NCBI RefSeq assembly: GCF_020164585.1 | Contig: NZ_JAIQZF010000005.1 | Span: 186,001-250,000 of the forward strand | Direction: 5' to 3' | From: Psychroflexus curvus | Lineage (GTDB): Bacteria > Bacteroidota > Bacteroidia > Flavobacteriales > Flavobacteriaceae | DNA length: 64,000 nt | Shown here: positions 1 to 64,000 of the stretch, piece by piece | Layout: each line of letters begins with the position of its first letter | Position numbering within the stretch: position 1 is the first letter of the stretch | Notes under the pieces: generated by a model | What the model was told of the DNA's origin: nothing | Databases searched by the model: none | Seen by the model: the letters and a program-made list of their open reading frames with translations, nothing else | Program-made: the position numbers and the translations under genes

Positions 1-1667
1 AGGAAATTGGCATTGTCAGCTAGAATCCTGTCATTATACTCATCAACTATTCGTTGCAAAACCGGAATTGCATTATCAGGGCTGTTGCTATCCAATTGCA
101 GATTTGCAATTCTGAACAAGACTTCGTCTAGAATGGATGGTGATTTGTGATCGACAAGCACGTTTTTTAATATCGCTAAAGCCTCTTCTGGTTTATTCTG
201 AAATTGAAGCAGGTCCGCTTTAGCTACAAGCTTTAAATCTGTTCGTGTAGAATCTTCCAGGCTGTTGTCTTTTATCAGTAAAGATAACTCCAGGGCATCG
301 TTGGACGTTAATTGAGAAGCTGATGATTTTAAGACGTCAAGCTGAGTCAGTGCCCAATCGAAATCTCCAATAAAATAACTGGTCTTCGCAACTTTGAATT
401 TGGCTTCTCGTGCGATATCGCTGTTGGGAATTAATTTTTCAACCTGAGTGTAAAGCAACAAAGCCTGGTTAAATCTGGATTGTTGCACCTTCAAGTCGGC
501 TTCCAGTAATTTTAATTCGGCCGCTTGTTGCTGATATAGATTTTGTTCTGCAATAATTTTGATTTGCTCCAGTGCCTTTTCAATGTCTTTTTTCTGAAAC
601 GCCATAAATTCAGCCAGATCTTTTTGAATCAAAAAGCTATCTCTATTCCTGCCGATTTTGGCAATAAAATTCTTGTAACCTAATTCAATCTCATCGTAAT
701 CTTCAGGTTGAGCCTGTAGTCTTTTGATGAGTAGAAGTTGTCGTTCTGCTGAACGTAAATCGCGTTGGCTTGCCGCCTTGGCGATAGCAAACTCAAACAT
801 TTCTCTGGCGCTGGATAAGTCGTCATTTTCTTTAGAAATCAGTGCTAAATCAATCAGGCGACTTAAAGATTTAGACTCCAAACGTTGAAAAATTGCTCTT
901 TCCTGAGCAAAAGCTTTGAAATAGTCTTCCTGCTGAACAAACAACCAGCTCAACATCTGGTTGTAAATCACATCAGGTTTTTTTTGATTGCGTCGCAACA
1001 AAACGCGTCTTAAGGTTAGATTGGCTTCATTCCCAGAATCTTCTGTGATGTATTGTGAAAAATCTCTGTTTAGAATTCCGAAGTAACTAGGGTTCTCAAC
1101 AATCAAATCCATATAATTTTCGAACATCTCTTTATGCCGACTCTGCTCGCCGTAAATTTTAGCCAGCTGAATTCTATAGTTACTTCTAGGCTCAACGCGC
1201 TGAGCGGTTTCATAAGTTTGAGCTGCTAAATCCAACAAGCCGTATTTTTGAAAGGCATTTCCTACCGCATACGCAAAAGCAGGCCTCTTTTCTACCTTAG
1301 AAATCGCTTGCTGATAATAGTCATCAGCGACTAAAGTATCGTTTTGCTTTTGGTACAAATAGCCAAGCTCTATCTGAATGTTGGGATATTCTCCCACCTC
1401 AGCCAGGTATTTTTTCAGAACCGATTCTGCCTGTCCAAGCTTTTCCAAAGCTTCTAAAGATTCTACATAACCCAACAACCAATTTTGATGAGCCGGACTG
1501 GATTTATGAAGTTTCGCGTAAATGGCTTCCGCTTTTTTATATTCCCCCTGATCAAAATAATTCTGGGCCAGCTCTTCGCTTTGACCAAAACTCAAGCTAA
1601 AGACGAGTATTGACAGGATTGTCAGAAAAGGTTTTAGTGTAAAAGATCTGGGGAATTCTAAATGCAT
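1..1667 (-). CDS. Tetratricopeptide-repeat periplasmic protein (3' end beyond the window)
   Basis: The frame is open from an ATG at 1667 to the left edge (about 555 codons), so the C-terminus is missing. The N-terminus has a hydrophobic core (TILSILVFSLSFG) followed by Gln, a typical flavobacterial signal peptide cleaved near residue 29. The rest is almost wholly helical, with repeated TPR-like units (for example NYFDQGEYKKAEAIYAKL and PEEALAILKNVL), indicating a scaffold or protein-binding role in the periplasm or at the outer membrane. It lies downstream of serS on the same strand after an 88-nt gap and may be read from the same transcript. No catalytic domain is visible in the part present, so the specific function is unknown. 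Confidence 0.85.
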   Translation of the reverse strand, partial: MHLEFPRSFTLKPFLTILSILVFSLSFGQSEELAQNYFDQGEYKKAEAIYAKLHKSSPAHQNWLLGYVESLEALEKLGQAESVLKKYLAEVGEYPNIQIELGYLYQKQNDTLVADDYYQQAISKVEKRPAFAYAVGNAFQKYGLLDLAAQTYETAQRVEPRSNYRIQLAKIYGEQSRHKEMFENYMDLIVENPSYFGILNRDFSQYITEDSGNEANLTLRRVLLRRNQKKPDVIYNQMLSWLFVQQEDYFKAFAQERAIFQRLESKSLSRLIDLALISKENDDLSSAREMFEFAIAKAASQRDLRSAERQLLLIKRLQAQPEDYDEIELGYKNFIAKIGRNRDSFLIQKDLAEFMAFQKKDIEKALEQIKIIAEQNLYQQQAAELKLLEADLKVQQSRFNQALLLYTQVEKLIPNSDIAREAKFKVAKTSYFIGDFDWALTQLDVLKSSASQLTSNDALELSLLIKDNSLEDSTRTDLKLVAKADLLQFQNKPEEALAILKNVLVDHKSPSILDEVLFRIANLQLDSNSPDNAIPVLQRIVDEYNDRILADNANF

Positions 1668-1755
1668 GTCCAAATTTACCCAAATATTTTAGGGCGTCGA
1701 CATCTTTGACAAAGATTTCTAAAGTGTCAATCAGTTAATACTGAGGTCTAAAACC

Positions 1756-3027
1756 TTAAGAAATTTTATCAAACCCCGTATAAGGCCTTAAGACTTCGGG
1801 AATGACAATCCCCTCTTCGGTTTGGTAGTTTTCTAGAATACCAGCCAAAACTCTGGGTAAAGCCAACGAACTTCCGTTCAAGGTATGCACCAAAGATTTC
1901 TTATTATGAGAGTCTTTGTATCGAATCTTTAATCGATTAGCCTGAAAAGTTTCAAAATTTGAAACTGAAGAAATCTCAAGCCAGCGGTCCTGAGCTGTTG
2001 AAAATAATTCGAAGTCAAAGGTGAGTGCAGACGTAAATCCAAGATCACCACCGCATAATCTCAACACACGATAAGGCAGTTTCAAGTCTCTTAAAATCGA
2101 CTTGACGTGTTCTACCATGTTCTCTAAAACCTGATAAGACTCTTCCGGCTTTACAATATTGACCAGTTCTACTTTATCAAACTGATGCAAACGGTTGAGT
2201 CCGCGAACGTGAGCACCGTAACTCCCCGCTTCTCTCCTGAAACAAGGCGTATACCCAGTTAACTGAATGGGTAATTGCTTTTCAGTCAGTAAATCATCTC
2301 TGTAAATGTTGGTAATAGGAACTTCAGCCGTTGGTATTAAATACAAATCATCGTTACCTACATGATACATCTGTCCTTCTTTATCTGGTAACTGACCTGT
2401 ACCATAGCCGGAAGCTTCGTTGACCAACAACGGAACCTGCACTTCGCTGTAACCTGCTTCAACATTTTTATCCAGGAAATAAGAAATAAGCGCTCTTTGC
2501 AGTCTGGCACCCTTTCCTTTATACACAGGAAATCCGGCACCGGTAATTTTATTACCCAGCTCAAAATCTATGATGTCATATTTTTTGGCCAGCTCCCAGT
2601 GCGGAAGTGCATTTTCTACCAGTACAGGTATATCTCCTTCTTTGAAAATCTCTTCATTATCCTCTTCGCTTTTCCCGGCAGGAACAGAGGCATGAGGAAT
2701 ATTAGGGACTTGGTATAACAAGGCCTGTAATTCCGTTCCTACCTGACTCATCACTTCTCCAAGACGACTGGAATCTTCCTTTAGCCCGGCTGTTTTTTCT
2801 TTATGGGCGTTGGCTTTTTCCTTTTTACCTGACTTGAAAAGCATCCCGATTTCTTTGGAAAGCCTGTTGGATTCTGAAAGTATTTCGTCCAGTTGTTTTT
2901 GAGTCTCCCGACGTTTTTCATCTAATTTTAAAATAGATTCAAAAACAGCTTCAGCCTCAAAATTTCTCTTTTTGAGCGCTTGAATGTAGTCTTCCTGATG
3001 TGCGCGAATGTGCTTAACTTCCAACAT
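1756..3027 (-). CDS. serS: Seryl-tRNA synthetase
   Basis: Charges tRNA-Ser with serine in the cytoplasm. The 423-residue length is normal for the family. The N-terminal ~100 residues form the charged two-helix coiled coil that contacts the tRNA long variable arm. The class II core follows: the serine-binding TAE motif at 233-235, motif 2 FRREAGSYGAHVRG at 263-276, and motif 3 NGSSLALPRVLAGILENYQ at 384-402. The ATG at 3027 is followed directly by the conserved MLEVKHIR opening. A canonical promoter and a perfect 16-bp hairpin lie just upstream. Confidence 0.97.
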   Translation of the reverse strand: MLEVKHIRAHQEDYIQALKKRNFEAEAVFESILKLDEKRRETQKQLDEILSESNRLSKEIGMLFKSGKKEKANAHKEKTAGLKEDSSRLGEVMSQVGTELQALLYQVPNIPHASVPAGKSEEDNEEIFKEGDIPVLVENALPHWELAKKYDIIDFELGNKITGAGFPVYKGKGARLQRALISYFLDKNVEAGYSEVQVPLLVNEASGYGTGQLPDKEGQMYHVGNDDLYLIPTAEVPITNIYRDDLLTEKQLPIQLTGYTPCFRREAGSYGAHVRGLNRLHQFDKVELVNIVKPEESYQVLENMVEHVKSILRDLKLPYRVLRLCGGDLGFTSALTFDFELFSTAQDRWLEISSVSNFETFQANRLKIRYKDSHNKKSLVHTLNGSSLALPRVLAGILENYQTEEGIVIPEVLRPYTGFDKIS

Positions 3028-3044
3028 AGTGCTTTGTCATTGGA

Positions 3045-3082
3045 GATTTTAGTAGAATTGAAAAGTCAATTCTACTAAAATC
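3045..3082 (-). promoter_or_regulatory. Perfect 16-bp hairpin in the serS 5' UTR
   Basis: Positions 3045-3060 and 3067-3082 are exact reverse complements (arm GATTTTAGTAGAATTG) around a 6-nt loop. With the promoter at 3094-3123 the hairpin would start about 5 nt from the 5' end of the serS mRNA and end 17 nt before the ATG. On the minus strand it is not followed by a U-run, so it is not an obvious terminator. It could stabilise the mRNA or regulate initiation. There is no T-box-like leader. Confidence 0.6.
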
Positions 3083-3093
3083 TTTATTTGCGG

Positions 3094-3123
3094 CAAATTT
3101 AGCAAATCGTAAGGCTTGTGCAA
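3094..3123 (-). promoter_or_regulatory. serS promoter (TTG-N19-TAAATTTG)
   Basis: On the minus strand, TTG at 3123-3121 is separated by 19 nt from TAAATTTG at 3101-3094. This matches the Bacteroidota sigma-A consensus (TTG around -33, TAnnTTTG around -7). Transcription would start near 3087, a few bases before the serS leader hairpin. Confidence 0.75.
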
Positions 3124-3250
3124 TTTTTTTGATAAGATAAAAACTAGTGTGTTAATTGATTTTAGTAATGAATGTTAAATAAATCAATACGACCTCTTTT
3201 AAAATCACAACTAAAGAAATGCTGCAACGGCTCTGCCACTTTGTGTTTTG

Positions 3251-4237
3251 TTAGTTCTTATCTTCCTTATAAACCAATCCTATTATTTCGCGAATTTTAT
3301 CCAGGGTTTCTATCAATTCTAGGGATGCATCGAGCGGCCAGTCCGGGCTTTGTGTCAGGCCTTTTTCTAAACAGTCCTGGACGTGCTCAATTTCAAACTG
3401 ATAGCCATGAGATGGATAGTTAAAATCTATATGATCTACACCAGAATTGGTTTCAATGTCAAGTTTATCGGTTTCATGAAATCTGGAACCAAATTCAACA
3501 GTTGCCTTTTCAAAATAGACTTTGGCTTTAGAAGGTGTCGATTTTGCAAAACTGGAAGATAACTGAGCAGTTGCTCCTGAAGCATATTTAAAATGGATTT
3601 GATTGGAGGTATCCACTCCTGTCGACGAAAACTCGCAAGTCGCTTTGATGACCTGAGGGGTACCCAAAAGCTTCAAGGCCAGGTACACAGGATAAATACC
3701 GATATCCAGCAAAGCTCCTCCACCTAAGTCTTTATTAAATAAACGTTTTTCTGTATCAAATTCAGCTTTAAAAGAAAAATCAGCTTCAACTTTAAGGCAT
3801 TTCCCGTAAGTCTTAGCCTGGGTTAGCTGATTCACTTTTTGAAGATGAGGCATGAAATTGGTCCAAAGCCCCTCCATCAAAAACAAGGCATTTTGCTTTG
3901 AGTTTTGTATCATGATTTTCTGCAGTACAGCATTCACTGCCATGGGTTTTTCACATAAAACGGCTTTACCATGCTCAAGACACATAATGGTATGTTCATA
4001 ATGAAAGACATGTGGTGTGGCAATATAAATAATATCCACCTCAGGGTTTTGAACTAAATCTTCATAAGATCCATAAGCATTGCCCACCTTAAACTCTGAT
4101 GCAAAGTTTTGAGCTTTTTGCAGAGAGCGAGAAGCTACCCCATAAAGATTTGCACCATTTACATCCTGTAAGTCTGAGGCGAATTTGTGAGCGATACCCC
4201 CTAATCCAATAATTCCCCAATTATGAGTTTTTTTCAT
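3251..4237 (-). CDS. Gfo/Idh/MocA family NAD(P)-dependent oxidoreductase
   Basis: A 328-residue cytoplasmic oxidoreductase. The Rossmann motif GLGGIAHKF lies at 11-19 and the family signature CEKPMAV at 95-101 includes the catalytic Lys97. GGALLDIGIYPVYLALKLLG in the second domain fits the dihydrodiol/D-xylose 1-dehydrogenase branch. Overall length and domain order match that branch, but the sugar substrate cannot be inferred. No signal peptide is present. It is divergent from a second, larger Gfo/Idh/MocA protein across a 336-nt spacer, which suggests both serve one carbohydrate pathway. Confidence 0.88.
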   Translation of the reverse strand: MKKTHNWGIIGLGGIAHKFASDLQDVNGANLYGVASRSLQKAQNFASEFKVGNAYGSYEDLVQNPEVDIIYIATPHVFHYEHTIMCLEHGKAVLCEKPMAVNAVLQKIMIQNSKQNALFLMEGLWTNFMPHLQKVNQLTQAKTYGKCLKVEADFSFKAEFDTEKRLFNKDLGGGALLDIGIYPVYLALKLLGTPQVIKATCEFSSTGVDTSNQIHFKYASGATAQLSSSFAKSTPSKAKVYFEKATVEFGSRFHETDKLDIETNSGVDHIDFNYPSHGYQFEIEHVQDCLEKGLTQSPDWPLDASLELIETLDKIREIIGLVYKEDKN

Positions 4238-4573
4238 TGATACTTTTTTTAATAAAATTATAATTAACCACTATGATATAACTTCTAATGTATGTTTTTT
4301 TAGTTTAACACATATCAATTTCGATTTTTTTGTAGAAAAATTTAAAGTCTTAAGCAATAATTTATAATATAATTGCTAATATTGAAAATCAAACTTTAAT
4401 TGTAAATCTTCTATCTATATCGTTTGAGTATAAATTTAAAACTAGTTATGAGTAAACTAAGTCTGATTTGAACAAGTAATCTCAGATAAAAACAAAATAA
4501 AGCTGATCTACAAAAACACATTCCCATTTTTTAAAAAAGTTTTTATGAATCTATCTTACCAAAATACTAAAAC
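4238..4573. other. 336-nt divergent intergenic region
   Basis: Very AT-rich spacer between two divergent oxidoreductase genes. It must hold both promoters. I found no perfect TAnnTTTG box with a spaced TTG, no clear inverted repeat and no small ORF that I would defend. Confidence 0.4.
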
Positions 4574-6064
4574 ATGAGTAATTTTAAAGAAAACAACGAT
4601 TTATCCAGACGTAAATTCTTAAGGAATATAAGTTTGGCAACTGCAGGAATCTCTATTGTCCCAAGTCATGTCATTTCAGGTTTAGGCTATACAGCTCCTA
4701 GCGATAAGCTCAATATTGCCGGTATTGGCGTAGGGGGCATGGGCCGTAGTAACCTAAGAAATATGAGTTCTCAGAACATTGTTGCACTGGCTGATGTAGA
4801 TTGGTCTTATGCTAAAAGATGTTTTGATGATTATCCAAAAGCCAAAAAATATAAGGATTACAGAATAATGCTGGAGGAAATGGATAAAGAGATAGATGCG
4901 GTCATGATCAGCACACCTGACCACACGCATTACGTAAGCGCCAAAGATTCTATGTCTGCAGGCAAGCATATTTACTTACAAAAACCGCTTACACACTCTG
5001 TATATGAGTCAAGAAAACTAGCTGAACTATCAGAATCTACTGGAGTTGCCACTCAAATGGGTAACCAGGGAAATTCTTCTGACGATATGCGCAAAGTATG
5101 CGAATGGATTTGGAATGGTGAGATAGGAGAAGTAACTAAGGTGGATGCCTGGACAGACAGACCGATTTGGCCTCAGGGTTTAGAAAGACCTACTGAAAAA
5201 CATGCAGTACCAGAAACCCTTGATTGGGATTTATTTTTAGGACCCGCTGCAGAAAGGCCTTACCATCCTGCATATACACCCTGGAATTGGAGAGCTTGGT
5301 GGGATTTTGGAACAGGTGCTTTAGGAGATATGGCTTGTCATATTATGGATCCTGTATATAAAGCTTTAGAACTAGGATTTCCTTACGCATTTGAAGCTTC
5401 CTCTACCCAAGTAAACACGGAAAGTGCACCTGTGGCAGAGAAAGTCACTTACTATTTTGGTGAAAGACCTAAAAAAGGCAAGATAAATATGCCTGGTGTA
5501 GAATTTACCTGGTATGATGGTGGATTAAAGCCAGACAGGCCTGAAGGCTTGAAGCCTGGCATGTATCCTGGCGATCAACAAGGCTGGGGCGGTGCTATTT
5601 TTTATGGCACTAAAGGAACCTTAATTTGCGGAACTTATGCTATGAACCCCTTTATTATAGGACGTGAAGATAACCCGCCTCCTACAACTGGTGAATTGCG
5701 CAGAATCCCAAATGCTATGGATGGCGGACATGAAATGGATTGGGTGCGTGCAGCAAAAGAAGATAAAAACAAAAGAGTAGAAGCTAGTTCTAATTTTGCT
5801 TATGCTGGACCATTAAACGAAGTAGTTGTAGCAGGTAACCTTGCTGTGAGGTTACAGGATTTACGCAGAAAGTTAGAATGGGACGCCAAAAACATGAAAA
5901 TCACTAATATTGGAGAAAACGAAGAAATAAGAGTGGTAAGTACCGATAGCTTCAAAGTGATAGATGGAGATCCAAAATTCGATACGCAGTATAAAACCAT
6001 CAATGCCAAAAACGCAGCTGAAGAATATGTGAAGCGAAGCTACAGAAAAGGCTGGTCTTACTAA
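4574..6064 (+). CDS. Gfo/Idh/MocA family oxidoreductase with twin-arginine signal
   Basis: 496 residues. The N-terminus SRRKFLRNISLATAGISIV (11-29) is a Tat-type signal, so the folded, cofactor-loaded enzyme is probably exported to the periplasm. The NAD-binding motif GIGVGGMGRS is at 50-59. At the place of the usual EKP motif the protein has QKPLTHS (136-142): the lysine is kept and Glu is replaced by Gln. The central region is rich in aromatic residues (WNWRAWWDFGTGALGDMACH), as in exported members of this family in Bacteroidota. The following DUF1080 lipoprotein is on the same strand 77 nt downstream, probably in one operon. Sugar oxidation is inferred; the substrate is unknown. Confidence 0.87.
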   Translation: MSNFKENNDLSRRKFLRNISLATAGISIVPSHVISGLGYTAPSDKLNIAGIGVGGMGRSNLRNMSSQNIVALADVDWSYAKRCFDDYPKAKKYKDYRIMLEEMDKEIDAVMISTPDHTHYVSAKDSMSAGKHIYLQKPLTHSVYESRKLAELSESTGVATQMGNQGNSSDDMRKVCEWIWNGEIGEVTKVDAWTDRPIWPQGLERPTEKHAVPETLDWDLFLGPAAERPYHPAYTPWNWRAWWDFGTGALGDMACHIMDPVYKALELGFPYAFEASSTQVNTESAPVAEKVTYYFGERPKKGKINMPGVEFTWYDGGLKPDRPEGLKPGMYPGDQQGWGGAIFYGTKGTLICGTYAMNPFIIGREDNPPPTTGELRRIPNAMDGGHEMDWVRAAKEDKNKRVEASSNFAYAGPLNEVVVAGNLAVRLQDLRRKLEWDAKNMKITNIGENEEIRVVSTDSFKVIDGDPKFDTQYKTINAKNAAEEYVKRSYRKGWSY

Positions 6065-6141
6065 TATGAGATATGCTGGACTTTTGGTAATTAGTTTCAA
6101 CAAATAACATAAGTCAAAAAATTATAATTTAAACAAAACAA

Positions 6142-6963
6142 ATGAAGATGAAAAAAACAATTTTAGCACTCACAACCTTTGCATTTATTGCTTTTTCTTG
6201 TGGAGATACTAACAAAAAGGAAAACAAGAACGCAGAAGCTGAAGAGTCAATTGAAAAAACGAATGAGGCTGATGTAACCGAAGCAAGTGAACTTAATACC
6301 TTATCTAAAGAAGAAAAAGAGGAAGGCTGGAAACTTCTTTTCGATGGTGAAACCAGTGAGAACTGGAGAGGTTACAACACCGATGTGTTTCCTAGTGATT
6401 GGAAGGTAAAAGAAGCTACTCTTTTTATGGCTGGTTCTGGAAGAGGTGAAGCAGGTTCAGAAAACGGCGGAGATATATTATACGATGAAGTATTCGACAA
6501 TTTCCACTTAAAATTAGAATGGAAAATATCAACAGGAGGTAATTCAGGAATTTTTTACTTAGGTCAAGAGTCAGACGACTATGATTTTATATGGAAAACA
6601 GCTCCAGAGATGCAGGTACTTGACAATGAAAAGCACCCTGATGCCATGTTAGGTACAGATGGGAATAGAAAAGCGGGATCCTTATATGACATCTATCCGG
6701 CTGAACCACAAAATGCAAAACCAGCTGGGGAATGGAATTCAGTTGAGATTATAGTTTATAATGGCACAGTAGTTCATAAACAAAATGGAGAAACCGTTGT
6801 AGAATACCATTTATGGACCCCACAATGGAAAGAAGATGTGGCTAATAGTAAATTTCCGGAATTAAATGAAAACTGGGCTGATGTTGCTAAAGAAGGATAT
6901 ATCGGTTTACAGGATCATGGTGACGATGTCTGGTTCAGAAATATAAAAATCAAGCAATTATAA
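6142..6963 (+). CDS. DUF1080 (3-keto-disaccharide hydrolase-type) lipoprotein
   Basis: 273 residues. The lipobox ends at Cys20 (AFIAFSC), followed by a Glu/Lys/Asn-rich linker. The globular domain starts near residue 68 with EEGWKLLFDGETSENWRGY, the hallmark of the DUF1080 concanavalin-like fold. It continues with GGNSGIFYLGQE, PEMQVLDNEKHPDA and GEWNSVEIIVYNGTVVHKQN. Members of this family act on 3-keto-glycosides or 3-keto-disaccharides at the cell surface or in the periplasm. Adjacency to an exported Gfo/Idh/MocA oxidoreductase, which could make such 3-keto sugars, supports this. The upstream ATG at 6142 (MKMKK) is used; the second Met is an equally good start. A strong terminator follows. 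Confidence 0.88.
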   Translation: MKMKKTILALTTFAFIAFSCGDTNKKENKNAEAEESIEKTNEADVTEASELNTLSKEEKEEGWKLLFDGETSENWRGYNTDVFPSDWKVKEATLFMAGSGRGEAGSENGGDILYDEVFDNFHLKLEWKISTGGNSGIFYLGQESDDYDFIWKTAPEMQVLDNEKHPDAMLGTDGNRKAGSLYDIYPAEPQNAKPAGEWNSVEIIVYNGTVVHKQNGETVVEYHLWTPQWKEDVANSKFPELNENWADVAKEGYIGLQDHGDDVWFRNIKIKQL

Positions 6964-6982
6964 ATTAATGAGTATTAATTTT

Positions 6983-7016
6983 AAAAAAGGTCTTTTCAAT
7001 TCGAAAGACCTTTTTT
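6983..7016 (+). terminator. Rho-independent terminator after the DUF1080 gene
   Basis: A 13-bp perfect stem (6983-6995 with 7004-7016, AAAAAAGGTCTTT) ends in six T residues. It lies 20 nt after the stop codon. Confidence 0.9.
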
Positions 7017-7107
7017 AATGTTCAAAAATTAGACTACCAGGATTCTTCCTTTTGAAAAAAGTTAATTTCATCTTTATTCCAGTAAAAACAGGTTTAACAC
7101 TTGTTGA

Positions 7108-7138
7108 TTTGATTGTTTTAAGATTTTATCTAATTTCG
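7108..7138 (+). promoter_or_regulatory. Promoter of the phenylalanine hydroxylase leader
   Basis: TTTG at 7108-7111, a 19-nt spacer, then TAATTTCG at 7131-7138, one base off the TAnnTTTG consensus. Transcription would begin around 7143-7146, exactly where the Tyr-rich leader peptide begins, implying a leaderless or nearly leaderless leader ORF. Confidence 0.6.
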
Positions 7139-7142
7139 CCTT

Positions 7143-7202
7143 GTGATTAATACAAACATATATTATTACTATTATCCTCTTCTAAATTTTAGAATCGGCT
7201 AA
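7143..7202 (+). CDS. Tyr-codon leader peptide of the phenylalanine hydroxylase gene
   Basis: A 19-codon ORF starting at GTG (7143) and ending with TAA (7200-7202); predicted peptide MINTNIYYYYYPLLNFRIG. Five consecutive tyrosine codons (TAT TAT TAC TAT TAT, 7161-7175) stand out. The gene downstream makes tyrosine from phenylalanine, so the repeated residue matches the pathway product. There is no Shine-Dalgarno sequence, but the promoter places the 5' end at or next to the start codon. The last codons (AGA ATC GGC) overlap the segment that can pair with the terminator 5' arm. The initiation codon is the weakest point: GTG fits frame and position but is not proven. Confidence 0.65.
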   Translation: MINTNIYYYYYPLLNFRIG

Positions 7203-7267
7203 TGGTATAATTTATTTTATAACTTTTATCTCATCCCGATTCAAAACTGAATCGGGATTTTTATTTT
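7180..7267 (+). promoter_or_regulatory. Transcription attenuator (anti-terminator/terminator) in front of the phenylalanine hydroxylase gene
   Basis: The terminator has arms ATCCCGATTCA (7233-7243) and TGAATCGGGAT (7248-7258), an AAAC loop and the tail TTTTTATTTT (7258-7267), ending 13 nt before the hydroxylase ATG. GAATCGG at 7192-7198, inside the end of the leader ORF, repeats the core of the 3' arm and can pair with CCGATTC (7236-7242) as a competing anti-terminator. A small hairpin, TTCTAA (7180-7185) with TTAGAA (7189-7194), can hold part of that segment. A ribosome stalled on the Tyr codons would open the small hairpin and leave 7192-7198 free (read-through). A ribosome reaching the stop codon would mask it (termination). 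Confidence 0.7.
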
Positions 7268-7280
7268 AAAAACAATTCTG

Positions 7281-8006
7281 ATGCAAGACATGTCTAAGTA
7301 CACAAAAGAAGATCTATGGGTTTGGAAAACATTGTTTACCAGACAGCAGAGTAACATTCCTGGCAAAGCTTCTCGAGCGTATATTCAGGCTCTGGAGCAT
7401 ATGTCACCGGTTTTGAATGCTGATGAGATTCCAGATTTCAAAAAAATTAATGCATGGTTTCAAACCAAAACCCAGTGGGAATTACAAGTGGTCCCCGGGC
7501 TTATACCAGTGCAGGATTTCTTTCAACTCCTGGCTGAACGCAAGTTTAGTTCCTCAACCTGGTTACGCTCCAAGGACAGCCTGGACTATCTAGAAGAGCC
7601 TGATATGTTTCATGATATTTACGGCCATGTCCCCTTGCTCAGTAATCCTGTTTTTTCTGAATTTGTTCACGAATTTGGAAAACTGGGCTGCCAATTCCTT
7701 GATGATTCAGAAAAGCTTCTTCAATTGCAGCGTTTATATTGGTTTACTATTGAGTTTGGTGTAATTAAGGAACAAGGTAAAGTTCAATCTTATGGCGCTG
7801 GGATTTTATCATCTTATGGAGAAACCAATCAGATCCATGAACAAAAGGCAAATTTTTTAGATTACTCTATAGAAGCTATAGTTCAAAAAGTCTTTAGGAC
7901 TGATATTATGCAAGAGGATTACTATGTCATTTCCTCTTTTGAAGTGCTTTTTGAATCTTTAAAAGAGCTATCTGAAGTTTGGAATGAACGCCTTACAGAG
8001 GTTTAA
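7281..8006 (+). CDS. phhA: Phenylalanine 4-monooxygenase (pterin-dependent aromatic amino acid hydroxylase)
   Basis: Converts L-phenylalanine to L-tyrosine with O2 and a tetrahydropterin in the cytoplasm. At 241 residues it is the short bacterial form with only the catalytic domain. The ferrous iron ligands are visible: His111 and His116 in PDMFHDIYGHVPLL, and Glu158 in WFTIEFG. The ATG at 7281 is used; MSKYTKED at residue 4 is a possible alternative. It is monocistronic, between a leader with an attenuator and an unrelated serine hydrolase. The leader suggests expression rises when charged tRNA-Tyr is scarce, which points to tyrosine supply rather than phenylalanine breakdown as the regulated role. 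Confidence 0.95.
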   Translation: MQDMSKYTKEDLWVWKTLFTRQQSNIPGKASRAYIQALEHMSPVLNADEIPDFKKINAWFQTKTQWELQVVPGLIPVQDFFQLLAERKFSSSTWLRSKDSLDYLEEPDMFHDIYGHVPLLSNPVFSEFVHEFGKLGCQFLDDSEKLLQLQRLYWFTIEFGVIKEQGKVQSYGAGILSSYGETNQIHEQKANFLDYSIEAIVQKVFRTDIMQEDYYVISSFEVLFESLKELSEVWNERLTEV

Positions 8007-8193
8007 ATTTATATCACTCCAATTTAAACTGAAACGAAATTTCATTTTTTTCTTAAATTTAGTTAAGTTAAGTGATTTTAATGATATTGAACCCTTATTA
8101 AGTTGTAAAGCCTGGTCTAATTATTTAGTTAAAATTGATGAACAATCTATTTAATTAAAATTAATTTCAAATCTTTGAACTTTAAAGTATGAG

Positions 8194-9426
8194 ATGAAAT
8201 TTAACTCAAAATTTTTTTTAAGGCTGGCTTTGTTTATCACTCTGGCTGTACTCATATCCTACACTATGTTTCAAAATTTTGCTTTTAGCAATTTTGAAAC
8301 CCGCTCCGTAGAGATTCCGGCAGTTATCGAGCAGCAGCCTAAACCTTCAGTTCCAGACTATGACTCCTTATTTTCTGAAGAGTTAGACCTTTTGCAGGAA
8401 CAAATTCAGAAGAAAGCCAAACGCTACAGGATAAATGGATCTGTACTGGTTGCCTACAAAGACCAAATCCTGTATAAGGAAGATTTTGGATATAAAAACC
8501 CGATTACAAAAGCCCCGATGCAACCTGGCTTATCTTATCAATTAGCCTCTGTCAGCAAGCAATTTACAGCAGCTGCAATCTTAAAATTACATGAAAACAA
8601 AGTCATAGATATTGACCATCCTGTGGTTAGTTATTTACCGAATTTCAAGTTTGAAGACGTAACCGTAAGAGATTTATTGAAGCACAGATCCGGGCTTTGG
8701 AATTATATGTATCTCACAGAACAATACTGGGGTGAAAATATCGCACCCAATAATCTTGAAGTGGTTGACTTGATTAATTCGCATGCTCCGAGGCTTAATT
8801 TTCCTTCTGGAAGATATTTCAGTTACAGCAACACAGGATATGTCGTTTTGGGTGCTATTGTGGAGCAAATGAGTCAACGTCCTTTAGGTGATTATTTGAG
8901 AGAGGAGTTTTTACAACCACTCTGCCTCGATGAAACTTTTGTAGAAAAAACTGAACTAAATAAAACCAGCATCCTAAATGGTTACCAGCCCTACAGGCAT
9001 TCTTTGATAAATCTCCCTGCTGGTTTTCATAACAATGCCCTTGGAGACAAAGGCGTATATGCTTCTACACACGATTTATTTGTGTGGTTTCGAGATCTAA
9101 AGAATGGAAAAATACTGTCTAAAAAAAGTGTCGACTTAATGTTTGGACGTGACGAGGGTGGAAAAAATGAACGTTACGGAATGGGGTTTAGGATTGATAA
9201 AGACGGAAGCGAACCAGTCATCTATCATAATGGACTTTGGGATGGTTTTAGAAATGGCATAGAATATCATCCTAAGCAGGATCTTGTTGTTATAGTGATG
9301 ACTCATACACAAAACAAGCGTAAACGTTACTTCCAAAATCATATCGTAAGGTTATCCAAAACGCTCATTTCCTCAGCAAAAAAGCGTCTTGAACTCGAAA
9401 AACAAGAACCTGAGTTGATTTTATAA
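8194..9426 (+). CDS. Serine hydrolase of the beta-lactamase/class C family, membrane anchored
   Basis: 410 residues with one N-terminal membrane segment (about 8-26) and no clear cleavage site, so probably anchored with the catalytic domain in the periplasm. The SxxK motif is S119-V-S-K122, the YxN motif is Y211-S-N213, and the third active-site element is HNGLWDGFRNG near 343. These define the AmpC/DD-peptidase/esterase fold. Function could be D-Ala-D-Ala carboxypeptidase, esterase or peptidase; the sequence alone does not decide. About 20 residues at the C-terminus are charged (KKRLELEKQEPEL). The gene stands alone, with a repeat-rich spacer after it. Confidence 0.88.
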   Translation: MKFNSKFFLRLALFITLAVLISYTMFQNFAFSNFETRSVEIPAVIEQQPKPSVPDYDSLFSEELDLLQEQIQKKAKRYRINGSVLVAYKDQILYKEDFGYKNPITKAPMQPGLSYQLASVSKQFTAAAILKLHENKVIDIDHPVVSYLPNFKFEDVTVRDLLKHRSGLWNYMYLTEQYWGENIAPNNLEVVDLINSHAPRLNFPSGRYFSYSNTGYVVLGAIVEQMSQRPLGDYLREEFLQPLCLDETFVEKTELNKTSILNGYQPYRHSLINLPAGFHNNALGDKGVYASTHDLFVWFRDLKNGKILSKKSVDLMFGRDEGGKNERYGMGFRIDKDGSEPVIYHNGLWDGFRNGIEYHPKQDLVVIVMTHTQNKRKRYFQNHIVRLSKTLISSAKKRLELEKQEPELIL

Positions 9427-9439
9427 TTGCTTGCCTTTG

Positions 9440-9760
9440 GGCTCTTTTTTAGTTGCTGGTGTTTTGTTGTTCGTTATTCGTGGAATGCTATTAAAAGGTT
9501 TTAGATTTCAAGTCATTGCTCATGTCTTCTGATTCTTTTCTCTTTGTTCTATTTGCTATGTTCTCTTTACCTACTACTGACTTCTGAATATCAAATTTAC
9601 TTGGGTCTTGAATCTTGGTTCTTTTTTAGTTGCTGGTGTTTTGTTGTTCGTTTTTAGTAGGCTTTAAGTCATGGCTTCTGATTCTTGCCTCTGTTTGCTC
9701 TATGCTCTTTACTCTTTTTTACTATTTGCTACTGACTACTGACTACTAACTACTGAACTT
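9440..9760. repeat. Two diverged copies of an intergenic repeat
   Basis: A 33-bp stretch at 9443-9475 recurs exactly at 9620-9652. Each copy is followed by a similar T/C-rich tract containing GTCTTCTGATTCTT or GGCTTCTGATTCTT and then short CTACTGACT-type iterations (9738-9757 in the second copy). The unit is about 170 bp, has no coding potential, and sits between convergent genes. It looks like a non-coding flavobacterial intergenic repeat, not an insertion sequence. Confidence 0.65.
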
Positions 9761-12493
9761 CTAAAACTTCTTCCAAATCATCTTAATACTTTGTATAATC
9801 AAGGTAGGCGCGATACTAGCTATGGCGATGAGTATCCAAATTTTAAATTCAAGTTGCTGAAATGAAAAAACTGAAGCTAGCGCTGGCACTAAATAAGAAA
9901 GGATAACAGCAGCAAAACATAAGGCAATAGCCATCCAAACCCATTTGTTACGCGTTACCTGATTGTTGAAGAAATTCTCATTACTATCACGCATATTGAA
10001 CACATGGATAAACTGACAAAAGGCAAGACTAAAAAAAGCAATATTATTATTTATAGCTTCAGGTTCTCCCCATACAAAATGAGAATAAAGGTAAGCACCA
10101 CTTACTGATACTGCTATGATGAATCCATAAACCATAATCTGCATCCAGTTCTGTTTAGCGATGATAGCTTCTTTGGGGTCTTTTGGAGGCTGCAGCATTA
10201 CTTTGGGGGTTCCCCTTCCTATGCCCAGTGCAAGTGCAGGAAATACGTCTGAAAGTAAATTCAAAAATAAAAGTTGTAGTGGCAGAATAGGCAGTACAAA
10301 AATGGTAAAACTCATCAGGGCAATTATGAGAATCTCGCCCAGGTGATAGGATAGTTGATAAACTACGAATTTGCGAATGTTTCCGAAGATAATCCTTCCC
10401 TCCCTTATGGCTTCCACGATAGAACTGAATTCATCATTCTGAAGTACCACATCCGAAACCTCCTGAGCTACTTGAGTCCCTCGTTTCCCCATAGCGATAC
10501 CTATATCTGCTCTTTTCAATGCCGGGGCATCATTGACTCCATCCCCTGTCATCCCCACGATCTCTCCTTCTCCCTGATAGTGTTTGATCAAACTAAGTTT
10601 CTGCCCTGGATCTACCCTGGAGAATACGAGTGTCTCCAGAAGTTTTTTATTGTCTTTCTTATCCAGTTCTTCCTGAAGATTTTTACCGTGAAGCACATCT
10701 TTGTCTTTCTTCGCATCTTCTGTCGCAAGATGCGTTTGTTTAGCTACATTAAGCGCTGTACCAGGATGATCCCCTGTGAGCATAACTACCTTAATACCCG
10801 CTTTTTTTGCGATTTCGATGGAATCTGCCACTTCTTTTCGAGGTGGATCCAGGAAACCTATAAGCCCGACAAATACCAGGTCTTTTAAAAAATCTTCATC
10901 GTCAGGAAGCGAATCGGTTTGCTTACAGGCAAACCCAAGAACACGCAAACCATCTTCCGCAAGTACGTTATTCTTATCTTCCCAATCCTTTTTTTCATTG
11001 TCAGAAAAGGTTTTTACTTCACCATTGATTAAGATGCTTTTAGAGCGTTCCAGAATAGCGCTAAGAGAACCTTTGCCCGAAATATAGTAGCCGTCATCGG
11101 TTGTGTGAACTGTTCCCATAACCATGGATTCAGAATCGAAAGGATCGTGCAGCTCTCGACTCCATTTTTTTATTTCTTTATACAAATCTGAATCAAATCC
11201 TTTTACAAACTGAAGCAGGGCAATCTCCAGGGGGTCACCACTAATAAAAACTGCAGCCCTATCTTCACTTTTATTGTCTTTGTCCTCTTCTTCTTTCTCA
11301 TCACCCAAAGAAGCATCATTTGCTAACACCGAAATTTTAAGAATATCTTTTAAGTTCTTATTTCCACTTGTATGTTCTGAATCTTTCAGCTTTGGTCTGC
11401 TATCATCCCATTTCACTTTGGCAAGGGCCTGTCCTGGAAACTGAAAGGTATTCACGGTCAGTTCATTTTTGGTAAGCGTTCCTGTTTTATCGGTGAAAAT
11501 CACTGTAGTTTCCCCCAAAGTCTCTACCGCACCCAACTGCTTGATGAGTACATTTTTTTTGGACAAACGGTACATTCCTCGTGCTAAGGCAATGCTGGCT
11601 ACTATAGGTAAACCTTCGGGAATTGCAGCAATTGACCAGGCAATAGCTGTTTGCACCAACTGATATGTATCTTTACCAGCCAGCCATCCAAACACAAAAA
11701 AAGCAGCAGCCATAGCCAGTATGACCCAGATAAGGCTGCGGGTTAATTTATTGAGTTTTTGATTGAGTGGCGTTTCTCCCTCTTTTTGTTCTTGTACCAT
11801 GGTAGAGATATTACCTACCTCTGTATCCATACCCGTTTTAAAAACTATAGCTTTGGACTGGCCACCTGTTACAGCTGTTCCTTTATAAAGAATATTGGTG
11901 CGGTCTGCAACCTGCAGTTCCTCTTTCAATGTTTCAGCATTCTTATTGACGGGAACCGATTCTCCAGTAAGCGGAGATTCATCTACCTGAAGCTCTGTAG
12001 CTTCTATAACACGTGCTTCTGCAGAAATAAGATCACCGGATTCTACAATAAGGATATCCCCAGGAACCATTTCTTCCGCATCAATGCGTTTTTTCTCACC
12101 ATCCCTAAGTACGGTAGCTCTAACCTTATCCATTTTCTTAATGGCTTCCATGGATTTTTGAGCTTGATATTCCATCCAAAAACCAATTATGGTATTCAGT
12201 AACAGAACTACAAGAATGGCAATTGCTTCTGCTGTATCTCCAAAAATAAAAGCCAATACTGAAGCCGCCGTTAACAGATAAATAACCGGATTATTGATCT
12301 GCGAAAGAATTATTTCCCAAACAGAGCGCTGTTCATGCTCTTCCAATTTATTACGCCCGACTTCTTCAAGCTTTTTCTTAGCTTCATCATCAGAAAGTCC
12401 CTTGTCAGGATTGGTAGAAAAATGGTCTGTTAGTTCTTTCCAGTCTTTACGATAAGCCTCTTCATTAAAGCTATCCCTTGTGTGTACTGCCAT
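9761..12493 (-). CDS. P2-type cation-transporting ATPase (Ca2+-ATPase-like)
   Basis: A 910-residue inner-membrane ion pump. The actuator motif TGES is at 176-179, the ion-site motif PEGLP in TM4 at 292-296, and the phosphorylation motif DKTGTLT at 335-341. TGDGVNDAPALKRADIGIAM forms the hinge, and the C-terminus has about six membrane segments. The N-terminal cation-ATPase domain (residues 15-70) and PEGLP place it with the SERCA/PMR1-like P2A group, so Ca2+ (or Mn2+) export is likely; Na+ is possible. A charged Glu/Lys/Asp insertion near 390-415 in the nucleotide domain is a local peculiarity. It is a single gene with no visible partner. Confidence 0.92.
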   Translation of the reverse strand: MAVHTRDSFNEEAYRKDWKELTDHFSTNPDKGLSDDEAKKKLEEVGRNKLEEHEQRSVWEIILSQINNPVIYLLTAASVLAFIFGDTAEAIAILVVLLLNTIIGFWMEYQAQKSMEAIKKMDKVRATVLRDGEKKRIDAEEMVPGDILIVESGDLISAEARVIEATELQVDESPLTGESVPVNKNAETLKEELQVADRTNILYKGTAVTGGQSKAIVFKTGMDTEVGNISTMVQEQKEGETPLNQKLNKLTRSLIWVILAMAAAFFVFGWLAGKDTYQLVQTAIAWSIAAIPEGLPIVASIALARGMYRLSKKNVLIKQLGAVETLGETTVIFTDKTGTLTKNELTVNTFQFPGQALAKVKWDDSRPKLKDSEHTSGNKNLKDILKISVLANDASLGDEKEEEDKDNKSEDRAAVFISGDPLEIALLQFVKGFDSDLYKEIKKWSRELHDPFDSESMVMGTVHTTDDGYYISGKGSLSAILERSKSILINGEVKTFSDNEKKDWEDKNNVLAEDGLRVLGFACKQTDSLPDDEDFLKDLVFVGLIGFLDPPRKEVADSIEIAKKAGIKVVMLTGDHPGTALNVAKQTHLATEDAKKDKDVLHGKNLQEELDKKDNKKLLETLVFSRVDPGQKLSLIKHYQGEGEIVGMTGDGVNDAPALKRADIGIAMGKRGTQVAQEVSDVVLQNDEFSSIVEAIREGRIIFGNIRKFVVYQLSYHLGEILIIALMSFTIFVLPILPLQLLFLNLLSDVFPALALGIGRGTPKVMLQPPKDPKEAIIAKQNWMQIMVYGFIIAVSVSGAYLYSHFVWGEPEAINNNIAFFSLAFCQFIHVFNMRDSNENFFNNQVTRNKWVWMAIALCFAAVILSYLVPALASVFSFQQLEFKIWILIAIASIAPTLIIQSIKMIWKKF

Positions 12494-12953
12494 CTAACTA
12501 TGAGTTTTATGCTGTATTTACTAATTTTGCCAGGTGTTGCTATAAAACTGAAGTACTTCTGAATCTTCAGTCTTAGTACTTTTTAAACACCTTTTAAAAG
12601 TAATCGATTCAACTAGTCTTAAAATTAGTTTTTTTTATTCCAGATAAATATAATTTACTGGTTTTTTTGGCTGTAAGGTGAAATTCGACTTGTATGGGAC
12701 GGTCTAAATTAAATAAGCATAACGAATTTGCTAAAATGAAGTTTTATAAAACAAAAAAGGAGTCTATACTGGGAGCGGACTTGTTGCAAATGGGAACTTT
12801 TTCAAGAGTTTCCAAGATCTTCTTATCCTGAAAGCATCACCGAAATAATCAGGAAAGACAAACAGCTTTGCTTTTATGGTTAATTCTCAAAACAAAAGCC
12901 CAAGACATGCCGTTCGGGCTATCTTGGGCTTTCGCTATACTTTGTCAGGGTGT
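12494..12953. other. 460-nt gene-poor spacer
   Basis: Between two minus-strand genes. It holds the upstream region of the P-type ATPase and, at 12895-12932, a hairpin for the next gene. A 45-codon plus-strand ORF (12694-12831) is present but shows no signal or motif and is not called. Confidence 0.4.
12895..12932 (-). terminator. Hairpin downstream of the small secreted protein gene
   Basis: Arms AAAGCCCAAGA (12895-12905) and TCTTGGGCTTT (12922-12932) enclose a 16-nt loop that contains a further short GCC/GGC pairing. It lies 21 nt past the stop of the minus-strand gene at 12954. The U-tract is weak on both strands, so it may be a processing or protection hairpin. Confidence 0.55.
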
Positions 12954-13310
12954 TTAAATCCTTACTAATTCTTTTCCTTCAAGTGCTTTTTCAATATCTA
13001 CAGTTATATACTTATGGCTGTTGAAAAAGGATTTTCTGGAAGTCAATTTGATTGTTGCTATTAAACTTCCATTTTTCTCTTTAACAGAAGTAATTTCAAC
13101 TTTTTCTCCTTTCACGTAACTGTAATTAGGAAGTCCTCCATTCTTGATAATGAAATTGGCTCTAGGAAAATTGATGTGTTGATAATCATTATTTTCAACT
13201 TCGCCTATTGTCAAAACATCTCCAACATTTACGGTTGAATCTACATTTTGGGCAAAAATCATTCCTGTAAAAAAACTTGCTAATAGTGTGAGTAGTATTT
13301 TATTTTTCAT
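12954..13310 (-). CDS. Small secreted hypothetical protein
   Basis: 118 residues. The signal peptide (MKNKILLTLLASFFTGMIFAQ) would be cleaved after residue 21, leaving about 97 residues of soluble, beta-rich sequence (VKGEKVEITSVKEKNGSLIA and similar). The alternation of short hydrophobic strands and KGE/KNG turns resembles a small SH3-like or OB-like barrel, but I cannot name a family. It is probably periplasmic. It is flanked by an intergenic region on each side and appears to be its own transcription unit. Confidence 0.75.
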   Translation of the reverse strand: MKNKILLTLLASFFTGMIFAQNVDSTVNVGDVLTIGEVENNDYQHINFPRANFIIKNGGLPNYSYVKGEKVEITSVKEKNGSLIATIKLTSRKSFFNSHKYITVDIEKALEGKELVRI

Positions 13311-13500
13311 TGCTAAAAATTTTACTTGATTAAATTACAATATAATAATATTTAAAGCCTTTTTTTATAAAAAAACATTAATTGTTTATTATAAGATAGC
13401 TAAAATTACATATTTTTAAAAAATAGCAGTGAAAAAATCAGAATTGGGTCAATGTCTGAAACTGAATCTTAAGCCTTGATAATGTAGTTGAATAAATTGA

Positions 13501-13530
13501 AAAAAGAGGTTTTAAGAAACCTCTTTTTTC
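13501..13530 (-). terminator. Terminator after the secreted metalloprotease gene
   Basis: A 13-bp perfect stem (13501-13513 with 13518-13530, AAAAAAGAGGTTT) with a 4-nt loop and a T-run in both directions. It lies 26 nt beyond the protease stop codon on the minus strand. Confidence 0.85.
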
Positions 13531-13555
13531 AATAAAAGCATACATTCTTAAATTA

Positions 13556-16537
13556 TTATTCTACGATAATTTTTTTGGTTATTCTCCTGTAGCCGTCACT
13601 TAGTTCTAAGAGATAAATTCCGGAAGCGAGATGACTTAAATCTAGTTCTTTCCTGAATTGTCCATAAGCATCATAGTTATGTCTAAGGATAGATCGTCCT
13701 CTTAAATCATAAATCGAAAGCTGGAAATCTGTACTTGATGCTGTAAAAAATTGAATGTTGAATTTACCTTGACTTGGATTGGGATAGATAGTTAAGTTTT
13801 GGAGTGAGAATGAATCATTACTCAAACTCGAAATAACATTAATCGTATAGTCCTCGACCTCACCATCAAAGCCGATTTCACAGGCCAGAGGAACATCCTC
13901 AGCAGTTCCAAGATATTTGGTAGTTACCCGCATTCGGGTTTGACCTAAAACAGCATCCCCCGGAACTGCAATAGAGAGCGGAGAATTAGACGTGGGGCCA
14001 TTTTCTACATTGAAAGCAGTCCCAAGGTCGTATTCCTCGCCAGCATCATCCAGCTTGCAATTTTGATTCCAGTCAATCCATATATAGGTCTTCACGTCGT
14101 ATTCCCCATCCGTATTCACATTCACTGTAAAATCATATTGAGAATCCACCAGCAGATCCGTAATTATATCGGTGTAATCGCTGTAACCTGAAGGTTTACC
14201 GGTCTGCAGATTACTCAAAATCTCGGTTCCTCCGTCATTTATAATGACTCCCGTGGTACTGGTCTGGAAATCGGTATTTCCTGCAGAAGCGCAGGCTCCA
14301 TCAATAATCGTGAGACCTACGCTCTCGGTTTTTGTAACAGAAGAAGAGGTTCCTGTAATATCCAGCGTATAATCGCCTGGATTTAAATCTAAAAGATTAC
14401 TGATAGTTAAGGTAAAACTGCCATCTGCATTCAGACTGGACGGGGTAAAGGCGTAGGTGGCGGCCTGAGGTCCGGAAACCGTAAATTCTGTGGTTTCCGA
14501 AAAGCCATTCGAAGTTATAAACTCAAACTCATAGCTGGCGGTATCTACGTTGCACAGACTCTGATCTGGCGTTTGGGCACTGATAGTGAAATCCGGAGAA
14601 TTCCCGATAGCAAAGGGCTCAGTAAGCGCATAAAAGATATTATCTGCTGCCTCCACAAGTATTCTCGCCTCAGAGGTATCAGCAACGGAAGGCAAGGTTA
14701 TTTCGGCAGAGCCTGAGTTTGCAACCCCCGAAGCTAATACGAAAGAAAAGTCTTTACCTTTTTCTGAAAAATAAATATTTACAGTTTGGCAGTTTATTGG
14801 AGCTACATTGGTTTCACCTACGGTCCAGTTTAAAGTTTGTGTAGAGCCCGAGGCCCAGGTGGGTGGCGTTTGCACCTCAAAAGGCAAAGCATCTACCGTA
14901 GTAACCACTAACTCAGCAGAACTGGTATTTCCAGCAGGGGTAGAATTATCTCTTACGGTAAGTAGGAAATTCATATCTCTGGCTACCGAAGGAACCACCT
15001 CCCAGGTTGACGATAATGAGCCGGAGAGCACCGTACTAAAGGAAGGCATAAATCGATCTGGAGACGTCGTTGGTAACAGGGATCGGAAAAGCGGTCCTGC
15101 CGTAGAGGTAGATTCTGGTGGCATCGGTGCAGGAGTCGGATCGATTTGTTCCCACGTATAGGTTAACACATCATCTGCGTCCACATCTGTTCCCTCACCC
15201 CTCAAAACAAAAGGAGTCGATTTGGGAATCGAGTAATCTAAGCCAGCTTTAGCTACTGGAGCCGTATTGCCTGTGTCAGCTATACTCCCGCAATTGCTGG
15301 AGTTTCCCTGCGAAATATTCAACCACATTTCCTTGATACTTTCTCCGTGAAAGTAGTCATCGCTGTTGTTTTGCACGTTTGGTGCACAAATGCCGGCGTA
15401 ACCCATAATCGTTGAGGCACTTCCCGGCTCAAAGGACTTTTCCGTTCTGTTGCAGTCATTGTTTTGGGTATGGTTAGCTCCATATTGGTGCCCCATTTCA
15501 TGGATCACGAAATCTATATCAAATGTATCTCCTACCGGAGAGGAAGACCCGGTAACTCCACCAGCCTTCAAATTTGTACATGGCGAATTAAGATAGGCAA
15601 CTCCTCCTCCGCCCGTACTGAATACGTGACCTATATCATAATTGGCAGATCCAATAATTTCATCGCAGGTCGTTTGATTTTCACTCAGCATGGTAGAACC
15701 ACTATCGTTGGTATACGGGTCTGAATCGACGTCGGGACCTAAAAAGATGATATCTTCATTGGGAACCATCTCCATGGTCAAACCCAAATCACGCTCAAAA
15801 ATTCCATTGACTCTCGTCATGGTTGTATTCATTGCAGCCATAACCTGATCAAGCGTTCCGCCATGAAATTGAGCATATTCTACCGTACAGGCTAAGGCCA
15901 ATCTGTAGGTTCTCAGTTTTCCGTCATTAGCGTTTTTTAAGGCTTTAAATTCTTCATGAGACATCGAATTCCTAAGCGGAGCATATTCGGTTAAGCATTC
16001 AAAATCCTCCTTTTCTTTATCACTTGCAGAATTGATGTAGCTGATGTAGGTATTCTCCTTTAAATTATAGGGCTCAATAAAAACCGTTTTCCCTTCTGAT
16101 AGTACCATAGAACTCAATCCTTTTTCTTTTGACATACTAAAACGGATAATCACAGAAGGATTTTTAACACCTCTCCCAATATAAGACCTTATGTTTGGAA
16201 ATTTCTTCTGAAGCTCTGGAGTCATGACCGAGGCTTCCTCAACTCTAAAAGACTCCAATGAACCATCTGGATTGGGGAAATCTATGATTTTTGAAGGAGT
16301 TTTGTTAACACTACGTTTTGGAACCGTTTCTAAAAAACGTTCTAATTGTTTGAACTCTAATGTTAGTATGCTGCTTTTTTCTGGTGTTGACTTGGAAAAT
16401 TGAACTTTTTTAAGGCTATTTTTATCGGAATCCTTTACGGTCCAAAACGAACCCTGTTCTTGTGAAAAACCAAAACTTGAGACTAATAAAATTAGGGCAA
16501 GACTTATTACAATCTTTAAATTATATGATGTTCTCAT
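13556..16537 (-). CDS. T9SS-secreted reprolysin-like zinc metalloprotease
   Basis: About 990 residues from the preferred start MRTSYNL at 16537; an in-frame start 3 codons upstream at 16546 also exists. A signal peptide ends near FGFSQ. A propeptide-like N-terminal region of ~180 residues precedes the catalytic domain, with the metzincin zinc motif HEMGHQYGANH (349-359, numbered from 16546) and a downstream Met-turn candidate (STIMGYAG). Then come Ig/cadherin-like beta domains, a GEVED domain (GEVEDYTINV) and a C-terminal type A sorting domain (IYPNPSQGKFNIQ ... SGIYLLEL ... KKIIVE). The sorting domain implies export across the outer membrane by the type IX system. The likely role is extracellular protein degradation. 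Confidence 0.92.
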   Translation of the reverse strand: MRTSYNLKIVISLALILLVSSFGFSQEQGSFWTVKDSDKNSLKKVQFSKSTPEKSSILTLEFKQLERFLETVPKRSVNKTPSKIIDFPNPDGSLESFRVEEASVMTPELQKKFPNIRSYIGRGVKNPSVIIRFSMSKEKGLSSMVLSEGKTVFIEPYNLKENTYISYINSASDKEKEDFECLTEYAPLRNSMSHEEFKALKNANDGKLRTYRLALACTVEYAQFHGGTLDQVMAAMNTTMTRVNGIFERDLGLTMEMVPNEDIIFLGPDVDSDPYTNDSGSTMLSENQTTCDEIIGSANYDIGHVFSTGGGGVAYLNSPCTNLKAGGVTGSSSPVGDTFDIDFVIHEMGHQYGANHTQNNDCNRTEKSFEPGSASTIMGYAGICAPNVQNNSDDYFHGESIKEMWLNISQGNSSNCGSIADTGNTAPVAKAGLDYSIPKSTPFVLRGEGTDVDADDVLTYTWEQIDPTPAPMPPESTSTAGPLFRSLLPTTSPDRFMPSFSTVLSGSLSSTWEVVPSVARDMNFLLTVRDNSTPAGNTSSAELVVTTVDALPFEVQTPPTWASGSTQTLNWTVGETNVAPINCQTVNIYFSEKGKDFSFVLASGVANSGSAEITLPSVADTSEARILVEAADNIFYALTEPFAIGNSPDFTISAQTPDQSLCNVDTASYEFEFITSNGFSETTEFTVSGPQAATYAFTPSSLNADGSFTLTISNLLDLNPGDYTLDITGTSSSVTKTESVGLTIIDGACASAGNTDFQTSTTGVIINDGGTEILSNLQTGKPSGYSDYTDIITDLLVDSQYDFTVNVNTDGEYDVKTYIWIDWNQNCKLDDAGEEYDLGTAFNVENGPTSNSPLSIAVPGDAVLGQTRMRVTTKYLGTAEDVPLACEIGFDGEVEDYTINVISSLSNDSFSLQNLTIYPNPSQGKFNIQFFTASSTDFQLSIYDLRGRSILRHNYDAYGQFRKELDLSHLASGIYLLELSDGYRRITKKIIVE

Positions 16538-16606
16538 AATTACCAAACTTATATCAACTAAACTAATAATTTATTCTATCTTACTAGACAATTATATCAC
16601 AATTAA

Positions 16607-17140
16607 ATGATTATGAATTTAAGACTCATCTTATTATCAAGCCTTATCTTGTGTTTTATAGCTTGCAAGACCAATCAGGAATCCACAGAAAAAAAGAGTT
16701 TGAACAAAACCCTTATTACTAACTGTCCTGAAGATGGAGCTTGTACGTTTGACGTTTTAGACAACAAATCACTGGTCATCAAAACCGATAGTACCGGCGC
16801 AAAATATCCCCAGGTTTCCAAAGGAAAGCATAGGGTCTTGAAATTTGAATATAAGCGTAATCAGGATCCCAGAATCGCTGATGATGAATATTCTGAAGTC
16901 GTTTATGCTGAAATTGAATCCGATCAGGAAAATCTAGAGTTAAAAGACGAGGAGCTTTTCAAGGCCAAGCTTTTGTTTGGAAGACTTTGCTTTTGCAGAG
17001 GCCAGTCTGGATATATCCCTGTTGAAAAGGGGCTTCTCAAAGTAACCATAAACAAAGATGAGTCTGTCACCTACCGTTTTAATTTCGAAGTTGCCGAAAT
17101 CCCACAAGTCTTAACGAAAATTTCAGTCACTCAGAAATGA
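16607..17140 (+). CDS. Lipoprotein of unknown function
   Basis: 177 residues with a lipobox ending at Cys20 (LILCFIAC), so a lipid-anchored envelope protein. The mature part is mixed beta with conserved-looking elements (NCPEDGACTFDVLDNKS; LLFGRLCFCRGQSGYIPV) and three further Cys residues outside the lipobox that could pair. It is divergent from the metalloprotease with only 60 nt between starts. I do not recognise the family; comparable lipoproteins are common in Flavobacteriia. The start MIMNLRL could also be the second Met. Confidence 0.75.
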   Translation: MIMNLRLILLSSLILCFIACKTNQESTEKKSLNKTLITNCPEDGACTFDVLDNKSLVIKTDSTGAKYPQVSKGKHRVLKFEYKRNQDPRIADDEYSEVVYAEIESDQENLELKDEELFKAKLLFGRLCFCRGQSGYIPVEKGLLKVTINKDESVTYRFNFEVAEIPQVLTKISVTQK

Positions 17141-17379
17141 ACAAACTGAAGCAAAATTTATGATTGTTGCAGCTGATTTTAGTTTTCAAATAATGATCAA
17201 CGTATTAACTATATATTTTAGTTTTCAGGCTGCTTAAGACGCCAGGTCAAGTGAATACAATCATGGAGCTGGATATCTGGATGCATTTAAGTCAGCAGTA
17301 TTAAAATCAGAAAAATAAATCAACTAAACATATCACCTCAGTAAAAGCCTTTAAAAAAATCTCAATTCAATAAAAAAAC

Positions 17380-17387
17380 TATTTTTG
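17380..17387 (+). promoter_or_regulatory. -7 box of lspA
   Basis: TATTTTTG matches TAnnTTTG and lies 17 nt before the lspA ATG. No TTG at the expected spacing was found. Confidence 0.45.
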
Positions 17388-17404
17388 TGCTTTAAATCAA
17401 ACTT

Positions 17405-18001
17405 ATGTCGTTAAAGAAAGCCTCCCTACTTATCCTCCTTATTTTGGTGATAGACCAGGTATCCAAGATTTATATCAAAACCCATTTTATGTTAGGCGAG
17501 GAAGTCGATGTGCTGGGTTGGTTTCGCATTCTTTTCGTTGAAAACGACGGCATGGCCTGGGGTGCAAAGATTCCTGGAGCTTATGGAAAAATTATATTAA
17601 CCTCCTTTAGACTTGTCGCTATCGTGTTAATCGGTTATTGGTTATGGGACTCAATCAGAAAAAATTCGCCTAAAATCCTAATTCTTTCGGTGTCATTAAT
17701 TCTCGCCGGAGCCATTGGTAACATCATCGATTCGGTCTTTTACGGTGTGATTTTCGACAGTAGTCTGGGTCAGGTCGCCACTATGTTTGCAGAGGAGCCA
17801 TACGGCGAATTGCTCAAAGGAAAAGTAGTAGATATGCTGTATTTCCCGCTCTACAATGACATTTTACCCAGCTGGATTCCAATTTGGGGCGGCGAACATT
17901 TTGTGTTTTTCGAGCCTGTATTCAACATCGCCGATACGGCCATCAGTACTGGATTCGGAATTTTACTGGTCTTTAATAAAAAGGCATTTCCGAAGAAATA
18001 A
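17405..18001 (+). CDS. lspA: Lipoprotein signal peptidase II
   Basis: An inner-membrane aspartyl protease that cleaves prolipoprotein signal peptides after diacylglycerylation. 198 residues, longer than the ~165 of E. coli owing to an inserted segment (about 115-165) common in Bacteroidota. VIDQVSKIYIK (15-25) is the conserved first region. The catalytic aspartates are Asp109 in GNIIDS and Asp177 in FNIAD. Four hydrophobic segments are visible (6-18, 62-82, 91-110, 170-192). It serves the many lipoproteins encoded here. It is convergent with the next gene, with 3 nt between stops. Confidence 0.95.
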   Translation: MSLKKASLLILLILVIDQVSKIYIKTHFMLGEEVDVLGWFRILFVENDGMAWGAKIPGAYGKIILTSFRLVAIVLIGYWLWDSIRKNSPKILILSVSLILAGAIGNIIDSVFYGVIFDSSLGQVATMFAEEPYGELLKGKVVDMLYFPLYNDILPSWIPIWGGEHFVFFEPVFNIADTAISTGFGILLVFNKKAFPKK

Positions 18002-18004
18002 AAC

Positions 18005-18460
18005 TTAAATCGGTAGAATTTTGATCAAAAGCTGATAAGCTTCAATAGTCTCATTGGCTTTTATGGGATAGGGTGCCAAGTTTTTCAGGTAAACTATATG
18101 ACCAGGTGTGGTCAAAACTTTCTTTTCAAAACCCAAAGCAGGAATAGCAATTTTTCTAGAAACAGTTTCGGTACCGTCGTTGATTTCGATAAGAATTTCA
18201 GCTTCACCAGGCCAGACGCAAGTCACATCTTTTGGACAACGCCCGTCACTCACCACACTTTTGAAAGTAAGTTCATACCCTTCAATTTCTACATCATCCA
18301 ACACATCGAGTTTGGTCAAAATCTCAGGCACCTTAACTCGCCCTGCTGAAGTGTTTTTGTTTTCTTCTGAACTGCCTGACTTGGTTGCAGAGGCTGAATT
18401 TTGGGCGGATAGACTGCAAGTCATAAACATGACACTTAAAACCAATAGATAAAATTTCAT
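18005..18460 (-). CDS. Secreted hypothetical protein with Cys-rich RCPxxxxCxWxGEA motif
   Basis: About 151 residues from MKFYLLV at 18460; an upstream in-frame Met at 18484 would put MKRKPTRL before the signal peptide, which is less likely. The signal peptide ends near CSLSAQ. The key element is SDGRCPKDVTCVWPGEAEIL, a motif found in many small Bacteroidota envelope proteins with two paired cysteines and a Trp-Pro-Gly turn. An N-terminal Ser/Lys/Asn linker precedes the beta domain. Function is unknown. The gene ends 3 nt from the lspA stop. Confidence 0.75.
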   Translation of the reverse strand: MKFYLLVLSVMFMTCSLSAQNSASATKSGSSEENKNTSAGRVKVPEILTKLDVLDDVEIEGYELTFKSVVSDGRCPKDVTCVWPGEAEILIEINDGTETVSRKIAIPALGFEKKVLTTPGHIVYLKNLAPYPIKANETIEAYQLLIKILPI

Positions 18461-18733
18461 AAGTCGTGTGGGTTTGCGTTTCAAAACCTAAAGGTAACAG
18501 AAATTATACCAAATCATTACCTGTTTAAACACCTGGTTTTTTCTCGAATTTACACTAGGACTTTGCATCTGTTTTTAACGTTAAGGCCGCCAAGATTTTC
18601 GCAAAGAATGCGATTTTGAATAGTGTCAATTATCACTAATTTGAGTGGCTTTGCGTTTTTTCTAGGGGAGCTTTGTGCTTATTTATTTATAAGACTTACA
18701 AAAGGGACTATGCGTATTTAAAGGGGATTAAAA

Positions 18734-19555
18734 TTAACCCAAACCTACATCTAAAGTCATCATCACTACAAAACCTCCAATAAAACCAAGCGTAGCCAAA
18801 TCTATATTACGATCTTGCTGAGACTCTGGCACCACTTCTTCTATCACGACAAAAATCATAGCCCCGGCGGCAAAACAAAGCGCGTAAGGTAAAATAGGCT
18901 CAAAGGTTAACACAGCCCAGGCCCCTAACACTGCTGCAAAGGGCTCTACAATAGCCGACAAGTGACCATAATTAAAACTCTTCCATCGGGAAAGCCCGAG
19001 TCCGCGCAGGGGCATCGCCACTGCAAAACCTTCCGGAAAGTTTTGCAGACCAATTCCTATCGCCAAAGCTACAGCTCCACCGATACTCGCACCCTCCATT
19101 CCTGCAGCTGCTCCACCAAATAAAACGCCAACAGCCAGACCTTCGGGGATGTTGTGTAAGGTAATGGCCAGGGTAAGCAATACCGATTTATGCCATTTGG
19201 TTTTGACGCCTTCTGTCCTGTTCTCTTTAAAATTAACGTGTAAATGAGGTAATATTTTATCCAGTGCAAAGATGAACAAAGCGCCCAGGACAAAACCAAC
19301 TACCGCTGGAATTACTTTTACAAAGCCCTCACCATGACTCATCTCAATACCTGGAGCCAGTAAACTCCAGAAACTGGCAGCAACCATCACTCCACCAGTG
19401 AATCCAAGCATCGCATCAAAAAACTTTCGATTCATCCCCTTAAAAAAGAAGACTAAAGAAGCGCCAAGACCTGTCACCAGCCACGTGAAAATGGTAGCAA
19501 TCAGCGCAGCCATCACTGGATCTTGAGCTTCGAAAAAAGACAGTATAGTTTCCAT
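18734..19555 (-). CDS. ZIP family divalent metal transporter (GufA-type)
   Basis: A 273-residue inner-membrane protein with about eight membrane segments. The metal-site helices carry HNIPEG (134-139) and QNFPEG (171-176); the Gln in the second motif is typical of the GufA branch. A His-containing loop (HLHVNFKENR, 104-113) lies between TM3 and TM4. It imports Zn2+, Mn2+ or Fe2+. Its start is 2 nt after the stop of a DtxR/MntR-like regulator, so the two are translationally coupled and transcribed from one promoter with a palindromic operator. This argues for Mn2+ or Fe2+ homeostasis. Confidence 0.9.
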   Translation of the reverse strand: METILSFFEAQDPVMAALIATIFTWLVTGLGASLVFFFKGMNRKFFDAMLGFTGGVMVAASFWSLLAPGIEMSHGEGFVKVIPAVVGFVLGALFIFALDKILPHLHVNFKENRTEGVKTKWHKSVLLTLAITLHNIPEGLAVGVLFGGAAAGMEGASIGGAVALAIGIGLQNFPEGFAVAMPLRGLGLSRWKSFNYGHLSAIVEPFAAVLGAWAVLTFEPILPYALCFAAGAMIFVVIEEVVPESQQDRNIDLATLGFIGGFVVMMTLDVGLG

Positions 19556-19557
19556 AA

Positions 19558-20211
19558 TTAAATTTTGATATAAATGTTATTTGTAACCATTGTCGATACC
19601 CTCAACCTGTCCTCTTCAATTCGAATCAGCATAGAACCGTCAAACTCTTCCTTGTCCAAAACTTCTATAGTTTTACCTAAGGCTATTTTGTTTTTGTCCA
19701 GGTACTTCAAAAATTCTGAAGAAGTATCCTTAACGCCAACCAAAGTTCCTGTTTCACCTATCGACAAATCAGATAACAAAGTTTTATTGGCCACCTGGAA
19801 ATCCCCTTCAGCATCTGGAATAGGATCACCATGTGGATCTCTTTTGGGATAATCCAGGAATTTATCCAATTCTGAAATCAATTTTTCTGACTTGATGTGT
19901 TCCAGTTCTTCAGCAACCTCATGAACTTCATCCCAGGTAAAGTCAAGCTTTTCTACCAAAAACACCTCCCACAACCTGTGCTTCCTTATAATCTGTAGAG
20001 CTGTTTTACGGCCAGACTCAGACAAATAAACACCTTGGTATTTTTTATAAATCACCAGATTTTTATCCGACAACTTTTTAACCATGTCAGTCACTGATGA
20101 GGCCTTGGTTTGCATTTCTTCGGCTAATGCATTAGTGCTCACTCCGGCTTTAGCGTGTTTTTGCAAATGAAAAATAGCCTTTAGATAGTTTTCTTCAGAT
20201 AAGGAGAACAT
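19558..20211 (-). CDS. DtxR/MntR-family metal-dependent transcriptional regulator
   Basis: 217 residues with the three-domain layout: N-terminal winged helix (about 1-65, with TNALAEEMQTKASSVTDMVK), a metal-binding dimerisation domain with HRLWEVFLVE and EVHEVAEELEHI (about 78-110), and a C-terminal FeoA/SH3-like domain (about 145-217). It represses metal-uptake genes when loaded with Mn2+ or Fe2+. It is first in a two-gene operon with the ZIP transporter. A perfect 14-bp palindrome at 20266-20279 lies upstream of its -7 box, so autoregulation is likely. The metal cannot be decided from these residues alone. Confidence 0.92.
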   Translation of the reverse strand: MFSLSEENYLKAIFHLQKHAKAGVSTNALAEEMQTKASSVTDMVKKLSDKNLVIYKKYQGVYLSESGRKTALQIIRKHRLWEVFLVEKLDFTWDEVHEVAEELEHIKSEKLISELDKFLDYPKRDPHGDPIPDAEGDFQVANKTLLSDLSIGETGTLVGVKDTSSEFLKYLDKNKIALGKTIEVLDKEEFDGSMLIRIEEDRLRVSTMVTNNIYIKI

Positions 20212-20230
20212 AAATCAGTTTTAAGTTGAA

Positions 20231-20238
20231 CAAAAGTA
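20231..20238 (-). promoter_or_regulatory. -7 box of the regulator/ZIP operon
   Basis: On the minus strand TACTTTTG (20238-20231) matches TAnnTTTG and lies about 20 nt before the ATG at 20211. Confidence 0.55.
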
Positions 20239-20265
20239 AGTATTTTATTTAATCTTATAAAATAT

Positions 20266-20279
20266 TTAGATGCATCTAA
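20266..20279. promoter_or_regulatory. Candidate DtxR/MntR operator (TTAGATGCATCTAA)
   Basis: A perfect 14-bp palindrome embedded in AT-rich flanks, starting 27 nt upstream of the regulator's -7 box, so it would cover the -33 region. The outline TTAG...CTAA resembles known DtxR-family operators. The nearby GNAT gene on the other strand is about 170 nt away and may or may not respond. Confidence 0.6.
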
Positions 20280-20431
20280 TTTTAAACCGCCTCTTGTTGA
20301 GAACATCCATCTTTATGATGGGATCATCTTAAGCTTTTTACTCTGAAAGCTCCTTTTACTGATATAGTATCTTCTGCATTTTATTAATGAATATTTAATA
20401 AAAATGCAATCATGTGTAAAACAATTAGTAA

Positions 20432-20439
20432 TAGTTTTG
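20432..20439 (+). promoter_or_regulatory. -7 box of the GNAT-ovoA unit
   Basis: TAGTTTTG matches TAnnTTTG and ends 7 nt before the GNAT ATG at 20447. If used, the mRNA would be leaderless. Confidence 0.45.
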
Positions 20440-20446
20440 TCTTTAG

Positions 20447-20980
20447 ATGATTTCATTAAACAAAATAGATAAAGAAAAATACTTAGATGTCAAGCCAGAA
20501 CTTGAACGTCTCTATTTAGCTGCATTTACAGAAGGAATCTCAGCACAACACATCACTGCACAGGAAGCAGAAACCTACCTGGAAAAATTATTTTTAGAGG
20601 GTTATGGAATCTTCGGGTTTTCTGATGACAAGCTTATAGCTGCACTGATTTCAACTCCTTTAAGCTTTGATGACGAATGTCCCGAACATATCAAAAGTAT
20701 GTATGGTAACAGTAATTCTGAATACATCGCAGAAGTCCTGGTTGATCGGGATTACCGAGGAATGGGTTTGGGTAAAAAATTGATGCAGGCGTACAAGACA
20801 CATTTAGATAAAAACACGAAACACGTATTACTAAGGGTCTGGGATCAAAATAAAGCCGCTGTCGCTTTATATGAAAAAGCTGGATTTAAGGTCTGCGGAA
20901 GCATTGTTCAGGAGAAGTTTAGGCCAGATTCAAATGAAAGATTTATGATGCATAAAAATTATATGGCAAAGACTTATTAG
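20447..20980 (+). CDS. GNAT family N-acetyltransferase
   Basis: 177 residues, a single GNAT domain. The acetyl-CoA motif A is visible as VLVDRDYRGMGLGKKLMQAY (about 97-116), followed by motif B with RVWDQNKAAVALYEKAGFKV (about 128-147), as in small-molecule or protein N-acetyltransferases. The substrate is not inferable. It ends 9 nt before ovoA on the same strand, so the two are very likely co-transcribed. A role linked to ovothiol or another small thiol is a guess from context only. Confidence 0.85.
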   Translation: MISLNKIDKEKYLDVKPELERLYLAAFTEGISAQHITAQEAETYLEKLFLEGYGIFGFSDDKLIAALISTPLSFDDECPEHIKSMYGNSNSEYIAEVLVDRDYRGMGLGKKLMQAYKTHLDKNTKHVLLRVWDQNKAAVALYEKAGFKVCGSIVQEKFRPDSNERFMMHKNYMAKTY

Positions 20981-20989
20981 CCCATTATT

Positions 20990-23098
20990 ATGAAAGAATT
21001 CAATCTTAAAACCCCAAATCTTGTTGAAGGAGAACAACATCAAAAACGTCAGGAAATCCTTGACTATTTTAATCGAACTTTTAGTCTGGACGATGAGTTG
21101 TATAAAACTTTGAACGATGATAAGGCGTTTTATATGCGAGCAGACCAGCTTCGTCATCCACTCATCTTTTATTACGGGCATACCTCTTGTTTTTATGTCA
21201 ATAAATTGGTTTTGGCCGGACTTTTACCTTCTCACATCAACCCTGCTATTGAATCTACGTGTGCAATAGGCGTTGATGAAATGTCATGGGACGACTTAAA
21301 TGATAAAAATTATAACTGGCCTAGCGTTGATGAAGTCAGGGACTATCGAAATACAGTGAAATCGACCATCATAAAACTCATAAACGAATTGCCTTTAACG
21401 CTCCCAATCAATTGGGAAAGTCCGTTTTGGCCAATTATCATGGGGATTGAGCACCAAAACATTCATATCGAAACTTCATCTGTTTTGATAAGACAATTGC
21501 CTGTGGAAGTGCTTCAAAATGGAAAATTCGATGCTATTTGTGACACAGATAAACGAACTGTTCAGAATGAATTAATTGCTGTAGAAGGTGCAGAAATGCA
21601 TCTAGGAAAACCACATGATCACCATCTGTATGGGTGGGATTTGGAATATGGAAATTATAATGAAAGTGTCAGGGATTTTAAGGCTTCAAAATATCTGGTT
21701 TCCAATGCTGAATTTTTAGAATTTGTAGAAGATCGCGGTTACCATGACCAGCAGTGGTGGAGCGAAGAAGGTTGGTCTTGGCGAAGTTACAAAAACGCGG
21801 AGCACCCTTTATTCTGGCGAAAAGACGGTGACTCCTACAAACTCCGTTTGATGACAATGCTTATCCCTATGCAGTGGAATTTCCCTGCAGAAATCAACTA
21901 CCTGGAAGCCAAAGCATTTTGCAATTGGAAATCTGCCAAAACAGGGAAAAAACTTCGTTTACCCACCGAAACTGAATGGTATAGATTAGTCGATCATTGT
22001 CAGGTTAAAGATGCTACCAATTGGCAAACAGCCCCAGGAAATATCAATTTAGAACACTACACTTCGCCTTGCCCGGTCAATCAATTTTCATTTGGAGAGT
22101 TTTTTGACGTCATAGGTAATGTCTGGCAGTGGACAGAAAGCCCAATCACGGGTTATCCAGGATTTAAAGTTCACCCTTTATATGATGATTTTTCAACACC
22201 TACATTTGATGGGAAACACAACATCATCAAAGGAGGGTCTTGGATTTCTACAGGTAATGAAGCTACATTGCATGCCAGATATGCTTTCAGAAGGCACTTC
22301 TACCAGCATGCTGGTTTTAGATATATCGAATCTGAATATGAACCGAACATCAGAATTGACAGCTACGAAACCGATGAAGAAATCGCGATTTCATGTGAAC
22401 AAAATTATGGAGAGGAGTATTTAGGATATAAAAAATATCCACTTCAATTGATTGAGCTTTTGAAAGAACAGATTGAAAATACTTCAGATAAAAAACTATT
22501 GGATTTGAATTGCGATACAGGTCGTTTAGCTTTTGAGGCTTCCTCTATTTTCAAGGAAGTAACTGCTATAGATGCTTCTGCACGCTTTATTCGCCCTGCT
22601 ATTGAGCTACAAAACAAAGGTTTGTTGCGCTACGTCATCAAAGATGAAGGCGATTTACAATTATTTAAGGATGTGTTATTGAAGGATTTAAAGTTGAATA
22701 ACAATGCGAATCCTGTGCTTTTCATGCAGGATGATGCCATGAAATTGAAAAAGAGATTCAGCGATTATGATGTGATTTTAGCATTTAATTTACTTGAAGA
22801 ATTACAAAATCCAACTGCTTTCCTTAGCACAATCCATGAGCGACTGAACAAGGATGGCTTATTGATTTTAGGCTCAACCTACCACTGGAAAGAAAGCATC
22901 AGCCAAAAAGATAACTGGATAGGTGGATTCAAAAAGAATGGTGAACCCGTAAAGTCAATTGAAGGTATGCATGACCTATTATCCACCCAATTTGATTTGG
23001 TTTCAGCGCCTTTGGATCTGAAATACCTTACAAGAAAATCAAGTCGAACTTTTGAAGTAAATAGTTCGGAAGTGAGTATTTGGAAAAAAAATAAGTAA
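20990..23098 (+). CDS. ovoA: 5-histidylcysteine sulfoxide synthase / mercaptohistidine N-methyltransferase (ovothiol synthase)
   Basis: 702 residues in three modules. The N-terminal DinB-like domain has the non-haem iron motif HxxxHxE as H155-QNI-H159-I-E161. A formylglycine-generating-enzyme-like domain follows (about 195-455; VEGAEMHLGKP, GNVWQWTESP, IIKGGSWISTGNE). The C-terminal SAM methyltransferase domain (about 490-702) carries LLDLNCDTGRLAFEAS. This architecture is that of OvoA, which joins cysteine to C5 of histidine with O2; the C-terminal domain methylates the imidazole to give ovothiol A, a redox-protective thiol. The separate C-S lyase OvoB needed for the pathway is not in this window. 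Confidence 0.92.
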   Translation: MKEFNLKTPNLVEGEQHQKRQEILDYFNRTFSLDDELYKTLNDDKAFYMRADQLRHPLIFYYGHTSCFYVNKLVLAGLLPSHINPAIESTCAIGVDEMSWDDLNDKNYNWPSVDEVRDYRNTVKSTIIKLINELPLTLPINWESPFWPIIMGIEHQNIHIETSSVLIRQLPVEVLQNGKFDAICDTDKRTVQNELIAVEGAEMHLGKPHDHHLYGWDLEYGNYNESVRDFKASKYLVSNAEFLEFVEDRGYHDQQWWSEEGWSWRSYKNAEHPLFWRKDGDSYKLRLMTMLIPMQWNFPAEINYLEAKAFCNWKSAKTGKKLRLPTETEWYRLVDHCQVKDATNWQTAPGNINLEHYTSPCPVNQFSFGEFFDVIGNVWQWTESPITGYPGFKVHPLYDDFSTPTFDGKHNIIKGGSWISTGNEATLHARYAFRRHFYQHAGFRYIESEYEPNIRIDSYETDEEIAISCEQNYGEEYLGYKKYPLQLIELLKEQIENTSDKKLLDLNCDTGRLAFEASSIFKEVTAIDASARFIRPAIELQNKGLLRYVIKDEGDLQLFKDVLLKDLKLNNNANPVLFMQDDAMKLKKRFSDYDVILAFNLLEELQNPTAFLSTIHERLNKDGLLILGSTYHWKESISQKDNWIGGFKKNGEPVKSIEGMHDLLSTQFDLVSAPLDLKYLTRKSSRTFEVNSSEVSIWKKNK

Positions 23099-23651
23099 TT
23101 ACTTGGTTTGAATTTAAGTAGAGATTGAATCAATCGTTTGAAGAAGCTCTGACTTCAAATTATAATTTACATATATATTGACTACTTTAACTTTGAGGTC
23201 TTAAATTCAATAGGATAAAACTATCTGATAAACGTATCGCATTGTTCTCTCCAGGTTTATAGGTCGTTATATTTATAATTGATTTCACCCATATTTGAAT
23301 ATGATGTTGGAGAAATAAGGCCACTTTTGGTCTGAATCTATTTGATAGCCAGCTTTGACATCACCTGAAATCCATGATAGAAAAAAATTCTACTATCTCT
23401 AAACTTAAAATGTCTCAAAAAAAGAAATAGGAATATACTATGCAAAGTTTTTGGCTTAGCATTTAAAACCACTGACAAATCAAAAAAACAACCAAGTCAA
23501 TTAGCATTGACACTTGAATCGATTTCCTCTTAGATCCTCAGCACAAATTGGTTGATAAGCTTTTGAATGATTTATCTCGTTAAATCTTAGGATGTATTTA
23601 GATTTATATACTTTTATTTTTTAGCTTTGCCTAAAATTAAATTGATTTATA
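23099..23651. other. 553-nt gene-free region before the ZnuD-like receptor
   Basis: AT-rich with stops in all frames. Two short, adjacent, out-of-frame stretches near 23455-23584 read like protein (for example ESISS followed by DPQHKLVDKLLNDLSR) and could be relics of a decayed gene, but they are too short to call. The promoter of the following receptor gene lies at its end. Confidence 0.4.
23622..23629 (+). promoter_or_regulatory. -7 box of the TonB receptor gene
   Basis: TAGCTTTG matches TAnnTTTG, 22 nt before the ATG at 23652. Confidence 0.5.
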
Positions 23652-25919
23652 ATGAAATATAATATTTGGGCTGTCTTATTTCTGCTTGGTTTTACAACCT
23701 ATTCTCAAACCGGAGATATAGAGGGTCAGATTACTTTTAAAGGTGATGCTGTTTTTACGGCTAACATTGAAGTTATGGATCAAAATGAGTATACCGTCAC
23801 AGATGAAAATGGGACGTTTTTATTTCAAAAGTTACCCGCAGGAACTTATCAACTCAGAGTAACTTCACTGGGATATGTCGACAAAATTAAATCAGTAGTA
23901 GTAAAATCAGAAGAAACCACAAATGTTACATTTCTACTACTACCTAGGAACACTACTTTAGAAGAGGTGATTATTATTGATCGGCAAACGGGATTAAATT
24001 CAAAAACACCTTACAATTACACACCTATAAGTATGGGCCGGATTGAAAACAAAAGCAGTCCATCGGGTGTCATGGGAATTCTAAGAGAAGTGCCTGGGGT
24101 TTATGGTGCAGAATTTGGCCAGGGTATTGTAAAGCCTTTTATACGCGGGCTTGGTTTCAGCCGGGTAGCTACCATTTTTCAAGGCAATAAATTAGAAAAT
24201 CAGCAGTGGGGTGCCGATCATGGTTTGGGCGTCAATGATCTTGGTGTGGAACGTATAGATGTCATCAAAGGTCCTGCCTCTGTATTGTATGGTTCAGGGG
24301 CTTTGGGCGGAGTGATTTTACTTCATGATGATGAGTTTTACAAAAACTCCAAAACGCTTTCCGGAAATATTGGAACGACCTTCAATTCGGTTTCCAATGG
24401 ATTGCGAACCTACGGATCTGTAGGTCAGAAATTTGACAGCAACCTATACTTCGGAATTGACCTTGCCTACGAAAACCATGCGGATTATAAATCTGGAGAC
24501 GGTAACATTATTGGAAACAGCAGGTATAATATGAGTAGCGCCAGAGTTCATGCAGGCATCGAAAAAGAAAACTTCGACAATAAATTATCGGTCTCCTATT
24601 CGATGCAAAATCTTGGAATTATAGGAGATGATGAACTGGAAAATTCCAATGCAACGACAAGGAATGACAGAGACATGCAATTGCCCTTCCAGGAAGTTAC
24701 CGATGTTTTGGTGTCTTACAACCAGCGAATGGACCACGGAACATTTGAATCTGTATTTCATATTTCTCATCATTTTAACGATAGGAAAGAAATAGAAACC
24801 AACCTTAATCTGGTTGATTTAGGTCTCAATCAGAATAACACCTTTTACAATGCCAGGATAAATTTTGGGAGTGGGAATTTCACCCATAATTTAGGTTTGC
24901 AGGGAAATTTTTTGAAAAATGAAAATCAAAATCCCGTACAGGACATCTTAATTCCCAACGCCAATTATGCTGAAAACGGCGCTTACTATATGGTAAATTG
25001 GGACTGGAAAACCTACTTTATTCAGGGGGCCCTTAGATATGATTACCGACATGTCAATGCCGATGCCAACGATGATCAATTTATTGAAGCGGGCTTTGTA
25101 TTGCCTGGTGAACCCAAAAGCCGAACTTTGGAATCCAACTTTAGCGGGTTTACTGGTTCTCTGGGAATTACTAAAACGTTAAGCAACACTCAAAAATTGA
25201 AAGCTAATTTCTCCTCTGGTTTTCGGTCACCAGATTTAGCTGAGTTGTATTCTTTTGGACAGCATCCGGGCACGAATAGGTTTGAAAAGGGCAATGCCAG
25301 TTTTGAACGTGAACAGAGTCTGCAATTGGATTTCAATTACAGTTTAACCATGGATAGGTTTAGAATGGACTGGTCAATTTTTGGTAGTCAGGTTGATAAT
25401 TACATTTTCTTTGCTGATACAGGAGAAACAAGGTCTGACTCCGGACTTCAAATTTGGGAATACCAACAAGTGAAAGCTCGACTATACGGCAGTGAACTCA
25501 ATTTACAATACGTCGCTTTAGAGAATAGAAGCTTGAGGTTTAATCTGGGTGCAGCTTTGGTGAGAGGAGAAAACAAAGATTTTGAAGAGCCATTAACATT
25601 TATACCACCAGATAATGCCAACCTGGAAGTCAATTACAGTTTTGGTAAGCTTCAAAACACCTCCCTTTTTTCAAAAGTGAGAGGTGTCGCAAGACAAGAC
25701 AGACCTGGCTTTAACGAAGAAGAAACCGATGGGTTTACCCTGGTGGATATTGGCTTAAGCACAACATTTAAGTTTGGAAGCACAAACACTCTAGAAGCTT
25801 CATTTGCTTTGCAGAACCTGTTTAACGAAACTTATGTGGATCACTTATCGATTCTTAGGGCTTTCAATATTCCAAGTCCCGGAAGAAACCTTATGCTGAA
25901 CCTAAGGTATAAGTTTTAG
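23652..25919 (+). CDS. TonB-dependent outer-membrane receptor (ZnuD-like, probable metal uptake)
   Basis: 755 residues. The signal peptide ends near TYSQ (residue 19). A carboxypeptidase-regulatory-like beta domain follows (about 22-95), then the plug domain (about 120-225) with GVYGAEFGQGIVKPFIRGLG and VERIDVIKGPASVLYGSGAL. A 22-strand barrel ends in the C-terminal aromatic signature LMLNLRYKF. The plug sequence, with an invariant-looking GADHGLG loop, resembles the zinc receptor ZnuD/ZirD branch more than the SusC or siderophore types. No SusD partner is present. Metal specificity is inferred from plug similarity, not shown. Confidence 0.88.
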   Translation: MKYNIWAVLFLLGFTTYSQTGDIEGQITFKGDAVFTANIEVMDQNEYTVTDENGTFLFQKLPAGTYQLRVTSLGYVDKIKSVVVKSEETTNVTFLLLPRNTTLEEVIIIDRQTGLNSKTPYNYTPISMGRIENKSSPSGVMGILREVPGVYGAEFGQGIVKPFIRGLGFSRVATIFQGNKLENQQWGADHGLGVNDLGVERIDVIKGPASVLYGSGALGGVILLHDDEFYKNSKTLSGNIGTTFNSVSNGLRTYGSVGQKFDSNLYFGIDLAYENHADYKSGDGNIIGNSRYNMSSARVHAGIEKENFDNKLSVSYSMQNLGIIGDDELENSNATTRNDRDMQLPFQEVTDVLVSYNQRMDHGTFESVFHISHHFNDRKEIETNLNLVDLGLNQNNTFYNARINFGSGNFTHNLGLQGNFLKNENQNPVQDILIPNANYAENGAYYMVNWDWKTYFIQGALRYDYRHVNADANDDQFIEAGFVLPGEPKSRTLESNFSGFTGSLGITKTLSNTQKLKANFSSGFRSPDLAELYSFGQHPGTNRFEKGNASFEREQSLQLDFNYSLTMDRFRMDWSIFGSQVDNYIFFADTGETRSDSGLQIWEYQQVKARLYGSELNLQYVALENRSLRFNLGAALVRGENKDFEEPLTFIPPDNANLEVNYSFGKLQNTSLFSKVRGVARQDRPGFNEEETDGFTLVDIGLSTTFKFGSTNTLEASFALQNLFNETYVDHLSILRAFNIPSPGRNLMLNLRYKF

Positions 25920-25964
25920 CAGTTTTTTATTTCTTATGATCCTGCAGAATTAACAAAGCCTAAC

Positions 25965-25972
25965 TATCTTTG
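25965..25972 (+). promoter_or_regulatory. -7 box of the DUF2721 gene
   Basis: TATCTTTG matches TAnnTTTG, 25 nt before the ATG at 25998. Confidence 0.45.
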
Positions 25973-25997
25973 ATTCGCTATTCTAAAGGATTGTCTT

Positions 25998-26390
25998 ATG
26001 GATGTTTCATTAACCACACCCGCACTGCTTTTTCCCGCAATTTCATTATTACTCCTCGCCTACACCAATAGATTTTTGACCATTGCAGGCCTGATTAGAA
26101 GCTTGCACCAAAAATATCAGGATCATCCTGATACGGATGTTAAGGCGCAGATTTCTAATTTGAAAAAGCGCGTGACACTCATCAAAAACATGCAGCTATT
26201 TGGCATTGTTTCACTGCTGCTTTGTGTTGTGAGCATGTTTGCGATTTATGAAACCTGGCAAACTCTTGGTAGCATCATCTTTGGAATTTCACTGGTGTTG
26301 CTGATGGTATCTCTCATCTTATCCATCATCGAAATTCAGATCAGTGTTAAGGCCTTAAATATTCAACTTAAGGATATAGAAAACGACTAA
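25998..26390 (+). CDS. DUF2721 family membrane protein
   Basis: 130 residues with three hydrophobic segments: 8-27, about 72-92 and 95-115. The opening (LTTPALLFPAISLLLLAYTNRF) followed by a charged segment with RSLHQKYQ and a heptad-like stretch is characteristic of DUF2721. Function is unknown; it is an inner-membrane protein. It overlaps the stop of the convergent reductase by 4 nt. Confidence 0.82.
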   Translation: MDVSLTTPALLFPAISLLLLAYTNRFLTIAGLIRSLHQKYQDHPDTDVKAQISNLKKRVTLIKNMQLFGIVSLLLCVVSMFAIYETWQTLGSIIFGISLVLLMVSLILSIIEIQISVKALNIQLKDIEND

Positions 26391-27430
26391 ATATCATCGT
26401 AATCTATAACGACTTTAGCAGAGGTTGGTTGGGCCTGGCAGGTCAGGATCAATCCTTCTTCGAGCTCCTCATCGGTTAAGATTTGATTCTTTCTCATTTC
26501 TGCAGTTCCCTCCTTAATTTTGGCCACACAAGAACTGCAAATTCCACCTTGACAAGAATAAGGCGCATCGATATCCTGAGCTAAAACAGCATCCAAAATC
26601 AAGTCGCTTTGCTCCATAGAAAGTTCAAATTCTTCATCATCCACAATTACCTTAAGTGATGTTTTACCATCTGTACTTGCCTCAACACTGCCTTCAGATT
26701 TAGAAAAGAACAATTCATATTTAATCTTTTCTTCACTTACACCTGCAGATTTTAAACTTTCGGTTACTGCTTCAATCATGGGTTCAGGACCACAAAGGTA
26801 AAATTCTGAAAATTTGAAACCTTCATACTTATTTTTGATGACGTAGTTCACAGTTGAACGTTCTATCCTTCCGAATTTAGCCGTTTCTTCTTTAGCTTCG
26901 CTATAGATGAATTCAGGGAAAAATCGCTTTGGATGTTCTTTTTGGAGACTTAAAATCTCCTGGAGAAAAATAGTTTGCCCAGGAGATTTATTGCCATAGA
27001 CTAAAACAAATTTAGCCGTTTCAGACTGGGATAATAAAGTTCTAATCATCGACATCAAAGGGGTGATTCCACTTCCCGCAGCAAAAGCAGCAAAGGTTTT
27101 GCCATCGATTTGCTCAGGCAAAACAAATTTACCTTCCGCTGGATGAACTTCAATTGTATCGCCTTCTTTAAGAACGGAATTTGCATAATTAGAAAACTTT
27201 CCATCTGGAATTGCTTTCACAACAATGCCTAAGTCTTTTCCCTCTTCAGAAGAAATGGAATAGGAACGCCTCACCTTTTCCCCATCAATTTTGGTTTCCA
27301 GAGTCAGGTATTGTCCTGCTTGAAATGTATATTCTGAAGCATATTCAGAAGGAATATTAAATATAATGTTTACCGCTTTATCGGTTTGTCTATTGATTTC
27401 TTTTACAGAAAGTGTATGAAAATGTTCCAT
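26387..27430 (-). CDS. 2Fe-2S flavodoxin/ferredoxin-type reductase (PaaE-like oxygenase reductase)
   Basis: 347 residues: an N-terminal FAD domain with RRSYS (54-58), an NAD(P)H-binding domain with AAGSGITPLMSMIRTLL (about 115-131), and a C-terminal plant-type [2Fe-2S] domain with the CxxxxCxxC motif CQGGICSSC plus a final Cys in LILTCQAQ. This is the layout of the phenylacetyl-CoA epoxidase reductase PaaE. No paaABCD genes are nearby, so it is better read as a general reductase feeding electrons to an oxygenase or desaturase encoded elsewhere. It is a single gene, convergent with DUF2721. Confidence 0.9.
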   Translation of the reverse strand: MEHFHTLSVKEINRQTDKAVNIIFNIPSEYASEYTFQAGQYLTLETKIDGEKVRRSYSISSEEGKDLGIVVKAIPDGKFSNYANSVLKEGDTIEVHPAEGKFVLPEQIDGKTFAAFAAGSGITPLMSMIRTLLSQSETAKFVLVYGNKSPGQTIFLQEILSLQKEHPKRFFPEFIYSEAKEETAKFGRIERSTVNYVIKNKYEGFKFSEFYLCGPEPMIEAVTESLKSAGVSEEKIKYELFFSKSEGSVEASTDGKTSLKVIVDDEEFELSMEQSDLILDAVLAQDIDAPYSCQGGICSSCVAKIKEGTAEMRKNQILTDEELEEGLILTCQAQPTSAKVVIDYDDI

Positions 27431-27538
27431 TGATCTTATTTATGGGTTAAAAATACAACCCTGTAAGAATTAGCCTATACCTTAGACAATATTTTAATGC
27501 GGATTTAAGTTTTAATCCACAAATACAGTTTTTCCAAG

Positions 27539-27546
27539 TACTTTTG
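27539..27546 (+). promoter_or_regulatory. -7 box of the lytic transglycosylase gene
   Basis: TACTTTTG matches TAnnTTTG, 20 nt before the ATG at 27567. Confidence 0.45.
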
Positions 27547-27566
27547 ACTTACCAAATAGTAATACT

Positions 27567-29090
27567 ATGATTTTTAATACCATTCGTATCTTTTCAATTT
27601 TTTTATTCTGTACCAGTTTGTGTTCAGCCCAAAACCCTTTGGTAACTGCACAAAAATGGACTGCAAATAAAGTTGAATTCCATACAGTTAAAGCAGATTC
27701 TCTGGAACTGATTTTGAACGATTATGAAAGAGCTATGGAGTTAGACTCTGTGTGGAGAACTCAGTTAGTCGACCAGAATTATTCTCAGCGTTTGGAAAGT
27801 GTCATCAAAGATAGTTTGGATAGAAAAAAAATCATTACGGATGTTCCTACAGAGGTTTTAAAAGAGCGCTTAGCCGCTTTGAATGCAAAAACTCCTTTCA
27901 ATATTGAATATAATGAGAGTTTAGAAAGTGTGATTGGCTACTTTTTAAGACGTGAAAAAGAAGGTACAGAGCGATTGATGGGATTGAGTAAATTTTACTT
28001 TCCTATGTTCGAAGCTGCTTTCGACAGACATGATGTTCCTTTGGAAATGAAATATTTAGCCATCGTGGAATCCGCTCTAAATCCTAGAGCAAAATCCAGA
28101 GTTGGTGCCACAGGTTTATGGCAGTTTATGTACAGTACAGGTAAAGCCTACGATCTGGAGGTCAGCAGTTATGTAGACGAGCGAATGGACCCCATTGCTT
28201 CTACTGAAGCTGCAGCCAAATACTTAAGGAGGCTCTACACTATGTTTGATGACTGGGATTTGGCATTAGCAGCTTATAATTCCGGACTTGGAAATGTCTC
28301 TAAAGCTATTCGACGAAGTGGAGGAGAAACCAACTACTGGAAACTAAGACGTTATTTACCAAGAGAAACTGCTGGTTATGTGCCGTCTTTCCAAGCAATG
28401 CTTTACATCTATGAATATGCAGATGAACACGGTTTCGAGCCTCAGCGCCCAAGATCTACTTATTACGGGACAGACACTATACAAGTAAAACAACTCATCA
28501 CTTTAGATCAAATTGCAAAAGTGACTCATACCAACAGGGAACTGTTAGAATTTCTAAATCCGAGTTACAAATTAGGCATTATTCCTTTCGAAAAGAACAA
28601 ATCTTATTACGTGCGTTTACCTTATGAAAAATCTGGATTGTTTGTAACCAATGAAGATGATATCTATGGTTTCACCGAAAATCTAATCGCTAAAGCTGGT
28701 ACTGAAGAATCTCAACCCGAAACTAACAAAGCTGAAACCAAAATCGATTACTACGTGAAATCTGGTGATTACCTGGGAAGAATTGCAGAGAAATATGACG
28801 TTGGTGTCAGTCAGATTAAGGACTGGAATAACCTCAGAGGAACTAATCTGAATATAGGACAGAAACTTATTATTTATTCCAAAAACAGTTATACCATTGC
28901 TGAGAATAGTTCTGTTACCAAAAATTCTTCGACAGGAACCACAAAATTTTATAAAGTGAAACCTGGTGATTCCTTATGGACAATTTCTAAAAAGTATCCA
29001 GACCTCAGCGTGGAAGATCTTAAAACGCTTAACCAGTTAAAAAGCAATCGTCTTCATCCTGGTATGAAGCTTAAGGTTTCTAAAGGCTAA
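27567..29090 (+). CDS. Membrane-bound lytic murein transglycosylase with two LysM domains (MltD-like)
   Basis: 507 residues. The signal peptide ends near SLCSAQ. An SLT/lysozyme-like domain (about 120-290) has the catalytic Glu in KYLAIVESALNP and the hallmark GATGLWQFMYSTGKAY; AAYNSGLGNVSKAIRR closes the fold. Two LysM peptidoglycan-binding repeats follow near 393-436 (YYVKSGDYLGRIAEKYDV) and 462-505 (YKVKPGDSLWTISKKYP). It cleaves glycan strands to 1,6-anhydro-muropeptides in the periplasm. It converges with a 4-nt overlap on a large outer-membrane protein gene. Confidence 0.94.
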   Translation: MIFNTIRIFSIFLFCTSLCSAQNPLVTAQKWTANKVEFHTVKADSLELILNDYERAMELDSVWRTQLVDQNYSQRLESVIKDSLDRKKIITDVPTEVLKERLAALNAKTPFNIEYNESLESVIGYFLRREKEGTERLMGLSKFYFPMFEAAFDRHDVPLEMKYLAIVESALNPRAKSRVGATGLWQFMYSTGKAYDLEVSSYVDERMDPIASTEAAAKYLRRLYTMFDDWDLALAAYNSGLGNVSKAIRRSGGETNYWKLRRYLPRETAGYVPSFQAMLYIYEYADEHGFEPQRPRSTYYGTDTIQVKQLITLDQIAKVTHTNRELLEFLNPSYKLGIIPFEKNKSYYVRLPYEKSGLFVTNEDDIYGFTENLIAKAGTEESQPETNKAETKIDYYVKSGDYLGRIAEKYDVGVSQIKDWNNLRGTNLNIGQKLIIYSKNSYTIAENSSVTKNSSTGTTKFYKVKPGDSLWTISKKYPDLSVEDLKTLNQLKSNRLHPGMKLKVSKG

Positions 29091-32000
29091 AAGAAAGCTC
29101 TCAGCTGGACACTTCCTGTATGAATAGCGTTCACATTCTCGCTTTTCCTGCCAAAGTAAGTTAAATTGAGATCGAGGAAATCCGTAATTTTTTTTTGTAA
29201 AAACAGTGACCACGTCAAGTTATCTTTTGGCTGCAAACCTTCCAGCATCTGGTAAGCCACTGGAGAAAAAGCACTGCCTTCAAATTTATTCTGAATGTAA
29301 TTCACCTCACCGTTTATGCTATAGTTCTGAGCATTGTTGAGCGTAAACGACAACCCAAAAGTTTGCTGGTCTAAAGCCTCTTGTTCACCTATCTGATTTT
29401 CTTTGGAAGTCAGTTCATAAAATACATCAAAGCGTTTATCTCCAAGTAAATAGGACAATTTAGGATTAAAACTAAAGCCTTCGATTTCAAAATTCCTATT
29501 TTCAAATTGATCCGAAAACCGTTCTGAAGAGTTCAAATCCTGACTCAGTGTCACTAACCAACTTTCCTGGAATTTATGAATGAATTTCAGTTCATGCATA
29601 AGGTTTGAACTTTTCTGAAATCCTAAAAGTGTAAGGTTTTTTGTCGCATTCTGAGTAAAGCTATAAGAAGTCGTGAACTTTTGTAAACCACGATTGAAAA
29701 ACAAGATATTCCTAAAGGTCGTATTTTCTCCCAAAATATCCTTGCCGCCTCCTCCAAAAGGGTTCAGGTTAAGCGAATTTCCATCTTTGCGTAACTTTTT
29801 ATCCAGCAACAATGACGTCTGATTGTAAAACTTAGAGGCAAATTTTTTCCAACCTGTTTTGTTTTGCCAGGTTTGAAAATTCAAGGTCAATTGTTGGCTA
29901 AATTGGGTCTGGTTGGTTCTTACAAAAACCTGATTAGGCAATAAAATCCTAACAAAGCGTCCTTCATCCTGAAACTGGGCAATTTCAAATTCGTTTAACT
30001 CCTGAATGTCGTTTTCATTATAATCTATCCAGGTGTATTGCCCCTGGCCTGGTTCCACTTCAAGATAAGTAAATTCCTGCTGAGCAATGCTTCCGCTGTT
30101 GGTTTCATAAGTGGTAGTTAAGTTAACTAACCGGTTCAGTAAGTTTTGAGAATAAGTGACTCTAGAATTTAAACTCTGCTCATTTGCTCTGTTTTCTTCG
30201 TTGAATTCCAGATTTCTCAAGTTGGCAAAAACTCTAAGTCTTGTTGCTTTGGTGTTGATCAATTGTGAACGCACAAAATAGGTGTTGGAAGTGTTGACGC
30301 GTTGCAAAACATTGGAACGCAAACTATCGTTTTGACGAAACCGATAGCCTGCTTCCACATAAACATTTGTAGAATCCCCTACTCCGGAAAAAACTTCATA
30401 ACTGGAAAACCGCTGTGTATTGGCCGTGAACTCCTCAGTTTCCATACGTCGCTCTTGATTATCTTCAAGATTATATCGCAGGCCAGACCAAACCTTTCCG
30501 AAGTCATAAATTCCCGTCACACTTGCTCTTGCAAATTTTGATGTCAAAAAAGAAGATTCACTATCCAGATAACTGGCATTGGCATCTATTCTGAATTTAT
30601 CCAGCACTTGCCTGGCACTAACAGAATGTTTCTGACCCAGAAAATCACTTGTATATTCTAAACGTTGAAAACTATATTGAGTAAAACTTTGCTGATTATT
30701 ACGATAATTGAAACCAGTATCCAGAAACAATTGGTCTCCAGCTGGATTGAATAAATTCCAGTCTCTCGTAAATTCCACGTTGTAAAGTCGCTCTATACTC
30801 GCGTAGCTGTCTTCGATAAAATTCAGGTTGCCAAACACATCGAATTGTGTGTCAGTTTCTGATTTGTACAAAGTCTGGCTGACAGAGAGTTGAGCCGCCA
30901 GGCCTCGATTATCTCCCTGATCTAATTCAGAAAATAAATTCTCATCTTTATTACTCGCAGCAACTTCAAACTGAAGACTGGTTTTTTCTGAAGGGGAATA
31001 TACTCCGTTCAGCATAGCAATTTGAAGTTTGGTGGGTGCAAAAAGCCGAACCACAGGTTCAAAATTACCCTGCGGAATACCCTTGACTGGAGACACATAT
31101 TCATAAATAGTAGCAATCGCTTCCTGACTGGATAGCACATAATTTCCTTGATTTTGCCCCAGATTTGTAAAACGCACATTGAACAACTCAGCTTCAGGAT
31201 CATTGGAAAACACAAAAATTTCCTGTCCATCTCTAAATTCTTTCTCATATAAAATTCTGTTTTCAGAATAGTCTGCAGGAACAGCACTCGGCGCCAGCAT
31301 TTCACTTTGATTATCACCAGCATCCTGCAGCACATTCAACTGTTCTTCGGTAAGGCTTTGCTGTAATGGCTGGTTTTTAAGATCGTTTTCATTATAAAGA
31401 AACCCGTTTAGCTGAAGAGATTCTGACCTGAATCGGGAACCTGTAGTCGCCACGATTCTTGAAAAGTTTCTATCTGAAACCTGATACTCTACGACGATTC
31501 GCATTTCAGAAGTAATCGGAAAAGTAGAATTAAAAATAAGTTCACCTGCATTATAATCGATGAGGTAATCTTCATTTTCACCTCGGGACAATAGCCTGCC
31601 ATTCACGTAAACGTCTTCACTTCCTGAAATGATCAAAACAAAAAGTTCACCGTTTTGTCCAACAAGTTTATAAGGGCCTTGATTGCCTTCTTGAGCAGTC
31701 AATTCACTCCTGGTAAAAACACCCCTTACCAAAGCAGCCGCTGTATAAACTTCGTTTTGCCGGGTTTCATTTCCCACATCTGCAGAAAGTAAAAGCCCCT
31801 GAACACGCTTGGTGTATGAAGCAAAAAATGATTCATTTTCTATCAAGTCTATATCTCCGGCACGAATCCGCCATTTTTCAGCTTCCAACTCGATAAAAAT
31901 TCGATCGAACTCATTCAATTGCTGGGTATAACCTCCGGATTGCGTTGGAGCATTATCATCCTGTATGGAAGCCCGGAGCGTCACATGTTCTGATATTTTC

Positions 32001-32491
32001 CCGGAAATCTGCAAGTCCAGTTCAGACCTGACCACAGCATTCTGGTTATTGCCCACACTTATGGCTCTGGAAATACTTCCGCTGGTATTCAATCCGGCAA
32101 AAGGCACAAAATTGCCAGGCTGTCTTTGCTGTTGCAATTCGTACAAATTGTCGACAGGATTTCCTGTGTCAATAATCAGGTTTTCATCTAAGCCTTTGTA
32201 GGTTTTGGTTAGAAATTCTGGATAATTGACGTAACTAACTATTAAACTATCCTGATTCAATTTCAATACTGAAGAAGGAACAAGTTGTGCTTTTGGAAAG
32301 TTGATATCGTAAAGGTTGGAATCCACTTCTATACTATCTACAGTCTGGAGCTTAAACTGAAACGGACTTATGCTTACCTCTTCTAGCTGAATGGTGTCCT
32401 GAATTGAAACTGCCTTAGTCACCAGTCCAGACTGAGCCAAAAGTGGAGTCATCCCACTACACAATAAGACATAAAGGAGTAATTGCCTCAT
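29087..32491 (-). CDS. Very large outer-membrane protein, probable beta-barrel, unknown function
   Basis: 1134 residues with a signal peptide (LLLYVLLCSGMTPLLAQ, cleaved near residue 19). The N-terminal ~300 residues are soluble beta-rich domains; the region after about residue 340 alternates amphipathic strands (many Gln/Asn/Tyr/Phe, polar turns) and ends in Phe-Phe, the C-terminal signature of outer-membrane barrels. No plug domain or TonB box is seen, so it is not a classical TonB receptor. Sequences of this kind are found in Flavobacteriia next to envelope genes; I cannot name the family. A tandem-duplicated hairpin segment lies directly upstream of its start. Confidence 0.8.
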   Translation of the reverse strand: MRQLLLYVLLCSGMTPLLAQSGLVTKAVSIQDTIQLEEVSISPFQFKLQTVDSIEVDSNLYDINFPKAQLVPSSVLKLNQDSLIVSYVNYPEFLTKTYKGLDENLIIDTGNPVDNLYELQQQRQPGNFVPFAGLNTSGSISRAISVGNNQNAVVRSELDLQISGKISEHVTLRASIQDDNAPTQSGGYTQQLNEFDRIFIELEAEKWRIRAGDIDLIENESFFASYTKRVQGLLLSADVGNETRQNEVYTAAALVRGVFTRSELTAQEGNQGPYKLVGQNGELFVLIISGSEDVYVNGRLLSRGENEDYLIDYNAGELIFNSTFPITSEMRIVVEYQVSDRNFSRIVATTGSRFRSESLQLNGFLYNENDLKNQPLQQSLTEEQLNVLQDAGDNQSEMLAPSAVPADYSENRILYEKEFRDGQEIFVFSNDPEAELFNVRFTNLGQNQGNYVLSSQEAIATIYEYVSPVKGIPQGNFEPVVRLFAPTKLQIAMLNGVYSPSEKTSLQFEVAASNKDENLFSELDQGDNRGLAAQLSVSQTLYKSETDTQFDVFGNLNFIEDSYASIERLYNVEFTRDWNLFNPAGDQLFLDTGFNYRNNQQSFTQYSFQRLEYTSDFLGQKHSVSARQVLDKFRIDANASYLDSESSFLTSKFARASVTGIYDFGKVWSGLRYNLEDNQERRMETEEFTANTQRFSSYEVFSGVGDSTNVYVEAGYRFRQNDSLRSNVLQRVNTSNTYFVRSQLINTKATRLRVFANLRNLEFNEENRANEQSLNSRVTYSQNLLNRLVNLTTTYETNSGSIAQQEFTYLEVEPGQGQYTWIDYNENDIQELNEFEIAQFQDEGRFVRILLPNQVFVRTNQTQFSQQLTLNFQTWQNKTGWKKFASKFYNQTSLLLDKKLRKDGNSLNLNPFGGGGKDILGENTTFRNILFFNRGLQKFTTSYSFTQNATKNLTLLGFQKSSNLMHELKFIHKFQESWLVTLSQDLNSSERFSDQFENRNFEIEGFSFNPKLSYLLGDKRFDVFYELTSKENQIGEQEALDQQTFGLSFTLNNAQNYSINGEVNYIQNKFEGSAFSPVAYQMLEGLQPKDNLTWSLFLQKKITDFLDLNLTYFGRKSENVNAIHTGSVQLRAFF

Positions 32492-32500
32492 GTGTGTAAA

Positions 32501-32700
32501 ACTAAAGCTTTACTAAAATATTTTATGGTCTCATGAGAAAAGTAGTTGGAATTCAGGAAAGTTTATAAAAACACAAAGCCCCAGTTATGAATCTGGGGCT
32601 TTGCTAATTAACCAATCTATTATGAAAAACTTCATCCTGGGTCAAATATATAACAATTAATGATTCTCCAAAGCAATTTAAATACTAATTTATACCAAAA
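32501..32700. repeat. Tandem duplication, copy 1 (contains hairpin)
   Basis: Begins with ACTAAAGCTTTACTAAAA (32501) and includes a 77-bp core (32562-32638) identical to copy 2 except for one base in the hairpin loop. A matching CAAAGCAATTTAA tract follows at 32669. The core hairpin has arms CAAAGCCCCAG (32574-32584) and CTGGGGCTTTG (32593-32603). The start abuts the ATG region of the outer-membrane protein gene. Confidence 0.8.
32574..32603 (-). terminator. Distal duplicated terminator hairpin
   Basis: An 11-bp stem with an 8-nt loop; on the minus strand it is followed by TGTTTTTATAAA, a fair U-tract. It stands after the trmB-lysE-atl operon as a second stop signal, and before the outer-membrane protein gene. 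Confidence 0.6.
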
Positions 32701-32705
32701 ACTTA

Positions 32706-32916
32706 ACTAAAGCTTTACTAAAACTTTACAGGAATAGTTGTGTTGCCTCCTGGGTAAGCAATTGACAGAAAGGACTATTTATAAAAACACAAAGCCCCAG
32801 TTATGATTCTGGGGCTTTGCTAATTAACCAATCTATTATGAAAAACTTCATCCTAAAACGAATATAAAGCATTTATTCAGCATACAAAGCAATTTAAGTA
32901 GTTAATTTGGATAAAA
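32706..32916. repeat. Tandem duplication, copy 2 (contains hairpin)
   Basis: Offset is 205 nt at the left end and exactly 216 nt from the core onward, so one ~11-nt indel separates the copies. The core is 32778-32854, the hairpin 32790-32800 with 32809-32819. The flanks have diverged much more than the core. Confidence 0.8.
32790..32819 (-). terminator. Proximal duplicated terminator hairpin
   Basis: The same 11-bp stem as at 32574-32603, with one loop base changed, followed on the minus strand by TGTTTTTATAAA. It is the first hairpin reached after the ATL gene stop at 32936. Confidence 0.65.
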
Positions 32917-32935
32917 TGCAAAAATAAATTTTAGG

Positions 32936-33265
32936 CTACTCATTATCAGAGGGTTCCCAAAAATAAAGTTTGAAGTTTTTTATTTGATCGTTTTCAACTT
33001 CCAGGCCTTCCTCTTCCAGGAGCCTCTGCATTGTATCCTGACCAGGAAAATGGTGCTTTCCAGTCAATACTCCATTTCTATTCACAACGCGGTGTGCTGG
33101 AAGATCCCGATCTAACTTTACACAGGCATTCATAGCATAACCTACCGTTCGAGAACTTTTGGCGGCGCCGATAGCTTTTGCAATGGCTCCGTAACTTGTT
33201 ACTTTTCCTTCCGGAATAAGCGCAACAATTGAGTACACTTTTTCAAAAAAGTCTGAATTTGCCAT
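32936..33265 (-). CDS. Alkyltransferase-like protein (ATL; MGMT fold without the catalytic cysteine)
   Basis: 109 residues, the length of stand-alone ATL proteins. The DNA-binding fold is clear: GKVTSYGAIAKAIG (20-33, with the base-flipping Tyr25), SSRTVGYAMNA (37-47, arginine finger), then LPAHRVVNRNG (55-65). In true O6-alkylguanine transferases this last motif is PCHR with a reactive Cys; here Ala57 replaces it. ATL proteins bind O6-alkylguanine and hand it to nucleotide excision repair instead of repairing it. It is the last gene of the trmB-lysE-atl run, with 3-nt gaps. Confidence 0.9.
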   Translation of the reverse strand: MANSDFFEKVYSIVALIPEGKVTSYGAIAKAIGAAKSSRTVGYAMNACVKLDRDLPAHRVVNRNGVLTGKHHFPGQDTMQRLLEEEGLEVENDQIKNFKLYFWEPSDNE

Positions 33266-33268
33266 ACA

Positions 33269-33892
33269 CTACATTTGATAAAGTCGGATCCAGGTAACGA
33301 TGATGAGAATCAACATCAATACAGCCATAAAATAATTGGAATACTTTTTAAAGAGTTCTGTTTTACCTCCTATTCTCATGATAAAAATAACGTAAAGGTA
33401 AAGAGTGGTCAATGTTCCTAAAGCAGCACTTAAAGCAAAAAAAAGATCGTTATAAAGCGAAAAAGCAATTTTGAAATTATTGCTCAATAAGGTCGCTACA
33501 AGAACAAAATAAGGAATAGGAAAAATATTAAGAGCCGAAACCAGAATACCTGAAAAAAAACTTTTGGTACCTGTTCTCTTTTTGATGTTACGCTGTGTTT
33601 TTTTTCGATTGGCCGACAATAAGAAATAGATGAACATCAAAATCAAAATTGCAATTCCCGTCTTAAAAAATATGCTCTTAACATAAGGATTGGAAAAGAT
33701 ATATTTTGATAACAAAATAGCAATAAGCGCCTGAAGAAAAACAACTAAAGAAGCTCCAAAAGCCATCAATATACCATTGCGCCGTCCTTTTTCCAGGCAG
33801 GTTTTAGCGACACTCATATTGACTAATCCTGGAGGAATTACGCCAACTAAAGCAGCCAAAAAAGTATAAATATAAATTTGTAAATACTCCAA
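33269..33892 (-). CDS. LysE family translocator
   Basis: A 207-residue inner-membrane protein with six hydrophobic segments. The opening FLAALVGVIPPGLVNMSVA contains the PPG signature of the LysE/RhtB superfamily in the first helix. The loop after TM3 is highly basic (RKKTQRNIKKRTGTK), consistent with the positive-inside rule. It likely exports an amino acid or similar small metabolite; the substrate is unknown. It is separated from trmB and the ATL gene by 3 nt on each side, so the three form one operon. Confidence 0.88.
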   Translation of the reverse strand: MEYLQIYIYTFLAALVGVIPPGLVNMSVAKTCLEKGRRNGILMAFGASLVVFLQALIAILLSKYIFSNPYVKSIFFKTGIAILILMFIYFLLSANRKKTQRNIKKRTGTKSFFSGILVSALNIFPIPYFVLVATLLSNNFKIAFSLYNDLFFALSAALGTLTTLYLYVIFIMRIGGKTELFKKYSNYFMAVLMLILIIVTWIRLYQM

Positions 33893-33895
33893 TTT

Positions 33896-34573
33896 TTAAG
33901 ACTTTAGCCTAAACTTCAAATACGTTATTGATTTCTTTTTATCGAGATACTGCTGTTCATAGAAGGTTTGAATGCCTACCACTTCTTCTGGTGCTTCATG
34001 GTTCACATAAATATCATGATGGGCATACATGATATCATGCCCCAATCCTTCCAAAATTCCTAAGGTATAACCGTGCATGAATTCACTATCTGTTTTCAAA
34101 TGAATGATACCATCTTTGCTTAAAATCTTTTTATACTTATCCAGAAAATCTGGATTGGTCATTCTATGCTTGGTGCGTTTCCATTTAATTTGCGGGTCCG
34201 GAAAGGTAATCCATAGTTCATCGACTTCTCCCTCAGCAAAAACCTGATCTACCAGTTCTATTTGTGTTCTCAGAAATCCTACGTTATCCATACCTTCTTC
34301 CAAAGCCGTTTTAGCACCTCGCCAGAATCTGGCTCCTTTGATGTCTATCCCTAAAAAATTGCAATTGGGATTCCGCTTAGCTAGACCAACAGTATATTCT
34401 CCTTTACCACATCCCAGTTCTAAAACCAGCGGATTATCATTTTTGAAGAACTCTTGTTTCCACTTGCCTTTATAGGCGTATGTGTCATCCACAATTTCAG
34501 AACGTGTAGGTTGTACTACATTTTCAAAAACCTCATTCTCTTTAAACCGTTTAAGCTTGTTTTTACTCCCCAC
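33896..34573 (-). CDS. trmB: tRNA (guanine46-N7)-methyltransferase
   Basis: 225 residues. The SAM-binding motif LELGCGKGEYTVGLA lies near 50-64, and the family motif PDPQIKWKRTKHRM near 126-139 is specific to TrmB. FLRTQIELVDQVF and TDSEFMHGYTLGILE complete the fold. It methylates G46 in the variable loop of many tRNAs. First gene of a three-gene minus-strand operon, divergent from a glycosyltransferase 58 nt away. Confidence 0.95.
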   Translation of the reverse strand: MGSKNKLKRFKENEVFENVVQPTRSEIVDDTYAYKGKWKQEFFKNDNPLVLELGCGKGEYTVGLAKRNPNCNFLGIDIKGARFWRGAKTALEEGMDNVGFLRTQIELVDQVFAEGEVDELWITFPDPQIKWKRTKHRMTNPDFLDKYKKILSKDGIIHLKTDSEFMHGYTLGILEGLGHDIMYAHHDIYVNHEAPEEVVGIQTFYEQQYLDKKKSITYLKFRLKS

Positions 34574-34631
34574 TTTTGCTGAAATTTTCGTGTAAAATTA
34601 ACTAAATTTACCAATACGCAAAATCCTAAAT

Positions 34632-35693
34632 ATGGCATTTCCCACTCATGTTTTAGTTTCTCCACTTAACTGGGGTCTGGGGCACGCCACTAGGTGCATT
34701 CCAGTCATCCGTTATTTTTTACAACAAGGCTCCAAAGTGAGCCTGGCTTCTGATGGAAACGCACTCCAATTGCTGAAAGACGAGTTTCCAGATCTACATA
34801 GTTTAGAATTGAACTCCAGCCAGGTGACCTATTCCACCTCTGGATTTTTCTTTTATTTGAAATTGATGCTGCAAGGCGATGGACTTAAAAAAAGAGCTCA
34901 GAAAGATGAAGTTCTGATTGAAGATTATATCGATAAGCAGGGGGTAGATTTGCTGATTTCCGATCATAGATTTGGAGCCTTTTCAGAAAACATAAAATCG
35001 GTAATTATCTCTCACCAGCTTCAGTTTAAAGCAGGTTTGTTTTCTTTTGGCTCTTCGTATCTCAATGCGAAATACCTTAACCGATATGACGAAGTCTGGG
35101 TTCCAGATACAGATACTTTACCAAATTTAAGTGGAATTCTGAGTCAGTCCCACTGGGTAAATGTTCCCGTAAAAGAGATAGGGGTATTGAGCCGATTTTC
35201 TAACCTAAGCCTAGAGAAAGACATCGATTATCTGGCTGTCATTTCTGGTCCAGAACCCCTTCGAACTCACTTTGAAAAGAAACTAATCGAAGCCTTTTCC
35301 ACTTTAAGATCTAAAAAATGTATCCTCGTGCGTGGGGTATATGACCGAAGCGAGCTGGAAGACTTACCTCATCTCAACTTTTACAATCATTTAAAATCTG
35401 AAGACCTCAACCAACTCATTTGTAGAGCAAAACTTGTGATTTGCAGGTCGGGGTATTCTTCTGTGATGGATATGGCCTGCCTGGGAAAATCCGTCTTTTT
35501 TGTTCCTACACCTCATCAGGGTGAGCAGGAATATCTGGCCAAACGATTGGAAAATCAAAGGACTGCCCCTTTTAGTGCTCAAAAAAGATTTAAAACTACA
35601 GCTCTCGAAAACATCGAGTTGTATTCTGGATTTAATTCAAAAGAGATGCATCGGTTTCCTCTTCCGGGATTTCGTCAGACTTTGGAAGGCTAA
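34632..35693 (+). CDS. MurG-like glycosyltransferase (GT-B fold)
   Basis: 353 residues. It opens with VLVSPLNWGLGHATRCIPVI, the glycine/His-containing N-terminal motif of GT28/MurG-like enzymes. The C-terminal nucleotide-sugar site has LVICRSGYSSVMDMACLGKS followed by FVPTPHQGEQEYLAKRLE. There is no signal or membrane segment, so it is cytoplasmic or peripheral. Donor and acceptor are unknown; the mgtA/UDP-GlcNAc type is a plausible guess. Its last 62 nt overlap the 3' end of the histidine kinase gene on the other strand. Confidence 0.85.
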   Translation: MAFPTHVLVSPLNWGLGHATRCIPVIRYFLQQGSKVSLASDGNALQLLKDEFPDLHSLELNSSQVTYSTSGFFFYLKLMLQGDGLKKRAQKDEVLIEDYIDKQGVDLLISDHRFGAFSENIKSVIISHQLQFKAGLFSFGSSYLNAKYLNRYDEVWVPDTDTLPNLSGILSQSHWVNVPVKEIGVLSRFSNLSLEKDIDYLAVISGPEPLRTHFEKKLIEAFSTLRSKKCILVRGVYDRSELEDLPHLNFYNHLKSEDLNQLICRAKLVICRSGYSSVMDMACLGKSVFFVPTPHQGEQEYLAKRLENQRTAPFSAQKRFKTTALENIELYSGFNSKEMHRFPLPGFRQTLEG

Positions 35694-36711
35694 AGGAGAA
35701 TTCGCTGCCAATCCCATAAACACTATCTACATAAACCTGTTCATCATGGGCTTCTATGATGTGTTTTACTATGGAAAGCCCAAGCCCGGAACCACCTTCA
35801 CGCCTGGATCCTGTTTTATCTACTCTGAAAAACCGTTCAAAAAGTCTTGGAATGTGCTCCTTTTCAATGCCTTCTCCATTATCGGTCACACGAAGCATGA
35901 TTTTGGAGTCTTTTACCTCTTCAAAACTGATTTCTGACGTTCCTCCCTTTTTTCCGTATTTGATAGAATTCACGATAAGATTGGTCACCACCTGCTGTAT
36001 GCGTTCCTTATCGGCATCTACATATAGAGAAGGATATTCCTTATCGAAATTAAGACTGATTTCTTTTTTAGCAGATTTCATTTCCAATAGATCAAAGACG
36101 CTTTCTACCAGTTCCACAAGATCAAAGGTTTCGATGTAAAGGTTGAGATCCCCCGTCTCCAGTTTAGTAATCATATCCAGATCCTTCACAATGTAGATCA
36201 GTCGATCAACGCCTTTGCTTGCTCTGGTAAGGTATTTTTTCCTCACTTTTTTGTCTTTTATAGCTCCGTCCAAAAGCGTTAGAATATAGCCCTGAACAGT
36301 AAACAAAGGGGTTTTTAATTCATGAGACACATTACCAATGAATTCTTTCCTGTAGTTTTCCCTCACTTTTAAGGTTTCTATTTCCAGTTTTTTACCTCTG
36401 GCAAAACGTTCTACTTCCTCAGTCAGGGTTTTCATATCAGACGTGTTTCTTTGACTTCCTAATGTGGACTTGTCGAGTATAGAAACACTATCATAAATGG
36501 ATTTCACTCGTTTGTAGATAAAATATTCTATCCTCAACTGAATAATAAGGAATGAAAACACAAATGAAATAATGGCAAAAACAAAAATAGAAGCCACATT
36601 GACTTCTAGTTGTATGTACTCATAAAATGTGATTAAGCCCGTAAGAAAAACAGTGATATAAGTGGAGGTATTGAGGGCAAACTTATAGGATCTTTTAAAT
36701 TTTTTACTCAT
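35632..36711 (-). CDS. PhoR-like sensor histidine kinase
   Basis: A 359-residue inner-membrane kinase. Two closely spaced membrane helices (about 14-34 and 39-59) leave almost no periplasmic loop, so sensing is probably internal or through partner proteins. The HisKA phospho-acceptor is His130 in NVSHELKTP; the HATPase domain has NSIKYG (N box), DNGEGI and GSGLGLSIVKHI (G boxes). The start overlaps the response-regulator stop by 4 nt (ATGA), a coupled pair. No PAS or HAMP domain is obvious. Its 3' end overlaps the glycosyltransferase gene by 62 nt. Confidence 0.92.
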   Translation of the reverse strand: MSKKFKRSYKFALNTSTYITVFLTGLITFYEYIQLEVNVASIFVFAIISFVFSFLIIQLRIEYFIYKRVKSIYDSVSILDKSTLGSQRNTSDMKTLTEEVERFARGKKLEIETLKVRENYRKEFIGNVSHELKTPLFTVQGYILTLLDGAIKDKKVRKKYLTRASKGVDRLIYIVKDLDMITKLETGDLNLYIETFDLVELVESVFDLLEMKSAKKEISLNFDKEYPSLYVDADKERIQQVVTNLIVNSIKYGKKGGTSEISFEEVKDSKIMLRVTDNGEGIEKEHIPRLFERFFRVDKTGSRREGGSGLGLSIVKHIIEAHDEQVYVDSVYGIGSEFSFSLPKSDEIPEEETDASLLN

Positions 36712-37394
36712 TCATGAACAAACTTATAGCCGACGCCTTTCACGGTTTTGAATTTGTCGTCGCCCAATTTTTCTCTTAATTTTCGAATATGGACATCGAT
36801 GGTTCTTCCACCCACAACCACTTCATTTCCCCAAACTGTGTTTAAAATATCATCTCTTTTAAAGACTTTATTAGGTTCTGAAGTGAGTAAAGATAGCAAT
36901 TCAAATTCTTTTCTGGGCAAAGTCATCTCCGTTCCCTGACTTGTGATTTTATATTCGTCCCGGTTGATGATGATATCGCCAATTTCGTAAATATTTTTCT
37001 CTGAAGTTCCAGATTTAAAACGCCTTAATAAGGCTTTTACTTTACTCATCAAAACTTTTGGCCTTACCGGCTTGGTGATGTAATCGTCTGCCCCGGCATC
37101 AAATCCTGCAACCTGAGAATAATCTTCACCTCTTGCTGTCAAAAAGGTAATAAGCGTGTTTTCTAAACCTTTGGTTTCGCGAATTTGCTCACAGGCTTCA
37201 ATCCCATCCATTTCCGGCATCATCACGTCCAAAATCACCAGGTGTGGCTTTTTCTTTTTAGCTTTTTTAACTGCTTCCACTCCATTTTCTGCTGTGACTA
37301 CTTTGTAACCTTCTGCATTTAAATTATAGCTTAGAATCTCCAGAATATCCGGATCGTCATCTACAACAAGTATAGTGATATCAGATTTTTTCAT
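36708..37394 (-). CDS. OmpR/PhoB-type response regulator
   Basis: 228 residues. The receiver domain (1-120) has the acidic pocket VDDDPD (11-16), phospho-acceptor Asp56 in LVILDVMMP, the Thr of TFLTARG and the Lys of TKPVRP. The C-terminal winged helix (about 132-226) carries LPRKEFELLSLL, VFKRDDILNTVW and GGRTIDVHIRKLREKLG. It pairs with the downstream kinase. PhoB of Flavobacteriia has this architecture, but a pho regulon is not proven here. A TAnnTTTG box sits 23 nt upstream. Confidence 0.93.
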   Translation of the reverse strand: MKKSDITILVVDDDPDILEILSYNLNAEGYKVVTAENGVEAVKKAKKKKPHLVILDVMMPEMDGIEACEQIRETKGLENTLITFLTARGEDYSQVAGFDAGADDYITKPVRPKVLMSKVKALLRRFKSGTSEKNIYEIGDIIINRDEYKITSQGTEMTLPRKEFELLSLLTSEPNKVFKRDDILNTVWGNEVVVGGRTIDVHIRKLREKLGDDKFKTVKGVGYKFVHE

Positions 37395-37416
37395 AAATTT
37401 TTAAATTAATTAAACA

Positions 37417-37424
37417 CAAATTTA
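37417..37424 (-). promoter_or_regulatory. -7 box of the two-component operon
   Basis: Minus strand TAAATTTG (37424-37417), 22 nt before the regulator ATG at 37394. Confidence 0.5.
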
Positions 37425-37464
37425 AGGTTTTGAATATTAGCTTAAAGTTAAGAATAAACACAAA

Positions 37465-37492
37465 AAAAGCTGCTCTTTCCAGAGCAGCTTTT
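37465..37492 (-). terminator. Terminator of the TonB receptor gene
   Basis: A 12-bp perfect stem (arm AAAAGCTGCTCT) with a 4-nt loop, followed on the minus strand by TTTGTGTTTATT. It lies 18 nt after the receptor stop codon and separates it from the two-component operon. Confidence 0.88.
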
Positions 37493-37510
37493 GGCTAATA
37501 ACAAAAACAA

Positions 37511-40324
37511 TTAAAATTTATAACTGTATCCTAAGGAAAAACTTCTGAAAGGTCTTCTTATTTCAAAGAGCTCTCTTTGACCGCCAAAAGATTGATATTG
37601 ACTTTCTCTATTATCGTTTAGAATATTGTTTGCTCCAAAACTTATGGTAGATCTCTGATTTTTGTCGATGGTCTTGGAGAAATTGAAATTCAAACTATGG
37701 AATGGCTCTACATATACATCTGGGTTAAGACCAAAACCTACAACCTGTAAAGTTTCACCTTGTACATTGTAAAAAATACCCACCTCAAGTCCTGATTCTT
37801 CTTTGTTATAATTTAGTCCTGCATTTATAAGATAAGGAGATTGACCTTGTAACTCTCTGGTACCATCAATTACTTCACCTTCTCGCGCAAAAAGCTGTCT
37901 TGATTCGAATTCCTGACCTTCGCCTTTATTCATTTCAATACGAGATTCAATAAGAGAAATATTGAAATTAAGGCTTAAATCTTTTAAGCTTTCTGCTATA
38001 AAATTAAAGTTTTTTCTGGCTTCAAATTCAATTCCAAAAACTTCTGCAAAATCTGAATTTCTTGGTGTGAATTGGTTGGGTGCATTAACATTAAAAGCAA
38101 CAAGCTCAATAGGATCATTAAATCGCTTATAAAATCCACTTAAAGCAAACATTTGAGATTGATCACCATAAAACTCATACCTCAAGTCAAAATTATCTAT
38201 GTACGAAGGTTCAACATCAAGATTCCCTAAGTAGATAATTCCAGTAAGCAGGTCGACAATTTGAACATTTGACTTTTCCTTAAATGAGGGTCTAGCTGTA
38301 GTTCTGGCATAAGACAACCTAAAGTTGGTCTTGTCGTTATATTCATAAACGAAATTAGCAGATGGGAAAAGATCCAATTTGCTTAAAGTCTCCTCATTGT
38401 CTAAAGCGGCTCCCCCGGTAGTTACTCCAGTGTAGTACATTCTGAAATCTACTAATCTTAACCCGATAACACTTTTCAATTTCTCTCCAATTCTAAATTC
38501 ATTTGAAGCATAGGCAGCACCAACTGTCTGACTCGCATCAAAAGCATTAGAAGGTTGAAAAGCACCTCTCATATAATAACCTGAATTGGTATCCGCATTA
38601 TAAATATTGTCATCCCTTAGGATTTGATTTGGATCTCCATTTAGGTCTCTTGGATTGGTATTTATAAAACCTACATTATAATTGTAGATAGCGTAGTCTC
38701 TTTGTTTATAGGAAAAGAAACCACCAAATTTCGATGTGGAATTTTTTTCGAACAAAGAATATTTTTTAGTGAAATCCAATTTTCCAACCGCATTAACTTC
38801 TTCGAGCTCTCTCCATAATCTTGTTGGAAAACCAGCATCAGAACTTATATTTAAGGTGTTGGCTTCTCTTATAAAAGTGGTTAACCTTACATCCTTATCA
38901 TCCGCTTTTACAAAACTTGGAGATAAAGTCCAGTCAATAGTAAAGTTACCATCTTCCTGAGTGTGTTTTCCACTAAGAAGAATATTGGTTATGGACCTTT
39001 CATTGTATTCTAAGTTATCTTTAACGGTAGAGATAGCATTTGAGATTTGAGTATCCTGATCAAAAAGGGAAGCCTGACTTAATCCATTTTGAATGTGAAG
39101 CACATTAAATCTATATTTGGAATAGCTCGTTTTATAAGAAAGACCTGTCATCCCAGTAAGCAATACATTATTTTGACCTAAATCTCCTTGCTGTCGTCTA
39201 TCAAATCTAAGTTCATTAACAGAAGCATCTGGATTTTTTTGATAAATACCGTTTTCAAAGTTTTCAAAGAATTGAGTTTTATTTTTATAATCTATTGAAG
39301 CTATAAAGCCCAACTTATTTTCTTTAACATCCCATTGATTTCCATATCCAAGTCCCACACTTATATTCATAGGGCTAGTATTTCTATCTGCAGCCATCTG
39401 TGGGTTGAATCTGCTCGTCAACGGTCCTGTAAGTTGATTATCTGAAGACGCAGGGTTTGGAATTCTTACATTTGGATCAACAGGAAGGGCGCGAGTGCCA
39501 TCATCAAAGCCCAAGAAATCCGTACTACCACCTGGATAATTAACGTAGCTATCTTGAAAATGCATATCTGGGTTAAATTCTCCGCTAAAAGAAACTGTAA
39601 ACTCTTCTTTAGAAGGGAAGTCCCTTGTGATGATATCTATAACACCACCAGTGAAATCTGCTTGCAAGTCTGCTGAAGCTGTTTTGGAAACATTTACATT
39701 TTCTAGAATACTAGTTGGAAAAATATCCATTTGGATGGTATTCTTGTCTGGGTCAAGACCTGGAATATCCATACCGTTAAGTACAGATTTTGTATACCTA
39801 TCTCCTAAGCCTCTTACAAAAACATATTTACCGTCTTGAATGGATACGCCAGGAACCGTTTTTACAGCTGATGCAATATCACTTGCTCCCGTTCGCTTCA
39901 TGGTTTCAATAGAAATTGCATCCATCAAAACATTTGAGTTTTTTTGCATTCTTAGGACAGATTGTTCTGTGTTTCGCCTTGCCGTTGTAGTTATTATAAC
40001 CTCTTCTAAACTTCCAGCAGCAGAACTCAAAGTAACATTTACAAGAGTATTATCATCTTCTTTCACAACTACCCCAGTAATTTCCTTAGTCTGATAGCCA
40101 ACAAATGAGAATAGCAAATCATACGTGCCTGGATCAAGATTAAGTTCAAAGTCTCCTTCGAAATCTGTAGTGGCTCCTTTAGTAGTGTTTTTAACTGAAA
40201 TATTTGCAAATGGGAGAACATCATTCAACTCACCATCCATCACTGTTCCTGAAACTTTTCCTGTTTGTGCATTCGTCGTTAAAAAAATAAAACTGAATAC
40301 TAAAAGACTTAATAGATATCTCAT
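37511..40324 (-). CDS. TonB-dependent receptor with carboxypeptidase-like regulatory domain
   Basis: A 937-residue outer-membrane receptor. Signal peptide MRYLLSLLVFSFIFLTTNAQ (cleaved after ~20). A carboxypeptidase-D-regulatory-like domain (about 23-105; GTVMDGELNDVLPFANISVK) precedes the plug (about 120-235) with ASDIASAVKTVPGVSIQDGK and VFVRGLGDRYTKSVLNGMDI. The barrel ends in FSLGYSYKF, a C-terminal aromatic signature. There is no SusD partner; instead a beta-helix surface lipoprotein is encoded upstream on the same strand 82 nt away. The adjacent PhoBR-like pair suggests phosphate-related control, which is inference only. Confidence 0.9.
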   Translation of the reverse strand: MRYLLSLLVFSFIFLTTNAQTGKVSGTVMDGELNDVLPFANISVKNTTKGATTDFEGDFELNLDPGTYDLLFSFVGYQTKEITGVVVKEDDNTLVNVTLSSAAGSLEEVIITTTARRNTEQSVLRMQKNSNVLMDAISIETMKRTGASDIASAVKTVPGVSIQDGKYVFVRGLGDRYTKSVLNGMDIPGLDPDKNTIQMDIFPTSILENVNVSKTASADLQADFTGGVIDIITRDFPSKEEFTVSFSGEFNPDMHFQDSYVNYPGGSTDFLGFDDGTRALPVDPNVRIPNPASSDNQLTGPLTSRFNPQMAADRNTSPMNISVGLGYGNQWDVKENKLGFIASIDYKNKTQFFENFENGIYQKNPDASVNELRFDRRQQGDLGQNNVLLTGMTGLSYKTSYSKYRFNVLHIQNGLSQASLFDQDTQISNAISTVKDNLEYNERSITNILLSGKHTQEDGNFTIDWTLSPSFVKADDKDVRLTTFIREANTLNISSDAGFPTRLWRELEEVNAVGKLDFTKKYSLFEKNSTSKFGGFFSYKQRDYAIYNYNVGFINTNPRDLNGDPNQILRDDNIYNADTNSGYYMRGAFQPSNAFDASQTVGAAYASNEFRIGEKLKSVIGLRLVDFRMYYTGVTTGGAALDNEETLSKLDLFPSANFVYEYNDKTNFRLSYARTTARPSFKEKSNVQIVDLLTGIIYLGNLDVEPSYIDNFDLRYEFYGDQSQMFALSGFYKRFNDPIELVAFNVNAPNQFTPRNSDFAEVFGIEFEARKNFNFIAESLKDLSLNFNISLIESRIEMNKGEGQEFESRQLFAREGEVIDGTRELQGQSPYLINAGLNYNKEESGLEVGIFYNVQGETLQVVGFGLNPDVYVEPFHSLNFNFSKTIDKNQRSTISFGANNILNDNRESQYQSFGGQRELFEIRRPFRSFSLGYSYKF

Positions 40325-40406
40325 TTGAAAGGTCTTTATTGATTTTTTTTATGAAAAAATCCACTGCTTGATACAAGCAGTGGATAATAATTAAATTATG
40401 GGTTAT

Positions 40407-41681
40407 TTATAAAGCATTTTGAGAAGAAGCGTATGTCCAACCGGCAAACACACTTAAGTCTGCACCAACTGTTGGGGTAGCAGATGCTTCGAGAACAGTC
40501 ACGTTGTTTGTAAAATTACCTTCTGATCCTGCTGGAGCATCCACAAGCAATTCTTCAGCGCTTGCAACACCTACTGGTAAAACCAATTCAATATTTTCGA
40601 ATACAATAAGACCGTTAGCAAAATTGTTTTGAGAATCGGGACCGTTGAATCTAAATTTAGCTTCACCAGTTGTAGTTCCACTAAACACTGCATTTCTTAT
40701 AGTACCAATAGCACCATCTCTAAAATCAGCATAAAATTCACCATTCTCAACATCCACAACTGTAAGGCCATCGATAGTGAAACCAAAATCAGCTGGATTA
40801 GCAGCATCAGGACCTTCTGGACCATCTATTTCTAATGCTCTATCAGAGTTAGAAGATTGGATAACAGCTGCATTTGTGATTGTACCATTGAAAGCTTGAT
40901 CGATATCCAAACCATCATCTTGTTGAGCCCAAGCTAATAAATTTGAAGAATTAGTAGTTCCTCCAAACCATTCGAATGCATCATCTTGGTTAGCTACTAC
41001 CTCAACATGATCAATTGTGGTACCAAGTCCAACACCACCCATAGTTAAACCATTTATCTCGTTATCTTGACCAATAGTAATTCCGCCATGTCGTATTGAC
41101 ACATATCTGATGATACCAGAATTATCGTTTGGATTATCACCTCCATATTGACCATAAGGTTCAGTTGCAGGAATACCTTCTATTTGAGCTTCTCCAGCAT
41201 CACCATCTACAGAAATTGGAGCATTTCCTAGAACAATTACACCACCCCAAAGACCTACGTTACCAAGTCCTAAATTGGTACCTGCAATTTCTCCTTTCTT
41301 AATGTTATCTAAAATAGATGTAAAAATAATTGGATTTTCAGCAGTTCCATCAGCAATAAGCTTACCCCCTTGATCAACTACCAAAGCAGAAGCAGCAGCC
41401 TCTTGACCTTCACCACCTTTAATGATTGTACCTGGTTCAATAGTAAGTGTTACACCTTCGTTAATAACTACTTTACTTTCTAAAATCCAGATTCTATCAT
41501 TAGTCCAAGTTTCGTTTTCAGTTAAAATTCCTGTTCTTGTTTCAGTTTCTGGAATTTCTGGTTCTGTTGGATCTCCAGGCTCTTCACTTGGTGGATCTAC
41601 AATTGGAGCATCATCGTCTCCTGAGCAAGACACAGCAAACATTGAAAGAATAACTGCAGCAGATAAAAATAATTTTTTCAT
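40407..41681 (-). CDS. Surface lipoprotein with parallel beta-helix-like repeats
   Basis: 424 residues from MKKLFLSAAVIL at 41681. The longer in-frame start at 41768 is rejected because a TAnnTTTG box (41718-41711) lies inside the extension. The lipobox ends at Cys19 (FAVSCSGDDD) and a Pro/Glu-rich linker follows. The rest is right-handed-helix-like, with stacked short strands and repeated GTI, GGV and NAV turns (LTIEPGTIIKGGEGQE, GNVGLWGGVIVLGNAP). Such proteins often accompany a TonB receptor in Flavobacteriia, sometimes called multidrug transporter by mistake. Probable role: substrate capture at the cell surface. Confidence 0.85.
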   Translation of the reverse strand: MKKLFLSAAVILSMFAVSCSGDDDAPIVDPPSEEPGDPTEPEIPETETRTGILTENETWTNDRIWILESKVVINEGVTLTIEPGTIIKGGEGQEAAASALVVDQGGKLIADGTAENPIIFTSILDNIKKGEIAGTNLGLGNVGLWGGVIVLGNAPISVDGDAGEAQIEGIPATEPYGQYGGDNPNDNSGIIRYVSIRHGGITIGQDNEINGLTMGGVGLGTTIDHVEVVANQDDAFEWFGGTTNSSNLLAWAQQDDGLDIDQAFNGTITNAAVIQSSNSDRALEIDGPEGPDAANPADFGFTIDGLTVVDVENGEFYADFRDGAIGTIRNAVFSGTTTGEAKFRFNGPDSQNNFANGLIVFENIELVLPVGVASAEELLVDAPAGSEGNFTNNVTVLEASATPTVGADLSVFAGWTYASSQNAL

Positions 41682-41710
41682 TTTGATAGATTTTAGTGTT
41701 TTTGTTGATG

Positions 41711-41718
41711 CAAACTTA
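41711..41718 (-). promoter_or_regulatory. -7 box of the beta-helix lipoprotein/TonB receptor operon
   Basis: Minus strand TAAGTTTG (41718-41711), 29 nt before the ATG at 41681. It excludes the longer start. Two GTTAACAA words (41751-41758 and 41897-41904) lie upstream and could be regulator sites, but no repeat spacing is convincing. Confidence 0.5.
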
Positions 41719-41960
41719 CAAGCAGAATGAAGCTTTGATGTTATGTAGAGGTTAACAAAAGATTGCATATAGATTAATAGATTAGAAATAAATTAATCTT
41801 CGCTTAACCTTAAACTATTTAGTTTTTGATGAGCCTTTATTTTACATAAGAAGTAATCTTGCTAAGTTTAATTTAAAGTTAAATTACTGGTTTACAGTTA
41901 ACAAGACCATTTATGCTTTGAATTATTTCATTATTTTTAATAAACTTTAAAACACATCTT

Positions 41961-42812
41961 ATGAAAAAAATTACTTTGTTATTGATTTTATGTGTCTCTA
42001 TATTGAGCAGTTTAAATGCTCAAACTGGAGGAAACACTTCTGGTGATATGCTTATTACCGGTGTATTTGACGGTCCCTTAACTGGCGGAACCCCAAAAGC
42101 AATAGAGGTTTATGTATTAAGCGACATTGCAGACTTAAGCACCTATGGTCTTGGAAGTGCTAATAATGGTGGCGGAACGGATGGAGAAGAATTTACATTT
42201 CCGGCTGTATCGGCAACTGCCGGAGACTTTATCTATATTTCTTCCGAAGCCGAAAACTTTAATGCCTTTTTCGGATTTGATTCTGACTATGTTTCAAATG
42301 CTGCAAATATCAATGGAGATGATGCCATTGAATTATTCCAGGACGGACAAGTCATTGACACATTTGGCGATATCACTACCGACGGAACTGGAGAATCCTG
42401 GGATTATCTGGATGGATGGGCTTATAGAGTAAGCCATACAGGACCCGATGGTGCTAACTTTGTATTATCTAACTGGTCTTTTAGCGGTATTAATGAAAAT
42501 GACGACGACACCGCTCACGACTCAGCAAGCAACCCCTGGCCCCTTGGTACTTTTTCATCTAACTTAAGTGCAGAGGCATTTGATACCATCAACCTGAAAC
42601 TCTATCCTAACCCGGTTTCTAACGGCCTGTTAACTATCGAAACCTCATCAAGCGACCCTCTTGACATTCAGTTTTTTAATATGCTTGGTCAACCGGTACT
42701 GACTTCCAAAACTTCAAAAAACATAGATGTTTCAGGGTTAAATTCAGGAATATACCTGTTGAAAATAAATCAAGGACCTTCTTCACTTACTAAAAAGGTG
42801 ATTGTACACTAA
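41961..42812 (+). CDS. T9SS-secreted lamin-tail-like domain protein
   Basis: 283 residues. The signal peptide ends near SLNAQ (residue 21). The central domain (about 28-195) has the lamin-tail-domain pattern: GTPKAIEVYVLSDIADLSTY, then DFIYISSE, DDAIELFQDGQVIDTFGD and WAYRVSH. The C-terminal ~70 residues are a type A sorting signal (LKLYPNPVSNGLLTIET ... GLNSGIYLLKI ... TKKVIVH), so it is exported and probably attached to the surface. The role of the lamin-tail domain in such proteins is not known. It is divergent from the beta-helix lipoprotein over a 279-nt spacer. Confidence 0.88.
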   Translation: MKKITLLLILCVSILSSLNAQTGGNTSGDMLITGVFDGPLTGGTPKAIEVYVLSDIADLSTYGLGSANNGGGTDGEEFTFPAVSATAGDFIYISSEAENFNAFFGFDSDYVSNAANINGDDAIELFQDGQVIDTFGDITTDGTGESWDYLDGWAYRVSHTGPDGANFVLSNWSFSGINENDDDTAHDSASNPWPLGTFSSNLSAEAFDTINLKLYPNPVSNGLLTIETSSSDPLDIQFFNMLGQPVLTSKTSKNIDVSGLNSGIYLLKINQGPSSLTKKVIVH

Positions 42813-42835
42813 ACTGATTTACTCCTTTATATTCA

Positions 42836-42862
42836 AGGCACCCCTTATAAAGGGTGCTTTTT
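42836..42862 (+). terminator. Terminator after the lamin-tail protein gene
   Basis: Stem GGCACCC with GGGTGCT (about 9 bp including a wobble pair) followed by a T6 run. It lies 24 nt after the stop codon. Confidence 0.82.
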
Positions 42863-42865
42863 TAT

Positions 42866-42873
42866 TACTTTTG
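42866..42873 (+). promoter_or_regulatory. -7 box of the LuxE-like gene
   Basis: TACTTTTG directly after the preceding terminator, 16 nt before the ATG at 42890. Confidence 0.5.
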
Positions 42874-42889
42874 AATTTCATTAAAGTAT

Positions 42890-43867
42890 ATGACTTCAAG
42901 CTTCCCTTTTGCTATTAAATCTGACCAAGAATTTGAAGAAGCTGCCCTGAATTTATTTCAGAAGCAATTCCAATCCAATTTGGTATACAGAGAGTTTTGT
43001 GAACATCTCAATGTCAATAGTAAAGAGGTAACATCAATTCAGGATATTCCTTTTTTGCCCATTCAGTTTTTTAAAACTCATCAGGTTAAAACCGGACATT
43101 TCACTCCCGAAGTCACCTTTTTAAGTAGCGGAACAACGGGTCAAGTTCAAAGTCAGCATCAGGTAAAAGACCTTTCGCTTTACGAAAAAAGCTTTACAGC
43201 AACTTTCGAGCATTTTTATGGCAGCATCGAAGACTTTGTCGTTCTAGGCTTACTCCCTTCTTACCTGGAGCGCGAAGGTTCATCGCTGATTTATATGGTA
43301 GAAGATTTCATCAGGAAAAGCAACTACAAGGAAAGTGGCTTTTATCTCAATGAATTGGACCAGTTATCTGAAATCCTCATCAAGCTTGATGAGTCCGGAC
43401 ATAAAATTTTACTGATTGGTGTCTCGTTTGCCTTGTTGGATTTAGTCGAGAAAACGTCTTTCCAACTAAAAAACACCATTGTGATGGAAACTGGAGGCAT
43501 GAAGGGTCGTCGCAAAGAGATGATTCGCCAGGAACTTCACGACATATTAAGCAAAGGCTTTGGAGTTGAAGATATTCACAGCGAATATGGCATGACAGAG
43601 CTTTTATCGCAGGCGTATTCCAAAGGTCAGAGCAAATTTGAATGCCCACCCCACATGAAAATCCTTATCCGTGATACCGAAGATCCATTTCAGTATTTAG
43701 AAAACGGGAAAACAGGAGGCATCAATGTTATTGACTTAGCCAATATCGATTCTTGTCCGTTTATAGCCACGCAGGATCTGGGAAAGCAAATCAATTCAAA
43801 CGAATTTGAAATCCTGGGGAGATTCGATCAAAGCGATATACGAGGCTGTAATCTGCTTGTGCTATAG
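42890..43867 (+). CDS. LuxE-like acyl-protein synthetase
   Basis: 325 residues. LuxE is the fatty-acid activating subunit of bacterial luciferase systems, and related proteins occur without lux genes. Diagnostic parts are FLSSGTTGQVQSQHQ (about 79-93, the adenylate-forming P-loop-like motif), GGMKGRRKEMIRQELHD (about 203-219) and SEYGMTELLSQAYSKG (about 231-246). It should adenylate a carboxylic acid and transfer it to a carrier or protein. No luxA/B/C/D homologue is in the window, so the substrate is unknown and light production is not implied. Confidence 0.82.
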   Translation: MTSSFPFAIKSDQEFEEAALNLFQKQFQSNLVYREFCEHLNVNSKEVTSIQDIPFLPIQFFKTHQVKTGHFTPEVTFLSSGTTGQVQSQHQVKDLSLYEKSFTATFEHFYGSIEDFVVLGLLPSYLEREGSSLIYMVEDFIRKSNYKESGFYLNELDQLSEILIKLDESGHKILLIGVSFALLDLVEKTSFQLKNTIVMETGGMKGRRKEMIRQELHDILSKGFGVEDIHSEYGMTELLSQAYSKGQSKFECPPHMKILIRDTEDPFQYLENGKTGGINVIDLANIDSCPFIATQDLGKQINSNEFEILGRFDQSDIRGCNLLVL

Positions 43868-43961
43868 AATTTGATGGTTTGATTGGTTTTCAAGTCGTTA
43901 ATTTATCCCTAAGAGTGGACCTAAAACCACATGAATTACAAGCAAATAGAGGATTAACTTG

Positions 43962-43969
43962 TATATTTG
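43962..43969 (+). promoter_or_regulatory. -7 box of the mrp operon
   Basis: TATATTTG matches TAnnTTTG, 36 nt before the ATG at 44006. Confidence 0.5.
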
Positions 43970-44005
43970 CATTTAGATTAAATCTTAATTAGAATTAATT
44001 AGTTT

Positions 44006-45145
44006 ATGAAAATAAATAAAGACGAGGTAAAAAAGGCTTTAGAAACGATAAGCATAGCTGGCGAAGGACAAAACATAGTTGAAAGCGGTGCCTTACAAAA
44101 CATAGTTACTTTTGGTGATGAAGTGATTGTAGATTTGAAACTTTCTACTCCTGCTCTTCATATTAAAAAGCGTGCAGAAGTTGATGTCATGAAAGCCATT
44201 CATGAGCACGTGTATAAAAAAGCGAAAGTAGAAGTCAAAATAAATGTAGAAGCTCCAGAGAAGAAAAATGTCAATGAAATCAAAGGAAAACCAATTCCTG
44301 GTATTCAAAATATCATTGCGGTGGCTTCTGGTAAAGGTGGGGTAGGAAAATCTACAGTCACTGCCAATCTTGCTGTGACCTTATCCAAACTTGGGTTTAA
44401 AGTAGGTTTACTGGATGCCGATATTTACGGCCCTTCTGGCCCTATCATGTTTGATGTGGCCAATGAAAAGCCGCTTTCTGTTACGAAAGACGGAAAGTCG
44501 AAAATGAAACCAATAGAAAGCTATGGAGTGAAGTTACTTTCTATCGGATTTTTTACCAAGCCAGACCAGGCTGTAATTTGGAGAGGTCCTATGGCTGCCA
44601 AAGCACTCAATCAAATGATTTTTGATGCCGACTGGGGAGAGCTAGATTTTCTTCTTGTAGACTTGCCTCCGGGAACCGGAGATATTCACCTGTCCATTAT
44701 GCAGTCTATGCCAATAACTGGCGCCTTAATTGTAAGCACTCCGCAAAATGTGGCTTTGGCAGATGCTAAAAAAGCAGTTTCGATGTTTCAACAGGAGAGC
44801 ATCAATGTTCCTGTATTGGGAATTTGCGAAAACATGGCTTACTTCACTCCCGAAGAATTACCAGACAACAAGTATTATATTTTTGGCGAAAAAGGAGCCA
44901 AATACCTTGCAGAAGATTTAGACGTTCCATTTTTAGGAGAAATTCCATTGGTGCAAAGCCTAAGAGAATCTGGTGATATTGGTCGCCCGGCAGCGCTACA
45001 GGAAGGAACCCCATTAAGCGAATCCTTTGCAGAACTGACAAGAAACACTGTACAACAAGTGGTAAATAGAAATAAAAACTTACCGCCTACTGAAGCTATT
45101 AAAATCACAACTATGGCTGGATGTAGTGCTGTAAAAAATAAGTAA
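44006..45145 (+). CDS. Mrp/NBP35-family Fe-S carrier ATPase
   Basis: 379 residues. An N-terminal MIP18/DUF59 domain (about 1-85) is fused to a ParA-like ATPase. The deviant Walker A is ASGKGGVGKSTVTANLAVTL (about 107-126), and DADIYGPSGP and DLPPGTGDIHLS follow. These proteins bind and transfer [4Fe-4S] clusters in the cytoplasm. The first gene of a tight operon: the NifU-domain gene starts 2 nt after its stop. The C-terminal MAGCSAVKNK has one Cys; the CxxC pair of classical NBP35 near residue 280 is reduced to CENMA in this branch. Confidence 0.93.
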   Translation: MKINKDEVKKALETISIAGEGQNIVESGALQNIVTFGDEVIVDLKLSTPALHIKKRAEVDVMKAIHEHVYKKAKVEVKINVEAPEKKNVNEIKGKPIPGIQNIIAVASGKGGVGKSTVTANLAVTLSKLGFKVGLLDADIYGPSGPIMFDVANEKPLSVTKDGKSKMKPIESYGVKLLSIGFFTKPDQAVIWRGPMAAKALNQMIFDADWGELDFLLVDLPPGTGDIHLSIMQSMPITGALIVSTPQNVALADAKKAVSMFQQESINVPVLGICENMAYFTPEELPDNKYYIFGEKGAKYLAEDLDVPFLGEIPLVQSLRESGDIGRPAALQEGTPLSESFAELTRNTVQQVVNRNKNLPPTEAIKITTMAGCSAVKNK

Positions 45146-45147
45146 AT

Positions 45148-45405
45148 ATGATGACTGGCCAAGAATTAAGAAGAACCATAGAAGTAGCTCTGGATGAAAT
45201 TCGCCCTTTTTTGAAAAGTGACGGAGGAGACATTGAGCTCATCTCTATTGAAGATGATTCACTCGTGAAAGTTCAGCTTATGGGAACCTGTGTGGATTGT
45301 ACGGTTAACCAGATGACATTAAAATCTGGTGTGGAAATGACGATTAAAAAGCATGCACCTCAAATCAAAGAGGTCATCAACATAAAAGCTGATCAGTTAG
45401 CTTAA
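45148..45405 (+). CDS. NifU C-terminal-domain Fe-S scaffold protein
   Basis: 85 residues, a stand-alone NifU C-terminal (Nfu) domain. The motif GTCVDCTVNQMTLKSGVEM holds the cluster-ligand pair Cys48 and Cys51. FLKSDGGDIEL is the conserved upstream element. It transfers [4Fe-4S] clusters to targets, fitting the preceding Mrp ATPase. Translation is coupled to mrp (2-nt gap). Confidence 0.93.
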   Translation: MMTGQELRRTIEVALDEIRPFLKSDGGDIELISIEDDSLVKVQLMGTCVDCTVNQMTLKSGVEMTIKKHAPQIKEVINIKADQLA

Positions 45406-45437
45406 GATTCAAGTTTAAAAAAATAGTAAATTTTGAT

Positions 45438-46499
45438 ATGATCAAAACGGATATTCTCATCATTGGAGCTGGTCCTACAGGACTTTTTACTGTATTTGAA
45501 GCAGGGTTATTAAAACTAAAATGTCATATTATTGACGCCTTACCACAACCTGGAGGTCAATTGTCAGAACTCTATCCCAAAAAACCTATCTACGATATTC
45601 CTGGTTTTCCAGAAGTGAAAGCCGGACAACTGGTAGATAATTTGATGGAGCAGATCAAATCCTTTCAACCCGGATTTACCCTTGGCGAAAGAGCAAAAGA
45701 TATCGAGAGACAAGACGATGGGAGTTTTATTGTCACGACGGATGAAGGCACAAAACACCACGCTCCTATTGTCGCTATAGCCGGAGGCCTTGGAAGTTTT
45801 GAACCAAGAAAACCGCCAATCAACAATATCTACAAGTTTGAAAACAAAGGCATTCACTATATGGTGAAAGACCCTGAAAAATTTCGTGATAAATCCGTGG
45901 TGATTGCCGGAGGTGGAGATTCAGCTTTAGACTGGAGTATTTATCTGGCCGATGTCGCTTCTGAAGTCACTTTGGTACACAGAAGAAACGAGTTTCGAGG
46001 AGCCTTGGAATCAGTAGACCGCGTGAAAGAGCTAAAGGACATCGGAAAAATTAAATTGATTACTCCGGCTGAAATCGTTGACGTTCATGGTGAAGACCAT
46101 TTAGAATCCGTATCCATCAGAAAAAACAATAATCCTGAGGAAGATTATACCTTAGAAACCGACTACTTTATTCCTTTGTTTGGATTATCTCCAAAGCTGG
46201 GTCCCATCGCTGACTGGGGGTTGGAAATTGAGAAAAATGCCATCAAAGTCGATAATACCTTAGATTACCAAACCAACATTCCAGGCATTTACGCCATTGG
46301 TGATGTGAACACCTATCCGGGTAAGCTGAAATTGATTCTTTGCGGATTTCATGAAGCCACCCTGATGTGCCAAAGTGCATTTGCCAAAATTCATCCCAAC
46401 AAACGCAATGTCTTAAAGTACACCACCGTTGGCGGCGTCACTGGATTTGACGGAACCAAAAAGGAAGCGCCAAAATCAGTGATAAGAAGTATTGATTAA
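45438..46499 (+). CDS. Thioredoxin-reductase-like ferredoxin-NADP+ reductase
   Basis: 353 residues, the YumC/TrxR-like FNR type. FAD motif GAGPTGLFTVFEA (8-20), NADPH motif IAGGGDSALDWSIYLADVA (about 154-172), and a C-terminal FAD contact GIYAIGDVNTYPG. The redox-active CxxC of thioredoxin reductase is absent, which identifies it as FNR. It reduces ferredoxin with NADPH for Fe-S assembly or biosynthesis; a [2Fe-2S] ferredoxin is encoded 0.8 kb downstream. It is the third gene of the mrp-nfu-fnr operon. Confidence 0.93.
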   Translation: MIKTDILIIGAGPTGLFTVFEAGLLKLKCHIIDALPQPGGQLSELYPKKPIYDIPGFPEVKAGQLVDNLMEQIKSFQPGFTLGERAKDIERQDDGSFIVTTDEGTKHHAPIVAIAGGLGSFEPRKPPINNIYKFENKGIHYMVKDPEKFRDKSVVIAGGGDSALDWSIYLADVASEVTLVHRRNEFRGALESVDRVKELKDIGKIKLITPAEIVDVHGEDHLESVSIRKNNNPEEDYTLETDYFIPLFGLSPKLGPIADWGLEIEKNAIKVDNTLDYQTNIPGIYAIGDVNTYPGKLKLILCGFHEATLMCQSAFAKIHPNKRNVLKYTTVGGVTGFDGTKKEAPKSVIRSID

Positions 46500-46596
46500 A
46501 AGATTACCGGTTTGAGTTTAGAAATTTCTAGAGTCCACTTGCTTTTTAAATCCTTTCGGCTAAACTTAAATTTTAATTCTTAAAAAAATCAGGATT

Positions 46597-47124
46597 ATGA
46601 ACACTCAAAAACAATCAACAGAAAAGATTCCTACAAACCTAAAGTTTTCTATAGGCTCAGAATCTTATACTGGAAGCAGGACTAAATTGAAATCGTTAAT
46701 CATCGTATTGATTCTTTCCGCGCTTATAATTTCCTGCAATACATCCAAAAAAGATGAAAACACCTCTTCTGAAGACATTCAAAGAGAGATGGAGGACGTT
46801 ATACAGGTCTCCAAAGCATACACTGCAGAAAAGTGGGATAACCTGAGTGATAATATCGATAAATTGGAAAAGGATATTGAGGCCAGTACTAATGACGTGA
46901 TAGAAAATTACAACAGCTTAAGTGCAGATCTTCAGAACCAGTTTAAGGACGAAAAGCAAGACATAGCGGATAGAAAAGCTGAGCTAAATAAAAAACTGGA
47001 AGAGTTTAAAAAGGCTTCGGGTGAAAAAAAGGAAGAGTTGAAATCCGAAATTATTCAGCTGAAAACAGCTTTAAACCGGAGTATTTCTACGTTTGAAAAA
47101 GAAATGGAAGAAAACAAAAAATAA
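46597..47124 (+). CDS. Coiled-coil envelope protein (probable lipoprotein)
   Basis: 175 residues from the ATG at 46597. A membrane/lipobox segment KLKSLIIVLILSALIISC (31-48) lies oddly far from the N-terminus for a lipoprotein. If translation starts at TTG 46687, preceded by GGAAGCAGG, the protein is a normal lipoprotein with Cys18. The remainder is charged and heptad-like (QREMEDVIQVSKAYTAEKW; DLQNQFKDEKQDIADRKAEL) and likely forms a coiled coil. Function is unknown. It sits between the FNR and ferredoxin genes but has no link to electron transfer. Confidence 0.7.
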   Translation: MNTQKQSTEKIPTNLKFSIGSESYTGSRTKLKSLIIVLILSALIISCNTSKKDENTSSEDIQREMEDVIQVSKAYTAEKWDNLSDNIDKLEKDIEASTNDVIENYNSLSADLQNQFKDEKQDIADRKAELNKKLEEFKKASGEKKEELKSEIIQLKTALNRSISTFEKEMEENKK

Positions 47125-47268
47125 AATTTTACAAGTTCGAACTCTTTTTAAGACTCACTTGAGGCGTTGAGAATATATAAATAGAATAAGCCAAACAGGC
47201 TTGCTATAGCTTTTCAAAATACCATCTAAAACTTAACTATTTTCGAGAAACATGAGCAATCAATTCTG

Positions 47269-47276
47269 TAGTTTTG
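47269..47276 (+). promoter_or_regulatory. -7 box of the ferredoxin gene
   Basis: TAGTTTTG matches TAnnTTTG, 23 nt before the ATG at 47300. Confidence 0.5.
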
Positions 47277-47299
47277 CATCACAGATTTTAGTTTGAATT

Positions 47300-47629
47300 A
47301 TGGATGTAAAAATCACAATTATAGACAGAGAAGGCACTGCTCATACAGTCGATGCCCCTACGGATATGGCAATGAATCTGATGGAAGTGATTCGCTCCTA
47401 CGAACTCGCTCCGGAAGGAACAATTGGAATTTGTGGTGGAATGGCCATGTGCGCTTCCTGCCAGTGCTATGTTCAATCCAACACAGAACTTCCGGAAAAA
47501 GAAGACGATGAGGAAGCTATGCTGGCTGAAGCATTTTTCGTAAAAGACAACAGCAGATTGAGTTGTCAAATTCCCATTACTGAAGATCTTGAAGGTCTAA
47601 AAGTAAGATTGGCACCGAGCGAGGAGTGA
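47300..47629 (+). CDS. [2Fe-2S] adrenodoxin-type ferredoxin
   Basis: 109 residues. Cluster ligands are Cys45, Cys51, Cys54 and Cys89 in GICGGMAMCASC and RLSCQIP, the CxxxxxCxxC...C pattern of adrenodoxin-type ferredoxins; Cys56 is an extra. Acidic surface residues (EKEDDEEAM) suit docking to a basic reductase or partner. It is the obvious electron partner of the NADPH reductase two genes upstream, for Fe-S or cytochrome P450/haem work. The ATG at 47300 is preferred over the earlier overlapping frame. Confidence 0.92.
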   Translation: MDVKITIIDREGTAHTVDAPTDMAMNLMEVIRSYELAPEGTIGICGGMAMCASCQCYVQSNTELPEKEDDEEAMLAEAFFVKDNSRLSCQIPITEDLEGLKVRLAPSEE

Positions 47630-47643
47630 AATCCTCCCTCTAG

Positions 47644-47740
47644 CTCCCTCCCAAGGAGGGAGGACTTTTACTCTACTTCTGATATTATATAATTCCATTG
47701 CTGGCGAGAGCGTCTCGCCTGCCTTTGCCGTCAGGCAGGC
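47644..47740. repeat. Cluster of three intergenic hairpins with repeat-like palindromes
   Basis: Hairpin 1: CTCCCTCC (47644-47651) with GGAGGGAG (47655-47662). Hairpin 2: GCGAGA/TCTCGC (47704-47718). Hairpin 3: GCCTGCCT (47717-47724) with AGGCAGGC (47733-47740). The GGAGGGAG and GCCTGCC...GGCAGGC palindromes are of the dispersed intergenic kind seen in Bacteroidota. Hairpin 1 could end ferredoxin transcription. Confidence 0.6.
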
Positions 47741-47771
47741 TCGTGTCTAAAACAAGGGGGGCTTTTTTTTT

Positions 47772-48560
47772 TCAAGCAATCGCCTTGTAATACTCGATTT
47801 CTTTGGCTATCCCATCCCAAAGGCCGAGTCGCTTTTCCAAAGCCTCCCGGGAACAAACCTCGACTTCTTTCCACTTCTGCTCGTCATCACCACATAAAGC
47901 AGAGATCAATTCAAGAGCCATAGGCCCGTGCTCATCTCCATCCAGCTCGATATGCCTGTCAAAGTAATATTTGAAAAGACTCAGGTCCTTCTCAGGAAAA
48001 TTTTTCTGGATTTCACCGATGATAGAGGTAAACATATCGGGGATAAGTTCCTCTCGGCCAAACGTAAAACAGGCGGCGACTTCATGAGCTTTTCCGCGCT
48101 GTATGGTGTTGAATGTAAACAGTAAAAACGCTTTGACAGTCTCTGGCAAATCACTTGTAGCAATCACTAAAAAAATGTCGGTTCCATGCTGAACCTGGTG
48201 GATGAAATCCATCACCTGCTCGGTGGAAGCCTCTGCACTTTTCATGGCATCGAGATACATTTCAAAATGACTCTGGCGTTCGCCTTCAAAGTTGATATCG
48301 GTTTCTTCCGCTAGAACAATTTCATTGATCAGGTAGCGGTGCTTTGGGTTCCCTTTAGGCATCCATGGTGTAGTGGTACAGGTTAACTGAGTCTGAAGAG
48401 ATTTCAGCAAAGACATAAAATCCCAGACCGCAAACACATGATGCTTCATAAAAATCTGTAAGTCCTGCGGAGATTCTACGCTTTTGTAGAGCCTGTGATC
48501 AATAAGTTGTGATCTTAATTCTTTTAAATTTTCTTTAAGCTGCTCTATCTGCATCATCAT
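47772..48560 (-). CDS. DUF3050 family protein (haem-oxygenase-like helical fold)
   Basis: 262 residues from the Met at 48560 (an in-frame ATG at 48584 lies upstream of the -7 box and is rejected; Met residues two and three codons later are also possible). DUF3050 features: LRSQLIDHRLYKSV, IFMKHHVFAVWDFMSLLKSL, TTPWMPKGNP, FTFGREELIPDMF and a late YYFDRHIELDGDEHGPMAL. Several His and Glu residues in HHVFAVWDF and HIELDGDEHG suggest a metal site, as in haem-oxygenase-like di-iron enzymes. The reaction is unknown. Confidence 0.85.
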   Translation of the reverse strand: MMMQIEQLKENLKELRSQLIDHRLYKSVESPQDLQIFMKHHVFAVWDFMSLLKSLQTQLTCTTTPWMPKGNPKHRYLINEIVLAEETDINFEGERQSHFEMYLDAMKSAEASTEQVMDFIHQVQHGTDIFLVIATSDLPETVKAFLLFTFNTIQRGKAHEVAACFTFGREELIPDMFTSIIGEIQKNFPEKDLSLFKYYFDRHIELDGDEHGPMALELISALCGDDEQKWKEVEVCSREALEKRLGLWDGIAKEIEYYKAIA

Positions 48561-48567
48561 TTTTTTA

Positions 48568-48575
48568 CAAAAATA
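48568..48575 (-). promoter_or_regulatory. -7 box of the DUF3050 gene
   Basis: Minus strand TATTTTTG (48575-48568), 7 nt before the preferred start at 48560, again giving a possibly leaderless mRNA. Confidence 0.45.
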
Positions 48576-48584
48576 AAGAGACAT

Positions 48585-49221
48585 TGGAGATTAAACTCTC
48601 CCTGCCTATATATTTTAAAATTTTATTTTGAATGTGCGATTGTTAATTTAAAACCTCCATCTAAAATACCTATCAATGGCACTTCTATTTACTTTACCGA
48701 TTTTCGAATTGTTTTATTTATGTTTGAGCTCTTCGACCTGGCTTAAAATAAATTCAGCCCAAAACCATTTTTGTTTCAAAGTCCATCTGGATGTACTGAT
48801 GACATATAAAGATGAGGCGGGAACCTTTTATTTTTAATCTTTAAATTGATAAAGCAACTGATTTCTTCATTCAGATAATTCTTTTGACTTATTCCAGTTT
48901 ATATTTATCAAAGACTCTTTTTCAAGACAACTCCGCTTCTTTATTTTTTATTCAAAATCAAAAGCTTGCTTAGCATCATTAAAAATTTCATAAAAACTCC
49001 AGTGGTTTTCGGTTATAAGGGTAAGCCACTTTATTTTAATCACTATAGCAATGCTTCTGCCACCTCCTGTTTGTGTTGTTAGTCATTCCTGTGGAGTAGA
49101 CACTCGATGATTTAAACAAAGTAGGTTTTCATGATTTGAGTATGGATTCAGTTTTTGTTTGTTCTCGACTCCGTTCGGACCTAAACAAAATTGACTCATG
49201 TATGTTCTTGCTGAAGTTCTT
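48585..49221. other. 637-nt gap between the DUF3050 and acyl-CoA dehydrogenase genes
   Basis: The longest gene-free stretch. All frames are broken. On the minus strand 48948-49082 is a 44-codon open stretch that reads like a protein C-terminus (see the pseudogene entry). Nothing else is recognisable. Confidence 0.45.
48948..49082 (-). pseudogene. Possible gene remnant (C-terminal fragment)
   Basis: A 44-codon frame with no start, ending in TAA, with the sequence IKIKWLTLITENHWSFYEIF followed by NDAKQAFDFE. Its composition (Trp, His, Phe, Glu) is unlike random AT-rich translation. No upstream part in the same or a shifted frame is convincing and the family is unknown. Low confidence. Confidence 0.25.
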
Positions 49222-50400
49222 TTATTTAAAAGCCGAAATCCCCGTAATATCCAGTCCTGTAATCAGCAGGTGAATATCGTGTGTTCCCTCGTAAGTGATG
49301 ACACTTTCCAGGTTCATCATATGTCGCATAATACTGTAATCTCCACTAATGCCCATACCGCCTAGGATTTGCCTTGCTTCTCTGGCAATGTTAATCGCCA
49401 TTTCCACATTGTTTCGTTTGGCCATAGAAATTTGGGCTGAGGTCGCTTTGCCTTCATTTTTTAACTGACCCAAACGCAGAGCCAATAACTGGGCTTTGGT
49501 AATTTCAGTAATCATTTCGGCCAGCTTCTTTTGCTGAAGTTGAAAACCAGCAATAGGTTTTCCAAACTGAATTCTTTCTTTAGCATAGCGCAAAGCTGTA
49601 TCATAGCAATCCATCGCTGCTCCTATCGCTCCCCAGGCAATGCCATAACGGGCAGAATCCAAACAGGATAAAGGGGCTCCAAGACCGCTTTTGCCTGGCA
49701 GTAAATTTTCTTTTGGAACTTTTACATTTTGAAAGATCAATTCACCAGTAGCGGAAGCTCTCAGCGACCACTTATTATGCGTTTCTGGAGTAGAAAAGCC
49801 TTCCATTCCGCGCTCGACTATCAGTCCGTGAATCCTTCCCTCTTCGTTTTTGGCCCACACCACAGCAACATCACAAAATGGTGAATTGGATATCCACATC
49901 TTGGCTCCATTGAGCAGGTAATGGTCTCCTTTATCTTCAAAATGAGTGGTCATCCCACTTGGATTGGAACCGTGGTCTGGCTCTGTCAATCCAAACGATC
50001 CCATAAACTCACCAGTCGCCAGTTTTGGTAAAAACTTCTTTCGCTGTTCCTCCGTTCCATAAGCATAGATGGGAAACATCACCAAGGAAGATTGCACCGA
50101 TGCCGTAGACCGGACCCCACTATCTCCGCGTTCTATCTCCTGCATGATCAATCCGTAAGAAATCTGATCTAAACCTGCACCACCATATTCTTCCGGAATA
50201 TAAGGCCCAAAAGCTCCAATTTCGGACAAGCCTTTTATGATGGACTTAGGAAATTCTGCCTTTTGCGCAGCTTCTTCTATAATCGGACTTACATCACGCT
50301 TTACCCAGTCCCTCGCCGCCTGGCGGATCATCTGGTGCTCTTCGGTCAGTAGATCATCTATATTGTAATAATCTGGAGCTTGAAAGGTATCCTGTTTCAT
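49222..50400 (-). CDS. Acyl-CoA dehydrogenase, glutaryl-CoA dehydrogenase type
   Basis: 392 residues. Middle-domain signatures FGLTEPDHGSNPSGM (near 136-150) and WISNSPFCDVAVVWAKNE, FAD-contacting RIQFGKPIAGFQLQQKKLAEM and the C-terminal QILGGMGISGDYSIMRHM. The final YEGTHDIHLLI carries the catalytic Glu of glutaryl-CoA dehydrogenase, and the whole reads closest to GcdH, which decarboxylates glutaryl-CoA to crotonyl-CoA in lysine/tryptophan breakdown. The FAD enzyme passes electrons to ETF. No other lysine-degradation gene is adjacent, so a different acyl-CoA substrate is possible. Confidence 0.9.
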   Translation of the reverse strand: MKQDTFQAPDYYNIDDLLTEEHQMIRQAARDWVKRDVSPIIEEAAQKAEFPKSIIKGLSEIGAFGPYIPEEYGGAGLDQISYGLIMQEIERGDSGVRSTASVQSSLVMFPIYAYGTEEQRKKFLPKLATGEFMGSFGLTEPDHGSNPSGMTTHFEDKGDHYLLNGAKMWISNSPFCDVAVVWAKNEEGRIHGLIVERGMEGFSTPETHNKWSLRASATGELIFQNVKVPKENLLPGKSGLGAPLSCLDSARYGIAWGAIGAAMDCYDTALRYAKERIQFGKPIAGFQLQQKKLAEMITEITKAQLLALRLGQLKNEGKATSAQISMAKRNNVEMAINIAREARQILGGMGISGDYSIMRHMMNLESVITYEGTHDIHLLITGLDITGISAFK

Positions 50401-50477
50401 GTCTAATTGTTCTTATGTTCAAATTTAACGAATACAAGACTGATTTACTATGAAGCTTTGTTATTATTTTACTTAAA

Positions 50478-51203
50478 TCACATCTTTAGGTAAAAATCTT
50501 TTACCAACTCTTTATAGTCTTGCGTGTAATCGTGCCGGGAAAGTTCAATAATCAGTTCTTTTCTGGAAATGGATTCTGTTTTATTTCTTTTGAATTTAAG
50601 CAGAGTTCGCTTAATTGGGGAAGTGGGCTGGCCTCTTACCTCCAGTATATCTGATGGGTAAAGCTGGTAGTCGTTAGCTACCGAAATGAATTTCTCTTGT
50701 TCTGAAAAGGGAAGAACCACACTGAATGCTCCATCGGGTGACAACAAGATGGAAACCCCCAGCAACAAATCTTCAAAACTGAGGTGTTCCTGGAATCTAG
50801 CCTTTTCGCGGGCCGTATTTTGAATATCAAATTTGGGCTGTTCAGAAAAATAAGGGGGATTGGAGACAATCAAATCATAGGTCTCGTCCATTTCAGAATA
50901 AAATTCTGTGAAACTGGCATGATAGCAAAACAAGCGATCTCCCCACGGACTGTTTTCAAAATTAGTGACGCATTCTTCAAAAGCATCAGGATCAATTTCC
51001 ACCGAATCAATAGTTTCAGCAGGCGACCGCTGAGCGAGCTGAAGAGCCAGAATACCAGTTCCTGCACCAACATCGAGAATGGAATTGACGCTATGGCCAA
51101 TAGAGGTCCACGCCCCGAGCAAAACCGAATCCGTTCCAATTTTCATGGCAGATTTAGAGTGATTTACTTCAAATTCTTTAAATCGAAACACTTGCTTTTT
51201 CAT
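50478..51203 (-). CDS. trmN6: tRNA1(Val) (adenine37-N6)-methyltransferase
   Basis: 241 residues, YfiC/TrmN6 family. The SAM motif ILDVGAGTGILALQLAQRSP is at 42-61 and the adenine-N6 methylation motif NPPYF at 115-119. The opening FRFKEFEVNHSKSAMKIGTDSVLLGAW is diagnostic. It methylates A37 next to the anticodon. Upstream is a 240-nt intergenic region. Confidence 0.93.
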   Translation of the reverse strand: MKKQVFRFKEFEVNHSKSAMKIGTDSVLLGAWTSIGHSVNSILDVGAGTGILALQLAQRSPAETIDSVEIDPDAFEECVTNFENSPWGDRLFCYHASFTEFYSEMDETYDLIVSNPPYFSEQPKFDIQNTAREKARFQEHLSFEDLLLGVSILLSPDGAFSVVLPFSEQEKFISVANDYQLYPSDILEVRGQPTSPIKRTLLKFKRNKTESISRKELIIELSRHDYTQDYKELVKDFYLKM

Positions 51204-51363
51204 AGCACATTTGACTTATTTAGTAAGGCATTGAATTTAAGATCAATGCATTTGAAAAGACCTTTATTGACTTCAAAATTTTTCATTAAGACAATGATAA
51301 GTATGTATTTAGGATTATAAGTACAATCATATTACAAAACTCTAAGTATTAACTTATGCATTC

Positions 51364-51396
51364 AGACCTCTCCGGTTTTCAAAATCTGTGAGGTCT
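51364..51396. repeat. Intergenic palindromic repeat (AGACCTC...GAGGTCT)
   Basis: Positions 51364-51370 and 51390-51396 are complementary, with partial pairing inside (CCGGTTTTC / AAAATCTG). Palindromes of the type AGACCTC..GGTTTT..AAAACC..GAGGTCT are common in flavobacterial spacers. It lies between two minus-strand genes and could also end transcription. Confidence 0.5.
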
Positions 51397-51446
51397 ACTA
51401 AATCAATATAAAAACAAAAGGGGATTTTTGGTTATGTACAATGAGT

Positions 51447-51635
51447 TCAAGTCAAAAAGAGTATTGAAAAAAATAAGATGACCATCGCTAAAACGATATA
51501 AACCATATTTTTCCATTTTGAACTAATCGTGTCACTTTTATACAGTTCGTAAATTCCAACAGGAGGAAATACGAATAGTAAAGTTCCTACCATCTCTATG
51601 GTATTGTACCATTTTTTCTTTTTGCCATTTTGCAT
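51447..51635 (-). CDS. Small two-TM membrane protein
   Basis: 62 residues. A basic N-terminus (MQNGKKKKWYNT) is followed by hydrophobic segments GTLLFVFPPVGIYELY and MVYIVLAMVILFFSILFL. The PPVGIYELYKS pattern resembles small membrane proteins that sit beside other functional genes. Function is unknown. The gene follows the RND transporter gene on the same strand after a 30-nt gap and may be co-transcribed. Confidence 0.62.
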   Translation of the reverse strand: MQNGKKKKWYNTIEMVGTLLFVFPPVGIYELYKSDTISSKWKNMVYIVLAMVILFFSILFLT

Positions 51636-51665
51636 TGAAATTATAACCTTTTCACTTCAAGCAAT

Positions 51666-54065
51666 CTAATAAATCGCCTTAGAATCGTCATTATCTTCAT
51701 CAATGATTTTCATCTGTGGCTCCTTCATCGTTTTCTTGTTAGCGATACTTCTTTCCAAAGAAAGCAACAAAGAAGGAAGCAGCAGTAAGTTCGCCAGCAT
51801 GGCAAACAATAGAGTCGCCGACACCAGACCGCCAAGAGCAACCGTCCCTCCAAAACTTGAAATCATAAACACCGAAAAACCAAAAAACAGGACAATTGAG
51901 GTATAAAACATACTCACCGTTGTCTCTCTTAAGGCCGGATAAACCGACTGTTTTATCCTCCAGTTATTCGCTTTAAGCTCTTGTCTATATTTCGCCAGGA
52001 AATGAATAGTATCATCTACACTAATTCCGAAGGCAATACTAAACACCAGAATAGTAGAAGGTTTTATAGGGACCCCAATAAAGCCCATCATTCCTGCAGT
52101 CATCAATAACGGCAGTAAATTAGGAATAAGTGAAATCAAGATCATCCTAAAGGAACGGAACATCCAGGCCATAAACAAGGCGATAAGCACAATGGCCAGG
52201 GTCAATGAAATAATAAGATTATCAACCAAATAATAAGTGCCTTTTTGGTAAACCAAAGCTTTCCCGGTCAAAGTGACTTCGTAGCGGTCTTCTGGAAATA
52301 TTTTATTGATTTCGGGAAGTAATTTTGATTCTATTCTCGAAATTTCTTCAGTAGTGACATCCTTCATAAACATGGTCATCCTTGCAAATTGACCGGTAGA
52401 ATCTACAAAAGAGGTTATACCGCCTTCCATATTGTCCATGCTTTTAATGTAAGGGGACATAAACGTCTGTTCCTGCGAAGTAGGCAGCTGGTAAAATTTG
52501 GGATTGTTGTTATAAAAAGCCTGCTTGGCATATTTGGCCAGATTCACAACAGAAAGTGGAGGAGAAAGCTCTTCAATTTCGCTAATTTCTGACTTTAACC
52601 TATCCATTTTTTTAAGCGTAGATAACTTGGTGACTCCATTTTCTCGTTTGGTATCAATCATGATTTCAAGCGGAAGTACTCCGTCAAATTTATCTTCAAA
52701 AAATTTGATGTCTTTAAAAAATTCTGCGCTTTGCGGCATATCTTCCAACAAACTTCCAGAGATTTTTATGTTGAAAATACCTATAATGCTTAAGCCTAAA
52801 ATAGCAACTGAAGTGAAGTAAATAGCAATCCTTTTATATTTTACCATTTTCACAATCCACTCTACAAAACCTTCTATCCATTTTTTACCAAGATGCCTCA
52901 AATGCTTGTCTTTTGGCAACGGCATATAACTGTAAATGATAGGTATGAGAAGTAAACTCAGAATAAAAATGGCGATGATATTGATAGAGGCTAAGATACC
53001 AAACTCCTTTAGCAGCTCACTTCGCGTAAATATGAAGGTGGCGAATCCAGAGGCGGTCGTCACATTGGTCATCAGGGTTGCATTACCAATTTTAGTAATG
53101 ACACGCTGTAAAGATTTAGCCTGATTGCCATGTTGCTTGATCTCGTGTTGGTATTTATTGATCAAAAATATACAGTTGGGAATACCTATAATGATAATTA
53201 AAGGCGGTATGACAGCTGTTAATGCAGTGATTTCAAATCCAAGCAACCCAATAAACCCAAACGCCCACATCACCCCTATAATTACCGTAAGCATAGAGAT
53301 AAGCGTTGCTCGAAAAGACCTAAAGAAGAAAAAGAAAATAAAGGAAGTCACCAATAAGGCGGAGAGGACAAACCACTGAATCTCGTCCACTATATTTTGA
53401 GAATTCAAAGTTCGTATATAAGGCATGCCCGACACATGAATTTCCATGGAATTTTTGGCCTTAAAAGATTCTATCAATGGAACAAATTTATCCATGATGA
53501 AAATCTTACGCCCTTTAGCATTAACGATGCTATCCTTCATGTAGGCAACGGTCTGGACAGTCTTGGTTTCAGAATTAAAAATGAGTCCATCATAGAAAGG
53601 ATACTCAGTAAAAAGGGACTCTTCGTAAGATTTTATCTGTGTTCCAGAGATAGTATCGCTATCTAAAATCGGTTGCATTTCAAAACGTTTGGGATCTTCA
53701 CGTTTCTGCAATTTTTGAAGGTTATGAATTCCTATAACCGATTTTATTTCAGGAAAAGTAGCTAAGGTATCCGCTAGTTCAGCCCAGGCTTTAAAGTTTT
53801 CTGATGTGAATAAATCAGAATCATCTGTGGCAATCATAATCACATTACCATCAGACCCAAATTTTTCTTCAAAATCGGCATACTGCTGGTTGATTGGGGC
53901 ATCATCGGGAAGCATATTCGCTTCTGAAAAAGAAAACTGCATGTGTTTCCATTGAAAACCAAGAAACACCGTGATCCCTAAAAGTATAAGAATGATTACT
54001 ATTCTGTTTCTTAAAATCCTGCTAGCGATGAAGTTCCAAAATCCGAAGCTAAAAACCTTTTGCAT
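51666..54065 (-). CDS. RND superfamily/MMPL-type membrane exporter
   Basis: 799 residues with about 12 membrane segments and two large periplasmic loops, shorter than AcrB-type pumps (~1040) and thus of the MMPL/SSD group. The first helix (VIILILLGITVFLGF) is followed by a loop with DAPINQQYADFEEKFGSDGN; the second half has AFGISVDDTIHFLAKYRQEL, the GxxxDD signature of proton relay in TM10. It probably exports lipids, hopanoids or hydrophobic compounds. A TAnnTTTG box (minus 54094-54087) lies 21 nt before its ATG. Confidence 0.88.
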   Translation of the reverse strand: MQKVFSFGFWNFIASRILRNRIVIILILLGITVFLGFQWKHMQFSFSEANMLPDDAPINQQYADFEEKFGSDGNVIMIATDDSDLFTSENFKAWAELADTLATFPEIKSVIGIHNLQKLQKREDPKRFEMQPILDSDTISGTQIKSYEESLFTEYPFYDGLIFNSETKTVQTVAYMKDSIVNAKGRKIFIMDKFVPLIESFKAKNSMEIHVSGMPYIRTLNSQNIVDEIQWFVLSALLVTSFIFFFFFRSFRATLISMLTVIIGVMWAFGFIGLLGFEITALTAVIPPLIIIIGIPNCIFLINKYQHEIKQHGNQAKSLQRVITKIGNATLMTNVTTASGFATFIFTRSELLKEFGILASINIIAIFILSLLLIPIIYSYMPLPKDKHLRHLGKKWIEGFVEWIVKMVKYKRIAIYFTSVAILGLSIIGIFNIKISGSLLEDMPQSAEFFKDIKFFEDKFDGVLPLEIMIDTKRENGVTKLSTLKKMDRLKSEISEIEELSPPLSVVNLAKYAKQAFYNNNPKFYQLPTSQEQTFMSPYIKSMDNMEGGITSFVDSTGQFARMTMFMKDVTTEEISRIESKLLPEINKIFPEDRYEVTLTGKALVYQKGTYYLVDNLIISLTLAIVLIALFMAWMFRSFRMILISLIPNLLPLLMTAGMMGFIGVPIKPSTILVFSIAFGISVDDTIHFLAKYRQELKANNWRIKQSVYPALRETTVSMFYTSIVLFFGFSVFMISSFGGTVALGGLVSATLLFAMLANLLLLPSLLLSLERSIANKKTMKEPQMKIIDEDNDDSKAIY

Positions 54066-54086
54066 TTAGTATGTTATATGAATTTG

Positions 54087-54094
54087 CAAATGTA
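54087..54094 (-). promoter_or_regulatory. -7 box of the RND exporter gene
   Basis: Minus strand TACATTTG (54094-54087), 21 nt before the ATG at 54065. Confidence 0.45.
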
Positions 54095-54125
54095 AAAAAT
54101 CAAAAACGCTTAACTGTTTTAAATG

Positions 54126-56426
54126 TTAAAGCTTTAAGTAAAAAGTGAACTTGAAAGACATATTATCTTCTAGATTGGGAAGGTGATAGGCTCCATAGCG
54201 ATAAGCAAAACTCAACCCAAAGCCAAAAAATAACTTATTGAGCTCAAATCCTGCTTCATTATAACCTTTTGATAAGGTATTAAAACCAATATTCTGATGC
54301 TGTTCAGGGTTATCAAAATTGCCAATCGCATGCCGTGAAAGTAAAACCAATTCTGGCTGTATTGTATTTGTGATTTTAAAAGGTGGCAGGGTGTGCTTTA
54401 GGTGCAATGTTGCCAGCTTTGTACTGAAAAATTCATTAAAGTACATGGTTTCAAAACTCTTTACCCCTGCTACTGAAAATCTGTTGAGAATCGTCTCTTT
54501 GTTGGGACTGTTGGGAAAAGCATGAAACGTTTGCATTAGTGGAATATCTCCAAAACCAACATCGCCACCCAATTCGATACTGGAATGGCTTCCCCAGTTA
54601 TGCTGAATATCATAATCAATTTTAGCACTCAGTTTTGTAAAACTAAAGTCTCCGTCCATCACTCCTTTAAAACTCTGACTCACCTGTGCTGAGACTTCTG
54701 GTGTGGATTTATCATTGATATAAATTCTCTTACCAATTTTGGAATAGGTGTAATTTGGGGTCCATCTTAACCCAAAGGTTGCAGTGGTCAAGTCGTAATC
54801 ATCAAACAAGTTTCCATCATTTAGAAAAGCATAATCAGTGGTTTGCGATATTTTGTTTTTATCGACTTTGAATTCAGACATCAATTGTGGTGTGAAATTA
54901 TGCTGAAGACTTAATCCATATTTTTCATATTTATAAAAGAAAGTAATATTGACGAGTCTAGGCTCAAACAATGAGTACACGCGTTGGTCTGTAAGATAAT
55001 TGTTCATTCCCACTTCCTCAATATCGTTATCATAAAAGGCATTTAGCCAGGTGGAAGAATCAGCATCCAGAAGCATTCCTCCATTAAAACCATACTTAAC
55101 AGTTTCATCTTTGAACCCATAAGCCGTAAAACCGCCCAAACGAAATTTTTCTGAAAAGGATTCATTGGTAATCACTCCTACCCCTAGACGAATACCTTCG
55201 TAACTGTTAGCCTTGAAGAGCCGAGTCAGATCCACATCGAATATGCTCACAGGTAAATAGCCGCCATCAAAACTGGAAATTCTTTTGACTCTTTTTTCAA
55301 TCTTTTCTTCTTTGATGTAGGCTTTCAACTCAGACGTATTTTGCTCAAACTCATTCATAAACGAATGCTCAACATCTGTCCAATATTCCTCTGGGACCTC
55401 TTGATTTTTATCCTCTAAGATTTTAGAAAAAGATTTTGGAAACGGAGAAACAGTATCATTAGCCATAACATCGTAATACACTTGCTGGTGGGTTAACTGA
55501 GCTTCTCCGTCAGGATTCTTCTTTTGAATTCTGCCAAAAGACAACCCTCCACCAAAAAAGGAAAGCTTTGTTCCGCCAGCACCAGGATTGATAGTGAGTT
55601 GAGTTTTTTCAGGGAGACCCGTTTCGAGATGGAAGTTTGTAACTAGATCTAATTTAAAATCTCCATCTAACGTGGCTTTTAGACTATTAAGTTTTGAAGT
55701 GGACTTGTCCAAAATCAAAACACCCTTAAATGAGCGTTGAAAGCCTTTCTTTAAGGGCTCAAAACTTATTATTTTGACATCAGCGTCTTCGTAAATCGAA
55801 TAAAAGTCATAAAGATGAGTCCTCAATTTATGAAATGGTGAGACAAATTCATGATCAAAGATTTCAATATAGGTTTGAAACCAATTGAAAGGATTAATGT
55901 CTCTGTTCACCAGTTTAGGAACAACTTCATCCAAACCATCTACGCCTAAGGCCTTATACGTTCGTTGAAGCCCTTCTTCCTCTGTCAATTTTAGGTGGAT
56001 GTCTTTTCTTAAAACGAAATCAAATTCAGAACTGGAAATCAAAGTTTTGCTTTGGCTTTTGAAACTGAAATTGGTTGACATGACTTGATTCTCTGCGATG
56101 AAATCAATTTCGTCCCGATTTATTCTTTTTGAATTTTCTGACTTAGCAGGAGTCATTTTCAAAATTGAAACCTCTGAAAAAGTGTCTAAAGTTTGATAGC
56201 CCTTGGAGACGAGCCTGTCTATTTTTTCACCTTGCCTGAGTTGTACAGAAAACTCACCCAGGCTATTTGAAAAAAAATAACGCTGTTGATCAGTTATCAA
56301 AACAGCGTTATGGATATTTTTTTCAGAATTTGAACTGTCAACTATCTTTCCTTTTATAGGAGATTGAGCATTGACGTTTAGTGCTATTATAAATGGCAGA
56401 AACCCTAAAAAATGTTGTATTTTCAA
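54126..56426 (-). CDS. DUF5686/carboxypeptidase-regulatory-like outer-membrane protein
   Basis: 766 residues starting with TTG (no in-frame ATG in the N-terminal region; an in-frame stop lies 4 codons upstream). The signal peptide ends near ALNVNAQ. A carboxypeptidase-regulatory-like domain (about 22-90) is followed by a DUF5686 beta-rich body ending in a likely barrel (MSFKFTFYLKL). These proteins are outer-membrane proteins of unknown function, widespread in Bacteroidota. It lies 34 nt downstream of frr and is probably in the same transcript. Confidence 0.82.
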   Translation of the reverse strand: MKIQHFLGFLPFIIALNVNAQSPIKGKIVDSSNSEKNIHNAVLITDQQRYFFSNSLGEFSVQLRQGEKIDRLVSKGYQTLDTFSEVSILKMTPAKSENSKRINRDEIDFIAENQVMSTNFSFKSQSKTLISSSEFDFVLRKDIHLKLTEEEGLQRTYKALGVDGLDEVVPKLVNRDINPFNWFQTYIEIFDHEFVSPFHKLRTHLYDFYSIYEDADVKIISFEPLKKGFQRSFKGVLILDKSTSKLNSLKATLDGDFKLDLVTNFHLETGLPEKTQLTINPGAGGTKLSFFGGGLSFGRIQKKNPDGEAQLTHQQVYYDVMANDTVSPFPKSFSKILEDKNQEVPEEYWTDVEHSFMNEFEQNTSELKAYIKEEKIEKRVKRISSFDGGYLPVSIFDVDLTRLFKANSYEGIRLGVGVITNESFSEKFRLGGFTAYGFKDETVKYGFNGGMLLDADSSTWLNAFYDNDIEEVGMNNYLTDQRVYSLFEPRLVNITFFYKYEKYGLSLQHNFTPQLMSEFKVDKNKISQTTDYAFLNDGNLFDDYDLTTATFGLRWTPNYTYSKIGKRIYINDKSTPEVSAQVSQSFKGVMDGDFSFTKLSAKIDYDIQHNWGSHSSIELGGDVGFGDIPLMQTFHAFPNSPNKETILNRFSVAGVKSFETMYFNEFFSTKLATLHLKHTLPPFKITNTIQPELVLLSRHAIGNFDNPEQHQNIGFNTLSKGYNEAGFELNKLFFGFGLSFAYRYGAYHLPNLEDNMSFKFTFYLKL

Positions 56427-56460
56427 ATGTAAAAATTATAAATCTAAGAGGCCGCGTTAC

Positions 56461-57015
56461 TTATACGGTCATGATTTCTTTTTCTTTGTTGGTATAAATC
56501 TTATCGATTTCTTCTATAAAAGCATCTGTCAGTTTCTGAATTTCATCTTCAGTATCCTTCTGGACATCTTCTGGAAGATCCGCTTTTTTAATCTCATTCA
56601 TGGCAGCTCTCCTGTCATTTCTGATACCAATTTTAGCTTCTTCAGCTTCAGCTTTGGCTTGTTTAGAAAGCTGAACACGTCTTTCTTCAGTTAATGGCGG
56701 AACGTTGATAATCACACTTTCTCCGTTGTTCATCGGGTTAAAACCAAGATTGGCATTCATGATTCCTTTTTCAATCTCCTTCATTATAGATTTTTCAAAA
56801 GGCTGAATAGTTAGCGTTCTTGCATCGGGTGTATTCACATTACCCACCTGGTTTAGCGGAGTCATAGTTCCGTAATACTCTACCATAACTGAAGACAGCA
56901 TGGAAGGATTGGCCTTCCCCGCTCTAATGTTTACCAACTGTTTTCTAAGATGCTTTATAGCTTCCTGCATCGATTCTTTGGCGCTATCTACAATAAATTC
57001 TATTTCTTCATTCAT
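56461..57015 (-). CDS. frr: Ribosome recycling factor
   Basis: 184 residues, standard length. Key segments: AIKHLRKQLVNIRAGKANPSM, the RRF interaction with the ribosome; LNQVGNVNTPDARTLTIQPF; and the C-terminal helix LTEERRVQLSKQAKAEAEE. It releases ribosomes from mRNA after termination, together with EF-G. It starts 9 nt after the stop of pyrH, the usual pyrH-frr pair. Confidence 0.97.
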   Translation of the reverse strand: MNEEIEFIVDSAKESMQEAIKHLRKQLVNIRAGKANPSMLSSVMVEYYGTMTPLNQVGNVNTPDARTLTIQPFEKSIMKEIEKGIMNANLGFNPMNNGESVIINVPPLTEERRVQLSKQAKAEAEEAKIGIRNDRRAAMNEIKKADLPEDVQKDTEDEIQKLTDAFIEEIDKIYTNKEKEIMTV

Positions 57016-57024
57016 ATCTTTAGT

Positions 57025-57732
57025 CTATAAATTCACTTTGGTTCCAATTTTTTCTCCTGAAATTATTCTCAATAAATTTCCAGGTGTATTCATGTCAAAT
57101 ACAATAATAGGCAATTCATTTTCCTGACTAAGCGTGAAAGCAGTGGTGTCCATGACTTTCAAACCTTTTTTTAAAACTTCTTCAAAACTGATAAAATCGA
57201 ATTTTGTGGCGTCTCTGTTTTGCTCTGGATCTGATGTATAAATACCATCCACACGTGTTCCTTTCAAAATAACGTCTGCTTCCATTTCAATAGCTCTAAG
57301 GACAGCAGCAGAATCTGTAGTGAAATAGGGATTTCCTGTTCCACCTCCAAAAATAACTACTCTCCCTTTTTCAAGGTGTCGAATTGCTTTTCTTCTTATA
57401 AAAGGCTCTGCCACTTCGTTGATTTTGATAGCGGACTGAAGCCTGGTTTGCATTCCATTATCTTCACAGGAACTTTGCAAAGCAAGTCCGTTTATGACCG
57501 TCGCCAGCATCCCCATATGATCGCCTTGTACTCTATCCATTCCTTTGCTGGCACCGGCAATACCTCTAAAGATGTTACCGCCTCCAATAACTATAGCAAC
57601 CTCTACTCCTTTATCGATTATGGATTTGATTTCTTTTGCGTAATCATCAAGTCGCTTGGGGTCAATTCCATATTGGCGGTCTCCCATAAGAGCCTCACCT
57701 GATAGTTTGAGTAAAATTCGCTTATACTGCAT
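57025..57732 (-). CDS. pyrH: UMP kinase
   Basis: 235 residues. [14 protein letters not shown] (5-18) is the N-terminal ATP motif, [10 protein letters not shown] (about 49-58) the Gly-rich loop, and [19 protein letters not shown] the UMP site. [20 protein letters not shown] is the C-terminal family motif. It phosphorylates UMP to UDP, allosterically controlled by GTP/UTP, in pyrimidine synthesis. Confidence 0.97.
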
Positions 57733-57815
57733 ATTGATTCTAGAATAAAGTTTTGCAAATATAAGGATTATCTCATACGAAAAAATGAGATATCGACTTC
57801 AATTTTGAGTATAAA

Positions 57816-57848
57816 AAAAGCCCTTTAGAATTCAACTAAAGGGCTTTT
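57816..57848 (-). terminator. Terminator between tsf and pyrH
   Basis: A 13-bp stem AAAAGCCCTTTAG (57816-57828) with CTAAAGGGCTTTT (57836-57848) and a 7-nt loop. On the minus strand a TTTTTTTA run follows the stem. It lies 18 nt after the tsf stop codon. Confidence 0.85.
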
Positions 57849-57865
57849 TGACATGTTAGCTAGGT

Positions 57866-58687
57866 TTAACCTAAGGCTACTCTTTCAAAAGCAACGATTT
57901 CTACATCACCCAATGTTTTCACATGTTGAGCAACGGAAATCTTACTGTCTTTAATGAATGCCTGGTTGACCAAAGTATTGTCTTTAAAGAAACGATTGAT
58001 TTTTCCTTTAGCGATTTTATCCAGCATATCTTCTGGCTTCCCTTCTTGTCTTAATTGATCTTTAGCAATTTCAATTTCTTTGTCGATAGTAGATTGATCT
58101 ACACCCTCTTCATTCAAAGCAACAGGGTTCATTGCAGCCGCCTGCATAGAAACTTCTTTAGCAACTTCTTCTGCACCTTCAACAGACTTGGAAAGACCCG
58201 TTAAAACAGCAATTTTGTTACCAGCGTGAATATAAGACCCCACAAATGGAGCTTTCAAAATTCTGAAATCACCGATTTCTATTTTTTCACCTATTACACC
58301 TGTTTGTTCGGTCAGTTTTTCACCAACAGTAATTCCGTTGTAGTCAAGCTTCAATAATTCATCTTTACTTTCAACTCCAAGAGCAAGCTGAGCAAAATCA
58401 TTTGCCATTTTTGTAAAAGAATCATTTTTTGCAACGAAATCTGTTTCACAATTTAAAGAAACGATAGCACCTTTAGTAGCATACTCGTTTACTACAGCAA
58501 TTGCTGCACCTTCAGAAGACTCTCTGTCTGCTCTTTTAGCAGCAACTTTCTGACCTTTCTTTCTTAATATTTCGATAGCTTTATCAAAATCACCCTCGCT
58601 TTCCACAAGAGCTTTTTTGCAATCCATCATACCAGCACCAGTGCTTTTTCTAAGTTTATTGACCTCAGCAGCCGTAATTTTTGCCAT
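57866..58687 (-). CDS. tsf: Elongation factor Ts
   Basis: 273 residues. AAEVNKLRKSTGAGMMDCKKAL and FVAKNDSFTKMANDFAQLAL are diagnostic, the latter from the core TDFV region. It is the nucleotide exchange factor for EF-Tu. The conserved N-terminal helix is intact, and the C-terminal domain is shorter than E. coli's 283, as usual in Bacteroidota. Follows rpsB in the classical order. Confidence 0.97.
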   Translation of the reverse strand: MAKITAAEVNKLRKSTGAGMMDCKKALVESEGDFDKAIEILRKKGQKVAAKRADRESSEGAAIAVVNEYATKGAIVSLNCETDFVAKNDSFTKMANDFAQLALGVESKDELLKLDYNGITVGEKLTEQTGVIGEKIEIGDFRILKAPFVGSYIHAGNKIAVLTGLSKSVEGAEEVAKEVSMQAAAMNPVALNEEGVDQSTIDKEIEIAKDQLRQEGKPEDMLDKIAKGKINRFFKDNTLVNQAFIKDSKISVAQHVKTLGDVEIVAFERVALG

Positions 58688-58713
58688 GATTTGTATATTT
58701 TGTGTTAATATAA

Positions 58714-58742
58714 AAATCGCTTAAGTAAGACTTAAGCGATTT
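58714..58742 (-). terminator. Hairpin between rpsB and tsf
   Basis: A 13-bp perfect stem (AAATCGCTTAAGT / ACTTAAGCGATTT) with a 3-nt loop, followed on the minus strand by TTATATT. It lies 19 nt after the rpsB stop and would reduce read-through into tsf. Confidence 0.7.
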
Positions 58743-58760
58743 GATGTTATTAAATCTATA

Positions 58761-59633
58761 TTATTCTGAAGCTTTGTTTTCATCACCAGCTGGTTCAGTT
58801 GGCTCTGCTTTATCAGCAGGGACTTCTTCAACAACAGGAGCTTTCTTCTCAGCTTTTGCTGGTTTTTCTTCAGTTGATTTCTCTTCTGTTTCTTTTTCTT
58901 TTTTAGCTTTTGCCGGCTTAGCGTCAGAATTATCTTTACTATCTTTTCTATCGTTCATGCCTTCAAGTATAGAATCTGCCATGTAAGACATGATTTTATG
59001 GATAGATTTAGAAGCATCGTCATTTGCAGGTATAGCATAATCCACATCTCTAGGATTGGAGTTTGTATCTACCATTGCAAACACAGGAATGTTTAATTTT
59101 TGTGCTTCTTTAACAGCGATATGCTCTCTAAGTGTATCCACAACAAAGATAGCTGCAGGCAATCTGGACATGTCTGAGATAGAACCTAAGTTTTTTTCAA
59201 GCTTGGCTCTCATCCTGTCGACCTGCAATCTTTCTTTTTTAGAAAGAGAATTGAAAGTCCCGTCTTTTTTCATACGATCCACAGTTGCCATTTTCTTCAC
59301 CGACTTTCTGATAGTCACAAAGTTGGTAAGCATACCTCCAGGCCATCTTTCAGTAATGTAAGGCATCTGTGCTCTTTGAGATTCCTGAGCTACAATTTCT
59401 TTTGCCTGTTTCTTGGTGGCGACGAAAAGAATTTTTCTTCCGCTAGCTGCTATTTTTGAAAGAGCTGCACCAGCTTCTTCCATTTTAGCAACTGTCTTAT
59501 ATAAGTTGATAATGTGAATACCATTACGCTCCATGTATACATAAGGAGCCATGTTTGGATTCCATCGTCTTGTAAGGTGTCCAAAGTGAACACCGGCGTC
59601 AAGTAAATCCTTGACCTCTATTTGATTTGCCAT
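58761..59633 (-). CDS. rpsB: 30S ribosomal protein S2
   Basis: 290 residues. LLDAGVHFGHLTRRWNP and MLTNFVTIRKSVKKM are S2 signatures; the core ends near 230. The last ~60 residues are a Lys/Glu/Ala/Pro-rich low-complexity tail (KAKKEKETEEKSTEEKPAKA) typical of S2 in Flavobacteriia. It is in the translation gene run with tsf. Confidence 0.97.
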   Translation of the reverse strand: MANQIEVKDLLDAGVHFGHLTRRWNPNMAPYVYMERNGIHIINLYKTVAKMEEAGAALSKIAASGRKILFVATKKQAKEIVAQESQRAQMPYITERWPGGMLTNFVTIRKSVKKMATVDRMKKDGTFNSLSKKERLQVDRMRAKLEKNLGSISDMSRLPAAIFVVDTLREHIAVKEAQKLNIPVFAMVDTNSNPRDVDYAIPANDDASKSIHKIMSYMADSILEGMNDRKDSKDNSDAKPAKAKKEKETEEKSTEEKPAKAEKKAPVVEEVPADKAEPTEPAGDENKASE

Positions 59634-59791
59634 TTTTGTTTTAGTTTACGTTCTTCTGTTGGGATAGCAATAAATAAGTAGCAATTGGATTGGTCTTATT
59701 CATTTAGATGCTAAACTAACTTTGGGCTTTGCCCAAATAACAACAAAAAATTGAACTATTAATAATTTCAATAATTGAATGAAATTCTCGA

Positions 59792-60178
59792 TTAACGTTT
59801 TGAGAATTGGAATTTCTTTCTTGCTTTTTTCTGACCAAATTTCTTACGCTCTACCATTCTAGGATCTCTCGTAAGTAATCCTTCTGGCTTAAGAGTAATT
59901 CTGTTTTCAGGGTCTAGCTCGCACATTGCTCTAGACAATGCCAGCCTAATAGCTTCTGCCTGACCGGTGATACCACCACCAAACACGTTGACATTGACAT
60001 CAAATCTATCTTCATTATCAGTTAAAGCCAAAGCTTGGTTGACTTTATAAAGCAAAGTTCCAGTCGTAAAGTACTCATTAACTTTTTTCTTGTTAACGGT
60101 AATTTCGCCTTTCCCCTCAGTAAGATAAACTCTAGCTACGGCAGTTTTTCTACGGCCAATTTTGTGAATTGTCTCCAT
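59792..60178 (-). CDS. rpsI: 30S ribosomal protein S9
   Basis: 128 residues. IGRRKTAVARVYLTEGKGEI, FGGGITGQAEAIRLALSRAM and the C-terminal KKFGQKKARKKFQFSKR, whose final Lys-Arg reaches the tRNA in the P site, are all present. The start overlaps nothing; the stop of rplM is adjacent at 60179. Confidence 0.97.
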   Translation of the reverse strand: METIHKIGRRKTAVARVYLTEGKGEITVNKKKVNEYFTTGTLLYKVNQALALTDNEDRFDVNVNVFGGGITGQAEAIRLALSRAMCELDPENRITLKPEGLLTRDPRMVERKKFGQKKARKKFQFSKR

Positions 60179-60634
60179 TTACACTAGTTCGTTTATATTA
60201 ATTTCCTTTGGTTGTTGAGCATTCATGTTATGCTCTGTCCCTGTAAAAACGCGAAGATTTCTAAATAAATCAGCACCTAACTTGTTTTTAGGCAACATGC
60301 CTTTTACAGATTTTTCAACAAGACGCTCCGGGCTCTTGTCAAATACTTCTTGAGCTGTTAAACTTCTCTGTCCACCAGGATATCCAGTATGTCGGATATA
60401 CTCTTTTGAGTCCCACTTTTTACCTGTCAGGTTGACTTTCTCTGCGTTCACAATGATAACATTGTCTCCACAATCAACATGAGGGCTAAAGCTAGGTTTG
60501 TACTTACCTCTCAAAAGCTTGGCAACAATAGAAGCTACACGTCCAAGAGATTGTCCGCTGGCATCAACAACAACCCAGTGCTTATCTGCAGTAGCTTTGT
60601 TGGTTGAAACCGTTTTGTAACTTAATGTATCCAC
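60179..60634 (-). CDS. rplM: 50S ribosomal protein L13
   Basis: 151 residues from a GTG start (VDTLSYKTVS) at 60634. A longer frame to 60724 is rejected because it includes a promoter box (TAAATTTG at 60702-60695) and an N-terminal run with no L13 similarity. Diagnostic parts are HWVVVDASGQSLGRVAS, GDNVIIVNAEKVNLTGKKWD, and MLPKNKLGADLFRNLRVFTG. First gene of the rplM-rpsI operon, transcribed towards rpsB. Confidence 0.95.
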   Translation of the reverse strand: MDTLSYKTVSTNKATADKHWVVVDASGQSLGRVASIVAKLLRGKYKPSFSPHVDCGDNVIIVNAEKVNLTGKKWDSKEYIRHTGYPGGQRSLTAQEVFDKSPERLVEKSVKGMLPKNKLGADLFRNLRVFTGTEHNMNAQQPKEININELV

Positions 60635-60694
60635 ACTTAAATTTTTAATAATTAAACATTCCTTTTTATCTTCAAAGTCTTGAAAATAAGGGTG

Positions 60695-60702
60695 CAAATT
60701 TA
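60695..60702 (-). promoter_or_regulatory. -7 box of the rplM-rpsI operon
   Basis: Minus strand TAAATTTG, about 60 nt before the GTG at 60634. Confidence 0.55.
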
Positions 60703-60901
60703 CGATTATAAATTTATATAGCAAGCTATGGCCTTAAATAATTTGTTAAGTATATTTAGTCTCAAGTATTTATGATGACAAATGCCATTGTGATTGACAC
60801 AAACAACAATAAACTTTAAGATCACAGAAATTTTCAGCAACTTTAAACTGACAAATTCAATTTTGGTCAAACTTTTGATGTGATACATTTAAACAAAAAC
60901 A

Positions 60902-61594
60902 ATGTTAGGATATTATATTTTAATAGGTGCCATACTGCTTGTAAGTTGGTATGTAAGCAACAAACTGAAAAGTAAATTCAAAAAATACTCCAAAATTCAA
61001 CTTCAGAATGGGATGAGTGGAGCAGAAATTGCCAGGAAGATGCTGGAACATCACCATATTTACGATGTTGAAGTTATTTCTACTTCAGGTAAACTCACAG
61101 ACCACTACCATCCTACTAAGAAAACGGTAAACTTAAGTGAGAGCGTCTACAACCAGAGAAACGCTGCCGCTGCTGCAGTAGCTGCTCACGAAGTGGGGCA
61201 TGCCGTACAACACGCTAAAGCTTATTCCTGGCTGGAAATGAGAAGTCAACTTGTCCCCATTGTAAGCGTTGTCTCCCAGTGGAGCCAGTGGGTTATTTTT
61301 GGCGGTCTTATTTTGATGACCATGGTCTCGGTAGGCGTTGGTCAGATGGTGCTTCTTGCTGGAATTATCATGTTCGGACTAGGCACACTCTTTAGTTTTA
61401 TAACTCTGCCAGTAGAATATGACGCCAGCAACAGGGCTCTGGCCTGGATGAAAGATCACAATATCGTCAACCAGGAAGAGTACAAAATGTCTGAAGATTC
61501 TTTGAAGTGGGCCGCCAGGACCTATGTGGTGGCCGCTATAGGATCACTTGCAACTTTACTTTACTTCCTGAGTATTTATTTAGGCAGAGAATAA
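60902..61594 (+). CDS. Membrane zinc metallopeptidase (YugP-like)
   Basis: 230 residues. The zinc motif HEVGHAVQH (96-104) is embedded in AAAAAVAAHEVGH. Segments 3-19, 118-162 and 205-225 are membrane-spanning, so the active site probably faces the cytoplasm. The family (Zn-dependent protease, PF04298 type) has an unknown physiological substrate. A terminator follows. It is divergent from rplM across about 270 nt. Confidence 0.9.
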   Translation: MLGYYILIGAILLVSWYVSNKLKSKFKKYSKIQLQNGMSGAEIARKMLEHHHIYDVEVISTSGKLTDHYHPTKKTVNLSESVYNQRNAAAAAVAAHEVGHAVQHAKAYSWLEMRSQLVPIVSVVSQWSQWVIFGGLILMTMVSVGVGQMVLLAGIIMFGLGTLFSFITLPVEYDASNRALAWMKDHNIVNQEEYKMSEDSLKWAARTYVVAAIGSLATLLYFLSIYLGRE

Positions 61595-61616
61595 TAGTCA
61601 AAAAAAATAATCAAAG

Positions 61617-61646
61617 GCGCTTTTGGAATCCAAAGAGCGCTTTTTT
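61617..61646 (+). terminator. Terminator after the zinc peptidase gene
   Basis: Stem GCGCTTTTGG with CCAAAGAGCGC (one bulged A and a G-U pair) and a T6 run, 22 nt after the stop codon. Confidence 0.8.
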
Positions 61647-61719
61647 AATTTCTAACCACTCCTTACGAATCTTAGGAATTGAGGATTTATAAAATTCAGA
61701 AGGGAATAAAAAAATCAAG

Positions 61720-63252
61720 TTATTTCTTCCTTGTTAAAGAATACAAGTCATTTCGTATATCTTTCAAATTCTTCACACTTCCGAAACTATGAAGTTCCCG
61801 CAACGCCAGTAAATCCACATCGGCGATCAAAATCATTTCGGTATTGGGCGTGGTCTGAGCCTTTATGCCATCGCTAGGAAACGCGAAATCCGATGGGGTG
61901 AACACCGCGGACTGTGCATATTGAATATCCATATTGTGAACTTTTGGCAAATTACCAACACTTCCCGCAATAGCTACATAACATTCATTTTCTACAGCTC
62001 TCGCCTGTGCACAAAGTTTAACTCTCGAAAAACCATTTTGGGTATCGGTTAGAAAAGGGACAAACAAAATATCCATGCCTTCTTTGGCCAGGATTCTGGA
62101 CAACTCCGGAAACTCCACATCGTAACAAATCAAAATCCCTATTTTACCGCAATCGGTATCAAATACTTTAAACTCGCTTCCGCGCTGCATCCCCCAGACT
62201 CTTGCTTCGTCTGGAGTCACATGAATTTTTTCGTAACGCTCTATGCTTCCATCGCGTTTACAGAGATAACCCACATTATACAACTTGTTGTCAATCAATT
62301 CTGGCATACTTCCAGAAATGATATTGATATTATAAGCAATGGACAGTTCTGCCATTTTATGTTTGACAGGCTCTGTATACTTCGCCAGTTCCCGTATCGC
62401 ATCCGGCTCGCTGAGATGGTTGTATTTTGACATCAAAGGCGCATTAAAAAACTCAGGGAATAGAGCAAAATCCGAGCGGTAACCCGATAAAGATTCTACG
62501 AAAAATTCCACCTGATGCAACAATTCTTCCAGGCTGCTGTAAGAACGCATCTGCCACTGAACGAGACCCAGGCGAACTTCGCTTTTCTGGTTGGAGGGGG
62601 CTTTGCTTTCTTTTTCAAAATAAATATTATCCCACTGCATCAAGACCGCGTATTCTTTAGAATCCTTGTCACCATCCAGATAGTTGGACAAAATTCTAAC
62701 CGGTCTAAAATCGTTGGATAATTGGAAGTTTAAGACGGGATCATTTATCTCCTTCGTCCTCACTTTTTGTATGTATTGCTTCGGACTTAACTCACTTGAA
62801 AATTTATGATAATTTGGAATTCTTCCACCAAACACAATTCCTTTTAAATTCAACTGCTCGGTTAACTCTTTTCTATAATCATATAGTCGTCTGCCCAATT
62901 TTAAGCCCCTGTATTCTTTCCTGACGATGACATCAATACCATAAAGCATGTCGCCATCCTCCGTGTGATTTTTAAACTTCACGTCCCCCGCAATATCATC
63001 GTAGGTATGCTGATTGGATAATTTATTATAGTCCACGATGATGGAAAAAGCGCAACCTGCCAGGTCACCGTTCACCAGAATCACCACTTGCCCTTCAGGA
63101 AAAATATCTATCAGACTCCTCAACTCATCTTTGCGCCAATACGCATCTGCAACGTCACCATAAATTTCAATAAACACCTCTTTAAGGACTTCAAAATCCT
63201 TTAGCGAAAGGTATTTTAATTCAATTTGTTCAATTTTTGGGGAATTATCCAT
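61720..63252 (-). CDS. Fusion of a GNAT acetyltransferase and a nitrilase-family amidohydrolase
   Basis: 510 residues, two catalytic domains. N-terminal GNAT (about 10-215) has IVRKEYRGLKLGRRLYDYRK (motif A). C-terminal carbon-nitrogen hydrolase (about 225-490) shows the Glu-Lys-Cys triad: Glu267 in LFPEFF, Lys342 in YEKIHV and Cys376 in LICYDVEFPE. This bifunctional architecture exists in Bacteroidota; the acyl-amide substrate is unknown. Its neighbour in the same direction is a deoxyhypusine-synthase-like gene, which hints at polyamine or amine acylation. Confidence 0.9.
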   Translation of the reverse strand: MDNSPKIEQIELKYLSLKDFEVLKEVFIEIYGDVADAYWRKDELRSLIDIFPEGQVVILVNGDLAGCAFSIIVDYNKLSNQHTYDDIAGDVKFKNHTEDGDMLYGIDVIVRKEYRGLKLGRRLYDYRKELTEQLNLKGIVFGGRIPNYHKFSSELSPKQYIQKVRTKEINDPVLNFQLSNDFRPVRILSNYLDGDKDSKEYAVLMQWDNIYFEKESKAPSNQKSEVRLGLVQWQMRSYSSLEELLHQVEFFVESLSGYRSDFALFPEFFNAPLMSKYNHLSEPDAIRELAKYTEPVKHKMAELSIAYNINIISGSMPELIDNKLYNVGYLCKRDGSIERYEKIHVTPDEARVWGMQRGSEFKVFDTDCGKIGILICYDVEFPELSRILAKEGMDILFVPFLTDTQNGFSRVKLCAQARAVENECYVAIAGSVGNLPKVHNMDIQYAQSAVFTPSDFAFPSDGIKAQTTPNTEMILIADVDLLALRELHSFGSVKNLKDIRNDLYSLTRKK

Positions 63253-63445
63253 AGTAGGGTAAAATAAATTTAATTTTTAGCTTGATAGTAAGCAGTAGTT
63301 ATTTCAGAACTGAGTTTTCTTCGGATATTAATACGAGTAAGCTTTGTGAGTTTTTAGACATCCAACTTCCAGAATTCACATTCACTCGAATCAGCGTCCA
63401 AAGTGAAGATGAATTCTGAAAGTTTTTTCGTCTGTTTCAACCTAA

Positions 63446-64000
63446 TTACATTTCCAGAAGGTAAGCAAAGATAAGGGGAGCAACTATAGTTGCATCGCTT
63501 TCTATGATAAATTTAGGGGTATCTATGTCTAGTTTACCCCAGGTAATTTTCTCGTTAGGAACCGCCCCGGAGTAAGAACCATAACTTGTAGTAGAATCAG
63601 AAATCTGGCAGAAATAATTCCAGAAGGGGGTGTCGGTTCGTTCCATATCCTGGTAAAGCATCGGTACTACACAAATTGGAAAATCACCGGCTATACCTCC
63701 GCCTATCTGGAAAAAGCCAATGCCCTCCTTCGAGTTATCGGTGTACCAGTCTGCCAAAAAGGTCATGTACTCAATACCCGATTTTACGGTAGAGGCTTTC
63801 AGCTCTCCTTTCATCACATAACTGGCAAAAATATTTCCCATCGTACTGTCTTCCCATCCCGGAACAACGATAGGTAAGTTTTTCTCTGCAGCGGCATACA
63901 TCCAGGAATCCTTCAGGTCGATTTCATAATACTCTTCCAAAACTCCAGACAGCAATAGTTTGTACATGTATTCATGTGGAAAATAACGCTCGCCTTTGGC
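63446..64000 (-). CDS. Deoxyhypusine-synthase-like protein lacking the catalytic lysine (5' end beyond the window)
   Basis: The frame continues in-frame to the window edge (GERYFPHEY precedes MYKLLL), so 185 codons are visible and the N-terminus is missing. Diagnostic parts are VVPGWEDSTMGNIFASYVMK, FFQIGGGIAGDFP, and SGAVPNEKITWGKL, which aligns with the C-terminal DHS motif ARPDEAVSWGKI. In true DHS the segment GGGVVKHH holds the catalytic Lys; here it reads GGGIAGDF, so the position is Gly (codon at 63688-63686). It may be a homospermidine synthase-like or polyamine-binding protein rather than deoxyhypusine synthase. Confidence 0.85.
   Translation of the reverse strand, partial: AKGERYFPHEYMYKLLLSGVLEEYYEIDLKDSWMYAAAEKNLPIVVPGWEDSTMGNIFASYVMKGELKASTVKSGIEYMTFLADWYTDNSKEGIGFFQIGGGIAGDFPICVVPMLYQDMERTDTPFWNYFCQISDSTTSYGSYSGAVPNEKITWGKLDIDTPKFIIESDATIVAPLIFAYLLEM

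Follow-up and report, generated by a model that had tools for sequence, protein, structure and literature searches.

The phenylalanine 4-monooxygenase gene phhA of Psychroflexus curvus is very probably under the control of a transcription attenuator in which a translating ribosome senses charged tRNA-Tyr, as the layout of its upstream region indicates. Ribosome-mediated attenuation is a textbook mechanism, and its parts are found here in order. A promoter with the consensus elements, the correct spacing and a predicted start lies upstream of a short leader ORF; the ORF contains clustered codons for the regulated amino acid (YYYYY); an intrinsic terminator is located between the leader stop and the gene, an arrangement found in 51 distinct loci; an antiterminator segment is complementary to the 5' arm of the terminator; and the sensor codons can fold with the antiterminator strand into a protector hairpin. 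Positions refer to the window, i.e. the whole 64-kb stretch of DNA that was analysed, and all features lie on the + strand. The first-pass annotation had offered the attenuation interpretation for this locus, and our results support it, since conservation of the Tyr run, of the terminator and of the antiterminator pairing holds in Psychroflexus and extends well outside the genus. A direct reading of the sequence confirmed the positions it had assigned to the leader ORF, the Tyr codons, the GAATCGG segment, a small hairpin and the phhA start codon. Our analysis adds to it a protector hairpin, a wide distribution and sister leaders (Trp, Phe/Tyr, His and tyrA).

The regulated gene (7281..8006) starts with ATG at 7281 and encodes a short-form hydroxylase of 241 aa, which matches the domain profile PF00351 with an E value of 2.6e-45 and the NCBIfam phenylalanine 4-monooxygenase model NF008877 with 247 bits at a cut-off of 247. 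No other gene of the P. curvus genome matches PF00351, and the nearest relatives, from P. montanilacus, P. longus and P. lacisalsi, share 85-87% protein identity. Since the enzyme converts Phe into Tyr, the proposed switch would represent end-product control of an anabolic enzyme. The genome also encodes tyrA, and therefore has two routes of Tyr supply. No tRNA genes were found in the 64-kb window. Most of the Flavobacteriaceae sampled in an order-level survey (L091-L111) have a long hydroxylase of ~590 aa without a leader, on which the Biopterin_H domain match is split in two pieces, and the short form is the exception within this sample.

The leader ORF (7143..7202, GTG 7143 to TAA 7202) has 19 codons and encodes the peptide MINTNIYYYYYPLLNFRIG, in which five consecutive Tyr codons, TAT TAT TAC TAT TAT (7161..7175), constitute the sensor. 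We gathered 80 phhA relatives, most of which are preceded by a short ORF that contains a Tyr run; enough upstream sequence was available for 77 regions, P. curvus included. Short ORFs with at least three Tyr within six codons are present in 50 of the 77 upstream regions versus 4.2 expected from dinucleotide shuffles, and those with at least four Tyr within six codons in 29 of 77 versus 0.3 expected. The comparison with other phhA upstream regions that the first-pass annotation had suggested thus reveals conserved Tyr runs. Within the 3.0-Mb P. curvus genome, which we examined for leaders by pattern, family and covariance-model searches, four successive TAY codons occur 14 times versus 37 times for the reversed control, and of the 14 sites, the phhA copy alone lies within a short ORF that precedes an intrinsic terminator and, beyond it, a gene. 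Tyr codons arise readily from A and T, and the region is rich in both, so the Tyr run could in principle be a by-product of base composition next to a constitutive terminator or an sRNA. The excess of Tyr runs over the shuffled expectation argues against this explanation, as does the lack of a Tyr leader at any of the 20 long-form (~590 aa) hydroxylase loci with sufficient upstream sequence; separate elements also pair in a locus-specific manner, and the comparative data contradict the explanation to the point where we give it almost no credence.

The composition of the leaders points to the amino acid that is sensed. Across 51 leaders, Tyr accounts for 23% of the residues and Phe for 3%, and two adjacent Phe residues (FF) are absent from all of them, showing that the conserved feature of the leader peptides is the Tyr codons and not Phe codons. 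Both Tyr codons are used (TAT 163, TAC 33), and the gaps inside the Tyr run of the aligned loci are multiples of 3 nt, i.e. whole codons, which together point to selection on translation. An alternative is that the device senses Phe, the substrate of the enzyme, or serves catabolism; phhA enzymes of other bacteria can serve Phe catabolism, and the P. curvus leader does include one Phe codon. This alternative is very unlikely given the scarcity of Phe in the leaders, and stalling at low Tyr would raise the enzyme level under Tyr shortage, as suits an anabolic role; the presence of tyrA as a second supply route also speaks against the alternative. The product Tyr is thus probably the cellular signal that controls phhA, and such control argues that the short phhA of these bacteria makes tyrosine.

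Tyr runs are conserved and lie in the middle of the peptide, and the same hardware could in principle serve a nascent-peptide arrest that senses free tyrosine, similar to TnaC. The residues around the run are not conserved, however (PLLNFRIG, HLIFKKN, TDPNWN and FHLGESEM in different leaders), and the run varies in length from 3 to 6 and is interrupted by Cys, His or Ala. Furthermore, the Trp, Phe/Tyr and His runs of the sister leaders described below match the products of their pathways, as starvation sensing predicts. We therefore consider peptide arrest highly improbable compared with sensing of charged tRNA-Tyr.

The promoter consists of a -33 element TTTG (7108..7111) and a -7 element TAATTTCG (7131..7138) separated by a 19-nt spacer, which is likewise found in L002, L003, L004, L005 and L008. 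Promoters were scored as TTTG/TAnnTTTG, with the -7 consensus taken from the part of a study of F. psychrophilum drawn on here (PMC9723704); a generic sigma-70 scan was dropped, as it does not model Bacteroidota promoters. The -7 box matches 5 of the 6 consensus positions in P. curvus and 6 of 6 in most relatives. In that study, the Flavobacterium -7 box spans -12 to -5, which places +1 at 7143, where the GTG begins, in agreement with the well-spaced promoter and the start site at the ORF start that had been noted earlier. In P. montanilacus, P. lacisalsi, P. tropicus, P. longus and several Crocinitomicaceae, the predicted +1 likewise coincides with the start of the leader ORF, and in most of the remaining loci it falls within ~6 nt of the start codon. 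The leader ORF is therefore predicted to be leaderless or nearly so. Leaderless mRNAs make up just 5.5% in the group studied, according to that part of the F. psychrophilum work (PMC9723704). The lack of an upstream ribosome-binding region and the GTG start count against the attenuation reading in that they bear on how efficiently the leader would be translated; most Psychroflexus relatives have ATG at the same place, and the GTG variant is shared by P. curvus and L189. A conserved block, TTTAACACTTGTTGATTTG (7093..7111), extends upstream of the -33 box and includes it, and is nearly invariant across the Psychroflexus phhA promoters of L002, L003, L004, L005, L008 and L216. Within it, the core TTAACANTTGTTGA forms an imperfect inverted repeat that has no other exact match in the P. 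curvus genome, and the block may be an extended promoter or operator.

Three pairings compete in the leader RNA: the terminator, the antiterminator and the protector hairpin. The terminator hairpin (7233..7258) has the sequence ATCCCGATTCA-AAAC-TGAATCGGGAT, with 11 bp closed by an AAAC loop, and is followed by a U-rich tail, TTTTATTTT (7259..7267), whose T run is invariant or nearly so in the alignment. It is the strongest terminator-like site within 5000-9500, and its stem covaries at 8 of 10 pairs over 39 sequences, so that the 11-bp terminator proposed just before phhA holds up both in P. curvus and among its relatives. The antiterminator segment GAATCGG (7192..7198) is complementary to CCGATTC (7236-7242) in the terminator 5' arm. 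In the 51 loci, the antiterminator binds its own terminator 5' arm with a mean of -9.6 kcal/mol versus -8.0 kcal/mol with the arms of other loci, and the matched value is reached in none of 20,000 permutations, with the same result in a 38-locus non-redundant set; the proposed pairing of GAATCGG with the 5' arm is hence locus-specific. The locus-by-locus shuffle test is moderate (p<0.05 in 24 of 51), and the weight is placed on the combined and permutation tests and not on single-locus shuffles.

In the protector, or 1:2, hairpin (7158..7215), the Tyr codons fold back onto the region of the stop codon and the sequence downstream of it, which sequesters the antiterminator. The small hairpin at 7180-7194 of the first-pass annotation is present, but it turns out to be merely the tip of this longer hairpin, whose 5' side is the Tyr run. 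The fold of 7143-7232, which contains the protector, has an energy of -13.4 kcal/mol and a z value of -3.0. Protector stems from matched loci reach -9.8 kcal/mol versus -6.8 kcal/mol from mismatched loci, a difference equalled in none of 20,000 permutations, and the locus-specificity persists when the comparison is restricted to the 15 nt preceding the Tyr run. An RNAalifold consensus from a MAFFT alignment makes the terminator alone visible because that alignment does not match the leader stems by structure; matched versus permuted duplex energies were used to assess the protector and the antiterminator. The terminator, the antiterminator and the protector together are a full classical attenuator.

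The spacing of these elements agrees with a switch set by the ribosome. In 40 of 51 loci, the antiterminator begins 13-17 nt 3' of the Tyr run; given the usual size of a ribosome footprint, a ribosome halted at the final Tyr codon would reach to about this distance and leave the antiterminator free. In folds modelled with a ribosome occupying the final Tyr codon and the terminator still lacking its 3' arm, the minimum-energy structure has the 5' arm paired to the antiterminator region in 47 of 51 loci. At equilibrium, the finished terminator (-15.8) outcompetes the antiterminator (about -10.6), and the switch must therefore be kinetic; textbook attenuators likewise decide kinetically. Three loci, L015, L018 and L072, have their leader stop 45-48 nt downstream of the Tyr run and far beyond the antiterminator, and a ribosome at the stop therefore cannot mask the antiterminator in the same way.

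In the mechanism that we propose, transcription would begin at or beside the leader start codon and produce a leaderless leader mRNA. With plentiful Tyr-tRNA, the ribosome would reach the stop codon and cover 7192-7198, so that transcription ends at the terminator formed by 7233-7258. Without translation of the leader, the protector (7158-7215) would hide 7192-7198, and the terminator would again form. With scarce Tyr-tRNA, the ribosome would stall on 7161-7175 and open the protector hairpin, and the freed 7192-7198 would pair with 7236-7242 before the terminator 3' arm is made, allowing phhA to be transcribed. Use of this start site, stalling of the ribosome and the response to Tyr are what we infer from the elements described above.

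A 5' region that is structured, covaries and includes a terminator would also be expected of a metabolite-binding RNA, i.e. a riboswitch or a T-box, with a fortuitous ORF. No T-box or riboswitch family of Rfam matches the phhA leader, and no Rfam family matches 7050-7300 at the gathering threshold, with none of note when the threshold is relaxed; Bacteroid-trp (RF01692) stays below its gathering threshold there. What is conserved is in-frame Tyr codons of both kinds with 3-nt indels, and no aptamer-like conserved core is seen beyond the codons and stems. An RNA that binds its ligand directly is accordingly a highly improbable explanation of this region. As a separate observation, Rfam matches to MicF and rli62 are far below threshold and meaningless as to the identity of the leader.

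We next consider the distribution of the leader. Among the 36 rows of the phhA protein-tree clade that includes P. curvus, the leader is present in 31, occurs in relaxed form in 2 and is absent from 1; the upstream sequence of the remaining 2 is too short to judge. The leader label clusters on the tree, with none of 500 shuffles as low, and the whole tree requires 13 changes. A Tyr run and hairpin in close relatives were what the first-pass annotation had staked its reading on, and the leader is indeed present in 16 of the 17 Psychroflexus genomes with short phhA, 15 of them with a strong covariance-model match and the sixteenth (L216) with FYYY and a terminator. The lone exception, L223, is a fragmented genome that is 79% complete. 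None of the Psychroflexus genomes without short phhA that the covariance model searched has a strong leader match. These data indicate that the phhA attenuator is widespread in an under-studied phylum.

Most known leaders of this type sense Trp, Phe, His or branched-chain amino acids, and the phhA element adds a Tyr-specific attenuator on a hydroxylase. It resembles E. coli pheL-pheA and trpL-trpE in its runs of codons for the regulated amino acid, the competition of antiterminator and terminator, and the protector hairpin; the E. coli leaders differ in that they use Phe or Trp and not Tyr, belong to Proteobacteria and carry a normal 5' UTR. Leader-peptide attenuators have been reviewed (PMC11802643), among them the AroR leader of Corynebacterium glutamicum (Phe-Tyr-Phe), which likewise has Tyr among its sensed codons and an aromatic pathway gene under its control, but responds to Phe and not to Tyr, the availability of Tyr being reported to have no effect on transcription (PMC11802643). 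The trpL attenuator RNA of Sinorhizobium meliloti, which starts at the ATG of the leader ORF (PMC7298713), is a precedent for a leaderless leader ORF; it differs in sensing Trp and in belonging to an alphaproteobacterium, and the leaderless start in P. curvus is a predicted one. Within Bacteroidota, attenuation was foreshadowed by the Bacteroid-trp RNA motif (Rfam RF01692; Weinberg 2010, PMC2864571), which occurs in the same phylum and in the P. curvus genome itself and shares the leader, the terminator and a predicted start at ATG; it differs in its Trp codons and its trp operon, and the phhA leader does not match RF01692. For F. psychrophilum, of the same family, the part of PMC9723704 drawn on here describes clues to leader-peptide attenuation together with conserved pheA and hisG 5' elements, for which the same mechanism is proposed and to which the hisG leaders and the P. 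curvus pheA leader below are comparable; phhA and a Tyr-only leader are unmentioned in that part. In the open-access papers searched, no account of a Tyr-only leader or of phhA attenuation was found, and neither these papers nor Rfam describe a Tyr-specific leader for phhA, in line with the first-pass annotation, which knew of none in Bacteroidota.

The P. curvus genome contains sister leaders. RF01692 matches before trpE with 59.5 bits (cut-off 49), and there the leader MFNNKNNSWWWSLLRQTS (WWW) is followed by a terminator (L188:1520-1664; G000:C23), with the predicted +1 at the ATG. Another leader, MTTHIYFYFNFYFADPAKRG (YFYFNFYF), is followed by a terminator ~10 nt before pheA (L187:2112-2256; G000:C33), the first gene of the operon pheA-aat-tyrA-aroG, in which aat encodes an aminotransferase and aroG a DAHP synthase/chorismate mutase. 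Its alternating Tyr and Phe codons make it a likely dual Phe/Tyr attenuator. The genome thus offers a testable set of leaders, Trp, Phe plus Tyr, and Tyr, that differ in their sensor codons. The covariance model finds further leaders: model R1 identified a Tyr leader, MNLSFSTYYYFYYPVITSRNCSSMF (YYYFYY), with a terminator directly before tyrA in another Bacteroidota family, outside Psychroflexus (L204:1500-1720, after reverse complement), and it also matched His-rich leaders in L205, L206 and L208 before genes that we take from their translations to be hisG. The codons in each of these leaders are consistent with the end product of the pathway. We tentatively suggest, at slightly less than an even chance, that Bacteroidota use one modular leaderless attenuator in which the codon run is swapped (WWW for trp, His for hisG, YFYF for pheA-tyrA and YYYY for phhA or tyrA), that the phhA version is the first shown to be Tyr-only, and that the short phhA is biosynthetic.

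Several phhA loci depart from the common pattern. In L159, L160 and L175, within 200 bases upstream of phhA, the terminator and the complementary segment are kept, but the upstream ORF shows a conserved KCF or none and has no Tyr run; these may be decayed or differently triggered versions. L163, L166, L167 and L170 have dispersed Tyr and His codons (e.g. YHSYSHYH and TYVHHSYHF) with a terminator upstream of phhA. The phhA and leader regions of two records, L045 (titled Glaciecola amylolytica) and L024 (titled Actinomyces viscosus), nest among Fluviicola/Flavobacteriales, and both records are probably mislabelled or contaminated.
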